A stretch of 64,000 nucleotides of DNA, taken from the NCBI RefSeq assembly GCF_006539345.1, contig NZ_BJMV01000010.1:62001-126000 (forward strand), written 5' to 3'. How positions within the stretch are numbered: the stretch's first letter is position 1; each line of letters begins with the position of its first letter. This document shows, piece by piece, positions 1 through 64,000 of this stretch. The notes below the pieces were generated by a model. It ran no database searches, had not been told where the DNA came from, and saw only the letters and a program-made list of their open reading frames with translations. A program made the translations under genes and the position numbers. This DNA is from Acetobacter peroxydans. GTDB taxonomy: Bacteria; Pseudomonadota; Alphaproteobacteria; Acetobacterales; Acetobacteraceae.

Positions 1-998
1 ACAACCACAAGGTCTTTCACCCCGCACACGGTCGTCAGAATACCTTCAGAACGCACATAGCAGTTACGGGCATCGTCCAGAAAGACATCGCCATATACGG
101 CATTGCCCTGCACATCCTTGGAACTGAGTTCCCACAGGGCATCCCAGCTCCCGATATCCGACCAGCCGAAATCTCCCGGCACGGTCGCGGCCAGCTTCGT
201 GCGCTCGGCTATGGCGTAATCCACTGAGATGTCCGGCGCAGCGCAGAACGAGGCCGGATCAAGCCGCTCAAAATCCAGATCAGCGACCCGGCGGGAAACC
301 GCCTGCTGTACCGCATCGAAAACCTGCGGTGCATGGGTACGGGTTTCTTCTAAAAAGGTGCGCGCACGGGCAATGAACATACCCGAGTTCCACAGGTAGC
401 GGCTGTCCGCCACCAGAGCTTCCGCCACCTCTGCCGTGGGTTTTTCCACAAACCGGGAGACCGCCCACGCACCCGGCACGCCCGGCAGTTCGGCACCCTG
501 TTCAATATAGCCATACCCCGTTTCCGCGCGGGTGGGCCTCATGCCAAACGTGACCACATAGCCTTCGGCCGCAGCCGCCACGGCCTTGTCCAGCGCGCGG
601 GAAAGGGCGGGCACATCCCCGATCGCGGCATCCGCCGTCATGACCCACAAAATGGTATCCGGGTCCTGTTCCGCCACCAAAAAAGCCGCCGCCGCGACAG
701 CCGGGGCGGAATTACGCCCCTCCGGCTCCAGCACAATCGTTGCATCGGTCACGCCGATCTCACGCAACTGCTCGGCAATAATGAAACGGTGCTCCGCATT
801 GCACACGATCACCGGCGCGGACAGGCCTATGTTCCGACTGCGCAGCACCGTGTCCTGCAGGAGTGTATGCTCATCCAGAAGCCGCCAGAACTGCTTGGGA
901 TAGCTACCCCGTGACAGCGGCCACAGGCGGCTTCCCGCCCCCCCGGACAAAATGACAGGAATCACTTTGGAGTTTGACGGCAATACGGCTTCGTTCAC
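1..998 (-). CDS. manC: Mannose-1-phosphate guanylyltransferase, 3' end outside window
   Basis: About 332 codons are present and the C-terminus runs off the left edge. The enzyme makes GDP-mannose from mannose-1-phosphate and GTP for exopolysaccharide or LPS synthesis in the cytosol. The N-terminus carries the nucleotidyltransferase signature LSGGAGSRLWPLSR followed by PKQF. FVEKP and the NSGMF segment of the sugar-binding region follow further in. I chose GTG at 998 because GGGAAG lies 8 nt upstream; an in-frame GTG at 965, directly before IPVILSGG, is the alternative. Whether the protein also has the C-terminal phosphomannose isomerase cupin of long ManC/AlgA proteins cannot be seen. It lies downstream of a LysR gene on the same strand with an 86-nt gap. 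Confidence 0.9.
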   Translation of the reverse strand, partial: MNEAVLPSNSKVIPVILSGGAGSRLWPLSRGSYPKQFWRLLDEHTLLQDTVLRSRNIGLSAPVIVCNAEHRFIIAEQLREIGVTDATIVLEPEGRNSAPAVAAAAFLVAEQDPDTILWVMTADAAIGDVPALSRALDKAVAAAAEGYVVTFGMRPTRAETGYGYIEQGAELPGVPGAWAVSRFVEKPTAEVAEALVADSRYLWNSGMFIARARTFLEETRTHAPQVFDAVQQAVSRRVADLDFERLDPASFCAAPDISVDYAIAERTKLAATVPGDFGWSDIGSWDALWELSSKDVQGNAVYGDVFLDDARNCYVRSEGILTTVCGVKDLVV

Positions 999-1084
999 AA
1001 CGCAGACTTCCCGTTTTGTTCAGACTCAGGCCTGAACATACGCGCCCATGCTCCAGCCCTGTTCCCTGTTTGGCATGATCCCTG

Positions 1085-2032
1085 TCATGACACCAGTATT
1101 CGGTCGGGAAAGACCTGCCGCGCCACCCGAAAGAAAGTCTCCCGCAGCCAGCGGTGCACCGGGTCGGTATCCCGGCGTGGATGCCACGCCTGAAACGCCT
1201 CGACAAACGGGAGATCCAGCGGAAACTCGAACGACGCCAGACCCAGCGCCTCCATGGAAATGTTTTCGAGCACCATACCCGGCACGGCCAGCACCAGATC
1301 TGTCCTGGCCATGGTTTCAATCATGGCATGGTAGTTGGGCACCACCATGGCGATATGTCGCGTCAGCCCGTAGTCACGCAGGGCCCAGTCGATCGGCCCA
1401 CGCGCGCGCCCCCGCCGTGACACGCTGATATATTCATACCGCACCATGCTGTGCGGGGTGATGGGCTCATCCAGAATGGGGTGCCCCTTGCGCACCAGAC
1501 CATACATCCTGTCACGGAACAGGGTCTGGCGGCGGATTTCCGGCTTGAGCGCATCCGTAGCGCCTATGTACAGGTCGATGCTGTTATGGCGCAGCGGATC
1601 AGACGCGGGATCATCCACTTCCGGCGCGAAAATAATATCGCATTGCGGGCAGTCCTGCCGTAGGGCGCGCAACAGGGGCAGACCGATCGCGGCGATAATC
1701 AGGTCGTTCGCACGGATGGTAAAGGTAGGCGCCATATTGGCCAGATCGGCCAGTGCCTGTGTTTCTATCAGTGCATCGGCCAGCCGCACCACCTCCTGCA
1801 CCCGGCCCAGAATACCCGTGGCGAAGGAAGAGGCTATCATCCGCCGGCCAGACTGGACGAGAATGGGGTCGGCAAAAACGCGCCGCAGCTTGGCCAGATG
1901 GCGGCTCATGGCGGGCTCGCTCACCTGCATCCGCCGTGCTGCTGCTGACACGCTTTCTTCTTCCACCAGCACATGCAGATACCGCAGCAGATCGAGGTCG
2001 TACTGTCTCATGCTTTCATTTTTAGACGTCAT
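1085..2032 (-). CDS. LysR-family transcriptional regulator
   Basis: The protein has 315 residues, the usual LysR length. An N-terminal winged HTH (about residues 11-70, with LRYLHVLVEEESVSAAARR and a MSRHLAKLR recognition helix) is followed by a substrate-binding domain of the periplasmic-binding-protein type (about 100-305). It is divergent from the efflux operon that starts at 2123, with 90 nt between the two starts. The usual LysR logic makes it the likely regulator of that operon. Nothing in the sequence identifies the inducer. The first Met (MTSKNESMRQYDLDLLRYL) was kept; the second Met at residue 8 is possible. Confidence 0.88.
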   Translation of the reverse strand: MTSKNESMRQYDLDLLRYLHVLVEEESVSAAARRMQVSEPAMSRHLAKLRRVFADPILVQSGRRMIASSFATGILGRVQEVVRLADALIETQALADLANMAPTFTIRANDLIIAAIGLPLLRALRQDCPQCDIIFAPEVDDPASDPLRHNSIDLYIGATDALKPEIRRQTLFRDRMYGLVRKGHPILDEPITPHSMVRYEYISVSRRGRARGPIDWALRDYGLTRHIAMVVPNYHAMIETMARTDLVLAVPGMVLENISMEALGLASFEFPLDLPFVEAFQAWHPRRDTDPVHRWLRETFFRVARQVFPDRILVS

Positions 2033-2122
2033 CTGGCGGATAGACCAGCTTTAATGGTTCCAGAAAGTGGAATCGTCTTCTGCCTGAAATGAGGGTTTTT
2101 TCGCACCTGCTTTGCTCAGATT

Positions 2123-3814
2123 ATGGCAGGCATGACACATTCCGCGCCTTCTGGCGGTCCTGCTCCGGTCATTCATGCCGCGCCCGCACTGCCGTCCTAT
2201 ATTCCACCTTTCGGCCTGCGCACCGTTATCGGCTGCCTGGGTATGCTGCTGGCCGTACATGTCGCGGGGTTCAACGAGCATGTGACGGAAATCGGTCTGG
2301 CCGATATCCGGGGCGCCATGCATATCGGCCACGATGAAGGCACCTGGCTGATCACGCTGTACGAGGCGTTCAACATCGCCGCCATGGCCTTTACGCCGTG
2401 GTTCTACATGACCTTCTCGATCTACCGCTTTTCCATTTTCATGACGGCCGCCATGGCGCTGCTGGCCATACCGGCCCCCTTCATGCCCGATGTCACATCG
2501 CTGTGCATCCTGCGGGCCATGCAGGGCCTGACAGCAGGCTGCCTGCCACCCGTGCTTATGACCGTCATGCTCAAATACCTGCCCCCCGAAATCCGTGTTT
2601 TCGGCATTGGCGGCTATGCCATGAGTGCGACCTTCGGCCCCAATCTGGGCCTGCCACTGGAAGCCTTCTGGTTTGAAAATCTCGGCTGGCACTGGCTGTA
2701 CTGGGAAATCATTCCCATGGCGGCACTGGCGATTGCCATGATGGCCTATGGCCTGCCCAAAGACCCGATGCACTTCGAGCGGTTCGAGAAGTTCAACTGG
2801 TTCGGCCTGATGGTGGGCCTGCCCGCCATCACGTCTCTTGTGACCGTGCTGTATCAGGGCGACAGGCTGGACTGGTTCCGCTCGCCGCTGATTACGCATC
2901 TGACATTCTGGGGGCTGGCGGCGTTTGTGGTGTTCGTCATCAACGAGGCGTTCCACCCCAGCCCGTATTTCCGTATCCAGTACTGGAAATCACGCAACAT
3001 TCAGGCCGCATTGCTGTCGCTGGTCGGCATTCTGGCCATCTGCTCGCTGCTGTCAGAAATTCCCGCCACCTATCTTGAGGAAATACGCGGCTACCGCCCG
3101 ATCCAGACCGCCCCTGTCTCGCTTGTGGTGGCGCTGCCGCAACTCATTATGCTGCCGCTCATTGCAGCACTGTGCAACAGCGCACGGGTGGACTGCCGCT
3201 TTGTGCTGGTCGCGGGAATGCTCTGTCTGGCCGGGGCTTCATGGCTTGGCACATGGCTGACGCCTGACTGGGTGCGCGACAATTTCTACCCCATCCAGAT
3301 GCTCCAGATTCTGGGGCAGCCCATGACGGTCATTCCCACGCTCATGCTGGCCACGCTGGCCATGGGGCCTGCGGATGGCCCCTTTATCTCCGGCATGGTC
3401 AACATGCTCAAAGGGCTGGCAAACGCCATTGCCTTCGCGCTGTTTTCCATTCTGACACGCCGCCGCGAGCAGTATCACTCCACCATGCTTCTGGGCCATG
3501 GCAGCGCCCGTGCCACCCCGGCGGACGGCGCCGCCAGTTCCATTACCGGCCAGCTTGCCGGGACTTCGCCCGATACCGCCCATGTCGCGCGCAATACGCT
3601 GGAAGTCTTTCACACCTATGTCCGTGAGCAGTCGCTCGTACTGGCTCTGGCCGACATCTATCTGGTGGTGATGGTGATGTGCCTCACTTACGCGGCGCTC
3701 AACCTCGTGCTGCCCAAACGGGTCTATCCGCCCCGTGCCCCTGCACAGCCCGCACCGGCCCCGGCCGCCATGCCCCGGCCTGCTTCCGGCCCGGCTCCTG
3801 CTCCTGCCTCCTGA
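2123..3814 (+). CDS. DHA2/EmrB-type MFS drug efflux permease
   Basis: This 563-residue multi-pass inner-membrane protein belongs to the drug:H+ antiporter-2 family. Its hydrophobic segments fit the 14-helix EmrB topology. The LRAMQGLTAGCLPPVLMTVML segment corresponds to the conserved EmrB helix-5 region (R-x-x-Q-G). A hydrophilic loop at about 445-490 precedes the last helix. The C-terminus is an unusual Pro/Ala-rich cytoplasmic tail of about 30 residues. It is the first gene of an operon with a periplasmic adaptor (20 nt downstream) and an outer-membrane factor, so it probably exports across both membranes. The substrate is unknown. The Shine-Dalgarno sequence is weak at the chosen ATG. Confidence 0.9.
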   Translation: MAGMTHSAPSGGPAPVIHAAPALPSYIPPFGLRTVIGCLGMLLAVHVAGFNEHVTEIGLADIRGAMHIGHDEGTWLITLYEAFNIAAMAFTPWFYMTFSIYRFSIFMTAAMALLAIPAPFMPDVTSLCILRAMQGLTAGCLPPVLMTVMLKYLPPEIRVFGIGGYAMSATFGPNLGLPLEAFWFENLGWHWLYWEIIPMAALAIAMMAYGLPKDPMHFERFEKFNWFGLMVGLPAITSLVTVLYQGDRLDWFRSPLITHLTFWGLAAFVVFVINEAFHPSPYFRIQYWKSRNIQAALLSLVGILAICSLLSEIPATYLEEIRGYRPIQTAPVSLVVALPQLIMLPLIAALCNSARVDCRFVLVAGMLCLAGASWLGTWLTPDWVRDNFYPIQMLQILGQPMTVIPTLMLATLAMGPADGPFISGMVNMLKGLANAIAFALFSILTRRREQYHSTMLLGHGSARATPADGAASSITGQLAGTSPDTAHVARNTLEVFHTYVREQSLVLALADIYLVVMVMCLTYAALNLVLPKRVYPPRAPAQPAPAPAAMPRPASGPAPAPAS

Positions 3815-3834
3815 CTATTCGGAACACCTTTCGC

Positions 3835-4911
3835 ATGATCTACAAAAAACCCCTCCTTTATGCCGGGTGCGCCGCCGTCGCGCTGTCCTGTGTCGCATGG
3901 CTTGGCTCGCGTCTGGTCAATGGTGATGGCATCCACCAGTACACGAACGACGCCTATGTAACGGCCGATTTCACCCTTGTTGCGCCCAAGGTGGCGGGCC
4001 GGATCGACCGTGTGACAGCGCAGGACAACGAGCGCGTGCAGGCCGGTGAGGAACTGGTGCACATTGAAGACGATGACTACCGCGCAGCTCTTGATGTCGC
4101 GCACGGGGCCGTGCTGGCGGCACAGGGCGATGTTTCCAACCTTGAAGCCGCCCTGCGCCGTCAGGATGCGCTGATCGCGCAGGCACGAGCCGCCGTACAG
4201 GCGGATGAGGCCGATCTGGTGTTTGCCCGGCAGAACCTCGCCCGCTACCGCACCCTTTCGGCAGGTGGGGCCGGCACCGTGGAGCAGAAACAGTCATCCG
4301 AAGCCAAAGAAAAGGAAGCGCTCGCCGCCACGGCGCGCGATACGGCTTCCGTCAGCGCGGCTACCCTACAGGTCGGCGTGCTGCGGGCACAGCTTGAACG
4401 CGCGCGAGGCGTGCTCCTGCGCGCGAGCGGCGATGAAAAACAGGCCGCGCTCAACCTTTCCTACTGCACCATTCCCGCACCGGTAGATGGCGTGGTCGGC
4501 GCACGGAGCGCGCGTGTGGGCGCGTACGTTCACTCCGGCACGACGGTCATGGCGATTGTACCAACGCAGGAAGCCTATGTGCTGGCCAATTTTCAGGAAA
4601 CCCAACTGACACAGGTACAGACGGGGCAGAGCGCGACCGTGTGGGTCGATACCTTCCCCGGCCACCCGCTCAAAGCCCATGTAGATTCGATTGCTCCGGC
4701 CACGGATGTCGCCTTTGCACCCATCCAGCCTGACAACGCCACCGGCAACTTTACCAAGGTGGTGCAGCGCGTTCCGGTCAAGCTGACCTTTGATCCGGGC
4801 CAGAAAGAAGCCGCGAAGGTGCGCGTAGGCATGTCGGTTGAGGTCCGTATCGACACGGCCTCCCGCCCGCAGGGCACCCACGCCGGAGATACGCGCTATG
4901 TCTGGCAGTAA
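3835..4911 (+). CDS. EmrA/HlyD-type membrane fusion protein
   Basis: The product has 358 residues. The open frame extends further upstream, but the ATG at 3835 gives a normal N-terminal membrane anchor (about residues 8-24) and avoids overlapping the permease gene. After the anchor come NDAYVTADFTLVAPKVAGRI (first half of the biotinyl-lipoyl-like domain), a long Ala/Gln-rich alpha-helical hairpin (about 80-210), the second lipoyl half with APVDGVVGARS, and a beta-barrel domain. This is the periplasmic adaptor that joins the MFS pump to the outer-membrane channel. Its stop codon overlaps the next gene by 14 nt, so translation is probably coupled. Confidence 0.9.
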   Translation: MIYKKPLLYAGCAAVALSCVAWLGSRLVNGDGIHQYTNDAYVTADFTLVAPKVAGRIDRVTAQDNERVQAGEELVHIEDDDYRAALDVAHGAVLAAQGDVSNLEAALRRQDALIAQARAAVQADEADLVFARQNLARYRTLSAGGAGTVEQKQSSEAKEKEALAATARDTASVSAATLQVGVLRAQLERARGVLLRASGDEKQAALNLSYCTIPAPVDGVVGARSARVGAYVHSGTTVMAIVPTQEAYVLANFQETQLTQVQTGQSATVWVDTFPGHPLKAHVDSIAPATDVAFAPIQPDNATGNFTKVVQRVPVKLTFDPGQKEAAKVRVGMSVEVRIDTASRPQGTHAGDTRYVWQ

Positions 4912-6499
4912 GCGGATGCGCCGCCCTTCCCGGTCAGGGCTTAAACTGGCGGCCCTGCCTGCCGTGCTGGCGTTTTCGGCCTGCACGGTCGGGCCGGACT
5001 ACCATGCGCCTCAGGTCAAGGCCCCGGCCACGTGGCGGCAGACCCTCCCACCTGAAAGCAGCCGGATCACGCTCGCCACGACCGATGCGCAGTGGTGGAC
5101 CATTTTTCACGACCCCATTCTCTCCCGGCTGGAAGAAGAGGTGGCGCGCGAGAATCTGGACCTGAAGGCCGCCTCCATGCGGCTGATGCAGAGCACCGCC
5201 GAACGCCGGATCGCCAGTGCGGCGCAGATGCCCCATATGGAGGCCAATGCCTCCTATGCGCGCGAACGCGCCAGCACCAATGGTATCCTCGGCCTTCTGG
5301 GCACCATGGAACGCGAGCAGGCAGGCCAGATCGCCAGCGGCACACAGGGTTTTGGCCCGACCGCCTTGCCCGGTAGCGTGGGCAACCCTTCGTTCAACCT
5401 GCCTCAATATGGCATGAACGCCTCATGGGAAGTGGACCTGTGGGGGCATGTGCGCCGTCAGGTTGAGGCCGCCACCGCCGCCGTACATGCCACGGAAGAT
5501 ATGCGCCGCGATGTGCTGGTTTCGCTCATGGCGGAAACCGCGCAGGACTACATTACCCTGCGGGGGGTGCAGGCACATATCGCTATCCTGCACAGTAATA
5601 TTGATGTCGCCCGCCATAGCGTGGAACTGACACGCCTGCGCTTCCAGCAGGGGGCGGCAACCCAGCTTGACGTGGCGGAAGCCACCGGACAGCTCCACAA
5701 CTTTGAATCCCGGCTGGCCCCGCTTGAAAGCCAGCAGGTGCATTTCCTCAACGCGCTGAGCTTTCTGGTCGCACGTGAGCCCGGCGCGCTGGACGCCGAG
5801 CTGGGCAAACCGCAGGCCATTCCCGTCACCCCGCCCGATGTGCCAGTGGGCCTGCCCTCGCAACTGGCCGAACGCCGGCCTGACATCCGCATGGCGGCGG
5901 AACGCCTGCACATGGCCACCGCCAGTATCGGCGTGGCCATTGCGGATTTTTTCCCGCGTGTAACGCTCTCGGGCAGTCTGGACATTCAGGCCCTGCAATT
6001 CAGCGGCCTGGGCTCATGGGCCTCGCGCCAGTATGGTTTTGGCCCCACCGCCACTCTGCCGATTTTTGAAGGCGGACGCCTGACTGGCCAGCTTCACCTG
6101 CGCAAGGCCCAGCAGCAGGAAGCCGCTCTGGCATTCCAGCGCACGGTGCTGAAGGCGTGGCAGGAAGTGGACAACGCCATGGCCGACTTTACCGCCGCCC
6201 AGAACGAGCGCGACCACCTGAACGATGCCGTGCATGAAAACGAGACGGCCCTGAAAACCGCGCAGGCGCAGTATGTTGCCGGGGCTTCGGACTTCCTGAC
6301 CGTGCTGACGTTGCAAAACGCCCTGCTTTCCTCCCAGAGTGCTCTGGTGGATGCGACAACCCGGGTCGCCAGCAATCTGACACAGGTCTATCGCGCCCTC
6401 GGCGGCGGATGGGAAAACGTGGCTCCGCTTGCCAACGCCACCCACACCACGTCCAACGCCGTCACGCCCGCAGGCAAGACTACGGCAGGCAGGGGATAA
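4898..6499 (+). CDS. NodT/OprM-type outer-membrane efflux lipoprotein
   Basis: The protein has 533 residues. ATG 4898 was chosen over an earlier in-frame start because GGAG lies about 10 nt upstream and a lipoprotein signal follows at once. That signal is a charged N-terminus, a hydrophobic stretch and the lipobox LAFSAC, then TVGPDYHAP, the typical start of NodT-family mature proteins. Two TolC-like repeats follow, including the NasWEVDLWG-type segment and AERRPDIRMAAERL. It forms the outer-membrane duct of the tripartite pump encoded just upstream. The C-terminus is Thr/Ala-rich and probably unstructured. Confidence 0.9.
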   Translation: MSGSKRMRRPSRSGLKLAALPAVLAFSACTVGPDYHAPQVKAPATWRQTLPPESSRITLATTDAQWWTIFHDPILSRLEEEVARENLDLKAASMRLMQSTAERRIASAAQMPHMEANASYARERASTNGILGLLGTMEREQAGQIASGTQGFGPTALPGSVGNPSFNLPQYGMNASWEVDLWGHVRRQVEAATAAVHATEDMRRDVLVSLMAETAQDYITLRGVQAHIAILHSNIDVARHSVELTRLRFQQGAATQLDVAEATGQLHNFESRLAPLESQQVHFLNALSFLVAREPGALDAELGKPQAIPVTPPDVPVGLPSQLAERRPDIRMAAERLHMATASIGVAIADFFPRVTLSGSLDIQALQFSGLGSWASRQYGFGPTATLPIFEGGRLTGQLHLRKAQQQEAALAFQRTVLKAWQEVDNAMADFTAAQNERDHLNDAVHENETALKTAQAQYVAGASDFLTVLTLQNALLSSQSALVDATTRVASNLTQVYRALGGGWENVAPLANATHTTSNAVTPAGKTTAGRG

Positions 6500-6505
6500 A
6501 CCGGC

Positions 6506-7252
6506 ATGATCACGCTTTTACAGGCAGCAGCCCCTCCGCCAGGCCAAGAAACCGCCGTAACCCTGCATGGCTACAGCCTGCCGGACAATGCGGCCGCGAC
6601 GAGCGCACTGTCGGCGGCACTGATGGCGGAACTCCCCGCAGGCAGTACCTTCACCCCGCCGCCACCCGTGCGGGATATGGATATTCTGACATGGGTGCGC
6701 CGCGGGGCATTACGGGCCAGCGCCCCGCCCTTTCCGCCCGAAGACCTGACAGACGAGTGGCTCCATGCTGTCGGCACGGCGGAAAATGGTGCGCCTCCTC
6801 TCTGGCAGGCCTTGCAGGACAGCAGCCTGATCCAGTTCCATATCCTGCCTGAAACGCAGGACTCTGCCCCCGAACAGAGCGTACGCCCGGCCTTTACCGC
6901 ACTGGAGGATGGCGGCTTCCGTATTCTGGCCTCGGGCTTTCCCGAAGACGACCCGGAAGACAACCCCGAGGCCACCCTTATCATAACAGATGGCGCGCCT
7001 CTGGCCCTGCGTAGCAGAACCCGCCTGCTCCATGCGGCCCTACCGCGTGACGAAGGCGCCGCCTACCAGACAACACCGGAGCGCGCCCTGTTCGTTCTGG
7101 TGGTGGAGGGAGCCGCCCGTATTGGCGAAACGCCAGTGCGCGCACAGGAAGCCGCCCTGATAACCGGCGAGGAAAACCTGACGGTCATCGCGAGCGCCCC
7201 CAGTGTGATCCTGCTTGTGGACAGCTCGCTCACGCCCCGGAGCCTTTTATAA
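6506..7252 (+). CDS. Pirin-like bicupin protein, metal ligands apparently lost
   Basis: The 248-residue protein resembles the YhhW/pirin family. It has the DMDILTWVRRGALR segment of the first cupin, IQFHILPETQ of the linker, and a second cupin with LFVLVVEGAARIGETPVRAQ and AALITGEENL. In typical pirins a His-Pro-His triad just before the ExxTYxxEG-like segment and later His/Glu residues bind iron. Here the corresponding stretch is PPPPVRDMD, and no matching His pair is visible, so a metal-independent role is likely. It starts 6 nt after the outer-membrane protein stop, so it is the last gene of the efflux operon. Its TAA overlaps the stop of the convergent methyltransferase in the palindrome TTATAA. 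Confidence 0.7.
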   Translation: MITLLQAAAPPPGQETAVTLHGYSLPDNAAATSALSAALMAELPAGSTFTPPPPVRDMDILTWVRRGALRASAPPFPPEDLTDEWLHAVGTAENGAPPLWQALQDSSLIQFHILPETQDSAPEQSVRPAFTALEDGGFRILASGFPEDDPEDNPEATLIITDGAPLALRSRTRLLHAALPRDEGAAYQTTPERALFVLVVEGAARIGETPVRAQEAALITGEENLTVIASAPSVILLVDSSLTPRSLL

Positions 7253-8002
7253 AGCCGTCACCTCAAAACAGCCCACATCAAGCGTGAAGCTGCCGTCCGC
7301 CGCCATTTCAAAACCGCGGGTCACATCGTCGGGCGCATTCTGCTGAAGGGCGCGGATGGCGGCCACACAGGAAGCAGAAGTTTTCGTGCGGGCCACCCAG
7401 CTTTCAAACGCCATTGGCAGGCGGTGCATCTGCATCGAGCGGACAACAAAACCCGCCTGCCCCAGCATCGCTGTCCATTCCGCCACGGAATAATCCCGCA
7501 CATGCGAAGGATCGCGCAGCAGTTCGAGCGTTTGCAGCCAGCTATCTGACAAGGCAGAAGGCGGTGCCACCACGTCAACAAACACCGCCGTGCCCTCAGG
7601 AGAGAGAACGCGCCGCGCCTCTATCAGCCCTGCAAGAGCATCCGCCCAGTGATGGGTTGTAAAACGACAGAAAACCGCATCAAACGTGCCCGCCGCAAAG
7701 GGCAGGTTTTCTGCCGGGGCCAGCACCGTGGTGATATTGGGCAGCCCACGCCGCCCGGCTTCCTGCGCGACAGCCTCCAGCATGGCGGGGGTAATATCGC
7801 ACGCCACGACCTCCTGCACATGCTGGGCCAGCCGGTAGCTGACATGCCCGCCTCCGCAGCCCAGATCCAGAACCCGCCCTAGCCCGCGCCCTGCCACACT
7901 GCGCTCAATCAGATCCAGATCCTGTCCCTGGCTATGGACCGCGCTGGCAACGTAATCATACGCGCGCGCGCCGTAATGCCGTGCCACGAAGGGGTGAGTC
8001 AT
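7247..8002 (-). CDS. Class I SAM-dependent methyltransferase
   Basis: The 251-residue protein has the Rossmann signature VLDLGCGGGHVSYRLA (motif I) and an acidic residue at the end of beta-2 (VVACDITPAML). VFCRFTTHHWADA marks motif IV and RVLSPEGTAVFVDVV motif VI. This is the UbiE/Methyltransf_11 type, acting on a small molecule that cannot be named. ATG 8002 was preferred to an upstream TTG because AGGA precedes it. It is convergent with the pirin-like gene, and both stop codons lie in the palindrome TTATAA. Confidence 0.85.
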   Translation of the reverse strand: MTHPFVARHYGARAYDYVASAVHSQGQDLDLIERSVAGRGLGRVLDLGCGGGHVSYRLAQHVQEVVACDITPAMLEAVAQEAGRRGLPNITTVLAPAENLPFAAGTFDAVFCRFTTHHWADALAGLIEARRVLSPEGTAVFVDVVAPPSALSDSWLQTLELLRDPSHVRDYSVAEWTAMLGQAGFVVRSMQMHRLPMAFESWVARTKTSASCVAAIRALQQNAPDDVTRGFEMAADGSFTLDVGCFEVTAL

Positions 8003-8111
8003 TGTCTCGCGTCCTATCCTCAATCGTCGTGCATGACCGTGCGGCTTGCCAGTCTACCAAGCGTTATCGCCCGCAATCATAGGGACCGAACCACGGTTGC
8101 GCCAGCGCGCC

Positions 8112-8155
8112 GGGGCTGAAGTCCCACACAGAAAAGTGTGGGCCTGTCCAGCCCC
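8112..8155. other. Two-tier inverted repeat upstream of the antiporter gene
   Basis: An outer pair of arms, GGGGCTG (8112-8118) and CAGCCCC (8149-8155), encloses an inner perfect pair, CCCACAC (8123-8129) and GTGTGGG (8136-8142), with the loop AGAAAA. Internal bulges are AAGT and CCTGTC. It lies about 110 nt before the antiporter ATG and outside any coding region. It could be a transcribed leader structure or a terminator-like element lacking a T run. No known riboswitch class is recognised. Confidence 0.45.
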
Positions 8156-8190
8156 TCTGGCCGCGTGACGCATGACGATACGCCATATTG

Positions 8191-8209
8191 ATATGCAATT
8201 TTTGCATAT
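8191..8209. promoter_or_regulatory. AT-rich palindrome in antiporter promoter region
   Basis: ATATGCAA and TTGCATAT form a perfect 8-bp inverted repeat around TTT. The site is about 55 nt before the antiporter start, with TATACA a few bases downstream that could serve as a -10 box. This placement suits a repressor operator. The regulator is unknown. Confidence 0.35.
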
Positions 8210-8262
8210 TTCGTATACACTCCCCTCTCTGAACGCAGGACCACACAGAACAAGGATGCAAC

Positions 8263-9483
8263 ATGGCAGGAATAACAGCACTTCTGGCCGATATTGGACT
8301 TTTTGTACTACTTCCGTGGGTATTCTGGCGGCTGACCTGCAAAGTGCTGCCTATTGTCGTCTTACCGATTCTGCTGGGCATTCTGCTGGCTGCCTGGCAT
8401 GTCCCGGTTGAACAGATCGGTATTCCTTCGGTTTATGGTACCAATATTGGCTGGATTGCTGTGCTTGTGCTGGCATTTACCGCCGGGCTGGAAATGTGGC
8501 AGCACCCCGGCGATGGCCCATCCGCCCATGCCCTGCCCCAGCCGGGCCTGTGGCGGCTGCTGACAGGTGCGCTGGTCGCGCTGGGCGGGCCGTTTCTGGT
8601 CGGCTCCATTCTGGCCGATACGGTTTTCCTGCATCTGCCCGGCTGGGCCGCACCTCAGGCGGCACCGTGGATTTCCGCCGCGTCCATCGGGCTTTGCATT
8701 GCTGTCAGCGCCCTGCCTGTCCTGATTGGCGTAGTGCGTGAGCTTGACCCCGCGCACAAGCCCATAGGCCAGCTTGCCCTCAAGCTCGCTGTGGTGGACG
8801 ACGCGGCCCTGTGGGTCGGGCTGGCAGCGCTCCAGTTCGCGGCCCGGGGGTCTTCCGCCCTGCATGGCTGGACAGAGCTGGAATTTCTGGCCGTCGGGCT
8901 GCTTGTGGCCATGGCGGCGGCTGGCAACTGGGCGTCGCGCCATTTCCTGCATCCGCCCACCTGGGTTATCTGGGTCACGGTGCCGGTCTATCTGGCGGCC
9001 GGTTCATGGGCCAGTATGCAACTGGGCCTGCATGAACTGATCGGGGCGTATTTTGCGGGCGCGCTCATGCCGCCAAGCTGGGTGCGCCGCCTGCCGGTGG
9101 AAGAAGTCGGCTCGTTCGCGCTCATCTGGCTTGCGCCGCTGTTTTTTGGCCATTCAGGCATGAAGATCGACGGCGATGCGCTGACATGGCCCTCCCTTAT
9201 GGCCTCTCTGGCGCTTGTCGCGGTATCCATCGTGGCCAAAATTGTCGCGGTTTTCCTCTATCCGCCCACCTCCGGGCTTGAACCCCGCCAAAAGCTTGGG
9301 GTCGGCGCACTGTTGCAGTGCAAAGGGCTGATGGAAATCGTGGCCGCCACCATCCTGCACCAGAAAGGTATGCTCTCCGAATTCGCCTTTGCCGCGCTGG
9401 TCATGTTGGCGGTTCTGTCCACCGCGCTGACAGGCCCGCTGTTCAGGCTGCTGGCCCCGCCGATCCCCCGCGAGCAGGCCTGA
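8263..9483 (+). CDS. CPA2-type monovalent cation/proton antiporter
   Basis: The 406-residue membrane protein has about 12 hydrophobic segments and no cytoplasmic NAD-binding or TrkA domain. The VVDDAALWVGLA segment carries the paired Asp residues typical of the ion-binding helix of CPA2 (Kef/NapA-like) exchangers. LLQCKGLMEIVAATILHQKG matches the late conserved helix of that family. It probably exchanges Na+ or K+ for H+ at the inner membrane, plausibly for pH tolerance. AAGGA lies upstream of the ATG. The preceding 240 bp hold a two-tier hairpin and a palindrome. The C-terminus is followed closely by the convergent MocR gene, which overlaps it by 41 nt. Confidence 0.82.
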   Translation: MAGITALLADIGLFVLLPWVFWRLTCKVLPIVVLPILLGILLAAWHVPVEQIGIPSVYGTNIGWIAVLVLAFTAGLEMWQHPGDGPSAHALPQPGLWRLLTGALVALGGPFLVGSILADTVFLHLPGWAAPQAAPWISAASIGLCIAVSALPVLIGVVRELDPAHKPIGQLALKLAVVDDAALWVGLAALQFAARGSSALHGWTELEFLAVGLLVAMAAAGNWASRHFLHPPTWVIWVTVPVYLAAGSWASMQLGLHELIGAYFAGALMPPSWVRRLPVEEVGSFALIWLAPLFFGHSGMKIDGDALTWPSLMASLALVAVSIVAKIVAVFLYPPTSGLEPRQKLGVGALLQCKGLMEIVAATILHQKGMLSEFAFAALVMLAVLSTALTGPLFRLLAPPIPREQA

Positions 9484-11005
9484 GAGCGCCATCGTCGCTG
9501 TTGTGCGCATAGGCCGCCAACCTGCGCACAGCGGCAACAATCCGCCGGGGCGGAATGGCGGCAAAGCCGAACAGCACGCCCTGCCGCGCCGGGGGGCCAA
9601 GATAGGCATCGGACAGCGGCCGCAGCAGAATGCCGCAGGCCCTTGCGCCCGCGCAGAAAGCCTGATCATCCCGCCCGTCTTTAAGCGTGCCGATCAGATG
9701 TACCCCCGCATCGGATGGCTCCATGTGCAGGATGTCTCCCATCTGCCGGGTTATTTCTTCCACCAGCACCGTCTGACGTTCCCTGTATATCCGGCGCATC
9801 CGCCGGATATGGGCTGCAAACTGGCCTGAGCGCATGAAGGACAACAGCGTGACCTGTTCCAGCAACGGCGGGTGCCGGTCGATCACGCTTTTTGCGCTGG
9901 CAAACACCGCCGCGTAAGCGGGCGGGGGCACCAGAACCCCCAGCCGGAAAGTCGGCAGAAGCGACTTGCTGAACGTGCCCAGATAAAAGACCCGTCCCGC
10001 GCGGTCCATGCTCTGCAAGGCGGGCAGGGTGGTGCCCGCGTAGCGGAACTCGCTATCGTAATCATCCTCCACCACCAGCGCCCCACAGGACTGGGCAAAG
10101 GCCAGCAGTTCCACCCGGCGAGCCATGCTCATGGTCACGCCCAGAGGATACTGGTGAGACGGCGTGACAAAAATCAGCCGGGGCGACGGGTCACGACGGC
10201 GGCCTTCCTCCACGGACAGGCCCTCGGCATCCACCGGAACCGGCACAAGCCGCGCCCCCGCCGCGATAAACGCGCTGCGGACACCGGCGTAACCCGGTTC
10301 CTCAACCCAGACAGACTCTCCGGGGTCCAGCAGCACGCGGGCCAGCAGATCGAGCGACTGCTGCGAACCCGATGTCATGATCACATCACTGCCGGCAGCC
10401 CGCAGGAAGCGGGTCGCACGCAGGTTCTGGGCTATGACCTCACGCAAGGGCGCATGGCCCGCCGCCGAGGCGTAACCCAGCATATCCGGCTGCACCTGCC
10501 GCCAGCTCCGCGCCATCAGCCTGATCCAGCTCTCAAGCGGGAAAACATCAAAGGCAGGCACATCCGCCACAAAAGGCACCGGGCAGGCGCTGCCGCCCTC
10601 CAGCCCCATGGCGGCAAGCTGTCGCCCCCGCGCCGAAAGGACAGGCGGCATCGTTTCCAGCGCATCGGGCGATGCCAATGCGGCAAACGCCGCATTTTCC
10701 GGCAGAACGGACGCCACATACACCCCCGCCCCACCGCGCGCATGGGCATAGCCCTCATCCGTCAGGCGGGTGTAGGCCGCCACTACCGTATTGCGCGACA
10801 GCCCGAGTTCCGCCGCCAGAACCCGGCTGGCGGGCAGGCGTGTGCCGGCCGCCGCCCGGCCTGTCAGAATGGCCTCGCGCAGTTGCGCGTAAAGCCGCAC
10901 GTAAACGGGCTGCCCGTCATCCGGCTCCAGACGGAAGGCCAGCAATGAACCGGATGCGGCGTATTGACGTGGCACGGCTTCCCCATACGGTAACTGTTCA
11001 GGCAC
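9443..11005 (-). CDS. MocR/PdxR-family regulator: GntR HTH fused to aminotransferase domain
   Basis: About 520 residues from GTG 11005; GTG 10975 and TTG 10945 are alternatives, and the open frame runs on upstream without good start signals. The GntR winged HTH (about residues 32-100: GTRLPASRVLAAELGLSRNT) is joined to a class I aminotransferase fold (about 130-510). That fold carries the PLP lysine in GTFSKSLLPTFRLG and a VVEDDYDSEFRY motif. Such proteins sense PLP or an amino-compound aldimine. It is divergent from the amidotransferase/PNPOx-like/oxidase genes, the likely targets. The 3' end overlaps the antiporter gene by 41 nt. Confidence 0.88.
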   Translation of the reverse strand: MPEQLPYGEAVPRQYAASGSLLAFRLEPDDGQPVYVRLYAQLREAILTGRAAAGTRLPASRVLAAELGLSRNTVVAAYTRLTDEGYAHARGGAGVYVASVLPENAAFAALASPDALETMPPVLSARGRQLAAMGLEGGSACPVPFVADVPAFDVFPLESWIRLMARSWRQVQPDMLGYASAAGHAPLREVIAQNLRATRFLRAAGSDVIMTSGSQQSLDLLARVLLDPGESVWVEEPGYAGVRSAFIAAGARLVPVPVDAEGLSVEEGRRRDPSPRLIFVTPSHQYPLGVTMSMARRVELLAFAQSCGALVVEDDYDSEFRYAGTTLPALQSMDRAGRVFYLGTFSKSLLPTFRLGVLVPPPAYAAVFASAKSVIDRHPPLLEQVTLLSFMRSGQFAAHIRRMRRIYRERQTVLVEEITRQMGDILHMEPSDAGVHLIGTLKDGRDDQAFCAGARACGILLRPLSDAYLGPPARQGVLFGFAAIPPRRIVAAVRRLAAYAHNSDDGALRPARGGSAGPAA

Positions 11006-11051
11006 GCCCCATGGTGGAACAGCCGCCCACCGGTGACAAGCCGCGAAAGGA

Positions 11052-11092
11052 CCAATGGCCGATTGGCCCCTTTCATGCGCAGGAATTGGCCC
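11052..11092. promoter_or_regulatory. Candidate MocR operator repeats
   Basis: Two copies of ATTGGCCC (11062-11069 and 11085-11092) are spaced 23 bp start to start. The left copy also takes part in an inverted repeat, CCAAT and ATTGG (11052-11066). They sit in the divergent promoter region between the MocR gene and the amidotransferase gene. Known MocR/PdxR operators combine direct and inverted repeats about two helical turns apart, which this fits. Confidence 0.5.
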
Positions 11093-11156
11093 TATCAACC
11101 GGCCCCCGCCGCGTGGCATCCTGCCATGAATACAGCGTATCCATGCCGAGGTTTTC

Positions 11157-11879
11157 ATGAAGATTCTTGTTTTCCAACATCTCGATGTCGAACACCCCGG
11201 CGTTTTCAGCGAGTTCTGGAAAAAGGCCGGGCACGACATTCATACCGTCCACTTCAACAGGGACGACACCATTCCGCCCCTGCACGGGTTCGATCTTCTG
11301 GTTGTGCTTGGCGGGCCGATGGACGTCTGGGAAACTGACAAAAACCCATGGCTGATACGGGAAATGTCCGCAATCCGTACCTGGGTTCGTGATCTGGACA
11401 AACCCTATTTCGGGATCTGTCTGGGCCACCAGCTTTTAGCACAGGCGCTGGGCGGACAGGTGGGTCTGATGAAAGAACCCGAAGTCGGGCTTGCGACCAT
11501 CCGCCAGACCGAAGACGGCGTGCACGACCCGCTCTTTGCACACGCCCCACGCGAAATGGAAATTTTCCAGTGGCACGGGGCAGAAGTGCAGACCTTGCCA
11601 GAAGGCGCTGTCGTTCTGGCGGCCAATGCCGCCTGTCCGATACAGGCCATGCGGGTGGGCCGCCACGCATGGGGGCTGCAATATCATGTGGAAATGACCG
11701 CCACCACCGTCGCGGAATGGAGCGCCATTCCCGAATACAGGGCCAGTATGGAAAAAGCGCTGGGAGCTGAACGCGCGGCAGGGCTTGAAAACACGCTGGC
11801 CCCGCTTCTGCCCGGATTCAACGCCATGGCACGCACCCTGAACGATAACCTGTTCACCTGCGTTACCGCCCTTACCTGA
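11157..11879 (+). CDS. Class I glutamine amidotransferase-like protein (GMP synthase GATase type)
   Basis: The 240-residue stand-alone GATase1 domain has an oxyanion-type LVVLGGPMDVW, the nucleophile elbow GICLGHQLLAQALGG with its Cys, and the catalytic His-x-Glu in GLQYHVEMT. Relatives hydrolyse gamma-glutamyl amides or remain uncharacterised. The motif is GuaA-like (GxCxGHQ) rather than the PuuD form (GxCRGxQ). It is the first gene of a rightward operon, and a PNPOx-like gene follows 10 nt after its stop. Its position opposite MocR and beside an FAD amine oxidase suggests a role in catabolism of an amine or gamma-glutamyl compound; this is inference. Confidence 0.85.
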   Translation: MKILVFQHLDVEHPGVFSEFWKKAGHDIHTVHFNRDDTIPPLHGFDLLVVLGGPMDVWETDKNPWLIREMSAIRTWVRDLDKPYFGICLGHQLLAQALGGQVGLMKEPEVGLATIRQTEDGVHDPLFAHAPREMEIFQWHGAEVQTLPEGAVVLAANAACPIQAMRVGRHAWGLQYHVEMTATTVAEWSAIPEYRASMEKALGAERAAGLENTLAPLLPGFNAMARTLNDNLFTCVTALT

Positions 11880-11889
11880 AAGAAAGATC

Positions 11890-12549
11890 ATGACTGAACC
11901 GGCATCTTTTCCACCTCCAAGCGATCGCACCCGTGTACGGCGCTATCACCAGATTGCGTCTTATGATCCGCAAACCGTTCATGCCATCCTGGACGCCATG
12001 CCGCTGTGCCATGTCGGATACGTGCATAATGGCACGCCGATTGTGACCCCCACGCTGCAATGGCGTGATGGCGACCGCATTTTCTGGCACGCTTCGTCCG
12101 CCAGCCGCATGATTGACAGCGTTCTGGAACAGGACGTGTGCGTAACCGTCTCTCTGTACGATGGGCTGGTAATGGCGCGTTCGGCTTTCAGCTACAATAT
12201 CAACCATCGGTCTGTCATGATTTTCGGCCGCCCCGAAAAATTGTCAGAAACCGAAAAAGCCGAGCAACTGCGGAACATGGTCAACAAAACCATTCCGGGG
12301 CAGTGGGAGCGGCTCCGCCCTGTTACCGCGCAGGAACTCAAGGCCACCACCGTGCTGGGCCTGTCCATAACCGAAGCCTCGGCCAAGGTTCGCACCGGCC
12401 CCCCGCAGGATGATGAAGCGGACCGCGCTTTTCCCGTATGGGCAGGTGTTATTCCGGTGCGTATGCAGGTGCTGCCGCCCGAGCCTGACCCGCACAACCT
12501 GCCCGGCCTCGAACCCCCTGCTGAAATCGCTTCGTTCCATATTGGCTGA
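11890..12549 (+). CDS. Pyridoxamine 5'-phosphate oxidase-like FMN split-barrel protein
   Basis: The 219-residue protein matches the Pyridox_ox_2/NimA-like group. It has MPLCHVGYVHNGTPIVTPTLQWRDGDR early, IFWHASSASRMI, a central VCVTVSLYDGLVMARSAF, and HRSVMIFGRPEKL. Members bind FMN in a split barrel; functions vary, and true PdxH activity is not implied. GATase and PNPOx-like genes beside a MocR regulator are a recurrent arrangement. AGAAAGATC precedes the ATG with acceptable Shine-Dalgarno spacing. Confidence 0.82.
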   Translation: MTEPASFPPPSDRTRVRRYHQIASYDPQTVHAILDAMPLCHVGYVHNGTPIVTPTLQWRDGDRIFWHASSASRMIDSVLEQDVCVTVSLYDGLVMARSAFSYNINHRSVMIFGRPEKLSETEKAEQLRNMVNKTIPGQWERLRPVTAQELKATTVLGLSITEASAKVRTGPPQDDEADRAFPVWAGVIPVRMQVLPPEPDPHNLPGLEPPAEIASFHIG

Positions 12550-12579
12550 CAGTCTTCCCGAACCGGGCGAGCGGAAAGC

Positions 12580-12600
12580 GCCATGTAAGAAAAACATGGC
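12580..12600. other. Inverted repeat between PNPOx-like and oxidase genes
   Basis: GCCATGT (12580-12586) and ACATGGC (12594-12600) form a perfect 7-bp stem with an A-rich 7-nt loop. It lies in the 155-nt gap before the FAD oxidase gene. There is no following T run, so it may be an operator or a weak terminator. Confidence 0.3.
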
Positions 12601-12704
12601 TCCATGTGCTAAAAAATACTGAAATTACTTTCATTTTTTCGCACACTATCCGCCTGTTCCGAATCCACAGGGGAAACCGGCCTATCCCGGTTCAGGAGAC
12701 CCGC

Positions 12705-14042
12705 TTGCCTACCCTTCCTTCCCCCATCAGCCTGTCCGACCTGGCGCAGGGTCGTGCAGTGCCTTTCATACACAAGCCCTACTGGTGGGAGGCCATGCCG
12801 CCCGCCCCCCACGAGGCACCGGTTTCAGGCGTCGCGGATGTTGCTGTTGTCGGCTCCGGTTTTACCGGCCTTTCCGCCGCGCTGACACTGGCGCGCGCGG
12901 GCCGTTCCGTCACCATTCTGGAAGCAGGCACCGCCGGGTACGGAGCCTCGACCCGCAATGGCGGGCAGGTCGGTTCTGGCAACCAGAAATTCCGTGTCAG
13001 AACCCTGATCGACATGATGGGAGTCAAAAAAGCGCAGGCCCTTCTCATGGAAGGGGTTGCCATGCTCGACCACATGGAAACCCTGATCGCGGATGAGAAA
13101 ATTTCCTGTTTTTTCAAGCGATGCGGGCGGTTCCGCGGGGCTGTCCGCCCCGAGCATTACGATGCCATGGCGCGTGATATGCAGGACCTGGAACGTTATG
13201 CGGGCGTGCGCTCCTTCATGGTGCCACGTGCCGAACAACACTCTGAAATTGCGACAGATTTTTTCCATGGCGGGTCGGTTCTACCGCAGGATGCCAGTCT
13301 GCATCCCGGCCTTTACCATGCGGGCCTGCTGAACAGGGCGCAGGAGGCCGGAGCACGCCTGTTCTGTCAGGCCCCTGTTACCGCCGTAGAGCGTGATTCT
13401 GACGGCTTCACGCTCCGCACACCCCGCGGCGACCTGAAAGCGCGGCAGGTTATTATCGCGACCAATGGATACCGGCAGTCTTTCAGCAGCTTCTGCCGCA
13501 AGCGGATTGTGCCGGTCACGTCAGCCCTGATCGCAACCGCCCCCATGCCTGCCGAACGCCTGAATGCCCTCATGCCCGGTGGGCGCATGTATGGCAATTC
13601 CGCCCGGGTTTTCTCCTATTTCCGTGCAGCACCCGATGAACCGCGCCTGATCTGGGGGGGCCGCGTGGGACGGCTGGCCCCTGCCGCCAGCGCTCGAGCC
13701 TATGCCCATCTTGCCCGTGATCTGCTTGAGGTTTTTCCACAGGCCGGAGACCTCGCACTTTCGCACGCATGGTCTGGCCGGATTGGTTACACCTTTGACG
13801 AATTCCCCCATCTGGGCCTTGCACCGGACGGGCTCCATTACGCTATCGGCTATTGCGGCACAGGCGTTTCGCGCTCAACGTGGTTTGGCCGCAAAATCGC
13901 ACTCCAGGTTATGGACAAGCCCGAAGGATTTTCGGAATTTACAGGGCTGCGCTTTCCTTCTCACCCATTCCAGACATTTGCACCGGCTGCCGTACCATTT
14001 TTCGAGCAATGGTACCGCCTGCGCGACGCGTTCAACATCTGA
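12705..14042 (+). CDS. FAD-dependent amine/amino-acid oxidoreductase (DAO family, PuuB-like)
   Basis: About 445 residues. The open frame reaches further upstream, but TTG 12705 has AGGAG 7 nt before it, the best initiation site. The FAD dinucleotide-binding motif VAVVGSGFTGLSAALTLARAG is near residue 45, followed by GASTRNGGQVGSG, typical of the DadA/PuuB/ordL group. The C-terminal SGRIGYTFDEFPHLG and YAIGYCGTGVSRS parts complete the FAD site. Relatives oxidise gamma-glutamylputrescine, sarcosine-like secondary amines or D-amino acids. It lies beside an Amt transporter gene and a gmaS/mgs cluster (convergent). Oxidation of an N-alkylated glutamate is an attractive but untested idea. Confidence 0.85.
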   Translation: MPTLPSPISLSDLAQGRAVPFIHKPYWWEAMPPAPHEAPVSGVADVAVVGSGFTGLSAALTLARAGRSVTILEAGTAGYGASTRNGGQVGSGNQKFRVRTLIDMMGVKKAQALLMEGVAMLDHMETLIADEKISCFFKRCGRFRGAVRPEHYDAMARDMQDLERYAGVRSFMVPRAEQHSEIATDFFHGGSVLPQDASLHPGLYHAGLLNRAQEAGARLFCQAPVTAVERDSDGFTLRTPRGDLKARQVIIATNGYRQSFSSFCRKRIVPVTSALIATAPMPAERLNALMPGGRMYGNSARVFSYFRAAPDEPRLIWGGRVGRLAPAASARAYAHLARDLLEVFPQAGDLALSHAWSGRIGYTFDEFPHLGLAPDGLHYAIGYCGTGVSRSTWFGRKIALQVMDKPEGFSEFTGLRFPSHPFQTFAPAAVPFFEQWYRLRDAFNI

Positions 14043-14052
14043 CTCCGTGCAC

Positions 14053-14074
14053 GATGGAGGAACTATCCTCCATC
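14053..14074 (+). terminator. Hairpin after the FAD oxidase gene
   Basis: GATGGAGGA and TCCTCCATC form a 9-bp perfect stem with loop ACTA, 10 nt past the oxidase stop. No T run follows on the plus strand, so it may act with the adjacent hairpin as a convergent termination zone. Confidence 0.5.
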
Positions 14075-14080
14075 AGACAG

Positions 14081-14112
14081 AAAAAACCTCCGCCAACCGG
14101 AACTGGCGGAGG
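14081..14112 (-). terminator. Rho-independent terminator of amtB
   Basis: On the minus strand CCTCCGCCA and TGGCGGAGG form a 9-bp stem with an 8-nt loop, followed by six T residues. It begins 28 nt past the amtB stop. Confidence 0.85.
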
Positions 14113-14139
14113 TCTTCCAGAATGGTTCAGAAAACCCGC

Positions 14140-15492
14140 TCAGTGGTAAACAGATTCCTCATCCCCCGTCATGGTGCTGAGACGATAGGCCGTTTCACCA
14201 TGGCAGGTCAGATCCAGGCCAGACTCCTCAACCTCTTCGCTCACACGCACCCCGCCGGTCATGGCGGCGGCTTTCATGGCGATAAACGTCGCAACAACCG
14301 AAACCAGAATACTGAAGCCCATGATAAACACCTGCACGCCCATCTGGGAGAGCATGTCCCGTCCTTCGCTGTAGCCAGCGCCACCGAGGAAAGGAGCTGC
14401 GAAAACGGTTGTCAGCAGTCCGCCCGCCATCGCGCCGATACCATGAATGCCAAACACGTCAAACGCATCATCATAGCCGAAGATATTTTTCAGGTTATCA
14501 ACGGCCCAGATACACGCAGCGCTGGTCAGGATACCCACCGCAATAGACCCGGCGGGGCTGACAAAACCGCAGGCAGGCGTAATGCCGACAAGGCCGGCAA
14601 TAGCCCCCGAGACAATGCCAAAGGTGCTTGGCCGCCCACGGTGCATCCATTCCATGATCATCCAGCCCAGCGCACCGCCGACACCGCCCAGCATGGTGTT
14701 GATAACCAGCTCGATGGCATGGCCGCTCACCGCGTAGTCACACCCGCCGCAGAATGCCAGCCAGCCCACAAACAGCATACAGCCGCCCGTATAGGTCATG
14801 GTCATGTCATGCGGCGCCATGACAACGGTGCCCAGCCCCCGGCGCTTGCCAATCATGATGGAGGCGACAAGAGCCGCAACGCCCGCATTCATATGCACGA
14901 CGTTGCCCCCTGCGAAGTCCTGCGCTCCCCAGGCCGCAACCCAGCCACCGCCCCAGGCCATATGCGCCATGGGCACATAGTCGATCAGGAACCACACCCC
15001 CAGAAAAACCAGAACTGCGGGAAAACGCATCCGTTCGGCAAACGCGCCAACGATGATGGGGGGCGTAATGGCCGCAAACAGGGCCATGAACAAATAATAG
15101 AGATATTCAGGCAAAACACCGACATTGTTGTCAGGTGTGACACCCCGCAGGAAAATCTTGTCCAGTCCACCGATCACCGACTGGAATGGCCCTTCCGTGA
15201 AGGTGAGCGTATAGCCAACGGCCGTCCACAGAAAAATGACCAGACAGGCCCCGGCAAAAACCTGAGTCAAAATGGACAGAACATTCTTGCTGCGCGACAT
15301 GCCACCGTAAAACAGGGCAAGACCTGGCAACATCATGAGCATGACAAAAAGCGCGCAGGTGGCAACATAGGCTGTGTCCGGCAGGCCATAGGCGGGCTTT
15401 GCCACGGTCTCTTCAGCCATCGCCGATATAGGAGCCGCCAGCGAAACCAGCGTTACGCTCGTTGGTAGTAGCTTTTTACACAATCTTAACAT
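14140..15492 (-). CDS. amtB: Ammonium/methylammonium transporter with atypical S1-site residue
   Basis: The 450-residue protein has a signal peptide (cleavage near AMAEE) and eleven hydrophobic helices of the Amt family. The pore His pair is present (FAGGNVVH and DVFGIHG), as are the Trp of AHMAWGGG, the Asp of DFAGG and both gate Phe residues in LFMALFAAI. At the outer recruitment site the family GFNAGS segment reads AFCGGC, so the Ser equivalent to E. coli S219 is Cys and the Gln equivalent to Q104 is Met. The gene stands alone, with GGGGGA before the ATG, its own upstream region and a terminator. It follows the gmaS operon on the same strand. No glnK precedes it. Confidence 0.9.
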   Translation of the reverse strand: MLRLCKKLLPTSVTLVSLAAPISAMAEETVAKPAYGLPDTAYVATCALFVMLMMLPGLALFYGGMSRSKNVLSILTQVFAGACLVIFLWTAVGYTLTFTEGPFQSVIGGLDKIFLRGVTPDNNVGVLPEYLYYLFMALFAAITPPIIVGAFAERMRFPAVLVFLGVWFLIDYVPMAHMAWGGGWVAAWGAQDFAGGNVVHMNAGVAALVASIMIGKRRGLGTVVMAPHDMTMTYTGGCMLFVGWLAFCGGCDYAVSGHAIELVINTMLGGVGGALGWMIMEWMHRGRPSTFGIVSGAIAGLVGITPACGFVSPAGSIAVGILTSAACIWAVDNLKNIFGYDDAFDVFGIHGIGAMAGGLLTTVFAAPFLGGAGYSEGRDMLSQMGVQVFIMGFSILVSVVATFIAMKAAAMTGGVRVSEEVEESGLDLTCHGETAYRLSTMTGDEESVYH

Positions 15493-15587
15493 ACAGATCC
15501 CCCCTTTACTGGTCTCGTTCAGTTGTCAGATGTACGCGACTACCAAATCCGGGGGTAACGGCTCTGCATCCTCTGTCATAAAAAATC

Positions 15588-15603
15588 TTTCCATGACAGG
15601 AAA
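15588..15603. promoter_or_regulatory. TTTCC/GGAAA inverted repeat upstream of amtB
   Basis: TTTCC, a 6-nt spacer and GGAAA lie 96 nt before the amtB ATG. The right part, ACAGGAAAT, is identical to that of the repeat in front of the mgs operon (20217-20232). This suggests one regulator acts at both places. Confidence 0.45.
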
Positions 15604-15611
15604 TGTTCCAA

Positions 15612-15629
15612 AAGCCATTACCCTGCCGG
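15612..15629 (-). promoter_or_regulatory. Possible sigma-54 promoter of amtB
   Basis: Read on the minus strand, CGGCAGG-GTAA-TGGC matches the -24/-12 pattern: GG and GC are correctly spaced and 8 of 11 consensus bases agree. It would start transcription about 110 nt before the amtB ATG. Nitrogen-controlled amt genes often use sigma-54, but the TTGC half is imperfect. Confidence 0.3.
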
Positions 15630-15714
15630 CATTATGCTCCTCTTCCTCATGTCCTATTGGCCAACAGGCCAGGACAGGAACGTTTTTTATTTTAGTTCCG
15701 CAACAATATACGGC

Positions 15715-15736
15715 AAAAAAAACTCTTTCCAGAGTT
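15715..15736 (-). terminator. Rho-independent terminator of the mgs/gmaS operon
   Basis: On the minus strand AACTCT-GGAA-AGAGTT forms a 6-bp hairpin whose arm runs straight into a T tract. It starts 66 nt past the ligase stop and separates the ligase operon from amtB. Confidence 0.75.
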
Positions 15737-15801
15737 ATTTTCGATCATAAGTGAACAAAACCTTATGGAAGGTATAAATTCACCTTATTGCGGAAAAACC
15801 T

Positions 15802-17121
15802 TTAGCAATCCATGGTCATCTGTCGTTCCCATTCGGACAGATGGCCACAATGCGCGTTCCAGTCAGCGGTTTTGATCTTGAGGTAGGGGTCCACAAAACC
15901 ATCGCCCAGCATACCACGCAGCACGGCTGATTCATCCAGAGCGCGCAGGGCATCGAGCAGATTCAACGGCAGGCGCATGGCATTCTGCACCTTGTGGCCT
16001 TCAAGATACATATTGATATCCAGCGGCTCACCCGGATCACGCCCCTGCTCAATGCCGTCCAAACCGGCCGCCAGCAGGGCCGCCTGCAGCAGATAGGGGT
16101 TAGCGGCGCCATCGGGCAGGCGCATTTCAAACCGGCCACCACCGGGCACGCGGATCATGTGCGTACGGTTATCCCCCGCATAGGTCACGGTGTTGGGCGA
16201 CCAGGTTGCCCCCGAAACCGTGCGCGGCGCGTTGATGCGCTTATAGGAGTTGACCGTGGGGTTGAGGATGGCGCACAGCGCCTTGGCGTTATGGATCAGC
16301 CCGCCGACAAAATTATACCCTTTTGCGGACAGTTCCATTTTGTCCGCCGGATCATGGCAGACATTGCTGGCACCCTGCCACAGCGAGATATGCGCATGGC
16401 AGCCGCTTCCGGTCAGGTGCATGAAGGGCTTGGGCATGAACGTCGCCCGCAGGCCGTGCTTTTCAGCAATGGCACGCGCCATGAACTTGAAAAAAACATG
16501 CCGGTCGGCTGTTACCAGCGCATCGGCATATTTCCAGTTCATTTCGAACTGTCCGTTGGCGTCCTCGTGGTCGTTCTGGTAGGGCTCCCAGCCGAGGGAC
16601 TGCATGGCGTCGCACAGCTCGGCAATCACGTCGTAACGCCGCATCAGGGCCGAGGCATCGTAGCAGGGCTTAACGCTGGAATCGTGCTCATCGCCCACCT
16701 GGGCACCGTCGGGAGTCACAAGAAAGAACTCGGCTTCAACGCCGGTCTTGACCGTAATCCCGTGATCGGCCGCGCGCTGGATCATACGCTTGAGGGTGTT
16801 ACGCGGCCCCTGTGTCACGTACTGGCCGTGCATCTTCAGATCTGCTGGCAGCCAGCCGACTTCGGGCTTCCAGGGAAGCTGCACAAGACCTGAAGGGTCG
16901 GGAATGGCCAGAAGGTCCGGGTCGGCGGGGGACATGTCGAACGCGGCCGCAAAACCGGCAAAACCCGCGCCGTTTTTCTGCATCCCGGCAATGGCCGAAG
17001 CAGGCACGAGCTTGGCGCGCTGCGCACCGGAAAGGTCGATAAACGAGATCAGAAAATAGCGGATACCTTTTTCACGGGCCACAGTTTCCAAATCGTAACA
17101 TTTTTGCTGGACGTTATCCAT
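15802..17121 (-). CDS. gmaS: Glutamine synthetase-like ligase, probable gamma-glutamylmethylamide synthetase
   Basis: The 439-residue protein has the glutamine-synthetase fold. Metal and substrate motifs are GVEAEFFLV, NDHEDANGQFEMNW, GSGCHAHISLW, NPTVNSYKRI and GGGRFEMRLPDGAANPYL. The SYKRINAPRTVSGATWSPNT segment is characteristic of the GmaS/GlnT group rather than housekeeping GlnA. GmaS joins methylamine to glutamate with ATP; GlnT can use ammonia. Met 17121 was chosen over an upstream start because GGAAG precedes it and the family begins there. It follows the mgsC-like gene by 76 nt and is the last gene before a terminator. The mgsABC partners favour GmaS. Confidence 0.78.
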   Translation of the reverse strand: MDNVQQKCYDLETVAREKGIRYFLISFIDLSGAQRAKLVPASAIAGMQKNGAGFAGFAAAFDMSPADPDLLAIPDPSGLVQLPWKPEVGWLPADLKMHGQYVTQGPRNTLKRMIQRAADHGITVKTGVEAEFFLVTPDGAQVGDEHDSSVKPCYDASALMRRYDVIAELCDAMQSLGWEPYQNDHEDANGQFEMNWKYADALVTADRHVFFKFMARAIAEKHGLRATFMPKPFMHLTGSGCHAHISLWQGASNVCHDPADKMELSAKGYNFVGGLIHNAKALCAILNPTVNSYKRINAPRTVSGATWSPNTVTYAGDNRTHMIRVPGGGRFEMRLPDGAANPYLLQAALLAAGLDGIEQGRDPGEPLDINMYLEGHKVQNAMRLPLNLLDALRALDESAVLRGMLGDGFVDPYLKIKTADWNAHCGHLSEWERQMTMDC

Positions 17122-17197
17122 TGATGCGCTTCCATTCCTTAACACTGCTTCCCCCGGCCGGTGGCACGGGGGAAGTCCTGTCTTGATCAAACGCCTT

Positions 17198-18535
17198 TCA
17201 GAAACCGGCCTTGCCCGGATACCAGTCGGTTCCCGCCAGAGGCAGGCGCGTCATAGCGGCGGCCTCCATGGTCAGGGCCACCAGATCTTCGGGTTCAAGG
17301 TTATGCAGGTGGCTCTTGCCGCAGGCCCGCGCGATGGTCTGGGCTTCCATGGTCAGAACCGACAGGTAGTTGGCCAAACGACGCCCCCCCAGGATCGGGT
17401 CCAGCCGGGCGGACAGCGCAGGGTCCTGCGTGGTAATACCCGCCGGGTCGCGGCCATCCTGCCAGTCATCATACGCGCCGGGCACGGTGCCGAGCTTGGC
17501 GTATTCATCCGCCAGATCGGGGCTCTGATCTCCCAGAGCCACAAGAGCAGCCGTGCCAATGGCCACCGCATCGGCCCCCAGCGCCAGCGCCTTGGCCACG
17601 TCGGCCCCGGTGCGGATACCACCCGAGACAATCAACTGCACCTTGCGATGCAGGCCCAGGTCCTGCAACGCCTGCACCGCCGGGCGGATGGCCGCCAGAA
17701 TGGGCAGGCCCACATGTTCGATAAACACTTCCTGCGTTGCCGCCGTGCCGCCCTGCATCCCGTCCAGCACCACCACGTCGGCACCCGACTTCACCGCCAG
17801 CGAAACATCGTAATACGGGCGGCTGGCCCCGACCTTGACATAGATCGGCTTTTCCCAGCCCGTGATCTCACGCAGTTCCTCGATCTTGATTTCCAGATCA
17901 TCCGGGCCTGTCCAGTCCGGGTGACGGCAGGCGGAACGCTGGTCGATCCCTTCAGGCAGGTCACGCATCTGCGCCACGCGGGCGGAAATTTTCTGCCCCA
18001 GCAGCATACCGCCACCACCGGGCTTGGCCCCCTGCCCAACCACGATTTCAATCGCATCGGCCTTGCGCAGATCATCAGGGTTCATGCCGTAGCGCGACGG
18101 CAGATACTGGTAAACCAGTGTCGAGGAATGACCACGTTCCTCAGGCGTCATGCCGCCATCACCCGTGGTGGTGGATGTGCCCACCGCGCTGGCGCCACGG
18201 CCCAGTGCTTCCTTGGCCTGCGCGGACAGCGCGCCAAAGGACATGCCCGCGATCGTAACGGGGGTTTTCAGGTGTATGGGCTTTTTGGCAAAACGTGTGC
18301 CAAGAACAACATCCGTACCGCAGCGCTCACGGTAGCCCTCAAGCGGGTACCGCGACATGGATGCGCCAAGGAACAGCAGATCATCGAAATGCGGCAGCTT
18401 GCGCTTGGTGCCGCCGCCCCGGATATCGTAAATGCCTGTCGCGGCTGCACGCTGAATCTGCGAGACGGTGAACGGATCAAACGTTGCGGAAAACCGGGGC
18501 GTTGTCTTGGTATAATCGTGATGTTTTTCGGTCAT
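17198..18535 (-). CDS. mgsC: FMN glutamate-synthase-domain protein, MgsC/GlxD-like
   Basis: 445 residues. This is the FMN (alpha/beta barrel) domain of glutamate synthase as a separate subunit, with GAKPGGGGMLLGQKIS, YVKVGASRPYYD, LDGMQGGTAAT and SGGIRTGADVAKALALGADAV (FMN phosphate site). In N-methylglutamate synthase it would bind the imino intermediate. The cysteine cluster that holds 3Fe-4S in GltB is missing: the region reads YDDWQDGRDPAGITTQDP, without the Cys residues expected before GxTTQ. ATG 18535 has GAGG upstream and lies 7 nt after the preceding stop, so the subunits are translated together. Confidence 0.8.
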   Translation of the reverse strand: MTEKHHDYTKTTPRFSATFDPFTVSQIQRAAATGIYDIRGGGTKRKLPHFDDLLFLGASMSRYPLEGYRERCGTDVVLGTRFAKKPIHLKTPVTIAGMSFGALSAQAKEALGRGASAVGTSTTTGDGGMTPEERGHSSTLVYQYLPSRYGMNPDDLRKADAIEIVVGQGAKPGGGGMLLGQKISARVAQMRDLPEGIDQRSACRHPDWTGPDDLEIKIEELREITGWEKPIYVKVGASRPYYDVSLAVKSGADVVVLDGMQGGTAATQEVFIEHVGLPILAAIRPAVQALQDLGLHRKVQLIVSGGIRTGADVAKALALGADAVAIGTAALVALGDQSPDLADEYAKLGTVPGAYDDWQDGRDPAGITTQDPALSARLDPILGGRRLANYLSVLTMEAQTIARACGKSHLHNLEPEDLVALTMEAAAMTRLPLAGTDWYPGKAGF

Positions 18536-18542
18536 GACAGCC

Positions 18543-19220
18543 TCAGTATGCCGATGCGTTATCGACGTGGAAATGATAGAGCGTGCGGGCCGAACCATAG
18601 AGCCGGAAATCTTCGGGCTTGCAGTCCGTTACACCGGCCTGTTCGAGCAGCGTTGCGACAATGGCGCGATCTTCGGGCTTCATCTCTTTTTCTTCACAAT
18701 CGGCTCCAAGGCTACGAACCTTGCCGCGCACGAAAATGCGTGTCTCGTAAAGGGAATCTCCCAGCGCTTCTCCCGCATCGCCACAAACGACCAGATTGCC
18801 GCTCTGCGCCATGAACGCGCTCATGTGACCAATGGAGCCACGCACGACAATATCCACGCCTTTCATGGAAATACCGCAGCGTGCCCCGGCATCGCCATCA
18901 ATCACCAGCAGGCCGCCATGGGCCGTGGCCCCGGCGCTGGAACTGGCATTGCCTTTGACATGAACCCGACCGCTCATCATGTTTTCCGCAACGCCCTGTC
19001 CGGCATTGCCGTTAATCACCACGCTGGCCTGCTGGTTCATGCCAGCCGCGTAATACCCGGCATGACCTTCAATCGCCACCTCAAGCGGCTGGGTCAGCCC
19101 CACAGCCAGCGCGTGCCGGCCATTCGGGTTGGAAATTGTCCATTGTGTACCGGCACTTTCCGTCTGCAAGCGGCTGTTCAGCTCACGCAGCGTGGTCGTG
19201 TTCAAATCTATCGTCTGCAT
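18543..19220 (-). CDS. mgsB: GXGXG-domain glutamate-synthase-like subunit, MgsB/GlxC-like
   Basis: The 225-residue protein consists almost entirely of the right-handed beta-helix repeat found at the C-terminus of glutamate synthase, with repeated G-x-x-G-x-G segments such as IEGHAGYYAAGM, INGNAGQGVAENM, VKGNASSSAGATAHGG and VRGSIGHMS. In GltB this domain is structural and helps form the ammonia tunnel. Here it is a free subunit between the amidotransferase and FMN subunits, the gene order of mgsABC and of rhizobial glxBCD. It lies 15 nt downstream of mgsA. Confidence 0.83.
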   Translation of the reverse strand: MQTIDLNTTTLRELNSRLQTESAGTQWTISNPNGRHALAVGLTQPLEVAIEGHAGYYAAGMNQQASVVINGNAGQGVAENMMSGRVHVKGNASSSAGATAHGGLLVIDGDAGARCGISMKGVDIVVRGSIGHMSAFMAQSGNLVVCGDAGEALGDSLYETRIFVRGKVRSLGADCEEKEMKPEDRAIVATLLEQAGVTDCKPEDFRLYGSARTLYHFHVDNASAY

Positions 19221-19235
19221 TGCTTCAATCCTGCC

Positions 19236-20135
19236 TTACGCTGCGTGTTCCCAATGATAGACCCGCTGCGGTTCCGGCTCGAACACCTCAGCACTGGCAA
19301 TGCCGGGCAGACCGGCAAAGGAACGGTATTCCGAGGCAAAGGCCACGTAATCATCCGTCTCGGCCATGACAGCCGGCTTGCAGGCCACCGGATCGCGCAG
19401 GACAGCAAAACCGTCACGCGTGCCGACAACAAAAGTATAGAAGCCATCAAGATCGTTCAGAGATGCCTTGAGAGCCTGATCCAGCTTTTCACCCTTGGAC
19501 AGACGCCAGGACAGATAGCCAGCCGCCACCTCCGAATCGTTTTCCGTCTCGAAACGCAGGCCTTCACGCACAAGCTGGCGGCGCAGCGAGTTGTGGTTGG
19601 AGAGCGAACCGTTATGCACAAGGCACTGATCCGGCCCGGTGGAGAACGGATGCGCGCCGGCCACCGTCACCGCAGATTCCGTCGCCATTCTGGTATGGCC
19701 AATCGCGTGTGTACCGCTCATCTTTTCCAGAGCAAAGCGCGAGGCAACATGCTCGGGCAGGCCGACACCCTTGTAAAGTTCAATGCTTTCCCCGCTGGAA
19801 GCAAAGGCAACGCCATCGTCGAACATATCGACATAGGCACGCACGGCAGGTTCATACTCGGCGGCGTAAATCAGGATGACGTGGTCATGACGCTTGTGAA
19901 CTTCGCCGCTTCCACCAATGATTTCCAGAAAACCCGCTTCAAAGGGGCCGATATTGCCATCGGACAGGCCGCGCACGGTCATCTTGCGCTGGCCCGCGCC
20001 AGCCCCGTTATAGACTGCAAAACCTGCGCTATCAGGGCCGCGCTCGGTCATGGTTTTCAGCATCTGGGACGTCAGGCGCCCCAGTTCAGGCTCAAGCGCC
20101 CGGTTTTTGAGAAACAACCCTACGATGCCGCACAT
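19236..20135 (-). CDS. mgsA: Class II glutamine amidotransferase subunit, MgsA/GlxB-like
   Basis: 299 residues. ATG 20135 is required because the mature N-terminus is the catalytic Cys of MCGIVGLF; GGGGG lies 6 nt upstream. The class II signatures are GHTRMAT, LVHNGSLSNHNSL and ETENDSEVAA. It would release ammonia, or methylamine from gamma-glutamylmethylamide, for use in the partner subunits. It is the first gene of the mgsA-mgsB-mgsC-gmaS order, 105 nt downstream of the XRE-cupin regulator. Confidence 0.85.
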   Translation of the reverse strand: MCGIVGLFLKNRALEPELGRLTSQMLKTMTERGPDSAGFAVYNGAGAGQRKMTVRGLSDGNIGPFEAGFLEIIGGSGEVHKRHDHVILIYAAEYEPAVRAYVDMFDDGVAFASSGESIELYKGVGLPEHVASRFALEKMSGTHAIGHTRMATESAVTVAGAHPFSTGPDQCLVHNGSLSNHNSLRRQLVREGLRFETENDSEVAAGYLSWRLSKGEKLDQALKASLNDLDGFYTFVVGTRDGFAVLRDPVACKPAVMAETDDYVAFASEYRSFAGLPGIASAEVFEPEPQRVYHWEHAA

Positions 20136-20208
20136 CGTTAACCCCCGAAGAGCATGGAACAACTGTGGCCATACAATCAGAAGATGAAACGATATGTCAA
20201 CGGTAAAG

Positions 20209-20245
20209 AATAAAACTTTCCTTACAGGAAATATCCGGTTTTATT
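20209..20245. promoter_or_regulatory. Nested inverted repeat in front of the mgs operon
   Basis: An outer perfect repeat, AATAAAAC (20209-20216) and GTTTTATT (20238-20245), encloses an inner TTTCC (20217-20221), 5-nt spacer and GGAAA (20227-20231). It spans the stop of the XRE-cupin gene and the upstream region of mgsA. The inner motif recurs before amtB with the same ACAGGAAAT half. It may be an operator or may also end the regulator transcript. Confidence 0.45.
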
Positions 20246-20933
20246 CCCCTTCCCGGGGATAGACGATAATGGAGAGATAACTGATTGGTTTTTCAATAAA
20301 TTTTTCAGGGCCATGCGGTGCCTGGCTGTCGAACATCAGTGTATCGCCCGGCCCCATTTCGTACACTTCCTCGCCATGCCTGTAGGCCACGCGGCCCTTG
20401 AGCATGTAAAGCATTTCGATTCCATGATGCCTGAAGCTGACATAGGGCTGGGCATCGTCATGCAGTGTGATCAGATACGGCTCCAGCACCAGCGGTCCGT
20501 TAAGCAGATGCCCCAGCAGCCTGTAATGGTGCCCCGCCTTGGTGCCCCGCCGCTCGATGGCAACGCCCGGCCCGGCCCGCACGAAGGAACAGTCGCGTTG
20601 TTCCTCAGCGGTGGCGAAAAGCTGGCTGAGCGGGACATTGAGCGCGCGGCAGACAGCCTGCAACGTGGAGAGTGAAGGAGAAATCTGGCCGTTTTCTATT
20701 TTCGACAGCATACCAAGCGAAATGCCCGCCGCTGTCGCCAGGTCGCTGCCTGTCAGTTCCGCACGGCGTCTGACCTGCCGGATCTGCGCGCCCAGCGATT
20801 CCTCAAGCGTCAGTTCGCGCGCCGGACTGGCCAGCGACCCGGTCGCAAGAACCGCGCCCTGTTTCTCGTCCGTGTTTTTAGGTGTTGCCGCCTTGCGGCC
20901 CGCCGTCTGACGACGTGTCACGGGTGTCACCAT
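20241..20933 (-). CDS. XRE-family regulator with C-terminal cupin domain
   Basis: 230 residues. A basic N-terminal tail is followed by an XRE HTH at about residues 48-103 (IRQVRRRAELTGSDLATAAG and GMLSKIENGQISPSLSTLQ). A cupin at about 155-228 carries VSFRHHGIEMLYMLKGRVAYRHG. Regulators of this class (PuuR-like in architecture) control amine and nitrogen genes and sense a small ligand through the cupin. ATG 20933 lies 2 nt after the GNAT gene stop and is preceded by GGGA; ATG 20951 is the alternative. Adjacent mgs genes are the likely targets. Confidence 0.87.
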   Translation of the reverse strand: MVTPVTRRQTAGRKAATPKNTDEKQGAVLATGSLASPARELTLEESLGAQIRQVRRRAELTGSDLATAAGISLGMLSKIENGQISPSLSTLQAVCRALNVPLSQLFATAEEQRDCSFVRAGPGVAIERRGTKAGHHYRLLGHLLNGPLVLEPYLITLHDDAQPYVSFRHHGIEMLYMLKGRVAYRHGEEVYEMGPGDTLMFDSQAPHGPEKFIEKPISYLSIIVYPREGE

Positions 20934-20935
20934 TT

Positions 20936-21358
20936 TTATCCCAGCCTGCATCGCATGGAAGGTGCCTGATGCAGTTCGAATCCTAGCTGTTGATAAAAGG
21001 GCACGGCTGTATCGCGCGCGTCCAGAAACACCGCGCCCATTCCGCGCGCCAGGGCTTCTTCCCGCGCGTGCGCCATCAGCGCACGGCCTATGCCGCGGCC
21101 GCGACAGGCTGCGTCCACCACTAGGTCATCCACATGCAGGAAAGCCCCGCGGGCAAGCGTATGCACGGGCCTCAGCCCCATCACGCCCACGAGTTTCCCG
21201 GATTCAAATGCACCGATCAACTCGTACCCGGCGGACATCTGCCGGAGCACGGCCTGTTCGAACGCGGCTGCGTCGAGTGTCCGCAACTGCGCCACAATCG
21301 GATAAGCCGCCGCTATTTCCCGCGTGCCGAGGCGCCGCACCACAAGAGAGTCTGCCAC
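20936..21358 (-). CDS. GNAT-family N-acetyltransferase
   Basis: The 140-residue single-domain acetyltransferase has the acetyl-CoA pyrophosphate-binding motif RGRGIGRALM at about residue 87, preceded by the beta-4 strand FLHVDDLVVDAACRG. FYQQLGFE near the end is the usual motif B. The substrate cannot be predicted. It lies directly upstream of the XRE-cupin regulator on the same strand and may be its operon partner. Confidence 0.85.
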   Translation of the reverse strand: MADSLVVRRLGTREIAAAYPIVAQLRTLDAAAFEQAVLRQMSAGYELIGAFESGKLVGVMGLRPVHTLARGAFLHVDDLVVDAACRGRGIGRALMAHAREEALARGMGAVFLDARDTAVPFYQQLGFELHQAPSMRCRLG

Positions 21359-21439
21359 CGCTCCCTCCCCGCTTCGAGTCCTGCCCTGCGGCCTGAGGGA
21401 GAAGTCCCCCGTCAGAACCGGCCGGGCAGGCGGACTCCG

Positions 21440-22075
21440 TTAATGCGTGGAAGCGGGCGCCTGAGGAGCCCCAACCGCGCTTGGCTGGGTTACGTTGGTG
21501 ATCACGTAGGAAATCGCTTCCATACGCGTCATATCCACTACGTCGCCCACTTTCAGTGTCGCCAGAAAATCCTGCATGGCCTTCGTGCGCAGAGCGGCCA
21601 CATGCAAAGCGCCATCATCCGTGACGAAGGCAACAGAGTGGGTCTTGAGGTTGATGGACTGAATTGTGGCCCGCTCACGGTTGAAGGCGGCAATCACGCC
21701 GCGCGGGTGCCCGAGCGCAAAGCCGCGCGCTGTTGTCAGGGTGGATTCCGGCATGGGGCTACCGGGAGGGGCCATTTGAGCGCCCAGCGTTTCCACAAAG
21801 GAAATCTCAAGGCGGTCACCCGAATGCAGGTGCGGCAGATCGCTCACGCCCGTGCCGTACTCGATGGTGATCAGATGCCCGTTACCCTCGCGCAGAAGAA
21901 CCTCGCGCGCTTCACGATCCACCGTTTCCACAACAGCGCTGGCGTGCTGGTGCTTGAGCAGCACGGAAGCCTGCGCCTGCGCGGCTGAAGGCTGCACGGC
22001 CCCGGCAAAGGCGCACAGGCCGGTCGCAACGAGCGCCAGAGCCCTGAAAGAAAAACGCGGAGCATGAATACGCAT
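21440..22075 (-). CDS. Exported protein of unknown function
   Basis: 211 residues from ATG 22075, with AAGGA about 10 nt upstream. The N-terminus is a Sec signal peptide (MRIHAPRFSFRALALVATGL, then an AQA-type cleavage site). The mature part is rich in beta segments with no Cys and no recognised catalytic motif. Hydrophobic-polar alternation such as TIEYGTGVSDLPHLHSGD and AAFNRERATIQSINLKTHSV suggests small beta domains. I do not recognise the family. The gene stands alone between GNAT and a short Cys-rich peptide gene. Confidence 0.75.
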   Translation of the reverse strand: MRIHAPRFSFRALALVATGLCAFAGAVQPSAAQAQASVLLKHQHASAVVETVDREAREVLLREGNGHLITIEYGTGVSDLPHLHSGDRLEISFVETLGAQMAPPGSPMPESTLTTARGFALGHPRGVIAAFNRERATIQSINLKTHSVAFVTDDGALHVAALRTKAMQDFLATLKVGDVVDMTRMEAISYVITNVTQPSAVGAPQAPASTH

Positions 22076-22253
22076 GGTCTTCAATCCTTTCCATCATCAG
22101 CCACAAACGGCGTCCCGTCACGATCAGGGCTGAAGCCCCTTCCATGCAATGGGCCGCCAGGCTGAATACGATCCGTTATCTTGACCATAACACACGCCGA
22201 GACAAAGCGTTATCCGTTAGCGGCGGTCGTTTTTGCCTTTGGAGCCATGATAC

Positions 22254-22284
22254 AAAAAAGCCCGTCCGGCGGAACCGAACGGGC
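22254..22284 (-). terminator. Rho-independent terminator of the 37-residue peptide gene
   Basis: On the minus strand GCCCGTTCGG and CCGGACGGGC pair over 10 bp (one G-T) around a 5-nt loop, followed by six T residues. It lies 43 nt past the stop of the small gene. Confidence 0.85.
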
Positions 22285-22326
22285 CTAAGCCACTCCACAC
22301 TCAGCGCGGGAACAGCCCGGCTGTAC

Positions 22327-22440
22327 TCAGGCGCAGCACTTCTTTTTACGGAAGAAATAGAAGGCGCTCGCGATCAGACCAACCAGAAGCAGGCCGCGCA
22401 CGCAGGGAGATTTTGGGCATTTTGTCAGACAGTTTGCCAT
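22327..22440 (-). CDS. Small Cys-rich single-pass membrane peptide, 37 aa
   Basis: This short gene reads MANCLTKCPKSPCVRGLL at its start, continues as one hydrophobic helix (about residues 17-30), and ends in FFRKKKCCA. Five Cys residues lie outside the helix: three before it at 6- and 5-residue intervals or less, and two adjacent at the C-terminus. AAGGA sits 8 nt before the ATG, and a strong terminator follows, so it looks like a complete transcription unit. The basic cluster after the helix predicts that the C-terminus is cytoplasmic. Metal binding or disulfide chemistry is possible but unproven. I know no family for it. Confidence 0.7.
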   Translation of the reverse strand: MANCLTKCPKSPCVRGLLLVGLIASAFYFFRKKKCCA

Positions 22441-22661
22441 GGGGAGGTATCCTTACACACTCATGTTCAGCCTGTTCAGAAACAGGTTGGAAAGAGTTTA
22501 ACCTATCCTCCCGCTCGCGTCATGCCACTTGTCCGCTTCAGGACGCGCCGCAGAGCTGGCATGTCCGGCGGGGCCGGAGGCGACGCCGCTCCCGGCATCT
22601 GAAACTTCGTACACCCGCGTGCGAATCGTCAGCGACGCGCCCCACAACATCCGCGATTTTA

Positions 22662-23840
22662 TCAGGCGGTTTTACCACGCCGGGAAAACAGGGCACGCCA
22701 TCCGCTCCAGTAGCGGCTTTTTACATCCCTGTCGGCATCATCGTCGCCCAGAAGCTGGATCAGTCGGCGCAGGTCTGTCAGCAGGATGCCAACGACAAAG
22801 CGGATAATCGGATCGCTCGTGCCCGTGGCGGATGGCAAAGCCGCGATCACTTCCGCCGCAACCCGGTTATCCGCACCCGTGCGGGCCACGGCCTCGCTCT
22901 CACAACGCTGGATGATCCACTGGAACCCCCGCAGCATACCTGCGCGCAGGGCGGCGGCGGACTGCGCGGGCAAAGCCACACCGCTATCGGGCAGGCTGAG
23001 CATGGCGCGCGCCACCACCAGGGCATCCATCTGCAACTGCCGCAGGCCATTGGGCAGGCGGGCCAGCATGGGGTCACGCTCTTCCAGCGGCACCCAGTGT
23101 TCGCGCCGCGCCTCTTCCAGTGCCGCGTGTACCAGACGGAGCGAAGCCGCACATTCGTCGTTCATGTCCTGAATGACGGACCATTCAACATGGCCCGCGC
23201 GCGCCTTCTGCAACATGGCCAGAATCTGGCGCACCGTCACCGCCGCATTGCGGAAAGCATCGCGCCGGGCCTGTTCATGCAGCACCACATACGTCACCAG
23301 CGTTGAGGCACTCACCCCAATCATGATGGCAATCACCCGCTCGATCGGGCGCATATAGGGGCTGTCATCCGCTGGAAACAGGATGGCGATCATGAGCGTG
23401 ACAATGCCCATGCGCGCTTCAGGATTGAACGACGCCAGCACGACCAGCGGCACAAAAGCCAGCGTGAACGCCCCCCATAGCGGCCAGTGCAGGAACAGCA
23501 TGAGCGTAATGGGAATGACGCTGACCGAAGCGCCGATGAGCGTGCCCACAAGCTGGTCACGCCCCTTAGAAATGGTGTCGGTAATGCTGTTCTGTGTAAC
23601 GATGACTGACGTAATCAGCGCCCAGCCGGGTTCCTGCAGGCTGGTCAGCCAGGCGACAATGGCCGCCAGCCCCACAGCACTGAGCAGGCGCACCGACTGA
23701 CAGAAGGCGGAGTGCACACGCCAGCGGGCCAAAGCGGAAAGGCCCCGCGCGACCATGGGCCAGCGCTGCACCCTCAGCCACCATTTTGCGGTCAAGAGAG
23801 TCAGGGAGCGGCCTCCCCCCCCAAGGGCAGCGGAATCCAC
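22662..23840 (-). CDS. FUSC-family (fusaric acid resistance-like) membrane protein
   Basis: About 392 residues. Six hydrophobic segments in the N-terminal half (about residues 48-190) include the family feature WALITSVIVTQNSITDTISKGRDQLVGTLIGA, with the conserved R-x-x-G-T-x-x-G. A cytoplasmic helical C-terminal region of about 200 residues follows. Such proteins are putative exporters of aromatic acids. The GTG at 23840 overlaps the protease gene by 40 nt; ATG 23756 is a possible shorter start just before the first helix. It follows the DegP-type gene on the same strand and is probably co-transcribed. Confidence 0.8.
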   Translation of the reverse strand: MDSAALGGGGRSLTLLTAKWWLRVQRWPMVARGLSALARWRVHSAFCQSVRLLSAVGLAAIVAWLTSLQEPGWALITSVIVTQNSITDTISKGRDQLVGTLIGASVSVIPITLMLFLHWPLWGAFTLAFVPLVVLASFNPEARMGIVTLMIAILFPADDSPYMRPIERVIAIMIGVSASTLVTYVVLHEQARRDAFRNAAVTVRQILAMLQKARAGHVEWSVIQDMNDECAASLRLVHAALEEARREHWVPLEERDPMLARLPNGLRQLQMDALVVARAMLSLPDSGVALPAQSAAALRAGMLRGFQWIIQRCESEAVARTGADNRVAAEVIAALPSATGTSDPIIRFVVGILLTDLRRLIQLLGDDDADRDVKSRYWSGWRALFSRRGKTA

Positions 23841-25360
23841 CGTACGCCATCCGCATCATGCACCAGCAGCAGCGCTGTCCGCCGGTGCTCCTTGCGGGCC
23901 GCATCCAGCCGCTGCTTGAGCGCGGCAGGAGAGGCTACCTCCGCCTGCTGCACCTCGGTAATGACATCGCCTTCCTTCAGGCCGCGTTCGGCCGCAACCC
24001 CATCTTCACGCACGTTGCTGACCAGCACGCCTTTCTGGTTGGCGGACAGGTTGTATTTCTGCCGGGCGGCTGCATCCAGCACGCCAACCGAAAACCCGAA
24101 ATCCGAGAAGCTGACCGTCGCGGGGCCTTTGGACTCCTGCGCGGGCTTTGCCACCGGTTCTTCCGGCGCTTCCGGCAGTGCTCCCACAACCAGCGCGACA
24201 TCGTGCGTCTTGCCGTGCTGCCACACGCCAAGCCGGGCCTGTGCGCCCACGGGCAACTGCGCGGAAAGCCGTGGCAGGGCGCGCCCATCCACCGGCTTGC
24301 CATCCAGCGTGAGAATGACATCGCCCGTTTTCAGCCCCGCCTTTTCGGCCGGGCCATTTTTTTCCACACCCGCCACCAGGGCGCCGCCAGCGGACGGCAG
24401 GCCCAGGCCCTCCGCTATGTCCTGCGTAACGGTCTGTATCCGCACGCCCAGCCACCCGCGCGACACTTTGCCGTTCTTGCGGAGCTGCTCCAGCACGCCG
24501 CGCGCCTCGTTGGCGGGAATGGCAAAGCCGATCCCAACCGACCCGCCAGACGGAGAATAGATGGCCGTGTTCACACCAATGACATTGCCTTCCATATCGA
24601 ACAGCGGCCCACCGGAATTGCCCTTGTTGATGGGCGCATCGGTCTGGATGAAATCATCATACGGGCCTTGATCAATATTGCGCCCGCGTGAGGAGATAAT
24701 GCCCGCCGTGACGGTGCCAGACAGGCCAAACGGATTGCCGATCGCCAGAACCCAGTCGCCCACGCGGCGGCGGTCGCTATCGCCAAAGGAAACAAAAGGC
24801 AGCGGGGTATGGCTGTCCACCTTAAGCAGCGCCAGATCCGTCCTGTCATCATGACCGACCATACGCGCGGTCAGCACCGTATTGTCCTGCAACGTCACGG
24901 TAATACGGTCCGCCTTGCGGATAACGTGATTGTTGGTGACGATATAACCCTGCGGATCAATGATAAAGCCGGAACCAAGCGCCTGCATACGCCGGGGCGG
25001 CGCGTTAGGGTCGGTCTGGCGGTTCATGAAATCATGAAAGAACTTCTCGAACGGGGAACCGCGCGGGAAATCGGGAATCTGCGAGGGCTGGTCGTCTTCG
25101 TCCTCGTCCTCACCGTCGGCTTCGCCGCGCACGGTCTGGGTGGTGGAGACATTGACCACGGCCGGCAGCAGGCGGGCCGCCAGATCAGCAAAACTTTCCG
25201 GCACCGGGCGCGGGGCCGCCGTTACCGCCACGGGCGCGGGCGCGCCTTCCGCCCTGGCCGCCCCCGCCTCCACCCAGTTGACGCCCCCCAACAGCACACC
25301 GGACAGCAGAAGAGCGCGAAACGGGCAGGAAGACAGAAACATGGGCGGACACACTTTCAT
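23801..25360 (-). CDS. DegP/HtrA-type periplasmic serine protease
   Basis: 519 residues from ATG 25360; ATG 25342 would also keep the signal peptide. A signal segment (RALLLSGVLLGGVNWVEAGA) is followed by an acidic linker (GEDEDEDDQ), the trypsin-like domain with the triad in TNNHVI (His), RTDLALLKV (Asp) and GNSGGPL (Ser), and then two PDZ domains (about residues 285-385 and 420-510). The enzyme degrades or chaperones misfolded envelope proteins. It is upstream of the FUSC gene, overlapping it. Confidence 0.92.
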   Translation of the reverse strand: MKVCPPMFLSSCPFRALLLSGVLLGGVNWVEAGAARAEGAPAPVAVTAAPRPVPESFADLAARLLPAVVNVSTTQTVRGEADGEDEDEDDQPSQIPDFPRGSPFEKFFHDFMNRQTDPNAPPRRMQALGSGFIIDPQGYIVTNNHVIRKADRITVTLQDNTVLTARMVGHDDRTDLALLKVDSHTPLPFVSFGDSDRRRVGDWVLAIGNPFGLSGTVTAGIISSRGRNIDQGPYDDFIQTDAPINKGNSGGPLFDMEGNVIGVNTAIYSPSGGSVGIGFAIPANEARGVLEQLRKNGKVSRGWLGVRIQTVTQDIAEGLGLPSAGGALVAGVEKNGPAEKAGLKTGDVILTLDGKPVDGRALPRLSAQLPVGAQARLGVWQHGKTHDVALVVGALPEAPEEPVAKPAQESKGPATVSFSDFGFSVGVLDAAARQKYNLSANQKGVLVSNVREDGVAAERGLKEGDVITEVQQAEVASPAALKQRLDAARKEHRRTALLLVHDADGVRWIPLPLGGEAAP

Positions 25361-25418
25361 GTCATGGACAGACTTGTGAACATCGTAGGCCAATCAAATA
25401 CGCGCCAGCAAGACCGGC

Positions 25419-26708
25419 TCAGGCAGGCCGGGCTACCCGTTTACCAACCCCGCGCCACAGATCGAGCCAGAAGGCGAGGCTCAGCAGGACGCCAAGCCCC
25501 ACCACATTCACCCCCACCTGTAGCGACCACACATCCCCGAATGTGCTGAACACTAGACGGGCCAGCAGGTCGAGCACGGTGCCCACCACGAATATTTCGA
25601 GCGAATGACGACCCACGCAGGCCAGCGCCTGTCCTGTTACCGTCTCGCCCGACCAGCGCCGGGCAACGGTGGAAGACTGCACCAGATAGAAAATGGCCAG
25701 AACATCCAGCAGCCGCAAAGGCGAGAGCCACGCCTTGGCCGGGGCCACGGCATCGCCAAAAGGCCGCAGGTCAGGCAGGTTCCACTGCATCCACGGAAAA
25801 GCCTGCAAGGCCGAAAACACCAGATACGCCCAGCACAGCCCCCCCAGCCAGCGCAGGCGGGGAAAGTCCCTCCCGCTCCGCTGTGTCCGCTCGGAGGCCG
25901 TCAGCCCCAGCGCGAACAGAAACTGCCAGGCGAACGGGTTGAAATACCAGCCATCAGGGTCGAGCCAGTTCGGGAAATTGACCGCCGGATCAAGATTGAC
26001 CAAAGCCCAGAGCGCACCCGCCAGCACAAGGGCCAGGGAATGCTGCACGCGCATCAGCAGGTAAAACAGGGGAAAACCGGCCAGAAACACGATATACAGA
26101 GGCAGGATATTGAGGTTGCTGGGCAAGGCATCGAAACTCATGACCCGCCAGACCCAGCTCATGCCGTGCGCCAGTTCAGGCTCCAGATAATCGACTGAAA
26201 CCGGCGTGAAATGCCGCCACAACCGGATAATGAAGACATAGGCCATAACCATGATCGTCTGGCCGATATAAAGCTGCACGCAGCGCCGCAGCAGACGGCC
26301 CAGCGTCACGCGCACACCGTATTTGCCAAAGGCCCGGCCGTAGGCAAGCCAGGACGCATAGCCCGCCAGCAATACGAACACCTCGGCTGCATCGGCAAAG
26401 CCGACATTGCGCATGGTGAAGCGGTTGAGCAGGTTCTGGGGAATGTGATCGACGAACATCATCAGCAGCGCCGCCCCCCGCATTGCATCTATGCGGTGGT
26501 CACGTCCCCTGAGCGACAGCGTGTGCGATGCCGCGGCCAGCCTGTCGCGCAGGTGCCCTGCCAGACGCCGCCCCGTACTGCCCTGTACTCCATCCTGCAT
26601 AACAGCAGAACTCTGCGGGTTTTCCGCCTTCTGCATACCCGCCCTGCCTCTCTCTCCCGCTGCCAGCTCGTTGCACACCCGCACTGATACCGGTTCCTGT
26701 TTCCTCAT
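25419..26708 (-). CDS. opgC: OpgC-like membrane acyltransferase-fold protein
   Basis: 429 residues. A basic cytoplasmic N-terminus of about 70 residues precedes ten or so hydrophobic helices. RDHRIDAMRGAALLMMFVDHIP is the characteristic OpgC-family opening with the conserved Asp/Arg and His. RHSLEIFVVGTVLD near the end matches the late family motif. OpgC succinylates osmoregulated periplasmic glucans in E. coli; related proteins modify other glycans. The opg backbone genes are not in the window, but a glucanase-like exoprotein gene lies at 32.4-34.1 kb. The Met used is at the frame start; a Met at residue 25 is possible. Confidence 0.75.
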   Translation of the reverse strand: MRKQEPVSVRVCNELAAGERGRAGMQKAENPQSSAVMQDGVQGSTGRRLAGHLRDRLAAASHTLSLRGRDHRIDAMRGAALLMMFVDHIPQNLLNRFTMRNVGFADAAEVFVLLAGYASWLAYGRAFGKYGVRVTLGRLLRRCVQLYIGQTIMVMAYVFIIRLWRHFTPVSVDYLEPELAHGMSWVWRVMSFDALPSNLNILPLYIVFLAGFPLFYLLMRVQHSLALVLAGALWALVNLDPAVNFPNWLDPDGWYFNPFAWQFLFALGLTASERTQRSGRDFPRLRWLGGLCWAYLVFSALQAFPWMQWNLPDLRPFGDAVAPAKAWLSPLRLLDVLAIFYLVQSSTVARRWSGETVTGQALACVGRHSLEIFVVGTVLDLLARLVFSTFGDVWSLQVGVNVVGLGVLLSLAFWLDLWRGVGKRVARPA

Positions 26709-26872
26709 AGCCCGAGGCTGACGCCCATCTACCCATCCAGCCCAATCTGTGCCAGAAAAAATGTGGCCTCTTTCCGTACCGCAGACGGAAAAAACAACAG
26801 GCGCGGCCTTTTTCCCTCCCCCTTTTCAGGGCCGCGCCCTCTGCCTTGTTCCGCAAGGCGTGACCCACCAAC

Positions 26873-28003
26873 ATGCAGGAATCAGAACACGTGGCGCAGA
26901 ATGCTCCCTTTTCCCCCGATGATATTCTCAGCCTCCTGCGTCAGGCTCAGGCCCCCGGCACGGGTCTGTCTCTGGCGGAAGCAGGGCGGGTGCAATCCTG
27001 CACCTTCGAACAGGGGCGACTGGCGCTAACCCTTGAAGTCCCGCGCGCGCAGGCGGATGCGCTGGCCGCACTCTGCCCCGCCGCCGTTGCCCGGCTTGAA
27101 ACGCTTCCCGGCGTGCAGACAGCCAGCATCGTTCTGACAGCGCACCGCCCAACGGGGGAAACCGCCGCCACGCCGCGCGCCGCTACAGGCCATCGCCCGC
27201 TGGGTGGCCCTGCTCCCGCAGCCGATGCGCCGGTTCTGCCCGGTGTGCGCACTGTTATCGCCGTGGCTTCGGGCAAGGGGGGCGTGGGCAAGTCCACCAC
27301 CGCCGTCAACCTGGCCGCCGGACTGGCCATGGAGGGGCTCAAGGTCGGGTTGATGGATGCCGATATTCACGGCCCGTCGCTGCACCGGATGCTGGGCGCG
27401 CAGGGGCGCCCCGCCGTGGTGGAAGGCCGGATTCAGCCGGTCGAAGCCTGGGGCGTGCGCGCCATGTCACTGGGTATGCTGGTGGATGAAAACGCCGCCA
27501 TGATCTGGCGCGGCCCCATGGTCATGGGGGCGATCAACCAGCTTCTTACCGATGTAGACTGGGGCACGCTGGATGTCATGGTGGTGGACCTGCCGCCCGG
27601 CACGGGCGATGCGCAACTGTCCCTGACGCAGAAAGTACCGCTGGCCGGAGCGGTGATCGTCTCCACCCCGCAGGATATCGCGCTGATCGACGCCCGCCGC
27701 GCCGTCACCCTGTTTGAAAAGGTCGGCGTGCCGCTGCTGGGGCTGATCGAGAACATGTCGTATTTCTGCTGCCCCAACTGCGGCCACGATACCGAGCTGT
27801 TCGGCCATGGCGGCGCGCGCCGGGAAGCCGAAGCCCTTGGCGTACCTTTTCTGGGCGAAGTACCGCTGCTGGCCGATATCCGCGCCAGCGGCGATAGCGG
27901 CGTGCCAGTTGTGGTGGGCGCGCCCGAAAGCGAAGGCGGCAAGGCCTGGCGGCGTATCGCGCATACCGTAGCGCAGGCGCTGGGCGCGAAACAAAAAGCC
28001 TGA
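26873..28003 (+). CDS. mrp: Mrp/ApbC-type iron-sulfur cluster carrier ATPase
   Basis: The 376-residue protein has an N-terminal DUF59/MIP18-like domain (about residues 10-90), a Pro/Ala linker, and a P-loop NTPase with the deviant Walker A GKGGVGKSTTAVNLA. DADIHGPS, LPPGTGDAQLSL and the scaffold Cys pair in YFCCPNCGHDTELFG follow. Mrp proteins bind and transfer 4Fe-4S clusters. Likely clients nearby are the class I fumarase and aconitase A, both 4Fe-4S enzymes; this is a functional remark, not operon evidence. It is convergent with thyX. Confidence 0.93.
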   Translation: MQESEHVAQNAPFSPDDILSLLRQAQAPGTGLSLAEAGRVQSCTFEQGRLALTLEVPRAQADALAALCPAAVARLETLPGVQTASIVLTAHRPTGETAATPRAATGHRPLGGPAPAADAPVLPGVRTVIAVASGKGGVGKSTTAVNLAAGLAMEGLKVGLMDADIHGPSLHRMLGAQGRPAVVEGRIQPVEAWGVRAMSLGMLVDENAAMIWRGPMVMGAINQLLTDVDWGTLDVMVVDLPPGTGDAQLSLTQKVPLAGAVIVSTPQDIALIDARRAVTLFEKVGVPLLGLIENMSYFCCPNCGHDTELFGHGGARREAEALGVPFLGEVPLLADIRASGDSGVPVVVGAPESEGGKAWRRIAHTVAQALGAKQKA

Positions 28004-28017
28004 CAACAGGCAGACAC

Positions 28018-28045
28018 CGTGCCGGACGGGCGCGCGTCCGGCACG
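28018..28045. terminator. GC-rich hairpin between mrp and thyX
   Basis: CGTGCCGGACG and CGTCCGGCACG form a perfect 11-bp stem with a 6-nt loop, 15 nt past the mrp stop. There is no T run. It is probably part of a convergent termination zone. Confidence 0.55.
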
Positions 28046-28078
28046 CAAAACGCATCCGCCGGACCACCGGGTAACAGT

Positions 28079-28099
28079 CTGCCGGGACGCTCCCGGCAG
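28079..28099. terminator. Second hairpin between mrp and thyX
   Basis: CTGCCGGGA and TCCCGGCAG pair over 9 bp with a 3-nt loop, 9 nt past the thyX stop. It lacks a T run. Confidence 0.5.
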
Positions 28100-28107
28100 G
28101 CGGGGGC

Positions 28108-29016
28108 TCAGCCCTTCAGGCTGGCCTGCATTTCATCCCACTCACGGCGGCTCAGACCTGATGCCGCCTGCTCCACCACCTCGCCCGCCAGCATACGGCG
28201 CAGGACGGACATCATGGTGGCGGAAAACGTCACCGCGCCCCGGCGATATTCCTCAAACGCCGCTGCGGTCTGCGGAACCCACGCGTGCAGCACCTTGAGC
28301 ATTTCCTCGGCATAGACGCGGATCTCGTACTGAGCATGGGGGTCTATACGCAGGGCCAGAAAGTGCATGAGGTTATGCAGGTCGGTCTTCCAGTACCACT
28401 GGGTGTAGGTGTTCAGCGTCAGATTGATGCGCGCCAGCTCACGCGCAAGGCCGTAGCCTTCCTTTTCGTCCAGAAGGCGTTCGTAATCGCCGAAGGTGCG
28501 CAGGGCATCGCCGCGCAGGATATCCAGCACCTCGGCAGCCGCCTGCGGGGCGAGCGTCTCGCCACGTCCCTGGCGGTTGACCTCGCTCTGCGCCGCCATG
28601 TGCTCGGGCGCGGGCAGGTAGAATTCGTTGTCCAGAATGGAATAGCGGGCGGAATATTCGTTCACGCTCGCCATGCGGTGGCGAATCCACTGCCGGGCGA
28701 CAAAAATCGGCAGTTTGACGTGAAATTTGATCTCGCACATCTCGAACGGCGAGGAATGGCGGTGCCGCATGAGATAGCGGATCAGCGCCGCATCTTCCGT
28801 CACCTTGCGCGTGCCACGGCCGTAGGACACGCGCGCCGCCTGCACGATAGCCCCATCGTCGCCCATATAGTCGATCACGCGCAGGAAGCCGTGATCCAGC
28901 ACTTCCAGCGGCTGGTACAGCATGGCCTCAAGCGCGGGGACAGTTGGCCGCAGCGTGGAGGAAACTTCTTGCCCGTGGGCTGCGATCTCGGCGCGTTGTT
29001 CTTCGGTCAGGGACAT
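28108..29016 (-). CDS. thyX: Flavin-dependent thymidylate synthase
   Basis: The 302-residue protein has the ThyX signature [15 protein letters not shown] (RHRxxSxxExSxRYS) near residue 113. It also has [23 protein letters not shown], and the substrate-binding [22 protein letters not shown] with HLR-type residues. It makes dTMP from dUMP with FAD, NADPH and methylene-tetrahydrofolate. The length is typical of the alphaproteobacterial form. It is divergent from the tmRNA gene. Confidence 0.95.
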
Positions 29017-29345
29017 GCGCGGGGGCCTTTTACCATTACCATGTGGACGACACCGGGGGTTGTACAGGTTAGGTCAGCATGATGCAAAGAGCTTAAGCGC
29101 GCGCAGCCCTTGCGCCTGTGTCGCACCCCGCCTATGTAGGGGGTGCCGGGAGTTTTCTCGCGGCTATGGCAATAAACGGGGTGTGGCATAGGCGTAGTGG
29201 ACCCGGGGGCGGTACCCGGCGTCTCCACCAAAAATCCGGGCCGGAACGGTCAGGATCACTGGGGACGAAACAGGCTCGACACGCGCAGTAAAGACATCTT
29301 TTTTGCCCGGCATTGTACCACCGTTATCGGGCTAATTTTACAAGT

Positions 29346-29384
29346 GCCAATGATAACTCTGAGGTGCTCGCTGTCGCTGCATAA
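29346..29384 (+). other. tmRNA tag reading frame
   Basis: Twelve codons plus TAA encode ANDNSEVLAVAA. The LAVAA end is the ClpX recognition sequence, and the AND start suits SspB binding. There is no start codon, as expected because translation resumes at GCC. Confidence 0.93.
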
Positions 29385-29400
29385 GCGATAAGCGCGGTTC

Positions 29401-29430
29401 GGGAGGGCACCGGGCAACAGAAGCCCTCCC
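29401..29430 (+). terminator. 3' hairpin of the tmRNA gene
   Basis: GGGAGGGC and GCCCTCCC pair over 8 bp with a 14-nt loop, followed by ACTTTCT. It may be both the last structured part of the coding piece and the transcription terminator. Confidence 0.55.
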
Positions 29431-29614
29431 ACTTTCTCATGAACGACTCTGCAGGACACCACCGCATGGTGGGCTTTCACACCCCTGCGGCGCGGTGCGT
29501 CTCAGGACGTGCACACCGCACTTGATGCACACAGTTGGGTGTGGCCGGTTGCACTGACGCAGCTTTTCGCGCATGGCTGGCACAACATCACACCCGGCGG
29601 CAAGGAGAGCAGGC

Positions 29615-30154
29615 ATGGCCGATGATCACGACAACACTGGCGGGAATGCCGACTTTCCCCCCTCTGGCCTGCTGCCGTATGAACGCTGGCTGAACCTCGC
29701 CTACAGAAGCGTGATGATCAATGCGCTCGAACATGTGAGCCATGAAGGGCTTGCAGGCGACCATCATTTCTATCTGACTTTCCGCACGGACTTTCCGGGC
29801 GTGGAAATTCCAGCCCGCCTGCGCGCCCAGTATCCGCATGAAATGACCATCGTGCTGCAGCACCGGTTCTGGGATCTCAAGGTCGATCACGAAGCCAACG
29901 TCGTATCGGTCGGGCTGTCCTTCGGGGGTGTGGGTACAACGCTGGTCATACCCGTGTGGGCCTTTACGGGCTTCGCGGACCCGTCCATCCGCTTCAGCCT
30001 GCAGTTCGCGGCTGAGGATCTGGAGGACGAAGGCCCCGCCGAAGCGATGGACGAGAACACGCCCGCTGAGTCCGGGACGGAAGCACAGGGTGAGACGACC
30101 TCGCAGGTTGTCAGCCTTGACGCATTCCGCAGGAAAGGCCCATCACCGGCCTGA
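29615..30154 (+). CDS. sspB: SspB-type ClpXP adaptor
   Basis: 179 residues. ATG 29615 has AGGAGAGC just upstream; an earlier in-frame start would run into the tmRNA 3' region. The body matches alphaproteobacterial SspB: LPYERWLNLAYRSVMINALEHV, HHFYLTFRTDFPGVEIPARLRAQYP and the IPVWAFTGFADPS segment. A flexible acidic tail ends in VVSLDAFRRKGP, the ClpX-tethering peptide. It delivers ssrA-tagged proteins to ClpXP, and its gene lies about 190 nt downstream of ssrA, so tag and adaptor are encoded side by side. The fumarase gene follows. Confidence 0.92.
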   Translation: MADDHDNTGGNADFPPSGLLPYERWLNLAYRSVMINALEHVSHEGLAGDHHFYLTFRTDFPGVEIPARLRAQYPHEMTIVLQHRFWDLKVDHEANVVSVGLSFGGVGTTLVIPVWAFTGFADPSIRFSLQFAAEDLEDEGPAEAMDENTPAESGTEAQGETTSQVVSLDAFRRKGPSPA

Positions 30155-30212
30155 CCCTGGTGCCTGAAAGTCAGGGGCCAGGGCCGGGCCAACGGAGAAC
30201 AAGAAAACAGTC

Positions 30213-31865
30213 ATGACCACTCAGCCCCCTCGCCCCCCTCTGCCAGAGTTCGTGTACACCCCCATTTTCCCGCTCGGGAAGGATACAACCCAGTACCGCA
30301 AGCTCGATATTGACGGGGTCAGCACCTCGCAATGCAGCGGCAAGACGGTTGTGCACGTAACCCCCGAAGCCCTGAGCGAACTGACGGCCCAGGCTTTCCA
30401 CGAGGTGGCGCATTTCCTGCGGGCCTCGCATCTGGAAAAGCTGGCCGCCATTCTCAAAGACCCCGAAGCCTCGGACAACGACCGCTTCGTGGCGCTGGAC
30501 CTGTTGCAGAACGCCTGCATTGCGGCGGGGGGCATCCTGCCCATGTGCCAGGACACCGGCACGGCCATTGTCTTCGGCAAAAAAGGCCAGCGGCTGTGGG
30601 TGGACGGCAACGAGGAAGTGGCTTTCTCGCGCGGGGTCTATGAGACCTACACCCGCACCAGCCTGCGCTATTCGCAGATGGCGCCGCTGAGCATGTTCGA
30701 GGAAAAGAACACCGGCACCAACCTGCCCGTCCAGTGCGATATCTTTGCCTCCCCCGCGGGCGAGCATGACGAGAGCTTCGAGCTGATGTTCGTCGCCAAG
30801 GGTGGCGGGTCGGCCAACAAGACCTTCCTGTTTCAGGAAACGCGCGCCCTGCTCGGCTCGGAAGCGCAGCTTCTCTCCTGGCTGGATACGAAAATCCGCA
30901 CGCTCGGCACCTCCGCCTGCCCGCCCTACCATCTGGCCATCGTCATTGGCGGCATGTCGGCCGAGCAGACGCTCAAGACCGTCAAGCTCGCCTCCACGCA
31001 CTGGTACGACAGCCTGCCCACCTCCGGCAGCCCCACCGGGCACGCTTTCCGCGATGTGGACATGGAAGCCAAGGTGCTGGAACTGACCCGCAAGCTGGGC
31101 ATTGGGGCGCAGTTTGGCGGCAAGTATTTCTGCCACGACGTGCGCATCGTCCGCCTGCCGCGCCACGGCGCCTCCCTGCCTGTGGGCATGGGCGTGTCCT
31201 GCTCGGCCGACCGTCAGGTTAAGGCCCGGATCACGGCGGAAGGCTTCTTTCTCGAACAGCTTGAGCACGATCCCGCGCGCTTCCTGCCCGAAACCACGGA
31301 CGAACACCTTGAAGGCGAGGCGATCAAGATCGACCTCAACCGCCCGATGGACGAAATCCGCCGCGAGCTGTCGCAGTACCCGGTCAAGACCCGGCTGGCC
31401 CTGAACGGCACCATGGTTGTGGCGCGCGACATCGCGCACGCCAAGTTCCGCGAACGGCTGCAAAAGGGCGAGGGCCTGCCCGACTACCTGAAGAACCACC
31501 CGGTCTATTACGCGGGCCCGGCCAAAACGCCCGAGGGTATGCCAACAGGCTCTTTCGGCCCCACCACGGCAGGGCGCATGGATTCCTACGTGGATGAACT
31601 CCAGGCCAATGGCGGCTCTTATGTCATGCTGGCCAAGGGCAACCGCTCAAAAGCCGTGCGTGACGCCTGCCAGAAATATGGCGGCTTCTACCTGGGCTCC
31701 GTCGGTGGCCCGGCCGCCCGTCTGGCCAAGGACTGCATCCGCAAGGTAGAGGTGCTCGAATACCCCGAACTGGGGATGGAAGCGGTCTGGAAAATCGAAG
31801 TCGAAGATTTCCCCGCCTTTATTGTTATTGATGATAAGGGCAACGACTTCTACGCTGAGCTGTAA
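30213..31865 (+). CDS. fumA: Class I (4Fe-4S) fumarate hydratase
   Basis: The 550-residue protein is a full-length FumA/FumB-type enzyme of the TCA cycle, converting fumarate to malate. A first cluster Cys lies in PMCQDTGTA near residue 111. The others are expected around SACPPYH and in the GVSCSADR segment. The C-terminal beta domain has [22 protein letters not shown] and [14 protein letters not shown]. No fumC is visible here. The gene starts 58 nt after sspB and is followed by a VOC gene. Confidence 0.94.
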
Positions 31866-31930
31866 CGTCTGGCCTGCCCCCTGCTTCTCCAGCGGGTGGG
31901 CAGCCCCAGCAAAAGGAGTGGTGCGGCCAC

Positions 31931-32323
31931 ATGCGTTTCACTGTTGATCGTCTTGACCATGCTGTCCTGACAGTCCGCGATCTTGAAATCTCCGCGTCAT
32001 GGTACCAGCGCGTGCTGGGGATGGAGCGGGAGGAATACGGACGCAATAACCGCACAGCCCTGCGTTTCGGCGGGCAGAAACTCAATTTGCGCCCGCATGA
32101 CGCGCAAGGCTGGGATACGGCAACCCACGCCCTGCCCGGCGGCAATGACCTGTGCTTCATTACCGCCATTACCAGCGTGGATATCATTGAACATCTGCGG
32201 GTCTGCGGGGTGACCGTTGTAGAAGGGCCGGTGGCGCGGCTTGGCGCTCATGGCCCCATCACCTCCGTTTACTGCTACGACCCGGATGAAAACCTGATCG
32301 AGATCGCCTCGTATCAGGGGTGA
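31931..32323 (+). CDS. VOC-superfamily (glyoxalase-like) protein
   Basis: The 130-residue protein has paired beta-alpha-beta-beta-beta units: FTVDRLDHAVLTVRDLEISASWYQ, then YCYDPDENLIEIASY at the end with the usual Glu metal ligand. The N-terminal His of LDHAVLTV would be the other ligand. Family members include glyoxalase I, fosfomycin resistance proteins and dioxygenases, so no activity can be assigned. A Shine-Dalgarno AAGGAG lies about 10 nt upstream. It ends the sspB-fumA run and is followed by a strong terminator. Confidence 0.85.
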   Translation: MRFTVDRLDHAVLTVRDLEISASWYQRVLGMEREEYGRNNRTALRFGGQKLNLRPHDAQGWDTATHALPGGNDLCFITAITSVDIIEHLRVCGVTVVEGPVARLGAHGPITSVYCYDPDENLIEIASYQG

Positions 32324-32350
32324 GCCACAGCCCGGCCGTCTTATGCAAAC

Positions 32351-32397
32351 CGGCCCGGATACGCCACAACGGCTGTATCCGGGCCGTGCCTGTTTTT
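32351..32397 (+). terminator. Rho-independent terminator after the VOC gene
   Basis: CGGCCCGGATAC and GTATCCGGGCCG pair over 12 bp with a 12-nt loop. A T5 tract follows at 32393-32397. Confidence 0.88.
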
Positions 32398-32398
32398 A

Positions 32399-34102
32399 TC
32401 AGGCGTGATTTGCGGCTTTGGGAGGGGCGGACAGGTGCGCGTGCTGGCGCGCTACGGACGGTACGGCCTCATGCGGCGGATTACCCAGCCATCCGCCAGT
32501 AAACCCGGCGCGCAGCAGCCCCTGCCGAATAACGGGGTTATGCTTCATGGTGTTCCACACCAGCCCGCTGCGCCAGTTCTCGATCATCAGCAGGATCGGT
32601 CCCTGATCAATGCCCAGATAGGTATTGTCAGCCCAGAAATCCTTCTGGCCTTCGTCGTGATAGCTGGGGTTGAACGCATCCACAAAGCCGTACTGGCTGT
32701 AGATGCGCACGCCGTATTTGTCTTTCATGGAACGCAGCGCCCGGATGGCGATTTCAGGCGCGAACGCCACGGAGCCGCCTGCGGCTGTCGGGGCCAGCGT
32801 GCCGTCATCCAGCGTGTAGTCACGCCCCACACCTCGGGCGGAATAGGACATGAAGTGGCGCTCCTGCCCGGCATCGTGCCGCACGGTATCCGCCGGGCCG
32901 TCGCTGGCGGTCAGCCCCCAGATGTTGCTGCTGTAATCCTGCCAATGGCCGGGATTCTGCTGGGCGTAGGACCGCTGGGCATACACCGCGCGCCGGCTGT
33001 TCTCGAAGTAATCAATGCCCTTCTGTCGGCTCCAGTCATCGCGGATACCCCGGAAGTCGATCCAGGCATGGGTGTACTGGTGGCCAAAAAGCGGCGCGAA
33101 GTTCAGGAAGGTCTGCCCGTAGGACTTCCCCCAACGCTTTTCATTGGTGGCAAGCCAGGCCTGCCAGGAAACCGGATCGAGCGCCGAATGGCTGGCCCCC
33201 AGCCCCAGCACGTACAGCATCATACCCTCGCTGTAGCCTTCCCAGTAATTGGCCAGAAACCCGTGCTCGGGCGACCAGCCCATGCTCAGCCGGTTATCCG
33301 GGCGCAGCATCCACCGCCAGTCAACACGGTTGAACAGGGTATCGGCCAGATCGCGGATTTCCCGTTCGGACACGGTGTCCTTCGCGTAAAAGCTCCGGGC
33401 GAACAGAACACCCTGCATCAGCAGCGCCGTATCAATACTGGAAAGCTCGGTATCGGTATTGAACCGCAGGCCCGTGCGATGGTCCAGAAAGTGATAGAAG
33501 AAACCGTGATACCCGCCCGCCTGCATGGGCGTGGCGTTCTGCGGCAGCCGCAGCATGGTGCGCAGCACGCGCAGGGTGCGCTCCACCGCCTGCGGGCGCG
33601 TGACATAGCCACGCGTTACCCCGATACCATAGGCTGTCAGCCCGAAGCCGACAGATGCAACACTGGCCTGAGTCTGGTCTGATGGATAGCGGTCCGGCAC
33701 CAGCCCCGTCACCGGGTCGGCGGCATCCCAGAACCAGCGGAAAGTCCGGTATTCCAGGTCCCTGATCAGGGCGACATCCGTCGGGCTGATGCCTCTGTGG
33801 CTCTCATGCGCGTGCGCCATGCCACCGGGGGGCAGCGGCTGGGGTTCCGTCGCCTGCGGGTTGGGGCGGGGCGTCTCCTGCGCGGACGCGGGACGGGCGG
33901 CCGCGGTCGCCGGAGCGGCAACAGCGGAAGCGGGAACGCCACCCGCAGCCGGCGCGTCCTGCGCCGTGGCGGCCCACACAGGCACCGCGCCCCCAACGCC
34001 AAAGGCCGGAGCCCCCAGCCCCGATACCGTCAGAACCATACTCAGGAACGCCTGCACTCCGTTCCTGCCCCGCCCGCGCGGAAAACACCTGTCCAGTTTC
34101 AT
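32399..34102 (-). CDS. Exported glucoamylase-family protein (PF10091/GH144-like)
   Basis: 567 residues. A signal peptide (about residues 14-45) is followed by a Pro/Ala-rich linker to about 95 and then an alpha/alpha-barrel-type domain with DLEYRTFRWFWDAADPVTGLVPDRYP. GGYHGFFYHFLDHRTGLRF, SSIDTALLMQG, GWSPEHGFLANYWEGYSEGMMLYVL and HQYTHAWIDFRGI are hallmarks of the glucoamylase-like family, which includes endo-beta-1,2-glucanases. The enzyme probably acts in the periplasm or outside the cell. Substrate is inferred only. The OpgC-like gene in this window makes a periplasmic glucan worth testing. Confidence 0.82.
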   Translation of the reverse strand: MKLDRCFPRGRGRNGVQAFLSMVLTVSGLGAPAFGVGGAVPVWAATAQDAPAAGGVPASAVAAPATAAARPASAQETPRPNPQATEPQPLPPGGMAHAHESHRGISPTDVALIRDLEYRTFRWFWDAADPVTGLVPDRYPSDQTQASVASVGFGLTAYGIGVTRGYVTRPQAVERTLRVLRTMLRLPQNATPMQAGGYHGFFYHFLDHRTGLRFNTDTELSSIDTALLMQGVLFARSFYAKDTVSEREIRDLADTLFNRVDWRWMLRPDNRLSMGWSPEHGFLANYWEGYSEGMMLYVLGLGASHSALDPVSWQAWLATNEKRWGKSYGQTFLNFAPLFGHQYTHAWIDFRGIRDDWSRQKGIDYFENSRRAVYAQRSYAQQNPGHWQDYSSNIWGLTASDGPADTVRHDAGQERHFMSYSARGVGRDYTLDDGTLAPTAAGGSVAFAPEIAIRALRSMKDKYGVRIYSQYGFVDAFNPSYHDEGQKDFWADNTYLGIDQGPILLMIENWRSGLVWNTMKHNPVIRQGLLRAGFTGGWLGNPPHEAVPSVARQHAHLSAPPKAANHA

Positions 34103-34279
34103 ACTCTGCCCGTATCGCTGTTATCATACAGCAGCGCGCGCAACGCCGCCGCCCGTGCCCCTGAAAGCTGCACGCACTACACTATTACCGCCCGGAATTA
34201 TTTTTTCTTTTTGTTATATCCGCGCACCAAACCCCTCATACATTAATATCTCTTTCAGATACTATATGGGGTGAGAAGG

Positions 34280-35902
<1,623 letters not shown>

Positions 35903-35922
35903 GGAGCCTCAGGGACTGGAGA

Positions 35923-35987
35923 ATAAGGGGGCGAACGCCGGAGCCGCCCTTATCGCGTAACCCCCGCGCGCCGTAAACAGCGCGGGG
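35923..35987. other. Two hairpins between dadA and the ABC-F gene
   Basis: ATAAGGG (35923-35929) pairs with CCCTTAT (35947-35953). CCCCGCGC (35962-35969) pairs with GCGCGGGG (35980-35987). Neither has a T run. The second is placed to end the dadA transcript. Confidence 0.45.
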
Positions 35988-36019
35988 CGTTCCCGTCCCC
36001 TGTCCGCCCCGCTACCGGC

Positions 36020-37276
36020 TCAGGCAGAATAACGCGCGATGGCCAGGTCGTCCGCCGCGATATCCGGCTTGCGGCCCGAAATCACATCCGCCAGCACCCG
36101 CCCCGAACCACAAGCCATGGTCCAGCCCAGCGTGCCATGTCCGGTGTTGAGATACAGGTTATCCAGTCCTGTGCGGCCTATGACTGGCGTGCCATCCGGC
36201 GTCATGGGGCGCAGTCCGGTCCAGAACTCCGCCTGCGATGGCACGCAGCTTCCGGGAAACAGGTCTGACACCGAATGTTCCAGCGTGGCCCGCCGAGGCG
36301 CGCGCAGGCGCAGGTTGAAGCCCGCAAGCTCCGCCGTGCCCCCGACCCGCACCCGGTCGCCCAGACGGGTAATCCCGATCTTGAAAGTTTCATCCATGAT
36401 GGTGGAAACCGGAGCCAGACTTTCATCCGTAATGGGGGCCGTAAGCGAGTAACCTTTGACCGGATAAACCGGCAGCCTGATGCCCAGCGGCCGCAGCAGC
36501 GCCGGAGAGTAGCTGCCCAGCGCCAGCACGTAGGCATCCGCCGTCAGCACACCCTGCGCGGTTTCCACCCCGCTGATCCGCCCGCCCTCGGAGCGCAGCC
36601 GCCTGATGTCCGTATTGTAACGGAATGTCACGCCCTTCGCCTGCGCCATTTCGGCCAGACGCTGGCTGAACTTGAAGGCGTCGCCCGTCTCGTCGCCTGG
36701 CAGGCGCAGGCCGCCCACAATCTTGTGGCTGGACTGGGCCAGACCGGGCTCGGCCCGCACACAGCCCTGCGTATCCAGCACCTCGTACGGCACGTTGTAC
36801 TGATTGAGCACGGCCAGATCACCCGCAATGGCATCAAGCTGCTTGCGGGTGCGGAACACCTGCAACGTGCCCTGCTGGCGGTCGTCATAGGTAATGCCTG
36901 TCTGCGCACGCAGGTCGAGCATGACATCGCGGCTGTATTCCGCCAGACGGACCATGCGCCCCTTGTTGCGGTCGTACGCAGCAGCGGTGCAGTTCTCCAG
37001 TGTCGCGGCCAGCCAGCGCCACAGATACGGGTCGGGCAGCGGCCAGAACACGAAGGGGCGATACTTCATCAGCAGCCAGCGCACGCATTTGAGCGGCACG
37101 CCCGGCCCGGCCCACGGCGCGGAATAACCGGGCGAGACCTGCCCTGCATTGGCAAAGCTGGTTTCCAGCCCTGCGCCCGGCTGGCGGTCCACCACCGTAA
37201 CCTCGTGCCCGGCCTGCGCCAGATACCACGCGGAGGTCACCCCCACCACGCCACTTCCCAGAACAAGAACTTTCAT
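36020..37276 (-). CDS. dadA: D-amino-acid dehydrogenase, FAD subunit
   Basis: 418 residues, full length for DadA. The FAD-binding motif [21 protein letters not shown] is at the N-terminus. [22 protein letters not shown] is the DadA signature, and [15 protein letters not shown] closes the FAD site. It oxidises D-alanine and other D-amino acids to oxo acids and feeds electrons to the respiratory chain at the membrane. Its ATG overlaps the alanine racemase stop (ATGA), so the pair is translationally coupled for L-alanine catabolism. Confidence 0.95.
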
Positions 37277-38451
37277 ACGCGCGCTCCTTCTCCTGCGTGC
37301 GAGCGCTCCATGGCTGTCTCACCGCCCGTATAGACACGGTGGTAACGACGCCCGAGCGATGTCAGAATTTCATAACCGATGGTTCCCCGCGCCTCGGCCA
37401 GCGCGTCCACGCCGTAGTTCCGGTTCAGCAGCTCCACCATGCCATCGGCCTCAAGCTGGCCTTCAGGCACGTCCGTGATGTCTACGGTCATGGAATCCAT
37501 GGAAATCCGGCCCAGAACAGGCAGGCACTGGCCCCTGAACCACGCACACTGCCGCGTAGCACCTTCACGCGCCTGCCCATCCGCATAGCCGGCGGCAATG
37601 GTCGCCACACGACGGGGCGTGTCGGCCTGCCATGTCAGGCCGTAGCCCACGCGGTCTCCCGGACTGAGCGTGCGGGTCTGCATGACATGGGCGCGCAGAC
37701 TTACCACCGCCCGGAGCGGGTTGGGGCCTTCGCGGTTGGGGGCGACGCCATACAGGGCCGCCCCCGGCCGCACGAGATCGAAATGATAGGCAGGCCCCAG
37801 AAAAATGCCCGAGGACGCTGCAAGGCTCAGCGGGGCGGGGGGCAGCATGGCCGCCATCCGCCGCAGGCACGCCGCCTGCATGGCGTTGGCCGGGTCTGCC
37901 GGGGTGTCCGCACAGGCCAGATGGCTCATGATCAGTTCCACGCGCAGCCCTTCCAGCAGGGCTGGTGTGCTGGCCAGTTCGGCCACATCCGCCTCGGACA
38001 GACCAAAACGCGACATGCCGGTATCAAGCTGGAGCACCACGCCCACGGCCCGCCCGGCCGCGCGCGCCGCCTGTCGCACCCAGCCGATCTGCTCAAGACT
38101 GTTCAGCACCGGCCGCAGCCCCGCCGCCAGACAGGCCTGCACGCCATCAGGGCGGGGGCCATGCAGCACCGTGATCCCGGCCCCGGCGCTGACATGCGCG
38201 CGCAGTTCCAGCCCTTCGTCCACATGAGCCACGAAGAACTGACGCGCCCCGGCCCGCTCCAGAACAGGCGCAACCTGCGCCACCCCCAGCCCGTAGGCAT
38301 CCGCCTTGACCACGGCGGCACACACCGCGCCACCGGCCTGCTCGGCCAACAGCCGGTAATTGGCCGCCAGCGCCGCCAGATCAATGCTCAGCACAGCACC
38401 CGCGCGCGATGCGGGCCAGCCTGCACAGGAAGGGGGAAAGGCGGTTGTCAC
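37273..38451 (-). CDS. dadX: Catabolic alanine racemase
   Basis: About 392 residues from GTG 38451; the longer open frame from 38538 would cover the promoter. Fold-III PLP enzyme with the PLP lysine in [10 protein letters not shown], the second catalytic Tyr in VGYGLTW, and [10 protein letters not shown]. It interconverts L- and D-alanine. Coupling to dadA and a divergent Lrp-type regulator marks it as the catabolic DadX rather than the cell-wall Alr, though it could serve both if no other alr exists. Confidence 0.9.
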
Positions 38452-38501
38452 GCGTTCTGTCCGTCTTTTATTGCCATATCGGAAAGTGTACTCCACTGCG
38501 C

Positions 38502-38538
38502 ATGGCATATCCCGCCAATTTGTTGCATGATATGCCAT
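38502..38538. promoter_or_regulatory. Inverted repeat operator between dadX and the Lrp gene
   Basis: ATGGCATATC (38502-38511) and GATATGCCAT (38529-38538) form a perfect 10-bp inverted repeat with a 17-bp centre. A third half-site, TGCCATATC, lies at 38472-38480, giving spacing of about three helical turns. This fits Lrp/AsnC binding in the divergent promoter. Confidence 0.6.
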
Positions 38539-38590
38539 ATTTGCTTTATTTTAGAATTATCATGCACGAATTTGGCAGAAAAGACAGATC

Positions 38591-39052
38591 ATGCCAGACC
38601 CTATCACCGATGCGATTCTGCGCCATCTCCGCCACGATGGCCGCCTGAGCAACGCCGAGCTGGCCGAGCGTATCGGGCTTTCGCCCTCGTCCTGTCTGCG
38701 CCGTGTCCGCAGGCTGGAGGAAGAAGGCATTATCCGGGGCTATCAGGCCATTATCGCGCGCCGCACCGCGCCGCCTCTAGCCACCGTGATTGTCCAGATC
38801 ACCCTGGAGCGCCAGACAGAGGAATGCCTGCGCCGTTTTGAAAGCCGTATCCGTGAATGCCCGGACGTGCGCGAGTGTTACCTGATGACAGGCGATGCCG
38901 ATTACCTGCTGCGGGTGGAGGCGCGCGACATGCAGGATTACGAGCGTATTCACAAGGAAGAACTCTCACGGATGCCGGGCGTCGTGCGCATACAGAGCAA
39001 CTTCGCTATCAGGCCGGTGGTGCAGCAGGACAGACGCCTGCCCGAGCCGTGA
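38591..39052 (+). CDS. Lrp/AsnC-family transcriptional regulator
   Basis: The 153-residue protein has an AsnC-type HTH at about residues 4-55 (AILRHLRHDGRLSNAELAERIGLSPSSCLRRVRRLE) and a RAM effector domain (about 70-140) with ECPDVRECYLMTGDADYLLRVEARDMQDYE. It is divergent from dadX-dadA, the usual arrangement of DadR-type activators that sense L-alanine. The intervening inverted repeat supports this. Confidence 0.93.
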   Translation: MPDPITDAILRHLRHDGRLSNAELAERIGLSPSSCLRRVRRLEEEGIIRGYQAIIARRTAPPLATVIVQITLERQTEECLRRFESRIRECPDVRECYLMTGDADYLLRVEARDMQDYERIHKEELSRMPGVVRIQSNFAIRPVVQQDRRLPEP

Positions 39053-39308
39053 CACATCGCCGCTGGAGCAACTCGCTGATCAAATCGCCGAGTGTCCGTT
39101 CCAGACAACGAATATGTCTTATTATGGATGGTCGCCCGGCTCCAAAACCTGATACGCGTCTTGAACAGGATATTTCGAAGTAGAAACATTTTGCGTGCCT
39201 GCACGGCCCCGCACCTTATGGTTCTGCGCTGGCCCGCGTATTCAGGCAGGCCGTTACCGCGCAGGTTCGCCGCACTCGGGCACGCATCCATCTGGATGAG
39301 GTAAAACC

Positions 39309-41144
39309 TTGCGGCCACTCGGCATCAAAGCCTCGCTGGGGCTGGTTCAGCTCCTTGTCGCCAGTGCGTGTATCGTGGCGGGCCTGTATTCGGTTCACGG
39401 GCTGACAACCGTCAACAACCGCATGGAAGAAATCAACAGCAAATCCCTGGCCAGCATCAAGGCTATCGGCCCGATTGATGAGCTTTTACGCACCTTCTAC
39501 ACGGCGGAAACCGAGCAGCTTGCCGCCACCACCGCCGACACGCTGCAAACGCAGTCCGCCCTTTCGGATGCTGTCGCGCAGGAAGTAACCGACACGATAG
39601 ACGCCTATGCGCCGCTCGTACATTCCGAACGGGAAAAAGCCCTGTACAGCGCGCTCAAGGACCGATGGACGGCCTACAAGACGGACCATGCCGAAACCTT
39701 CAGGAACTGGTCCGCCACGACCGAGCGCACTAACGCTATTGCCGCAGGCTCGCGCCTGCGCGATCTGGAGGAAAGCGTTTCCACCGCACTGGCCGCCCTG
39801 TCCACCTTCAATACGGAACAGGCCGTCACCTACGCGCAGGATTCCAGAGCCACCTACCAGACCACGCTCTGGCGCGTCTATTATGCCTATGCGGCGCTCT
39901 TCGCCGTCATGGTGCTGTCCGGTGTGGTGGTCATCTACAACATTTTGCGGCCGCTGCAGGCCATCAATATCCTGATCACCCGGCTGGCTGGCGGGGATAC
40001 CCAGACCTCCTCGCGCTTTGCCAACCGCCGGGACGAAATCGGGGCCATTGCAGCCTCACTCGACGTATTCCGTGCGGGGATCATCGAAAAACACCGTCTG
40101 GAACAGGAAGCAGAAACCCAGCGCGAGCGGGCCGAAGCCGACAGACTGGCCATCCAGACAAAGGCGGAAGCCGATGCAACCCAGCGCCTGCACGCGGCCA
40201 CCGGCGGTCTGGCCACCGGGCTGCGCCGCATGGCCGGGGGTGATCTGTCCTTTCAGATCGACAGCCGTTTTTCAGCCGAATTCGAACCCCTGCGCCACGA
40301 CTTCAACCAGTCGCTCGAACAGCTTGCGGCCACGTTCTCCCAGATGTCTGACGGCGTGCACACCATCCACAACGGCACGCAGGAACTCGCCACCGGGGCA
40401 GACCACCTCGCCCACCGCACGGAAACCCAGGCCGCCTCGCTGGAACAAACAGCCGCCGCCCTTACCCAGATTACCGACAGCGTCGCTCAGGCCGCGCAAC
40501 GCTCGGAAGAGGCACGGCAGATCGGCACGCAGGCCCGCGACGCCGCGGCAACATCGGCCAGAATTGCCCATGATACCGAAACCTCCATGCAGCACATGGA
40601 AAGCGGTTCAGCCGAAATCGTCTCTATTGTCGATGTTATCGACAGCATCGCCTTTCAGACCAACGTGCTGGCTCTCAACGCCAGCGTGGAGGCCGCCCGC
40701 GCCGGAGAGGTCGGGCGGGGCTTTGCCGTTGTCGCCAGCGAGGTGCGCGCCCTTGCCCAGCGCAGTAGCGAGGCCGCCCGCGATATTCGCAGGCTGATCC
40801 AGAAAACTGTCTCTGATGTCAAGGAAGGTTCGAACCGCGTGCGCGAAAGCAGCCAGACCCTGCGCACCATTACGGAGTTTATCAGCCAGATTGCCAGCCA
40901 TCTGGACGCCATTGCCCAGTCCGCCGCCGAGCAGTCCTCCAGCCTTGCGGCCATCAACACGACGGTTACGCAGCTTGACCGGACAACCCAGCAGAACGCC
41001 GCCATGGGTGAGGAATTCAACGCGACATCGCGCAGCCTAGCCATGGAAAGCCAGAAACTGAATGAACTGGTGCGTCAGTTTCTCCTGCCCGAGCAGACCT
41101 ATGCCCAGCAGGCACCAGCCCTGTCCTATCAGCAGCATGGGTAG
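39309..41144 (+). CDS. Methyl-accepting chemotaxis protein
   Basis: 611 residues. The start is TTG 39309, with GAGG 7 nt upstream. Transmembrane helix 1 (about 10-30) is followed by a periplasmic four-helix-bundle sensor (about 35-190), helix 2 (about 192-213), HAMP regions (about 214-345) and a cytoplasmic signalling hairpin. The hairpin tip is [20 protein letters not shown] followed by [19 protein letters not shown]. No CheR-docking pentapeptide is seen at the C-terminus. It signals to CheA/CheW, which are not encoded here. The 256-nt region upstream (39053-39308) has no convincing gene. Confidence 0.93.
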
Positions 41145-41161
41145 AGCCCGGCGCGCGATAT

Positions 41162-41199
41162 AAAAAAATGCCGGAGCCCGCAAAGGACTCCGGCATTTT
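41162..41199. terminator. Bidirectional terminator between chemoreceptor and cyclophilin genes
   Basis: ATGCCGGAG and CTCCGGCAT form a 9-bp stem with an 11-nt loop, flanked by seven A on the left and TTTT on the right. It serves both convergent genes. Confidence 0.88.
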
Positions 41200-41234
41200 C
41201 CAGCACAATCCGCCTGTGCGAAAAGGCTGAAACC

Positions 41235-41723
41235 TCAGCCTTCGGCCCCGGCGGGACGCATACGCGCAATACGGTCAGGGTCGTTCACCATGCCCGAACC
41301 GCCTGCGCCGCGCTTGATCTTGTCCACGTTTTCCATGCCTTCGATCACTTCGCCCACGATGGTGTACTGGCCATCGAGGTGCGGAGAGGGCTCGAACATG
41401 ATGAAGAACTGGCTGTTGGCGCTGTTCGGATCAGCCGTGCGGGCCATACCAATGGTGCCGCGCTCGAACTTTGCCTTGGAGGTGAATTCCGCCGGCAGGT
41501 CGGGCAGGTCGCTGCCGTGCATACCGGTGCCCGTCGGGTCGCCACCCTGCGCCATGAAACCGGAAATAACCCGATGGAACGGCACGTTATCATAAAAACC
41601 CTGCTCGGCCAGCGTGCGGATGCGTTCCGCTGCCTTGGGGGCCAGATCCGGCCGCAGACGAATGACAACGCGCCCGGCGGGCACATCCATATAGATCAGG
41701 TCTTCAGTGGTATTTTCAGACAT
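41235..41723 (-). CDS. ppiB: Cyclophilin-type peptidylprolyl isomerase
   Basis: 162 residues. ATG 41723 was chosen for AGGAG 7 nt upstream. Catalytic segments are NVPFHRVISGFMAQGGDPTGTG (active Arg), ANSQFFIMF and HLDGQYTIVGEV. There is no signal peptide, so it is the cytosolic form. It lies 43 nt downstream of coaD on the same strand, probably the last gene of the gyrA-coaD-ppiB transcript. Confidence 0.92.
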   Translation of the reverse strand: MSENTTEDLIYMDVPAGRVVIRLRPDLAPKAAERIRTLAEQGFYDNVPFHRVISGFMAQGGDPTGTGMHGSDLPDLPAEFTSKAKFERGTIGMARTADPNSANSQFFIMFEPSPHLDGQYTIVGEVIEGMENVDKIKRGAGGSGMVNDPDRIARMRPAGAEG

Positions 41724-41765
41724 CAGGTTTCTCCTGTTGCGGATAACAGCAACACCCGTCACACG

Positions 41766-42302
41766 TTATCGGTTTTCATCCGCACGCATGGCCAGCCGCG
41801 CCATAAGACGCACCTGCGTGGCCGGTGTTACAAATTCGGAAATATCGCCCCCGTAACTGGCGATTTCCTTGACCAGGCGGGATGATATGAACTGGGTTCT
41901 TTCCGATGCCATCAGAAAAACCGTTTCAATCCCGCCATCCAGCCGACGGTTAACGCCGGTCATCTGAACTTCGTAGTCAAAATCAGACAAGACCCGCAGG
42001 CCCCGGAAAATCAGCGTCGCGCCATTGGCCCGCACGGCTTCCACCAGCAGGGAATCAAACGCCACCACCACAATTTCAGCACTGCTCCGCTGGCGTATGG
42101 AAGGCAGAGCCTCTTCCACGCAGAGTATCCGCTCCTCCACGGGCATGAGCGGATTTTTACCGGCGTTGCGGCCCACCCCGATTACCAGACGGTCAACCAG
42201 ACGGGCCGCACGTTCGATCACGTCCAGATGTCCGGTTGTAACCGGGTCAAACGTACCGGCGTAAAAACCGACCCGGCGCGCCACGACAGGCCTGGCACTC
42301 AT
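41766..42302 (-). CDS. coaD: Phosphopantetheine adenylyltransferase
   Basis: 178 residues. The nucleotidyltransferase motif [17 protein letters not shown] is at the N-terminus, with [13 protein letters not shown] (substrate site) and [15 protein letters not shown] at the C-terminus. It catalyses the penultimate step of coenzyme A synthesis. Its ATG overlaps the gyrA stop by 4 nt (ATGA), so it is coupled to gyrA. Confidence 0.95.
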
Positions 42303-45100
42303 GCCCCGGAATCCGCTCCGCTCTCCTGAGCGCTGTCGTCGCCCCCTTCGTCATCCCCATCATCCATGACAGGGAAGACACTGGTCACGCGCTCGCTGTC
42401 GTTCAGACGCAGCACGGTCACACCGCTGGCCTGACGCGACATGACCCGCACCTGATCCACCGGCACGCGGATAAGGCGTCCGCCATCCGTTACCAGCATA
42501 ACGTCGGTACCCGCCAGCACCGGCAGGGTAGCCGCGACCTCCGTCCCCTTCTTGGAGGCCGAGAAGGTCATGTTGGTAATGCCCTGACCACCGCGCCCGC
42601 TGACACGATAATCATAGGCAGAAGAACGGCGACCAAACCCACCATCGCTCACGACCAGCAGAATTTCTTCCGCTGCCTCAAGCTGGGCAAAACGCTCGGG
42701 GGACAGAACGGCGGCCTCGGACACGGCTTCGTCCTCGCCTTCTTCCGCCGTAATGGGCAGATCGGCGTCGTCACCGGCCTCTTCTGCGGCTTCGGCTGCA
42801 TTTTCTGCGCGGCGGCGGGCATTGGCCATCCGCAGATAAGCACTACGCTCCTCTACCGTCGCCTCGACATGGTTAAGCACCGCCAGGCTGATCACGCGGT
42901 CACCCGAAGCAAGGCGGATACCCCGCACGCCCGAAGAACCACGTCCGGCAAAGACGCGCAGGGTGTCATCGGTAATCTGGAAGCGAATGCAGCGCGCGCC
43001 CTTGGTGGCGAGGAACACATCCTGCCCTTCACGGCAGGTCGCAACCCCAATCAGGCTATCGCCTTCATCGAGCTTCATGGCGATCATGCCGGACGAGCGG
43101 ATATTGCGGAAATCGCTCAGCCTGTTACGGCGCACATGCCCGCTGGCCGTGGCAAAGACCAGATGCAGGCTTTCCCACAGGCCTTCGTCCTGCGGCAGCG
43201 GCAGCACGGCGGTAATGTTATCGCCACCCAGATCGGGCAGCAGGTTGACCAGCGCACGCCCCTTGGCCGCCGGCCCTGCCTCGGGCAGACGCCAGACTTT
43301 TTCGCGGTAAACCTTACCACCGGACGAGAAGAACATGACCCATTGATGCGTGTGGGCATTGAAGGAACGCACCACGATATCATCACCCCGCGTGCCGGCC
43401 CCCGTGCGGCCACGGCCACCACGGTTCTGGGCGCGGTATACGTCCAGCGGCGTGCGCTTGATAAAACCGTCACGCGTGATGGTCACGACCATCTGCCCCG
43501 GTTCGATCAGGCTTTCATCGTCCTGATCACCGTCATATTCGGCAATATCAGTCATGCGCGGCGTGGCCAGTTCGGCACGGGCGCGCTGCAGTTCCTCGCA
43601 CAGCACTTCCATGCGACGGGGGCGGCTGCCGATAATCAGCAGCAGTTCGTTGATACGAGCCGCCACATCCGACAGTTCCTGCTGGATCTTGTCACGTTCA
43701 AGCCCGGTCAGGCGTTGCAGGCGCAGTTCCAGAATACCACGGGCCTGTGCCTCGGTCAGACGTACCCGGCCATCCACCACCACATTGCCGTCATCATGAA
43801 TGAGGGCCAGCAACGGTTCGATCTCGCCTGCGTCCCACGTGGCCGACATCAGCGCCTCACGCGCTCTGGCGGCATCGGGAGCGGCGCGGATCAGGGCGAT
43901 CACCGCGTCAATATTGGCCACCGCAATGACCAAACCGACCAGAATGTGCCCGCGATCACGCGCCTTGCCCAGTTCAAAGCGCGAACGACGCAGGATGACT
44001 TCTTCACGGAAGGCGATAAACGCTTCCAGCACGTCCTTCAGGCCCATCAGGCGCGGCTGGCCGCCATCGAGGGCCAGCATGTTCACGCCGAACGATGTCT
44101 GAAGCTGGGTAAAGCGATAAAGCTGGTTAAGCACCACCTCGGGCGTTGCGTCGCGCTTGATCTCGATCACCACGCGCATACCCGAACGGTCGGACTCGTC
44201 GCGGATATCAGCAATGCCTTCGATCTGCTTGCCGCGCACCAGCTCGGCAATACGTTCCTGCAAGGTGGCCTTGTTCACCTGATAGGGAATTTCGCTCACC
44301 ACAATGGCCTTGCGGTCCTTGCGGATTTCCTCGATCTCGGCCTTCGCGCGGATGATGATGGAGCCACGCCCCGTCGTGTAGGCGCTGCGGATACCCGAAC
44401 GCCCCAGAATGGTGCCGCCGGTGGGGAAATCCGGCCCCGGCACATGCTCCATCAGCTCTTCAAGCGAAAGAGCCGGATTGGCAATCAGCGCCAGTGTCGC
44501 GTCTATCACCTCGCCCGGATTGTGCGTGGGGATATTGGTGGCCATACCCACCGCGATCCCGGTGGCACCATTGATGAGCAGATTGGGGAAGGCAGCGGGC
44601 AGAACCGTTGGCTCATGCTCGCTTTCATCATAGTTGGGCTGGAAATCAACCGTATCCCGGTCGATGTCATCCAGCAGGAAGGTGGAAGCCTTGGCCAGCC
44701 GGGCTTCGGTATAACGCATGGCCGCCGGGCTATCGCCATCGACCGAGCCAAAATTCCCCTGCCCGTCTATCAGCCGCACACGCATGGACCAGGACTGCGC
44801 CATCCGCACCATGGCCTCGTAAATCGAGGAGTCGCCATGCGGATGGTATTTACCCATCACGTCACCCACGGCGCGAGCGGATTTGCGATAGGGCTTGTCG
44901 TGCGTGAACCCGCTTTCGTGCATGGCGTAAAGAATACGCCTGTGCACGGGTTTCAGACCGTCGCGCACATCGGGCAACGCGCGGCTGACAATGACCGACA
45001 TCGCATAGGCGAGGTAGGAGGAGCGCATTTCCTCCTCAATGGTCACAGGCAGCAGGTCTGAAGGTTCCGGTGATCCGGTTTGGTCAGAAATCTCGGTCAA
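42299..45100 (-). CDS. gyrA: DNA gyrase subunit A
   Basis: 933 residues. The breakage-reunion domain (about residues 30-500) has the active Tyr in [10 protein letters not shown]. The quinolone-determining region reads [18 protein letters not shown], with Ser at the position of E. coli S83 and Glu at that of D87. The C-terminal wheel carries a GyrA-box-like [13 protein letters not shown] strongly acidic insertion at about residues 755-815 (runs of Ala, Glu and Asp such as [18 protein letters not shown]) precedes a second GRGGQG motif. Upstream lies a 176-nt gap to the rbfA terminator. Confidence 0.97.
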
Positions 45101-45276
45101 GGTTCATCCGTTCCGTCAAACGGCGCGAGCATCACGCCAGATCTGTTCGCAGGCCGGTTGCCACGGCATGCACGACTTTGTTCTAGCACACAAAGACACA
45201 GGCACCTAGCCTCTGCCGAACCGCGCACTCCCAACGGGCATAAACGGCGGCGGCCACACAGGCTGTATTTTTACGG

Positions 45277-45326
45277 AAAAAACCTGAACAGGCCCGGACG
45301 GGCCACGGGGTCTGGAGCAACCCCGT
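45277..45326 (-). terminator. Terminator zone after rbfA
   Basis: On the minus strand a 7-bp stem (ACGGGGT/ACCCCGT) is followed by GGCCCG-TC-CGGGCC, then TGTTCAGG and six T residues. It ends the rimP-nusA-ylxR-infB-rbfA transcript 15 nt past rbfA. Confidence 0.75.
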
Positions 45327-45341
45327 CAGACCGCGCGCGGT

Positions 45342-45827
45342 TCAGCGCGCGGTATCGTCCTCGTCGTCTTCATCGACATCCGCTGCCTCTGCGTGGCCGA
45401 GGTCACGCACGACTTCGGGCAAACGCAGCAGCGTATCGACATACATGGCCGTATCCAGCGCCGTATCGGCCTGAAAATGCAGCTCCGGCACCGTGCGCAG
45501 GCGCAGGGTATGGGCAAGCTGCGTGCGCAGCCAAGGCGCCACCCGCTTGAGGGCAGGCAGCAGGGCCGCAACATCGCTCCGGCCCAGACGGGTTACAAAA
45601 ACCGTCGCATGACGGAAATCGGGCGAAAGCCGGACTTCCGTCACGGTGATGGAAACACCGGCCAGTTCGGGGTCACGAAAAGCCGCGCGCGCAAACACTT
45701 CGGCCAGCACACGCCGGACTTCCTCGCCTACGCGAAGCTGACGCTGTGAGGGGCCTGATGTTGAAAGACCGGCGAGATACCCCGCCGGTCCTCCTGTCTT
45801 GCCACCCGTTCCGTTACGTCGGCTCAT
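45342..45827 (-). CDS. rbfA: Ribosome-binding factor A
   Basis: 161 residues from ATG 45827, which overlaps the infB stop by 4 nt. The KH-like fold has [40 protein letters not shown] and [22 protein letters not shown]. The C-terminus is very acidic (Glu/Asp runs). It binds the 30S subunit during maturation. The usual downstream truB and rpsO are not present; a terminator follows. Confidence 0.94.
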
Positions 45828-48517
45828 GCCGGAACCAGTTCGCTTTCGAAGCACTCAACGACATCGCCTTCACGCAGGTCATTATACCCAGCGAAAGACA
45901 GGCCGCATTCGTACGAGCGCGCCACTTCCTTGACATCGTCCTTGAAGCGCTTGAGCTGGCTCAGATCACCTTCATGGATCACCACGCCATCACGCAGCAG
46001 ACGCACGCCGCAACCGCGCTTGACCACACCTTCGGTAACGTAGCAGCCCGCGACCTTGCCGACCTTGCTGATTTCGAAAACCTTGCGGATTTCGGCATAA
46101 CCAAGGAACTTTTCGCGATGCTTGGGGGCCTGCTTGCCACGCACCAGCGCTTCCACGTCATCCGCCACCTGATAGATGATGGAGTAGTAGCGGATATCCA
46201 CACCTTCACGCTGGGCAAGCTGACGGGCCTGCACCGTGGCGCGCACATTGAACGCCACGATAACCGCGTCAGACGCCTTGGCAAGCTGCACGTCGCTTTC
46301 CGTAATCTGCCCGACCGAGGCGTTGAGGACGCGCACGCCCACTTCCTCGTTGGCCAGCTTCAGAACCGTGACCTGAATGGCTTCCGCCGAACCCTGCACG
46401 TCGGCCTTGATCAGAACGGAAACTTCCTTCTGATCCCCTGCCTGAATACGGGCCAGCATCTGGTCGAGCGTACCACGGGCAGCAACCTGACCAGCCACCT
46501 GATGTTCTTTCAGCTTGCGCTGGCGGAACTCGGAAATTTCGCGGGCACGGTTTTCGTTTTCGACCACCACGAACGGCGCCCCGGCCGCCGGCACACCGGA
46601 CAGACCAAGAATTTCCACCGGCATGGAGGGGCCAGCCGCATCCACCTGTGCGCCATGGTCATCGACCAGCGCACGGACACGACCCCATTCGGCACCCGCC
46701 ACAACGATGTCGCCCTTACGCAGGGTGCCCTTCTGAACCAGCACCGAGGCCACAGAGCCACGGCCGCGATCCAGACGGCTTTCGATCACGGAGCCTTCAC
46801 CCGGACGGTTGGGGTTGGCGCGCAGTTCCAGGATTTCCGCCTGAAGCAGGATGGCTTCTTCCAGCTTGTCCAGACCAGTGCGCTTGAGAGCAGAAACCTG
46901 AATGTCCTGCACATCACCGCCCAGGGATTCCACCACGATCTCGTGCTGGAGCAGTTCCTGGCAGACGCGTTCGGGCTTGGCGCCGGGCTTGTCGATCTTG
47001 TTGATGGCAACAATCATCGGCACGTTGGCCGCCTTGGCGTGTTTGATGGCCTCGATCGTCTGCGGCATCACGCCGTCATCCGCCGCCACCACAAGCACCA
47101 CCACGTCCGTCATGGACGCGCCACGGGCACGCATGGCCGTAAACGCTTCGTGTCCAGGCGTATCAAGGAAGGTGATCTTCGCACCCGAAGCCAGCGTCAC
47201 CTGATAGGCGCCGATATGCTGGGTGATACCGCCTGCTTCGCCAGCCGCCACATCCGTGGTGCGCAGTGCGTCGAGCAGGGAGGTCTTGCCGTGGTCGACA
47301 TGCCCCATGACCGTCACGACAGGCGCGCGGGTGATCATCTCGTCGGGGGTATCTTCCACACCCTCGATGCCCAGTTCCACGTCGGCTTCGGACACACGGC
47401 GCACACGGTGGCCGAATTCTTCCACCACCAGTTCCGCCGTATCGGCGTCAATCGACTGCGTAACCGTCGCCATCACGCCCATTTTCATGAGCGCCTTGAT
47501 AACCTCACCCTGACGGGCGGCCATACGGTTGGCGAGTTCCTGCACCGTAATCGTTTCAGGCAGGATAACGTCGCGCACGACCTTCACCTGATCGGAACGC
47601 AGGCGTTCAAGCTCGGCCTGACGGCGTTCACGTTCGCGCTGACGACGCACGGAAGCCAGCGAACGGGTCTTGTCGTCATCCCCTTCGATGGCGGCCTGCA
47701 CGTCAATCCGGCCGGCCCGACGGCCACCACCGGTATCGCCCTTGCGCCCACCGCTGCTGTTCTTGCGGTTGGTCGGCACCACTTTACGCGACGGGCTGCG
47801 ACGCGGCTCGTCTTCGCTCTCCATACCGCGCCCGGCACGCAGGCGCAGGGTCTGGGCAGCGCTATCCTTATCGGCGGCACCTGCCGCGTCGGCTGCCGGA
47901 CGCGCCGCGGGTGCGGGCGTCGGACGCAGCGGCTTGGCCGGCATGATGGCACGTTCGGCCAGCGGACGCAGACGCCCGACCGGCGGAGCCAGCGTAACTT
48001 CACCCGGAATGGGCACGGCCGAAACAACCGGCGCCTTCATTTCAAGCGGCCGGATCGCATCAATCCGGGCCTTGCGCTCGTTTTCTTCCGCTTCTTCCGC
48101 GCTCTCGGCTTCGACCTGCGCTTCCTCAGCGGCGCGCTTGTCTTCCTCTTCCTTGCGGCGGGCTTCTTCCGCTGCGGACAGGATACGGATCTTTTCGGCT
48201 TCGCGCTGGGCTGCCTCACGCTGGGCAGCCAGTTCCGCTTCTTTCTTCTGCTCGTCCAGCACGCGCTGACGCATGGCCAGTTCGGCCGCTGTCAGCGTCC
48301 GCCCGGCACCTGCGCGCGCGCCACCCGAACGGCCGCCCGCTCCGGCAGGGTTGGCGCCACGCTTCTTGCGTACCTCAACCTGCACAACCTTGGAGCGGCC
48401 ATGACTGAAACTCTGTCGCACGGACCCGGCATCGACCGTACGCCCGACCTCCGAACGTCCTGCCGGCCGAAGGGACAGACGTCCCTTGCCCTGATCCTGA
48501 TCCTTGCCTTCGCTCAT
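45824..48517 (-). CDS. infB: Translation initiation factor IF-2
   Basis: 897 residues. A long N-terminal region rich in Ala, Glu and Arg (coiled-coil-like at about residues 70-150, then basic and Gly-rich) is followed by IF2_N ([11 protein letters not shown]) near residue 330. The G domain has [30 protein letters not shown] and NKIDKPGA, then domains II to IV. It brings fMet-tRNA to the 30S subunit. It lies 12 nt after the YlxR/L7Ae gene and overlaps rbfA. Confidence 0.97.
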
Positions 48518-48529
48518 CGATCCGCCTGT

Positions 48530-49195
48530 TCAAACCCGTCCGCCGGAAAGGTCCGGTGAACCCGGGAGCCGCACCTGCGCCACTCCCGTAAAACGCTTGT
48601 TTTCACAACACAACCGCGAAGCCAGCCCGCCGACTGCCAACGCTACATTTACAACACGCTCACGCCCGAAAACCTTCGCCAGATCCTCGGAAGTCAACGT
48701 GTCGACAACAGGAGTGTCGCGCCGCCCTGAAAGCAGGCGTTCCAGCTCCTCCTGGCTTCCATCCTGAGCGTGAACAACAACACCAGCCTTGCGCTGGGTC
48801 ACCCATTCACGCGCCTTGACGAAACCACTGACTGCCTGACCGGCCCTTCTCGCCAGCCCGACAACCTCGATCATCCGCCGGGCCAGACCCGCCTCCACCT
48901 GGGAGAGCAGATCCTCCGGCACAACCACCTGTGCACGCGCCGCCCGGGAGAACACCCCCTTGGCGCGGGCCTGTTCTATCACATCCCGCCGGGCACTCAA
49001 CCAGATTCCCCGTCCCGGCAGACGTGCATCCAGATCAGGCACCACAATCCCGCCCGGAGAGAGGACAAACCGAACCATCAGTTCGGGCAGTCCCTGCTCT
49101 CGCGTCAGAGCACAGCGCCTATGACTGGCTTTTCTTTCATCCGCAAGGGTCAGGGCTTCAGGCCCGTCCTCTTCAGGGTGATCGTGCACACTCAC
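48530..49195 (-). CDS. ylxR: YlxR-L7Ae fusion RNA-binding protein
   Basis: 221 residues. The N-terminal DUF448/YlxR part (about residues 24-95) carries HRRCALTREQ and PGRGIWLSARRDVIEQA. It is fused to an L7Ae-like domain (about 105-190) with VGLARRAGQAVSGFVKAREWV and GVVVHAQDGS. This fusion is usual in alphaproteobacteria, between nusA and infB. A role in RNA binding or transcription-translation coupling is presumed. Confidence 0.92.
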   Translation of the reverse strand: MSVHDHPEEDGPEALTLADERKASHRRCALTREQGLPELMVRFVLSPGGIVVPDLDARLPGRGIWLSARRDVIEQARAKGVFSRAARAQVVVPEDLLSQVEAGLARRMIEVVGLARRAGQAVSGFVKAREWVTQRKAGVVVHAQDGSQEELERLLSGRRDTPVVDTLTSEDLAKVFGRERVVNVALAVGGLASRLCCENKRFTGVAQVRLPGSPDLSGGRV

Positions 49196-49209
49196 TCCGG
49201 CATCAGCCT

Positions 49210-50748
49210 TCAGGCGTTGCCGTCCTGATTCTCAGGAGACTGCTTTGCGTCACCATCAAACCAGTGCGCTCGTGCTGCCATGACAATTTCGTTGGCTGCT
49301 TCTTCATCAATGGCATCAGCCCCGAGAAGCTCGACCAGTTCATCACCTGCCAGATCGGCCAAGTCATCAAGGCTTTTTACACCTTTTTCACCCAATGTCA
49401 CAAGCATCTGATTCGTGAACACGCCCAGACCTGCGATCTCGTCGGCCACACCCAGCTCACGACGGCGGTCATCCAGCTTTTCTTCCTGCCGCACCAGATA
49501 GGCTTCGGCGCGCTGCATCAGTTCCTGCACCACCGATTCGTCAAAGCCTTCGATTCCGCCGAGTTCATCGGGGTCGGCATAGGCCAGTTCTTCAACGCTA
49601 TGATAGCCTTCGGTCACGAGCAGGCCCGCGATCACGTCGTCCACATCCAGCGCTTCGACAAACTGGGCCGTCCGGCGACGGAACTCTTCCTGACGACGCT
49701 CGGATTCCTCGGCCTCGGTCAGGATATCGATATCCCAGCGGGTCAACTGGCTGGCCAGACGCACGTTCTGACCACGGCGGCCGATGGCAAGGGAAAGCTG
49801 GTCATCCGGCACGACAACTTCGACGCGCCCGGCTTCCTCATCCATCACCACCTTGCTGACTTCAGCCGGAGCCAGCGCATTCACCACGAAGGTGGCCGCC
49901 TGCGGGCTCCACGGAATGATGTCGATTTTCTCGCCCTGCAGTTCGGCCACAACCGCCTGCACGCGCGAGCCGCGCATACCAACGCACGCGCCCACCGGAT
50001 CGATCGACGCATCACGCGAGATCACGGCCATTTTCGCACGCGAACCGGGGTCGCGCGCCACAGCCTTGATTTCGATAATGCCATCATAGATTTCGGGCAC
50101 TTCCTGCGCGAACAGCTTGGCCAGGAAGGCCGGATGCGTGCGGGACAGGAAAACCTGCGGCCCACGGGGCTCGTCACGCACGTCGTAGATATAAGCACGC
50201 ACGCGATCAGAGTTGCGGAACGTCTCGCGCGGGATCAGCTCGTCGCGGCGCAGCAGGGCTTCGGCAGAGCCGATCTCGACCAGCAGGTTGCCGTATTCGG
50301 TCCGCTTGACCGTACCGTTGACGATTTCGCCCACGCGGTCCTTGAACTCGTTGTACTGGCGCTTACGCTCGTATTCCCGCACGCGCTGGACAATCACCTG
50401 CTTGGCGGTCTGGGCCGCGATACGCCCGAAATCAATCGGGGGCAGCGGGTCGATCAGATATTCGCCAGCCTGAATTTCAGGGCGGAAACGCTGCGCGATC
50501 GACAGGGCGATCTGCGTCTCTTCGTTTTCGACCTGATTCACCACTTCGGTCCAGCGGGACAGGCGCACTTCGCCCGTACGGCGGTCGATCGTGGCGCGAA
50601 TGTCCTTTTCGTGCCCGTATTTGGCGCGTCCGGCTTTCTGGATGGCCTGCTCCATGGCCTCCAGAACCTCTTCACGCTCAATACCCTTCTCGCGGGAAAC
50701 GGCGTCCGCCACCAGCAGCAGTTCAGGACGGGAAACAGAGGTATCCAT
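49210..50748 (-). CDS. nusA: Transcription termination/antitermination factor NusA
   Basis: 512 residues. The order is an N-terminal RNA polymerase-binding domain (about 1-130), S1 domain (about 135-200), two KH domains (about 210-345, with DPVGACVGMRGSRVQAVVAEL and LAIGRRGQNVRLASQLT), and two acidic helix-hairpin-helix repeats to the end. It follows rimP by 30 nt. Confidence 0.96.
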   Translation of the reverse strand: MDTSVSRPELLLVADAVSREKGIEREEVLEAMEQAIQKAGRAKYGHEKDIRATIDRRTGEVRLSRWTEVVNQVENEETQIALSIAQRFRPEIQAGEYLIDPLPPIDFGRIAAQTAKQVIVQRVREYERKRQYNEFKDRVGEIVNGTVKRTEYGNLLVEIGSAEALLRRDELIPRETFRNSDRVRAYIYDVRDEPRGPQVFLSRTHPAFLAKLFAQEVPEIYDGIIEIKAVARDPGSRAKMAVISRDASIDPVGACVGMRGSRVQAVVAELQGEKIDIIPWSPQAATFVVNALAPAEVSKVVMDEEAGRVEVVVPDDQLSLAIGRRGQNVRLASQLTRWDIDILTEAEESERRQEEFRRRTAQFVEALDVDDVIAGLLVTEGYHSVEELAYADPDELGGIEGFDESVVQELMQRAEAYLVRQEEKLDDRRRELGVADEIAGLGVFTNQMLVTLGEKGVKSLDDLADLAGDELVELLGADAIDEEAANEIVMAARAHWFDGDAKQSPENQDGNA

Positions 50749-50778
50749 GCTCTCAGCTCTCCAAAACAGGCAGCGCCA

Positions 50779-51393
50779 TCAATGCACCTTGCGACCGGAC
50801 GCGCCCGAGGCCTGCGGCCCCTCGCCATCCGTATCCATATCATTCCGGCCATCCGCCGCGAGGTCGTTCCCCCCGGCGGGCTGGGCCATATGCGCGCTGG
50901 CCTCGATCAACGCATCGGTCAGAACCAGACGTGCGCGACGAATCTCGGCCAGCGGCAGCGCCACTTCAGAACCGTCATCCAGCCGCATACGGGCGGCAGT
51001 GCCGTCACACCCCAGCACCACACCAGCGAAACGCCGCCGGCCGTCCAGAGGCACCAGCATTTCAGCGCGGGCCTGATGGCCAGCAAAACGCTCCCAATCC
51101 TTGGCGCGTGTCAGCGGACGGTCAATCCCTGCGGAAGACACTTCCAACGTCCATGCGCCGGGAATCGGGTCTTCCACATCCAGAACGGCACCCACGGCGT
51201 GGCTGATGCGTTCGCAATCCTCGACGCTGATGAGCGCACCATCAGCGCGATCAGCCATGATCTGCACGGTCGGGCGTTCGCGCCCAAGCACCGCCACGCG
51301 CACGATCTCATACCCCATTGCCTCGACAGCGGGGGAAATCATGGCGGCAAGGCGGCCTTCAAGGCCACCATGAGCGGAAAGATCTGTGTCCAA
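50779..51393 (-). CDS. rimP: Ribosome maturation factor RimP
   Basis: 204 residues. [18 protein letters not shown] is followed by [52 protein letters not shown], the RimP core. A C-terminal SH3-like domain comes next, then a Gly/Asp-rich tail. The start is TTG 51393, with no strong Shine-Dalgarno; the next ATG would remove conserved residues. It is the first gene of the nusA-infB operon, divergent from the AAA+ operon. Confidence 0.92.
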
Positions 51394-51594
51394 TGCAAAA
51401 TCAGGCGGCCCGTCAAGGCCACCCCCCGAAACGTTAGCTGAATTGAATGAAGGATGAGGCTCTGTCTAGAACACATGCCGTGAAACCGCAAGAGGAAGAA
51501 AAAACCACCTCGGGGCGCTGCAATATCGCCATGATTTTGGCATGATGCTGCTGCATATTTGCACTGGTTCAGTGTGGAGGCTGAAATAGTACGC

Positions 51595-52167
51595 ATGACC
51601 AGACCGGCCGATCCCACGCCAACACCCCAGCCTTCCCTACAGCCGCGCAACGGTCGGGCGGCTCTGCTTGGCGTGGCGTTCTGTGTTATGGTGGCGAGCT
51701 GGGCGGGTTTTCGCGCCATGGCGCCCGCCGGACAGAGCGATACACCCAAAGACGACGCCGCACAGGATGTGCAGACTGGCTCGGCCCTGCCGCTGCGTAT
51801 GGTCGCCCCCGAGCAGGCGGCGCAGGCGCTCGCGGCTTCGGGCTATTCGCTCAAGGAACAGGCGGATATTCTGGCGGCCGTGAAACGGCGTGACCTGCGC
51901 CTGCTGGCCATGCCCATTTACGATGCGGCAGGCACGGGCGGTACGGTCAGCCTGCTCTGCGGGCCGTGGCACCGCACGGTGGCGCTGGCCGCCACCCCCA
52001 CCACCGTCATCCTGCCCATTGCCATGGCAGGCAGCGTCGATATTGTAGGACTTTCATCCCAGGGGGCGGCAGGCATCAACAGTGGCGTCATCACCGCGTT
52101 TGGCCCGCAGGTTCTTCCGCCTCTCGTCACTGGGCAACATCTGCATGTTTCGGTTATCGCGCAATGA
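51595..52167 (+). CDS. Membrane-anchored protein of unknown function, first gene of AAA+ operon
   Basis: 190 residues from ATG 51595; GGAGG lies 14 nt upstream, which is long, and GTG 51574 is an alternative. A Pro-rich cytoplasmic start precedes one hydrophobic helix (about residues 22-40: AALLGVAFCVMVASWAG). A predicted periplasmic part follows, with an acidic linker, a helical segment (APEQAAQALAASGYSLKEQADILAAVKRRD) and beta-rich sequence to VSVIAQ. No family is recognised. Its TGA overlaps the ATPase ATG (ATGA), so the two are translated together. Confidence 0.72.
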   Translation: MTRPADPTPTPQPSLQPRNGRAALLGVAFCVMVASWAGFRAMAPAGQSDTPKDDAAQDVQTGSALPLRMVAPEQAAQALAASGYSLKEQADILAAVKRRDLRLLAMPIYDAAGTGGTVSLLCGPWHRTVALAATPTTVILPIAMAGSVDIVGLSSQGAAGINSGVITAFGPQVLPPLVTGQHLHVSVIAQ

Positions 52168-53441
52168 AAGACCTTATGCCCACGCTGAACCGGTTCATGC
52201 CGCTGATGATGGTCATCTTTCTGGTGCTGGCCAGCATCCAGATCGCCATTTCGCTGCACCTGTCGCTGCATGGGCTTATGCACGTTCTGCAATGGGGTGC
52301 ATCCATCTGGCCGGTGCTGGCCGCGACCGGGCTGGCGCTCACCCTGGCCGGCCTTCTGTTTGAGACACGCGCTGAACAAATCGCCCGCAAGGGCCTTCTT
52401 CGTCGACGGGGCTTTATCATGGACGTTCTTGCCAGACTGACCAACCGCGCCGCCCTCGAAGAGATGATGGCGCGCGAACAGCGTGAAACCACGATCGACG
52501 CCGAAGAACTGGCCGCCAACCTGCGCGCGCGCGTGATCGGGCAGGATCAGGTTTGCGAAGACATGGCAACCCAGTTGCGCCGCCGTCTGGCGTTGCAGGT
52601 GCGCGGCAAGCCTGTTGGCATTTTTCTGCTGGCCGGGCCGCCGGGCACTGGCAAGACCTATCTGGCCAAGCAGCTTGCCCGCCAGCTTGACCGTCCGTTG
52701 CTGCACTTTGACATGACCCAGATGAGCAGCCCCCACGCCGCAACGCAGCTTTTTGGCTCGCCCAAGGGCTATGTCGGCTCCGACACCTACGGCAAGCTGA
52801 CCGGCGGCCTGCAGGAAAAACCCGACGCGGTGGTGCTGCTCGATGAAATCGAAAAAGCCCACCCGGATGTGTTCAAGAAATTCCTGACCGCCTGGAACGA
52901 CGGCCACGTGACCGAGGCCTCCACCGGGCAGCAGGTTTCCACCGTGCGGGCTATTTTTATCCTGACCTCCAACATCGCCACGGAAGCACTGGCGGATATT
53001 GCGAACCGCCTGCAGAACGACCCCGATCGGATGCGCGCCGAGTCGGTCGAAGCACTGCGTCAGGCTGGCTTCGCGCCCGAGGTGCTGAACCGCCTTGACC
53101 GTATTTTTGTCTTCCGCCCTCTGCAGGGGCTCGATATTGCCCGCGTCGCGGCGCTGGAAATCGAAAACATGATCGAAAGCTACGGCCTGAAGGTCGAGAC
53201 AGGCGGGATCGACGCGGCCCTGCTGATGGATATCATGCGCCGCATGAGCCGGATGGGCGATGGCGCCTCCGCGCGTGATCTGGCCCGCGGCGTGGAAGAC
53301 ATGATCAGCGAATCCCTGATTATCGCCCGCCAGCAGGGCGCGAGTATGGTGCGTCTCGTGAAGGAGGAAGACGGCACGGTTGCAGCCAAGGCAGCAGGCA
53401 GCAGCCGGTCTGACTCGTTCTCACCCCGTCTTTCGCCCTGA
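52164..53441 (+). CDS. Membrane-anchored single-ring Clp/Hsp100-like AAA+ ATPase
   Basis: 425 residues from ATG 52164. Two hydrophobic helices (about residues 10-30 and 42-65) are followed by a linker and one AAA+ module of the ClpA/ClpB second-domain type. The module has VIGQDQV, Walker A GPPGTGKT, pore loop GYVG, Walker B VVLLDEIEKAHPDVF, sensor 1 LTSN, Arg finger FAPEVLNRLDRIF and a sensor-2-like GDGASARDLARGV. The Clp N-domain, the first AAA+ ring and the ClpB middle domain are absent. No ClpP-docking IGL/IGF loop is seen. It probably unfolds or extracts proteins at the inner membrane. Both flanking genes encode predicted exported or membrane proteins. Confidence 0.85.
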   Translation: MKDLMPTLNRFMPLMMVIFLVLASIQIAISLHLSLHGLMHVLQWGASIWPVLAATGLALTLAGLLFETRAEQIARKGLLRRRGFIMDVLARLTNRAALEEMMAREQRETTIDAEELAANLRARVIGQDQVCEDMATQLRRRLALQVRGKPVGIFLLAGPPGTGKTYLAKQLARQLDRPLLHFDMTQMSSPHAATQLFGSPKGYVGSDTYGKLTGGLQEKPDAVVLLDEIEKAHPDVFKKFLTAWNDGHVTEASTGQQVSTVRAIFILTSNIATEALADIANRLQNDPDRMRAESVEALRQAGFAPEVLNRLDRIFVFRPLQGLDIARVAALEIENMIESYGLKVETGGIDAALLMDIMRRMSRMGDGASARDLARGVEDMISESLIIARQQGASMVRLVKEEDGTVAAKAAGSSRSDSFSPRLSP

Positions 53442-53524
53442 TGTCAGGCAGCACCCCGCTGTCTGGCCTGCTGCCCATGCCTGTTCCGCCCACGCGCCCG
53501 CGCGCCTGTCTCTAGGTTTACCGG

Positions 53525-54487
53525 ATGTCCGCTTTTACCCGCTTGTGGCGCCGTGCGCCGTTATGGCGCGCCACGCTGATGGCCACCGGCGTTACCACCG
53601 TTCTGAGCGTGCTGGTGCCCGCCCCCTGGCTTGCCAGCAGCCTGCCCGCCTATACCGGGCTGACATCGCGCATCCAGCACGCGCTGGGCATGGGCGGGCA
53701 AGGCGGCACGGGTACCGATGACGCGCTGCACCCGCAGGAAGACCACCGTACCATCTCCGTCCCTCCGGTGGACGCCCAGATGGAGGGGCGGGTGTCATTT
53801 ATCGGCAAGGACATTCCCCTGCCCGCAGGCAAGTGGCACCCGCTGCTGACCTATCAGGATGATCTTTCCCACGGCGAGATCATGACGGCCATCTACGTGC
53901 GTACGAATGATGGAATCGTTACCGGCCTGCTGCTTCTACAGGGCACATCGCAATCCCTGCCCATAGCCGACACCATGCCAATTCAGGGGCAGTGCACCAG
54001 CCCCTTTGCCTTCATGACCCGCTCCCAGCCGGTGGATGGCAACCATTCGGAATGCTGGCTGACGTCTCCCATACGGATCGTCAACGGGTTCTTCCTGACA
54101 TCCGATCCGGCATTGCAGCAACTGGTCAGCTCGCCCTTTTTCATTCCTGCGGCTGTGGAGCGGCTGAATATCCAGGGCTATACGCTGCCCAGCGTGCTGG
54201 TGGACGCGGCCTGGAACCGGATTGAAAAACGCGAGCCGGATTCCCGTGCCGATTTTCTGAGCGTGCATCTGCTGACCAGCCCCGCCCCGCCCGGCAGCAC
54301 CCGCGCGCCCGGCGCACCAGAAAACTGGACACGAACCGGGATGCGGGATTCAGCCACCGTTTCAGACTTTGTCCAGCGTACTAATGCGTGGATACAGGGC
54401 TGGGCGCCCTATCTGCTTCAGGCTTTTGAGGGCCAGCAGGCAACGCCGCCCGCTTCAGCCGCGGAAGACCCTGGCTTCCGGGGTTAG
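53525..54487 (+). CDS. Predicted periplasmic protein of unknown function, third gene of AAA+ operon
   Basis: 320 residues. An N-terminal hydrophobic segment (about residues 16-40: ATLMATGVTTVLSVLVPAPW) acts as signal anchor. A Gly/Asp linker follows, then a beta-rich domain with GRVSFIGKDIPLPAGKWHPLL, DGIVTGLLLLQG, two Cys (in GQCTSPF and SECWLTSP) about 30 residues apart that could form a disulfide, and PSVLVDAAWNRIEKREPDSRADFLSVHLL. The layout brings to mind small exported proteins, but no family is recognised. It begins 83 nt after the ATPase stop. Confidence 0.7.
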   Translation: MSAFTRLWRRAPLWRATLMATGVTTVLSVLVPAPWLASSLPAYTGLTSRIQHALGMGGQGGTGTDDALHPQEDHRTISVPPVDAQMEGRVSFIGKDIPLPAGKWHPLLTYQDDLSHGEIMTAIYVRTNDGIVTGLLLLQGTSQSLPIADTMPIQGQCTSPFAFMTRSQPVDGNHSECWLTSPIRIVNGFFLTSDPALQQLVSSPFFIPAAVERLNIQGYTLPSVLVDAAWNRIEKREPDSRADFLSVHLLTSPAPPGSTRAPGAPENWTRTGMRDSATVSDFVQRTNAWIQGWAPYLLQAFEGQQATPPASAAEDPGFRG

Positions 54488-54500
54488 CGCTGCCGCATCG

Positions 54501-55427
54501 TCAGGCGGCTACGGTCGACGAGGCTTCAGACGGCTCATCCCGCAGCACATCGGCGGACACGTCAATCAGAAAGTCCAGCACCGTACGGGTACGCAACGGC
54601 AGCGTACGTGGGCCAGTATGCACAGCGTAGAACGGCAGGGACGGAATGTTCCAGTCCGGGAAAAGCCGGACAAGACGGCCTTCCTTCAGCGCATCGCGCA
54701 CCTGAAAATGGGGTAGAAGCCCGATACCCAGACCGGCCTCCACCGCGTACAGCACCGCCTCGCTGGTATTGGCGCGGAAGACGGCGCTGGGGGCGATCAC
54801 GCTTTCCTCGCCATCGCGCTCGAAATTCCAGTCCAGCCAGCTACTGCCGTAATTATAGACAACACCGGGGTAATTGGTGAGTTCGCGCGGATGCTCGGGC
54901 ATATGGTAGCGCGCTATGCACTCGGGCGACGCCACCAGACATTTGCGCACCATGCCAAGCTTGCGGGCAATGAGCGACCCCCCGGCGATTTCGCCCACGC
55001 GCACCGCCAGATCGAGCCCTTCCTCCACCAGATCACCAAACGCGTCGCGCATGACGATCTCAACCGACAAATCGGGATGGCGGTCGAGCAGTTCACCCAG
55101 GCGGCGGCTCAGGCACAGGCCGAAAGCCGTCGTAACTCCCAGCCGTACGAGGCCCGAAACCGAGGCGCGCCTGCGCCCCAGAACGGTTTCCGCCGTTTCG
55201 AGAATTTCCAGCACTTCATAAGCATGAGGCAGAAGGCTGCGGCCATCTTCCGTCATGGTCAGACTGCGGGTTGTACGGGCGAACAGCGTCGTGCCGTAGT
55301 GGCTCTCAAGCAGGGCGATATGCCGCGAAATCGTCGGCTGGCTAACGCCCGTCTCGCGTGAGACTGCGGAAAAAGAGCCCGTTGCGGCAACCCGCACAAA
55401 GCTATGGAGTGCAGAAAGTAGGTCCAT
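54501..55427 (-). CDS. LysR-family regulator (CrgA-like group)
   Basis: 308 residues. The HTH is at about residues 3-62 (LLSALHSFVRVAATGSFSAVSRETGVSQPTISRHIALLE). The effector domain includes LVRLGVTTAFGLCLSRRL and the VYNYGSSWLDWNFERDGEE segment usual in CrgA-like LysR proteins, with GIGLLPHFQVRDALKEGRLVRLFPDW near the end. Its target is not evident; it is convergent with the AAA+ operon and downstream of an ABC transporter. The 254-nt gap before it (55428-55681) shows no gene. Confidence 0.9.
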   Translation of the reverse strand: MDLLSALHSFVRVAATGSFSAVSRETGVSQPTISRHIALLESHYGTTLFARTTRSLTMTEDGRSLLPHAYEVLEILETAETVLGRRRASVSGLVRLGVTTAFGLCLSRRLGELLDRHPDLSVEIVMRDAFGDLVEEGLDLAVRVGEIAGGSLIARKLGMVRKCLVASPECIARYHMPEHPRELTNYPGVVYNYGSSWLDWNFERDGEESVIAPSAVFRANTSEAVLYAVEAGLGIGLLPHFQVRDALKEGRLVRLFPDWNIPSLPFYAVHTGPRTLPLRTRTVLDFLIDVSADVLRDEPSEASSTVAA

Positions 55428-55681
55428 GGATACCCGGTCTATTCCCCAGAACGCGGCCAGACCGGCACAATGCCGCCCAATCCGCCGGACCTTGCCGCAC
55501 CCGCCCTACTTTACTGCCATGGCGCGACAAGCATCCGCCCCCTGCACGCCCCCGCAACCAGAGGCCACAGATCCGGTTTGCCCTCCTGTTTTGCAGCAAG
55601 CCGGAATACGAGACAATACACACGCCCACCGCCCTGCCCCATATGGCCCATGCGCCAGACGCATAAGCCGCGCCGCCTTAT

Positions 55682-57334
55682 CTACCGGCGGCGGGTATGG
55701 GGCGAAGCCAGCCTGCGCTCTGCCAGTCTGGCCAGCCGCACAAACGGCAGCCCCAGCAGCAGATAGGCCAACCCGACCATCAGCCCTGTTCCGAAATAAT
55801 CGAAATAGGTGGAAGACAGGCGGATATAGGTCTGGGTCAGTTCGGTCAGCGTGATGACGCTGACGAGCGACGAGTCCTTGAGCAGGGAAATGAAGTCGTT
55901 GGTCATGACCGGCATGACCAGCCTGAACGCCTGCGGCATCACCACGTAACGCAGGGCCTGCGCGTGCGTCATGTTCAGAGCCAGTGCGGCCTCCGTCTGC
56001 CCGAACGCCACGGATTGCAGACCGGCGCGGTAGTTCTCGGCCTCATAGGCGGCATAGTTCATGCCCAGACTGATCACCCCCGCCACGAACGGCGTCAGGC
56101 TTATGCCGCATTGCGGCAAACCGTAGAAAATAAGCAGCACCTGAATAAGCAGCGGTGTGCCCCGTACGATCTCGACGTAACAGGTTGCAGTCCATGCCAG
56201 CGGCGCCGGGCCGTACAGGCGCACCAGTGCCAGCACCAGCCCCAGAGCAACCGCCAGCACCATGGCGCTGAGAGAGACCAGAAGCGTCAGCCACGCCGCG
56301 CGGATAAGCTGTGGAATAAAGCCCACATACCGCTCAAGCCGCACACGCCAGCCGCTCTTGCCCTGAATTTCGGCCACATAGGCATTGAATGCGGTGGGCG
56401 GAATATCCAGCACGCTTTCGTCGCCCGTCAGGTGAACCATTTCGGGGGTCCACAGATCCCACCGCGCCAGCACGCGGTGGAGCGTGCCATCCGCGCGCAT
56501 GGCCGCCAGCGCCGCATTCACGCGGGCGCGCAAAGCCTCGTTCTTGCCCTTGGGGAAGGCAATGCCGTATTCCACCCGCCCGATCGGTTCGCCCACAACG
56601 TGCAGGGCCGGATTCGTGTCGCCATAATATTTGGCAATGGGGCCATCGAGCAGCACCGCATCGGTGCGACCGTTCACGAGGTCCATGAACGCGTCGCTTT
56701 CCTCTTCATAGGTGCGCAGTTCCACATTGGGATTGCGCCCCAGAATCTGGGCGGCCTGTGTGTCCTTGAGTGTGCCCACCGCATGGCCGGAAAGCGAGGC
56801 CAGCGTAGTCAGTTGCGGCCCCTTGCGGCGCACGGTCAGCCGTTCGGACGTGACGTAGTAAGGGTCGCTGAAATCTATCGAATCGGCATGTTCGGCGGTC
56901 ATCTCGATGCCGCAGATGACCATTTCATACAGGCCGCGCTGCAGGCCGGGGATCAGCCCGTCCCAGTCGTTCTGCACGAACTGGAACGGCACACCCATAT
57001 GCCGCTGCATTTCCTGCATCAGATCATATTCGAAGCCGGTCAGCCGTTCGGGGTCGGCGGGGTCGTGAAACGTATAGGGCACGTCAGCCGAGGAATCGGC
57101 AGCCCAGCGCACAGTTTGCGAGGCGGCGGGCTTGTCTTCCGCCGCCATGGCACGCCCGCCGGGCAGAACGCCCGCCGTGACAAGCCAGACCATGAGCACC
57201 AGCCCCAGTGCGACCGCACGCAAGGCGGCCTTCCATGGGGTGGCGCACACCGCTGCGGGACAGGCGCGATGGGGGTCGAGGCTTACCCCGCGTGCGCCAT
57301 CATGCTCACAAACAGGCATAGGAAGGCGCCTCAT
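55682..57334 (-). CDS. Polar amino-acid ABC transporter, fused binding protein and permease
   Basis: 550 residues. A signal/anchor segment (about residues 32-65) is followed by a SBP_bac_3 binding domain (about 72-300) with PERLTGFEYDLMQEMQRHMGVPFQFVQNDWDGLIPGLQRG. A short linker leads to a His/Glu/Gln-type permease (about 335-545) with five helices and EAALALNMTHAQALRYVVMPQAFRLVMP, the EAA loop. Such fusions keep the binding protein tied to the membrane. Its ATG overlaps the ATPase stop (ATGA). The amino acid is not determined. Confidence 0.92.
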   Translation of the reverse strand: MRRLPMPVCEHDGARGVSLDPHRACPAAVCATPWKAALRAVALGLVLMVWLVTAGVLPGGRAMAAEDKPAASQTVRWAADSSADVPYTFHDPADPERLTGFEYDLMQEMQRHMGVPFQFVQNDWDGLIPGLQRGLYEMVICGIEMTAEHADSIDFSDPYYVTSERLTVRRKGPQLTTLASLSGHAVGTLKDTQAAQILGRNPNVELRTYEEESDAFMDLVNGRTDAVLLDGPIAKYYGDTNPALHVVGEPIGRVEYGIAFPKGKNEALRARVNAALAAMRADGTLHRVLARWDLWTPEMVHLTGDESVLDIPPTAFNAYVAEIQGKSGWRVRLERYVGFIPQLIRAAWLTLLVSLSAMVLAVALGLVLALVRLYGPAPLAWTATCYVEIVRGTPLLIQVLLIFYGLPQCGISLTPFVAGVISLGMNYAAYEAENYRAGLQSVAFGQTEAALALNMTHAQALRYVVMPQAFRLVMPVMTNDFISLLKDSSLVSVITLTELTQTYIRLSSTYFDYFGTGLMVGLAYLLLGLPFVRLARLAERRLASPHTRRR

Positions 57335-58101
57335 AATACGGTTCTAAGGAAACGGCGGGTCCGTTCATCCTGCGGATTGACGAACAGCGCCTCCGGCGGC
57401 GCGGCCTCAACCACCTGGCCTGCATCCATGTAAATGACCATATCGGACGCAAGCCGGGCAAAACGCATGTCATGGGTCACGACAATCTGGGTCATGCCCT
57501 CATCGTCCAGTGTCCGCATGACACCCAGCACTTCCTCCGCCACGATAGGGTCGAGGGCTGAAGTGGGTTCGTCGTACAGCATGATTTCGGGGCGCATGGC
57601 CAGCGCGCGGGCAATGGCGGCGCGCTGCTGCTGCCCGCCGGAGAGCGAAACCGGATACCGGTCCGCCACCTGCCGCAGGCCCACTTTTTCCAGCAGGGCC
57701 ATGGCCTCGTCGCGCATGGTGGCATTCCGCTCGCCCTTGACCACGCGGGGGGCCAGCAGAACATTGTCCAGCACGGTCAGGTGTGGAAACAGGTTGAAGC
57801 TCTGGAACACCATGCCAACATGGGTTCGCAGTTTATGGGCGGCGTGTTCATCCGCCCTCCGCCACGGCCCGCCATCACGGGCGATGCTGACACCCAGCAC
57901 GCTCACCCGCCCCCGGTCAGGCCGTTCAAGAAAATTCAGACAGCGCAGGAACGTGGACTTGCCACACCCCGAAGGGCCGATGATGGACACCAGCTCGCCT
58001 TCGCGCACCTCGATAGAGACCCCGGCCAGGATTTCATCCTCGCCAAAACTTTTATGAATCTGCTCTGCATGCAGAACAACGGGTGCTTGAACGCAAACCA
58101 C
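57331..58101 (-). CDS. Polar amino-acid ABC transporter ATPase
   Basis: 256 residues, GlnQ/HisP type. Walker A is GPSGCGKSTFLRCLN near residue 43, the Q loop is MVFQSFNLFPHLTVLDN, the signature LSGGQQQRAAIARALAM, Walker B IMLYDEPTSALDP, and the H loop VVTHDM. The only canonical start before the first beta strand is GTG 58101, which lies inside the left arm of the acnA terminator hairpin and has no clear Shine-Dalgarno. The true start may be a rarer codon slightly downstream. It is coupled to the permease gene by ATGA. Confidence 0.9.
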   Translation of the reverse strand: MVCVQAPVVLHAEQIHKSFGEDEILAGVSIEVREGELVSIIGPSGCGKSTFLRCLNFLERPDRGRVSVLGVSIARDGGPWRRADEHAAHKLRTHVGMVFQSFNLFPHLTVLDNVLLAPRVVKGERNATMRDEAMALLEKVGLRQVADRYPVSLSGGQQQRAAIARALAMRPEIMLYDEPTSALDPIVAEEVLGVMRTLDDEGMTQIVVTHDMRFARLASDMVIYMDAGQVVEAAPPEALFVNPQDERTRRFLRTVL

Positions 58102-58128
58102 CGGCCCGGTGGGAACCGGGCCGGTGGT
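58097..58128 (-). terminator. Hairpin after acnA
   Basis: ACCACCGGCCCGGT and ACCGGGCCGGTGGT form a perfect 14-bp stem with a 4-nt loop, 29 nt past the acnA stop. Only a short T-rich tail (TTTGCGTT) follows on the minus strand. It overlaps the proposed GTG start of the ABC ATPase. Confidence 0.65.
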
Positions 58129-58156
58129 CTGAATGTCACCCTGTGCAGAAGATCTG

Positions 58157-60850
58157 TCAGGCAGCTTTTGTCATCCCGCGCAAGACGTACTGAAGGATGC
58201 CACCATGCCTGTAATATTCGACCTCGTCCAGAGTATCGACACGGCACAGGAGCGGTACTTCCTGCGTGGAACCATCCGCACGGGTAATGACCATGGTCAC
58301 GTCCATACGGGGGGAGAGCTTGTCAACGCCCTTGATGCTGATGGTTTCATCACCCTTCAGCCCCAGGGTCTTGCGGTCTGTGCCGGGCTTGAAGACCAGC
58401 GGCAGAACGCCCATGCCCACCAGGTTGGAGCGGTGAATACGCTCGAAGCTTTCCGCCACGACCGCCTTCACGCCCAGCAGCAGGGTGCCCTTGGCAGCCC
58501 AGTCACGCGAGGAACCCATGCCGTATTCCTTGCCGCCGAACACGACCAGGGGCACGCCCTCGTTCTTGTATGCCATCGCGACATCATAGATGGCGCCTTC
58601 CTTCCCGTCGGGGAAGTGCTTGGAATACCCACCTTCGGTGCCCGGCAGCATCTCGTTCTTGATACGGATGTTGGCGAACGTGCCACGCACCATCACGCGG
58701 TCATTACCACGGCGCGAACCGTAGGAGTTGAAGTCCTTCGGATCGACCCCATGCTCCATCAGATAACGGCCAGCCGGGGAGTCCTTCTTGATGGAACCGG
58801 CGGGAGAAATGTGATCGGTGGTGATGTTGTCACCCAGCAGGGCGAGGATACGCGCACCTTCGATATTGCCGGGGGCAACCGGCTCCACCGCCATGTCCTT
58901 AAAGTACGGCGGGTCCTGCACGTAGGTGGACTTGGTATCCCAGCTATAGGTTTCAGACCCGGTCGCAACCTTGAGGCCCTGCCATTCCTTGGTGCCCTTG
59001 GACACGTTGGAATACCGCTTGATGAACTCTTCACGCGTGATGGCGGAAGCGATCAGATCAGCGATCTCCTTGTTGGAGGGCCAGATATCCTTCAGGTAAA
59101 CCGGCTTGCCGTCCTTGGACGTGCCCAGCGGCTCCGTGGTGATATCCTTGCGCATGGTGCCGAGCAGCGAGTACGCCACCACCAGCGGCGGGCTGGCCAG
59201 ATAGTTGGCGCGGACGTTGGGGGAGATACGCCCTTCAAAGTTACGGTTGCCCGACAGCACCGACACGGCCACGAGATTGTTGTTCTCGATCGCATCGACA
59301 ATGTGGCCCGGCAGCGGACCGGAGTTACCGATGCAGGTGGTGCAGCCATAACCGACGGTGTTGAAGCCCATGGCGTCCAGATCAGCCGTGAGGCCCGAAC
59401 GGTTCAGGTAATCCGTCACCACCAGCGAGCCGGGAGCGAGCGAGGTCTTGACCCAGGGCTTGGGCGTCAGGCCCAGAGCACGCGCCTTGCGCGCCACCAG
59501 ACCAGCGGCAATCAGCACGGCCGGGTTGGACGTGTTGGTGCAGGAGGTAATGGCGGCGATCACGATATCGCCCTGGCCCAGATCGTAGTTGGTGCCCGCA
59601 ACCGGCACCTTCTTGTCTGCTTCACCAGCGGGCACGCCGAGAGAAGAGGTCAGTTCCTTTTCGAACTCGACCTTGGCGCTGCGCAGTTCCACGCGGTCCT
59701 GCGGACGCTTGGGGCCGGCGAGAGACGGCACGACGCTGCCCAGATCCAGTTCCAGAATATCCGTGAACACGGGCTCGGGGGTTTCGTTCGTGCGGAACAT
59801 GTCCTGCGCACGCAGGTATTCTTCCACCAGCTTGATGCGGTGTTCGTCACGGCCGGTCTGGCGCAAGAAGTCCAGCGTCAGGGTATCGACCGGGAAGAAG
59901 CCACAGGTCGCGCCGTATTCGGGCGCCATGTTGGCGATGGTCGCACGGTCGGCAACGGGCAGATGGTCAAGAGCGGGGCCGAAGAACTCGACAAACTTGC
60001 CCACCACGCCCTTCTTGCGCAGCATCTGGGTAACGGTCAGCACCAGATCGGTCGCCGTTGCGCCTTCAGGCAGCTTGCCGGTCAGGCGGAAACCGATGAC
60101 ATCGGGGATCAGCATCGCAATCGGCTGGCCCAGCATGGCCGCTTCCGCTTCGATACCGCCCACGCCCCAGCCCAGAACGCCCGCACCGTTGATCATGGTG
60201 GTGTGGCTGTCCGTGCCGTACAGGGAGTCGGGGTAGACATAGTCTTTGCCGCCGACATTGGCAGTCCAGGCCACCTGCGCGATGTATTCGAGGTTCACCT
60301 GATGGCAGATGCCGGTATCAGGCGGCACGACGGAGAAGTTCTCGAACGCTTCCTGGCCCCAGCGCAGGAACGCATAGCGCTCGGCATTACGTTCGAATTC
60401 GAGGGTGATGTTTTCCTGCAGCGCGTCCTTGGTACCCGCGAAATCCACCATCACTGAATGGTCGATCACCAGATCAACCGGCACCAGCGGGTTCACTTTC
60501 TGCGGGTCACCCTTGAGGTTCACGATCCCGTCGCGCATGGCCGCCAGATCGACAACACCCGGAACACCCGTAAAGTCCTGCATGAGAATACGGGAGGGCT
60601 TGAAAGGCACTTCCTTGGAGCTGCTCCCCTTGGGCAGCCAGCCGGCAATGGCCTTGGCATCGTCCACGCTGTAGGAACGGCCATCCTCGAAACGCAGGAT
60701 GTTCTCCAGCAGAACCTTCAGCGAAACCGGCAGACGGCTTACGTCGCCGATGGTCTTTGCCGCTTCAGGAATGGAGAAGTAATGATAGGTCTTGCCGTCC
60801 ACCGTAAGGGTGCGGCCAGTTTTAAGTGTATCGTGCCCAACCGATTTCAT
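58157..60850 (-). CDS. acnA: Aconitate hydratase A
   Basis: 897 residues, full length for the AcnA/IRP1 type. Cluster-binding Cys residues lie in [10 protein letters not shown] (near residue 440) and [12 protein letters not shown]. Substrate-binding parts include [19 protein letters not shown], and [21 protein letters not shown] and [14 protein letters not shown] occur in the swivel domain. It isomerises citrate and isocitrate. GGAGAG precedes the ATG. It is transcribed alone, with a structured upstream region and a hairpin downstream. Confidence 0.97.
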
Positions 60851-60896
60851 AGTCGTTTCTCTCCCCGATCACAGCCGATGGCTGGTGATGCGTTCA

Positions 60897-60928
60897 GGAC
60901 ACCGCCGCATGGTGCGCCATGCGTGTCC
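60897..60928. other. Inverted repeat upstream of acnA
   Basis: Outer arms GGACAC (60897-60902) and GTGTCC (60923-60928) enclose inner arms GCATGG (60907-60912) and CCATGC (60917-60922) around TGCG. It is about 47 nt before the acnA ATG. It may be a 5' leader structure or an operator. Confidence 0.35.
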
Positions 60929-61062
60929 GGTCCGGTCAAACCCGGCGCCGCCGGACAATCGGCTTGCTATCCCGTCGGGGCTAGAACATACCGGCACTTG
61001 TAAAAGGCACAAGCGGGTAAGCAACCACGAGAGCGAGAGCTTTCACGCTTTCCCCGCCCCGC

Positions 61063-61872
61063 ATGGTAACAATAAGGAGAAGTCCTATCTCCGCCGCTCC
61101 GTCTTTCCCGCCGCTGCAAGCCGCCTCCGCGGCCTGTGCTCCTGTGCTTGTCGCGCAGAATCTTGTGGTATTCCGCGGCGACAGGCTGGTGCTCGATACG
61201 CTCAGCCTGAGCCTGAGTACGGGGGAGGCCGTGCTGCTGACAGGGCCGAACGGAGCGGGAAAATCCACCCTGCTGCGTGTGCTGGCCGGGCTGCGCCAGC
61301 CGGATTCGGGCGTTCTGCTGTGGCATGGTCAACACACCCGGCACGACCGCGCCGCCCATGCCGGGCGGGTTGCCTATCTAGGCCATCAGGAAGCGCTCAA
61401 GCCCGGCCTGAGCGTGCGCGAAAACCTGAGCCTTTTCGCTGCGGCGGGCCAGCTTGCCGCCCGGCAGCGCGCGCAGGACGGCAGCCCCGATTCTTACGAA
61501 AGCCCGTATGATCTGCCCGCGGCACTGGCCGCCATGGACCTTGTGCCTCTGGCAGACCTGCCAGCCCGCCTGCTGTCCGCCGGGCAGAAACGCCGCACCG
61601 CTCTCGCCCGAGTCCTGCTGGCGCAGGCGCCGCTCTGGCTGCTGGATGAACCCAGCCTGGGGCTGGACACCGCCGCCATTGCCCTGCTGGGAACCGCCAT
61701 GGCGGCACACCGGGCGCGAGGCGGGCTGATCGTCGCCACCACACATGTGCCCCTGCCGCTGGAGTCCCCTGCCACGCTGGCCCTGCCGGGCGCCATGGAC
61801 CCTATTTCGGACACCCTGCTGCCCGACACGCAATGGCACCAGGCCAGCGAAGACGAGGACTACCACCCATGA
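61063..61872 (+). CDS. ccmA: Haem exporter ATPase CcmA, start uncertain
   Basis: About 269 residues from ATG 61063. The ABC protein is of the CcmA type: NLVVFRGDRLVLDTLSLSLSTGEA, Walker A GPNGAGKSTLL, GHQEALKPGLSVRENL and LSAGQKRRTALARVLLAQAPLWLLDEPSLGLD (LSAGQ is the usual CcmA signature). A strong AAGGAG lies at 61074-61079, inside this frame, and points to codon ATC 61087, so initiation at a rare codon is possible. With CcmB it serves cytochrome c maturation. The ccmC-I genes are not in the window. Confidence 0.87.
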   Translation: MVTIRRSPISAAPSFPPLQAASAACAPVLVAQNLVVFRGDRLVLDTLSLSLSTGEAVLLTGPNGAGKSTLLRVLAGLRQPDSGVLLWHGQHTRHDRAAHAGRVAYLGHQEALKPGLSVRENLSLFAAAGQLAARQRAQDGSPDSYESPYDLPAALAAMDLVPLADLPARLLSAGQKRRTALARVLLAQAPLWLLDEPSLGLDTAAIALLGTAMAAHRARGGLIVATTHVPLPLESPATLALPGAMDPISDTLLPDTQWHQASEDEDYHP

Positions 61873-62537
61873 CATCGCTGTTCTGGCACATTGTCCTGCG
61901 CGACCTGCGGCTGGCCCTGCGGCATGGTGCGGACACGCTGGGCGCGGTGCTGTTCTTTATCGTCACGGCCACGCTGTTCCCGCTGTCACTCGGGCCTTCG
62001 CCCGAACTGCTGCGCCGCATGGCGCCCGGCATTATCTGGGTGTGCGCCCTGCTGGCCTCGCTGCTGCCGCTTGACCGGCTGTTCGGCGCGGAGCTGGAAG
62101 ATGGCTCACTAGATCAGCTCATGCTGCTGGGGCTGCCGCCCTCGCTTGTGGCGCTGGCCAAAATGACCGCGCACTGGCTGACAACCGGCCTGCCGCTCCT
62201 GCTGGCCGCCGGGCCTCTGGCCATCATGCTGGGCCTGCCTGGCACGGCGCTGCCGGTTCTGCTGGGAGGGCTGCTGCTGGGCTCGCTCGTGCTGTCGCTT
62301 ATCGGGGGCATGGGAGCCTCTATCGTGCTCGGCGCGCGCCGGGGTGGGGTTCTGCTGCCCCTGCTGACCCTGCCGCTGATTACTCCGGCCCTGATCTTTG
62401 GTGCCGCCGCCATCGACGCAGCGGCAACCGGCCTGCCGTGGAAGCCCGATCTGGAGCTGCTGGGCGCATTCGTGGCGGCGGCCCTGCCTCTTTGCCCGCT
62501 GGCGGCAGGCGCGGGATTACGCGCGGCCACTGAATAA
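61869..62537 (+). CDS. ccmB: Haem exporter permease CcmB
   Basis: 222 residues from ATG 61869, overlapping the ccmA stop by 4 nt. Six hydrophobic helices are present. FWHIVLRDLRLALRHGADTLGAVLFFIV at the start and the FGAELEDGSLDQLMLLGLPPSLVALAKMTAHWL stretch are CcmB hallmarks. It pairs with CcmA at the inner membrane in c-type cytochrome assembly, important for respiratory dehydrogenases. A terminator follows. Confidence 0.92.
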   Translation: MTSLFWHIVLRDLRLALRHGADTLGAVLFFIVTATLFPLSLGPSPELLRRMAPGIIWVCALLASLLPLDRLFGAELEDGSLDQLMLLGLPPSLVALAKMTAHWLTTGLPLLLAAGPLAIMLGLPGTALPVLLGGLLLGSLVLSLIGGMGASIVLGARRGGVLLPLLTLPLITPALIFGAAAIDAAATGLPWKPDLELLGAFVAAALPLCPLAAGAGLRAATE

Positions 62538-62575
62538 CGCGGCGGCCCGCACCTGCCGCGCACAGCCGCGCGGAA

Positions 62576-62610
62576 TAAAAAAGCGCGCCGTTCAGAGAAA
62601 CGGCGCGCTT
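62576..62610. terminator. Bidirectional terminator between ccmB and the decarboxylase gene
   Basis: AAGCGCGCCGTT and AACGGCGCGCTT form a 12-bp stem with a 6-nt loop. A-rich sequence precedes it, giving a T run on the minus strand. A short TT tail follows on the plus strand. Confidence 0.85.
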
Positions 62611-62653
62611 TGGTTACAAGCCCGTTGCCGCTGCCGGCGGCAAGGCAGCCAGC

Positions 62654-63784
62654 TCAGATGTAATGCTCAGCCAGCGGCGCAAAGCCATTGAACCGGGTCG
62701 AGCAGTAGGTGGAGACATAAGCGCCCGTGCCCAGCAGATCGATCACCTCGCCCGATTCGAGATCGAGCGGCAGATCGTAGCGGGTCTTTTCATACAAAAT
62801 ATCGGCGCCATCGCAGGTTGGCCCGGCCAGCGCCACGGGACCGGACGGCGCGCCGTCACGCCCGGTGCGGATGGCGTAGCGGATGGATTCGTTCTCCGTT
62901 TCCGCCAGACCGCCAAACCGGCCGATATCCAGATACACCCAGCGCAGCCCGTCCGTGCGGCCCCGCGCGCTGACAAGCACCACCTCAGTATGCACCACCC
63001 CGGCCTCGCCCACGATGAAGCGGCCCGGCTCAACCAGCATGTCCGGCATGGCATTGCCGAAATGCTCGGTCATGGCGCCGAAAATAGCCTCCGCGAAATG
63101 GTCGATCTCGGGCACGTCCTCACGGTAGCGGATGGGGAAACCGCCGCCCAGATTGATCATGCGCAGGTCAAGCCCGGCAGCACTCAGGTCGGTGAACAGG
63201 CTTGCCACGCGGGCAATCGCCACTTCATACGCCTCGGCCGAAAGCTGCTGGCTCCCCACATGGAAAGACAGGCCATACGGGTCCAGCCCCATGTCACGGG
63301 CGGCCAGCATCAGGTCCCGGGCGGATTCCACCGTGGTGCCGAACTTGCGCGACAGCGGCCATTCGGCTGCGTAATTATCCACCAGCAGGCGGCAATAGAC
63401 GCGGCTGCCTGGCGCATGACGGGCCAGCTTTTCCAGTTCCTCGCGGCAGTCGAAGACAAACATCCGCACACCGGCCTCGTAAGCAGCGCGGATGGCGGAA
63501 ACCTTCTTGACCGTGTTGCCAAAGGAAATGGCCGCCGGATCAGCCCCGGCCTGAAGGCACAGAGAGACCTCCTCCCACGAGGCGGCATCAAAGCAGGAGC
63601 CGAGCCCGACCAGACGATCGAGAATCGGCCGGGCAGGATTGGCCTTTACGGCATAGTAAATGCGGGCCTGCGGCAGAGCCTGCCCAAGGGCGCGGTAACG
63701 GGCTTCAACCTCGTCAACATCCACGACAAGGCAAGGGGTTGCCGGATTCTTTTCGGCAATGAAACGGGTAATTTTGGGATTCAT
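62654..63784 (-). CDS. Ornithine/lysine/diaminopimelate-type PLP decarboxylase
   Basis: 376 residues from ATG 63784, preceded by GGGGGAG at 8 nt. Fold-III decarboxylase: PLP lysine in YYAVKANP, the His of SFHVGSQ, the Gly-rich phosphate loop INLGGGFP, EPGRF, and the catalytic Cys in GPTCDGADIL near the end. The length and the CDGAD motif suit bacterial ornithine (or lysine/ornithine) decarboxylase better than LysA. It would produce putrescine or cadaverine. It is a single gene with a terminator. Confidence 0.88.
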   Translation of the reverse strand: MNPKITRFIAEKNPATPCLVVDVDEVEARYRALGQALPQARIYYAVKANPARPILDRLVGLGSCFDAASWEEVSLCLQAGADPAAISFGNTVKKVSAIRAAYEAGVRMFVFDCREELEKLARHAPGSRVYCRLLVDNYAAEWPLSRKFGTTVESARDLMLAARDMGLDPYGLSFHVGSQQLSAEAYEVAIARVASLFTDLSAAGLDLRMINLGGGFPIRYREDVPEIDHFAEAIFGAMTEHFGNAMPDMLVEPGRFIVGEAGVVHTEVVLVSARGRTDGLRWVYLDIGRFGGLAETENESIRYAIRTGRDGAPSGPVALAGPTCDGADILYEKTRYDLPLDLESGEVIDLLGTGAYVSTYCSTRFNGFAPLAEHYI

Positions 63785-63977
63785 AGCTCCCACTCCCCCA
63801 GATCAGGCTTCCCCTGCAGGCACAGCGGAGAAGGACGTTGCGAAACGGTCTAACGGACCAGCGACCAAAGGCAGACCGCCCAAAAAACGCGGACGATCCC
63901 GATTGCCAGAACGCTTGACGTCGTTGCGTAACCTCAGAGGGCCAGTGGCACGTGCGTTGCTGCGTAGGGGAGCGCAT

Positions 63978-64000
63978 ATGGGGCCAAACCGCCACAAGAG
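63978..64000 (+). CDS. Possible gene start at the right edge
   Basis: An ATG at 63978 has AGGGGAG 5 nt upstream and an open frame to the window end (MGPNRHK). Only seven codons are visible, so nothing can be said of function. The same frame is open further upstream with a very basic, Arg/Lys-rich sequence, which may be chance. Confidence 0.25.

Follow-up and report, generated by a model that had tools for sequence, protein, structure and literature searches.

Hsp100 proteins are known mainly as soluble machines of one or two rings. Torsins, by comparison, carry a single Clp-D2-related ring that is tied to a membrane, and their ATPase needs an arginine finger supplied by a membrane cofactor. 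FtsH is a membrane-anchored hexameric AAA+ protein, and mitochondrial CLPB/Skd3 has a single ring. CLPB/Skd3 is described as an Hsp100 disaggregase with an ankyrin domain, located in the intermembrane space (PMC9934407, PMC7343390).

The present study concerns three genes of Acetobacter peroxydans within the window, that is, the whole 64,000-nucleotide stretch of DNA that was analysed. The second gene encodes a membrane-anchored, single-ring Clp-type ATPase, and the first and third encode single-span proteins. Such a three-gene unit around a membrane-anchored Clp-type motor of acetic acid bacteria is apparently undescribed. No description of it occurs in the literature searched, which included the main text of two Gluconobacter knockout papers (PMC8602642, PMC12041372).

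Results

Re-reading of the open reading frames confirmed that the three genes proposed in an earlier note are real and lie on the forward strand at the positions given in Table 1. The ATGA by which the ATPase gene had been said to be coupled to gene 1 is present at 52164-52167, where it holds the stop of gene 1 and the start of gene 2, and an overlap of this kind is seen in 76 of the 107 loci. The coding signal exceeds chance by far, with relatives in many genera at 63-96% identity and two more at 39 and 42%.

Table 1. Positions, in the window, of the three genes and of the conserved elements of their products
Feature	Position	Strand	Basis
Gene 1 (P0001, 190 aa)	51595..52167	+	ORF, hydropathy, AlphaFold2 model, tail composition
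Gene 2 (P0002, 425 aa), membrane-anchored single-ring Clp/Hsp100 D2-like AAA+ ATPase	52164..53441	+	
ATPase membrane helix 1, residues 11-29	52194..52250	+	hydropathy 2.46; conserved in alignment A1
ATPase membrane helix 2, residues 48-66, with a strongly basic stretch after it	52305..52361	+	hydropathy 1.94
Walker A GPPGTGKT, residues 158-165	52635..52658	+	invariant in 21/21 rows of A1
Pore loop 1 GYVG, residues 202-205	52767..52778	+	alignment and motif reading
Walker B VVLLDE, residues 223-228	52830..52847	+	alignment and motif reading
Arginine finger N309-R310 within LNRLDRIF	53088..53093	+	alignment and motif reading
Sensor-2 arginine R371 within SARD	53274..53276	+	alignment and motif reading
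Gene 3 (P0003, 320 aa)	53525..54487	+	ORF, alignments A3 and A5, AlphaFold2 model
Motif LWxRAPxWR of protein 3, residues 7-15	53543..53569	+	L7, W8, A11, W14, R15 invariant in A3

Hydropathy, motifs and Pfam/NCBIfam matches agree with the earlier description of the ATPase as two N-terminal membrane helices followed by one ClpB-D2-like module. The protein matches Pfam AAA_2 (4.3e-38) and has the Walker A and B motifs (the Walker B region reads LLDEIEKAH in P0002), the aromatic pore loop, the arginine finger and sensor 2 of a Hsp100/Clp D2-type AAA+ protein; its mean column identity in A1 is 76%. Across 110 proteins, K+R averages 0.71 in residues 33-46 and 9.21 in residues 69-100, a charge bias that would place the ring on the cytoplasmic face. 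The intact pore loop suggests that the ATPase may unfold or extract proteins.

The D2 rings of ClpB and ClpA share with the ATPase the D2-type Walker motifs, the tyrosine pore loop, the arginine finger and sensor 2, and give its best NCBIfam matches, both to their D2 parts (ClpB 174.6 bits, profile positions 533-786; ClpA 169.7 bits). However, both scores are far below the whole-protein cut-offs (1232 bits for ClpB), and a protein of 425 aa overall has no room for an N-domain, a D1 ring or a middle domain; it also begins with two membrane helices and falls in a separate clade. It is thus not a ClpB. Nor is it a ClpA/ClpX-type protease partner, as P0002 nowhere contains an [ILVMP]G[FLY] tripeptide like that of the IGF/IGL-type ClpP loop. 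The absence of the Clp N-domain, first ring and ClpP loop, which had been claimed before, is therefore borne out by length, by a profile coverage restricted to D2 and by the missing tripeptide.

Other relatives are more distant. Pfam Torsin scores 23.2 bits against a cut-off of 27, and, in contrast to Torsins, the ATPase carries its own arginine finger in sequence, on a ring that is predicted from charge bias to be cytoplasmic. The single ring of CLPB/Skd3 is matched in sequence, whereas the membrane helices and the two operon partners set the unit apart from Skd3 with the ankyrin domain and intermembrane-space location ascribed to it. The defence ATPases DolB (Dodola) and PDC-M37B are bacterial proteins, with models of 375-518 positions, that have a similar AAA+ module (PADLOC E 1.2e-22 and 1.7e-25), but these matches are weaker than that to ClpB. 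P0001 and P0003 have no PADLOC match, so neither of the two flanking genes is the DolA partner of a Dodola defence system. Unlike FtsH and the membrane AAA+ proteases, which are marked by a fused or partner metalloprotease, the ATPase has a Clp-type AAA+ module, and proteins 1-3 show no protease domain beyond the AAA+ parts of Clp/Lon models (for the ATPase, among the 25 best families out of 39 and out of 64). The bpMoxR model is a near miss (26.7 against 27 bits), and the Clp-type match is far stronger than this MoxR/VWA one. In a tree of 9 anchored rows and 4 Clp references, with degenerate copies left out, the nine anchored ATPases form one clade (support 100/100), apart from the organism's own ClpA and ClpB, TssH and a ClpC/E-type protein. 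By its anchor and D2-like module, the ATPase belongs to this monophyletic single-ring clade.

Protein 1 comprises a proline-rich tail (residues ~1-23), a membrane helix (24-42) and a beta-rich periplasmic domain (~59-190). Its AlphaFold2 model has a pLDDT of 77.7 overall and of 82-96 for 10-residue blocks over residues 71-190, which are mostly strands. Among the 93 of 107 proteins measured, the tails have a median of 23 aa and a Pro content of 19.6%, compared with 8.9% behind the helix. The sequence drifts fast, with a mean column identity of 38%. NCBIfam returned two matches for protein 1 (E 0.064 and 0.078), and no described family was found for protein 1 or protein 3 in Pfam (E <= 1), PADLOC and PHROGs (E <= 0.01); the gene 1 product is thus, as previously suggested, an anchored protein of no named family.

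Protein 3 has a basic N-terminal motif, one membrane helix and a periplasmic alpha/beta domain (AlphaFold2 pLDDT 86.1), which carries a PLPxGxW motif and two cysteines (157 and 177), both invariant in A3 and A5. It had been called an exported protein with two Cys. The cysteines hold, but "anchored" is safer than "exported", because the N-terminal hydrophobic segment follows a conserved basic motif. Judged by charge bias, protein 1 and protein 3 would both have their tails in the cytoplasm, and LWxRAPxWR, likewise on that side, is a putative site of docking onto the ATPase. The topology signals, with a single span and a periplasmic domain in each protein, are consistent with the periplasmic partners that the earlier note had postulated.

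The unit occurs in 106 of 397 Acetobacteraceae genomes scanned (ATPase threshold E <= 1e-50); among 289 genomes sampled across the class, it was found only in the window's own. Gene 1 is present in 99 of the 106, and a gene-3 match adjoins the ATPase in 110/110 loci read; the three genes thus form one conserved operon, and the possibility that the ATPase often lacks these neighbours, on which the proposal might have failed, does not apply in Acetobacteraceae. In 79 of 80 named loci, the opposite strand carries rimP and nusA upstream of the unit, and the remaining one (L093) is cut by a contig end. In genome G136, nusA is frameshifted, so that single-base errors exist there, yet the ATPase frame is open. 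A class scan at E <= 1e-25 listed two matches with short frames (G247, 388 aa; G378, 308 aa). Weak protein 3 matches outside the family were found in 11 of the 289 genomes besides the own one (E 1.4e-13 to 0.0096); the ATPase and protein 1 profiles found nothing in those short loci (L117-L128). All 99 ATPases accompanied by gene 1 keep Walker A, Walker B, the aromatic pore loop and the arginine finger, and 98 keep SARD, the sequence from G612 being cut before it. This count rests on the 397-genome scan, including 62 ATPases read additionally. The intact motifs in 110/110 loci are not a fair sample, because these loci were chosen as best matches (80 of 126 kept and 30 others, one being the window's own). 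Three intact loci (L026, L029, L032) were missed by tblastn and recovered by profile.

Seven of the 106 ATPase genomes lack gene 1: six carry a degenerate ATPase, and in one (G493) the ATPase is intact and the locus is cut by a contig end. G061, below the E <= 1e-50 threshold, is a seventh degenerate case. All seven degenerate copies have lost GYVG and the canonical Walker B DE, and all seven genomes, several small-genome lineages in 5 genus groups, keep gene 3. Profile searches found no gene 1 in any of the seven loci, and six of the genomes gave no genome-wide match either (G061 was not named in that scan). We rejected the explanation that gene 1 has merely diverged too far to be found: rimP and the start of the degenerate ATPase are separated by ~200-300 bases, which therefore leave no room for a 190-aa gene. 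On a NusA/RimP tree, gene 1 loss requires four changes, three of them forced by starred branches, and hence at least three independent events. Both traits coincide in the 41 tree rows (coded by one label) and 3/3 independent pairs agree, although a sign test cannot reach 0.05 because the loss events are few.

Where measurable, the degenerate ATPase and gene 3 are under purifying selection (dN/dS 0.057 and 0.058, respectively, for the one genome pair G443 and G486). Open frames of ~400-470 aa in 7 genomes and 5 genus groups, together with this selection, rule out assembly error as a general cause of degeneration. G450 and G592, in which gene 1 is present and the ATPase frame is broken by a shift, reflect assembly error or recent decay, because the conserved letters continue in another frame. 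All seven degenerate copies retain the Walker A lysine (G619 within GKT), and three of them (G116, G443, G486) also retain the arginine-finger and sensor-2 arginines; they may therefore still bind nucleotide, and some may be weakly active.

Relatives are carried by two Methylobacteriaceae plasmids (72,556 plasmid records; best 30 of 1,941 P0002 matches), and further anchored relatives may hide among ordinary Clp matches below these best 30. One lies beside mobQ and a gene whose annotation reads conjugative DNA transfer protein. On the Microvirga plasmid, the motifs of the ATPase (P0008) are intact, gene 1 is not recognisable and gene 3 is truncated, with a recognisable LWxRAPxWR remnant downstream; this ATPase is the exception to the joint loss among the cases seen. 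The Methylorubrum plasmid pairs a gene-1-like partner with an ATPase without GYVG and has no gene-3 match. A viral or phage origin was rejected, the matches listed (best 15 of 146 records, best 80 loci) being Clp-type and leaving the anchor uncovered; the P0005 query had no match in viral contigs.

Discussion

The joint loss of the catalytic parts and gene 1 suggests what the motor acts on. Furthermore, part of the ATPase's job seems independent of ATP hydrolysis, because the catalytic residues are lost with gene 1 while the protein persists. In our main reading, to which we give a probability of about 0.42, the three proteins constitute one inner-membrane complex, in which the ATPase pulls on protein 1 with ATP and serves protein 3 as a scaffold without hydrolysis. 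Six ATPase copies would assemble into a ring of the Clp-D2 type on the cytoplasmic face, each subunit being held in the membrane by its two helices. Proteins 1 and 3 would be single-pass proteins, each with a short N-terminus in the cytoplasm and a domain in the periplasm. ATP hydrolysis probably serves protein 1: the pore would grip its unstructured proline-rich tail and pull, from the cytoplasmic side, and this could remove or re-set protein 1 and so change the action of protein 3 and the periplasmic side. Protein 1 would then be the motor's dedicated substrate and might serve, for instance, as a brake or to transmit force. The tail may, however, be an ordinary linker, which counts against the pulling model.

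The joint loss fits equally well if protein 1 is an activator or adaptor of the ATPase and not its substrate, much as the LAP1/LULL1 cofactors switch on Torsins; the ring would act on other membrane or cytoplasmic proteins, and without its activator the catalytic residues would drift. The frequent overlap of genes 1 and 2 (76/107 loci) and the recurrence of the pair without a gene-3 match on the Methylorubrum plasmid are as expected of an obligate activator. Even so, we consider this unlikely. The tail of protein 1 is short and variable, offering little adaptor surface; its sequence drifts fast, with a mean column identity of 38% against 76% for the ATPase; and an unfoldase left without its activator would be expected to vanish, yet purifying selection is seen in the genome pair.

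Quite improbable, in our judgement, is a general quality-control unfoldase of the inner membrane, akin to FtsH or Msp1 minus the peptidase, that extracts damaged membrane proteins with proteins 1 and 3 as periplasmic sensors. Such a role would suit the intact pore loop and anchor and the presence in many acetic acid bacteria, but the unit turned up only in a single bacterial family and on two plasmids (397 and 289 genomes; best 30 of 1,941 plasmid matches), and seven genomes kept the protein and lost its catalytic residues. The relatives on Methylobacteriaceae plasmids, one beside mobQ and a conjugative DNA transfer gene, could also point to a plasmid-borne system, whether for conjugation or for something else, of which a domesticated remnant persists in a role that is now structural and lineage-specific. 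The fixed rimP/nusA neighbourhood and the finding that, in 72,556 records, just 2 plasmids had recognisable anchored relatives (among the best 30 of 1,941 matches) make this origin very unlikely.

Returning to the pulled substrate and the hydrolysis-free scaffold, a bolder and rather doubtful version holds that the ATPase represents a new membrane-anchored Hsp100 subfamily, whose ring pulls a brake, protein 1, off protein 3 from the cytoplasm. Lineages that deleted the brake would no longer need the motor and would repeatedly have made the ring an impaired yet selected scaffold. If true, the two functions of an AAA+ machine would have come apart repeatedly in nature. Catalytic residues have been lost several times along with one partner, which lets the pairing of motor and substrate be tested and suggests that a scaffold role can be separated. 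Moreover, a single ring fixed in the membrane and coupled to two partners in the periplasm would be a new route for force from cytoplasmic ATP to the cell envelope.

Results

The reading frames of the ATPase operon are listed in the table; genes 1 and 2 overlap at ATGA in the window sequence. Upstream lie rimP and nusA in the opposite orientation, and 3′ of the operon are what we take to be a LysR-type gene and a transporter pair, both on the other strand. Hydropathy places hydrophobic peaks at residues 11-29 and 48-66 of the ATPase, followed by a single AAA+ module that matches Pfam AAA_2 (4.3e-38) and also the D2 parts of ClpB and ClpA in NCBIfam. Proteins 1 and 3 matched no family in Pfam at E ≤ 1 and none in PADLOC or PHROGs at E ≤ 0.01. 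Protein 1 had two NCBIfam matches (E 0.064 and 0.078), and Pfam matches of protein 3 and 39 relatives were only scattered (best E 0.013).

Features of the operon and of related loci (G, genomes scanned; L, loci read, with positions within the locus)
Feature	Position	Strand	Basis or source
Gene 1, protein 1 (190 aa)	51595-52167	+	ORF
Gene 2, ATPase (425 aa)	52164-53441	+	ORF
Gene 3, protein 3 (320 aa)	53525-54487	+	ORF
Broken ATPase frames, gene 1 present	L159:4000-5400 and L164:4300-5900		G450 and G592
nusA in two overlapping frames	L140:6148-7694		G136
Locus with split gene 3	L144:3490-5792		G126
More distant protein-1/ATPase pair	L171:8764-10346		Methylorubrum sp. B1-46 plasmid pB146-2
Protein-1-like C-terminal domain	L172:8635-9828		Rhodovulum plasmid pRGUI01
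Protein-1-like C-terminal domain	L161:4813-6219		

Across genomes, the catalytic residues of the ATPase and protein 1 go together, which is a new result. The ATPase was found at E ≤ 1e-50 in 106 of 397 Acetobacteraceae genomes, 99 of which also have protein 1. Motifs were read in all 99 (seven of them being G029, G450, G463, G488, G536, G592 and G648), and every one has both Walker motifs, the Arg finger and a pore loop with an aromatic residue, either GYVG or a close variant (GFVG, GYIG, GYMG). SARD, the sensor-2 arginine motif, occurs in 98, the sequence of the remaining ATPase (G612) being cut off ahead of it. In two, G450 and G592, a shift breaks the ATPase frame and the conserved letters resume in another frame, through either misassembly or recent decay. 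In G126, gene 3 is split into several frames, gene 1 and the catalytic motifs are intact, and the ATPase has an open frame without the first helix. Two further genomes, G475 and G524, lack the ATPase and show just a weak protein-1-like match.

The seven genomes with the ATPase and without protein 1 are G070, G116, G136, G443, G486, G619 and G493; G493 has intact motifs, and its locus ends at a contig end. The other six, with G061, reached via protein 3, make up seven degenerate ATPases. All seven have lost GYVG and the DE of Walker B, of which D alone remains in G070, E alone in G116 and G136, and ED in G443 and G486. The Walker A lysine is present in all; three (G116, G443, G486) also retain the Arg-finger and sensor-2 arginines, which the other four (G061, G070, G136, G619) have lost. 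From this motif pattern, hydrolysis and threading therefore look lost, and nucleotide binding may remain. A profile search did not find protein 1 at these seven loci, where the gap from rimP to the ATPase is about 200-300 bases, and protein 3 is retained in all seven. The nusA gene of G136 is split, perhaps by a sequencing error.

As degeneracy and protein 1 absence coincide in 41 of 41 rows of a quick NusA+RimP tree, a single label served for both traits. The degenerate state requires four changes, at least three of them forced by starred branches: G116 groups with intact G029 (100), G619 with intact G032/G648 (99), and G443/G486 with intact G101 (86, not starred). Between G443 and G486, dN/dS is 0.057 for the whole ATPase, 0.045 within the AAA+ part and 0.058 for protein 3; the degenerate ATPase is thus under selection, and one lineage or more has kept a catalytically impaired ring. 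Saturation of synonymous sites limited the G136/G061 estimate to the N-terminal part (0.162).

A search of genome contigs gave 126 relatives, the best 80 of which were kept as loci, all named Acetobacteraceae (genera including Acetobacter, Komagataeibacter, Gluconacetobacter, Gluconobacter, Asaia and Neokomagataea). Adding 30 loci from genomes of the family, the window's own among them, gives a set of 110 in which the same species may stand in both subsets. The ATPase keeps all five motifs in 110/110 loci, adjoins a protein 3 match in 110/110 (broken in L031) and is accompanied by a protein 1 match in 110/110 (107 by tblastn, 3 by profile), although these loci, chosen as best matches, are not a fair sample. 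Mean column identity is 76% for the ATPase versus 38% and 39% for proteins 1 and 3. Upstream rimP and nusA on the other strand recur in 79 of the 80 named loci, the remaining L093 ending at a contig end; this neighbourhood is absent in deeper family members (L146-L150, L158-L160, L168, L169). In a sample of 289 alphaproteobacterial genomes, only the window's own passed E ≤ 1e-50; at E ≤ 1e-25, 270 had matches, and those listed have long frames with few exceptions, as for ordinary Clp. Protein 3 relatives with a PLPxGxW-like motif but without this ATPase occur at L117, L119, L122, L123 and L152, in Alphaproteobacteria outside the family and, within it, in G011; at L117 and L152 they are neighbouring copies.

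Plasmids also carry relatives. Microvirga pMVF16-3 encodes one ATPase (46.7% over 92%), and the pB146-2 locus, where a protein-1-like gene (E 1.2e-18 with the protein 1 alignment) overlaps an anchored ATPase (E 1.1e-46 with the ATPase alignment), is a plasmid version of the protein-1/ATPase pair. The pB146-2 ATPase lacks the GYVG loop, and the pair lies near mobQ and a gene annotated for conjugative DNA transfer. In a tree with four reference proteins (the own ClpB and ClpA, a TssH and a ClpC/E-type protein from Pontibacillus), the nine anchored ATPases, both plasmid forms included, form one clade (100/100); the exact place of the Methylorubrum row is unsure because of its long branch. The L172 and L161 proteins, homologous to each other (E 1e-23), represent a second locus type; the next gene at L161 encodes a different AAA+ ATPase.

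Discussion

Literature searches, including term searches in the accessible parts of PMC10727944, PMC8602642 and PMC12041372, did not find this operon described. Charge bias assigns the AAA+ module to the cytoplasm, along with the tails of proteins 1 and 3, whose large domains it assigns to the periplasm. AlphaFold2 models give protein 1 a beta-rich domain (pLDDT 77.7, pTM 0.62; low in the tail and helix region) and protein 3 an alpha/beta domain (pLDDT 86.1, pTM 0.73). In the 93 of 107 proteins measured, the cytoplasmic tail of protein 1 is proline-rich and has a median length of only 23 aa. Because the ring lies in the cytoplasm and nothing of protein 1 but this tail is present there, the tail is where the ring would most likely act.

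Protein 1 might be a substrate or brake of the ring, to which we give a probability of roughly 0.4; it may otherwise be a transmitter, and that it is instead an activator of the ATPase seems rather unlikely. Against the proposed mechanism stand the small number of loss events and a counter-example, the Microvirga ATPase, whose motifs are intact and which has no recognisable protein 1; 3′ of it, protein 3 is truncated to a frame of 82 aa (E 1.9e-7). For the joint loss of protein 1 and the catalytic residues, the simplest account would be that ATP hydrolysis is required only when protein 1 is present, and that the ATPase polypeptide also serves a structural role together with protein 3.
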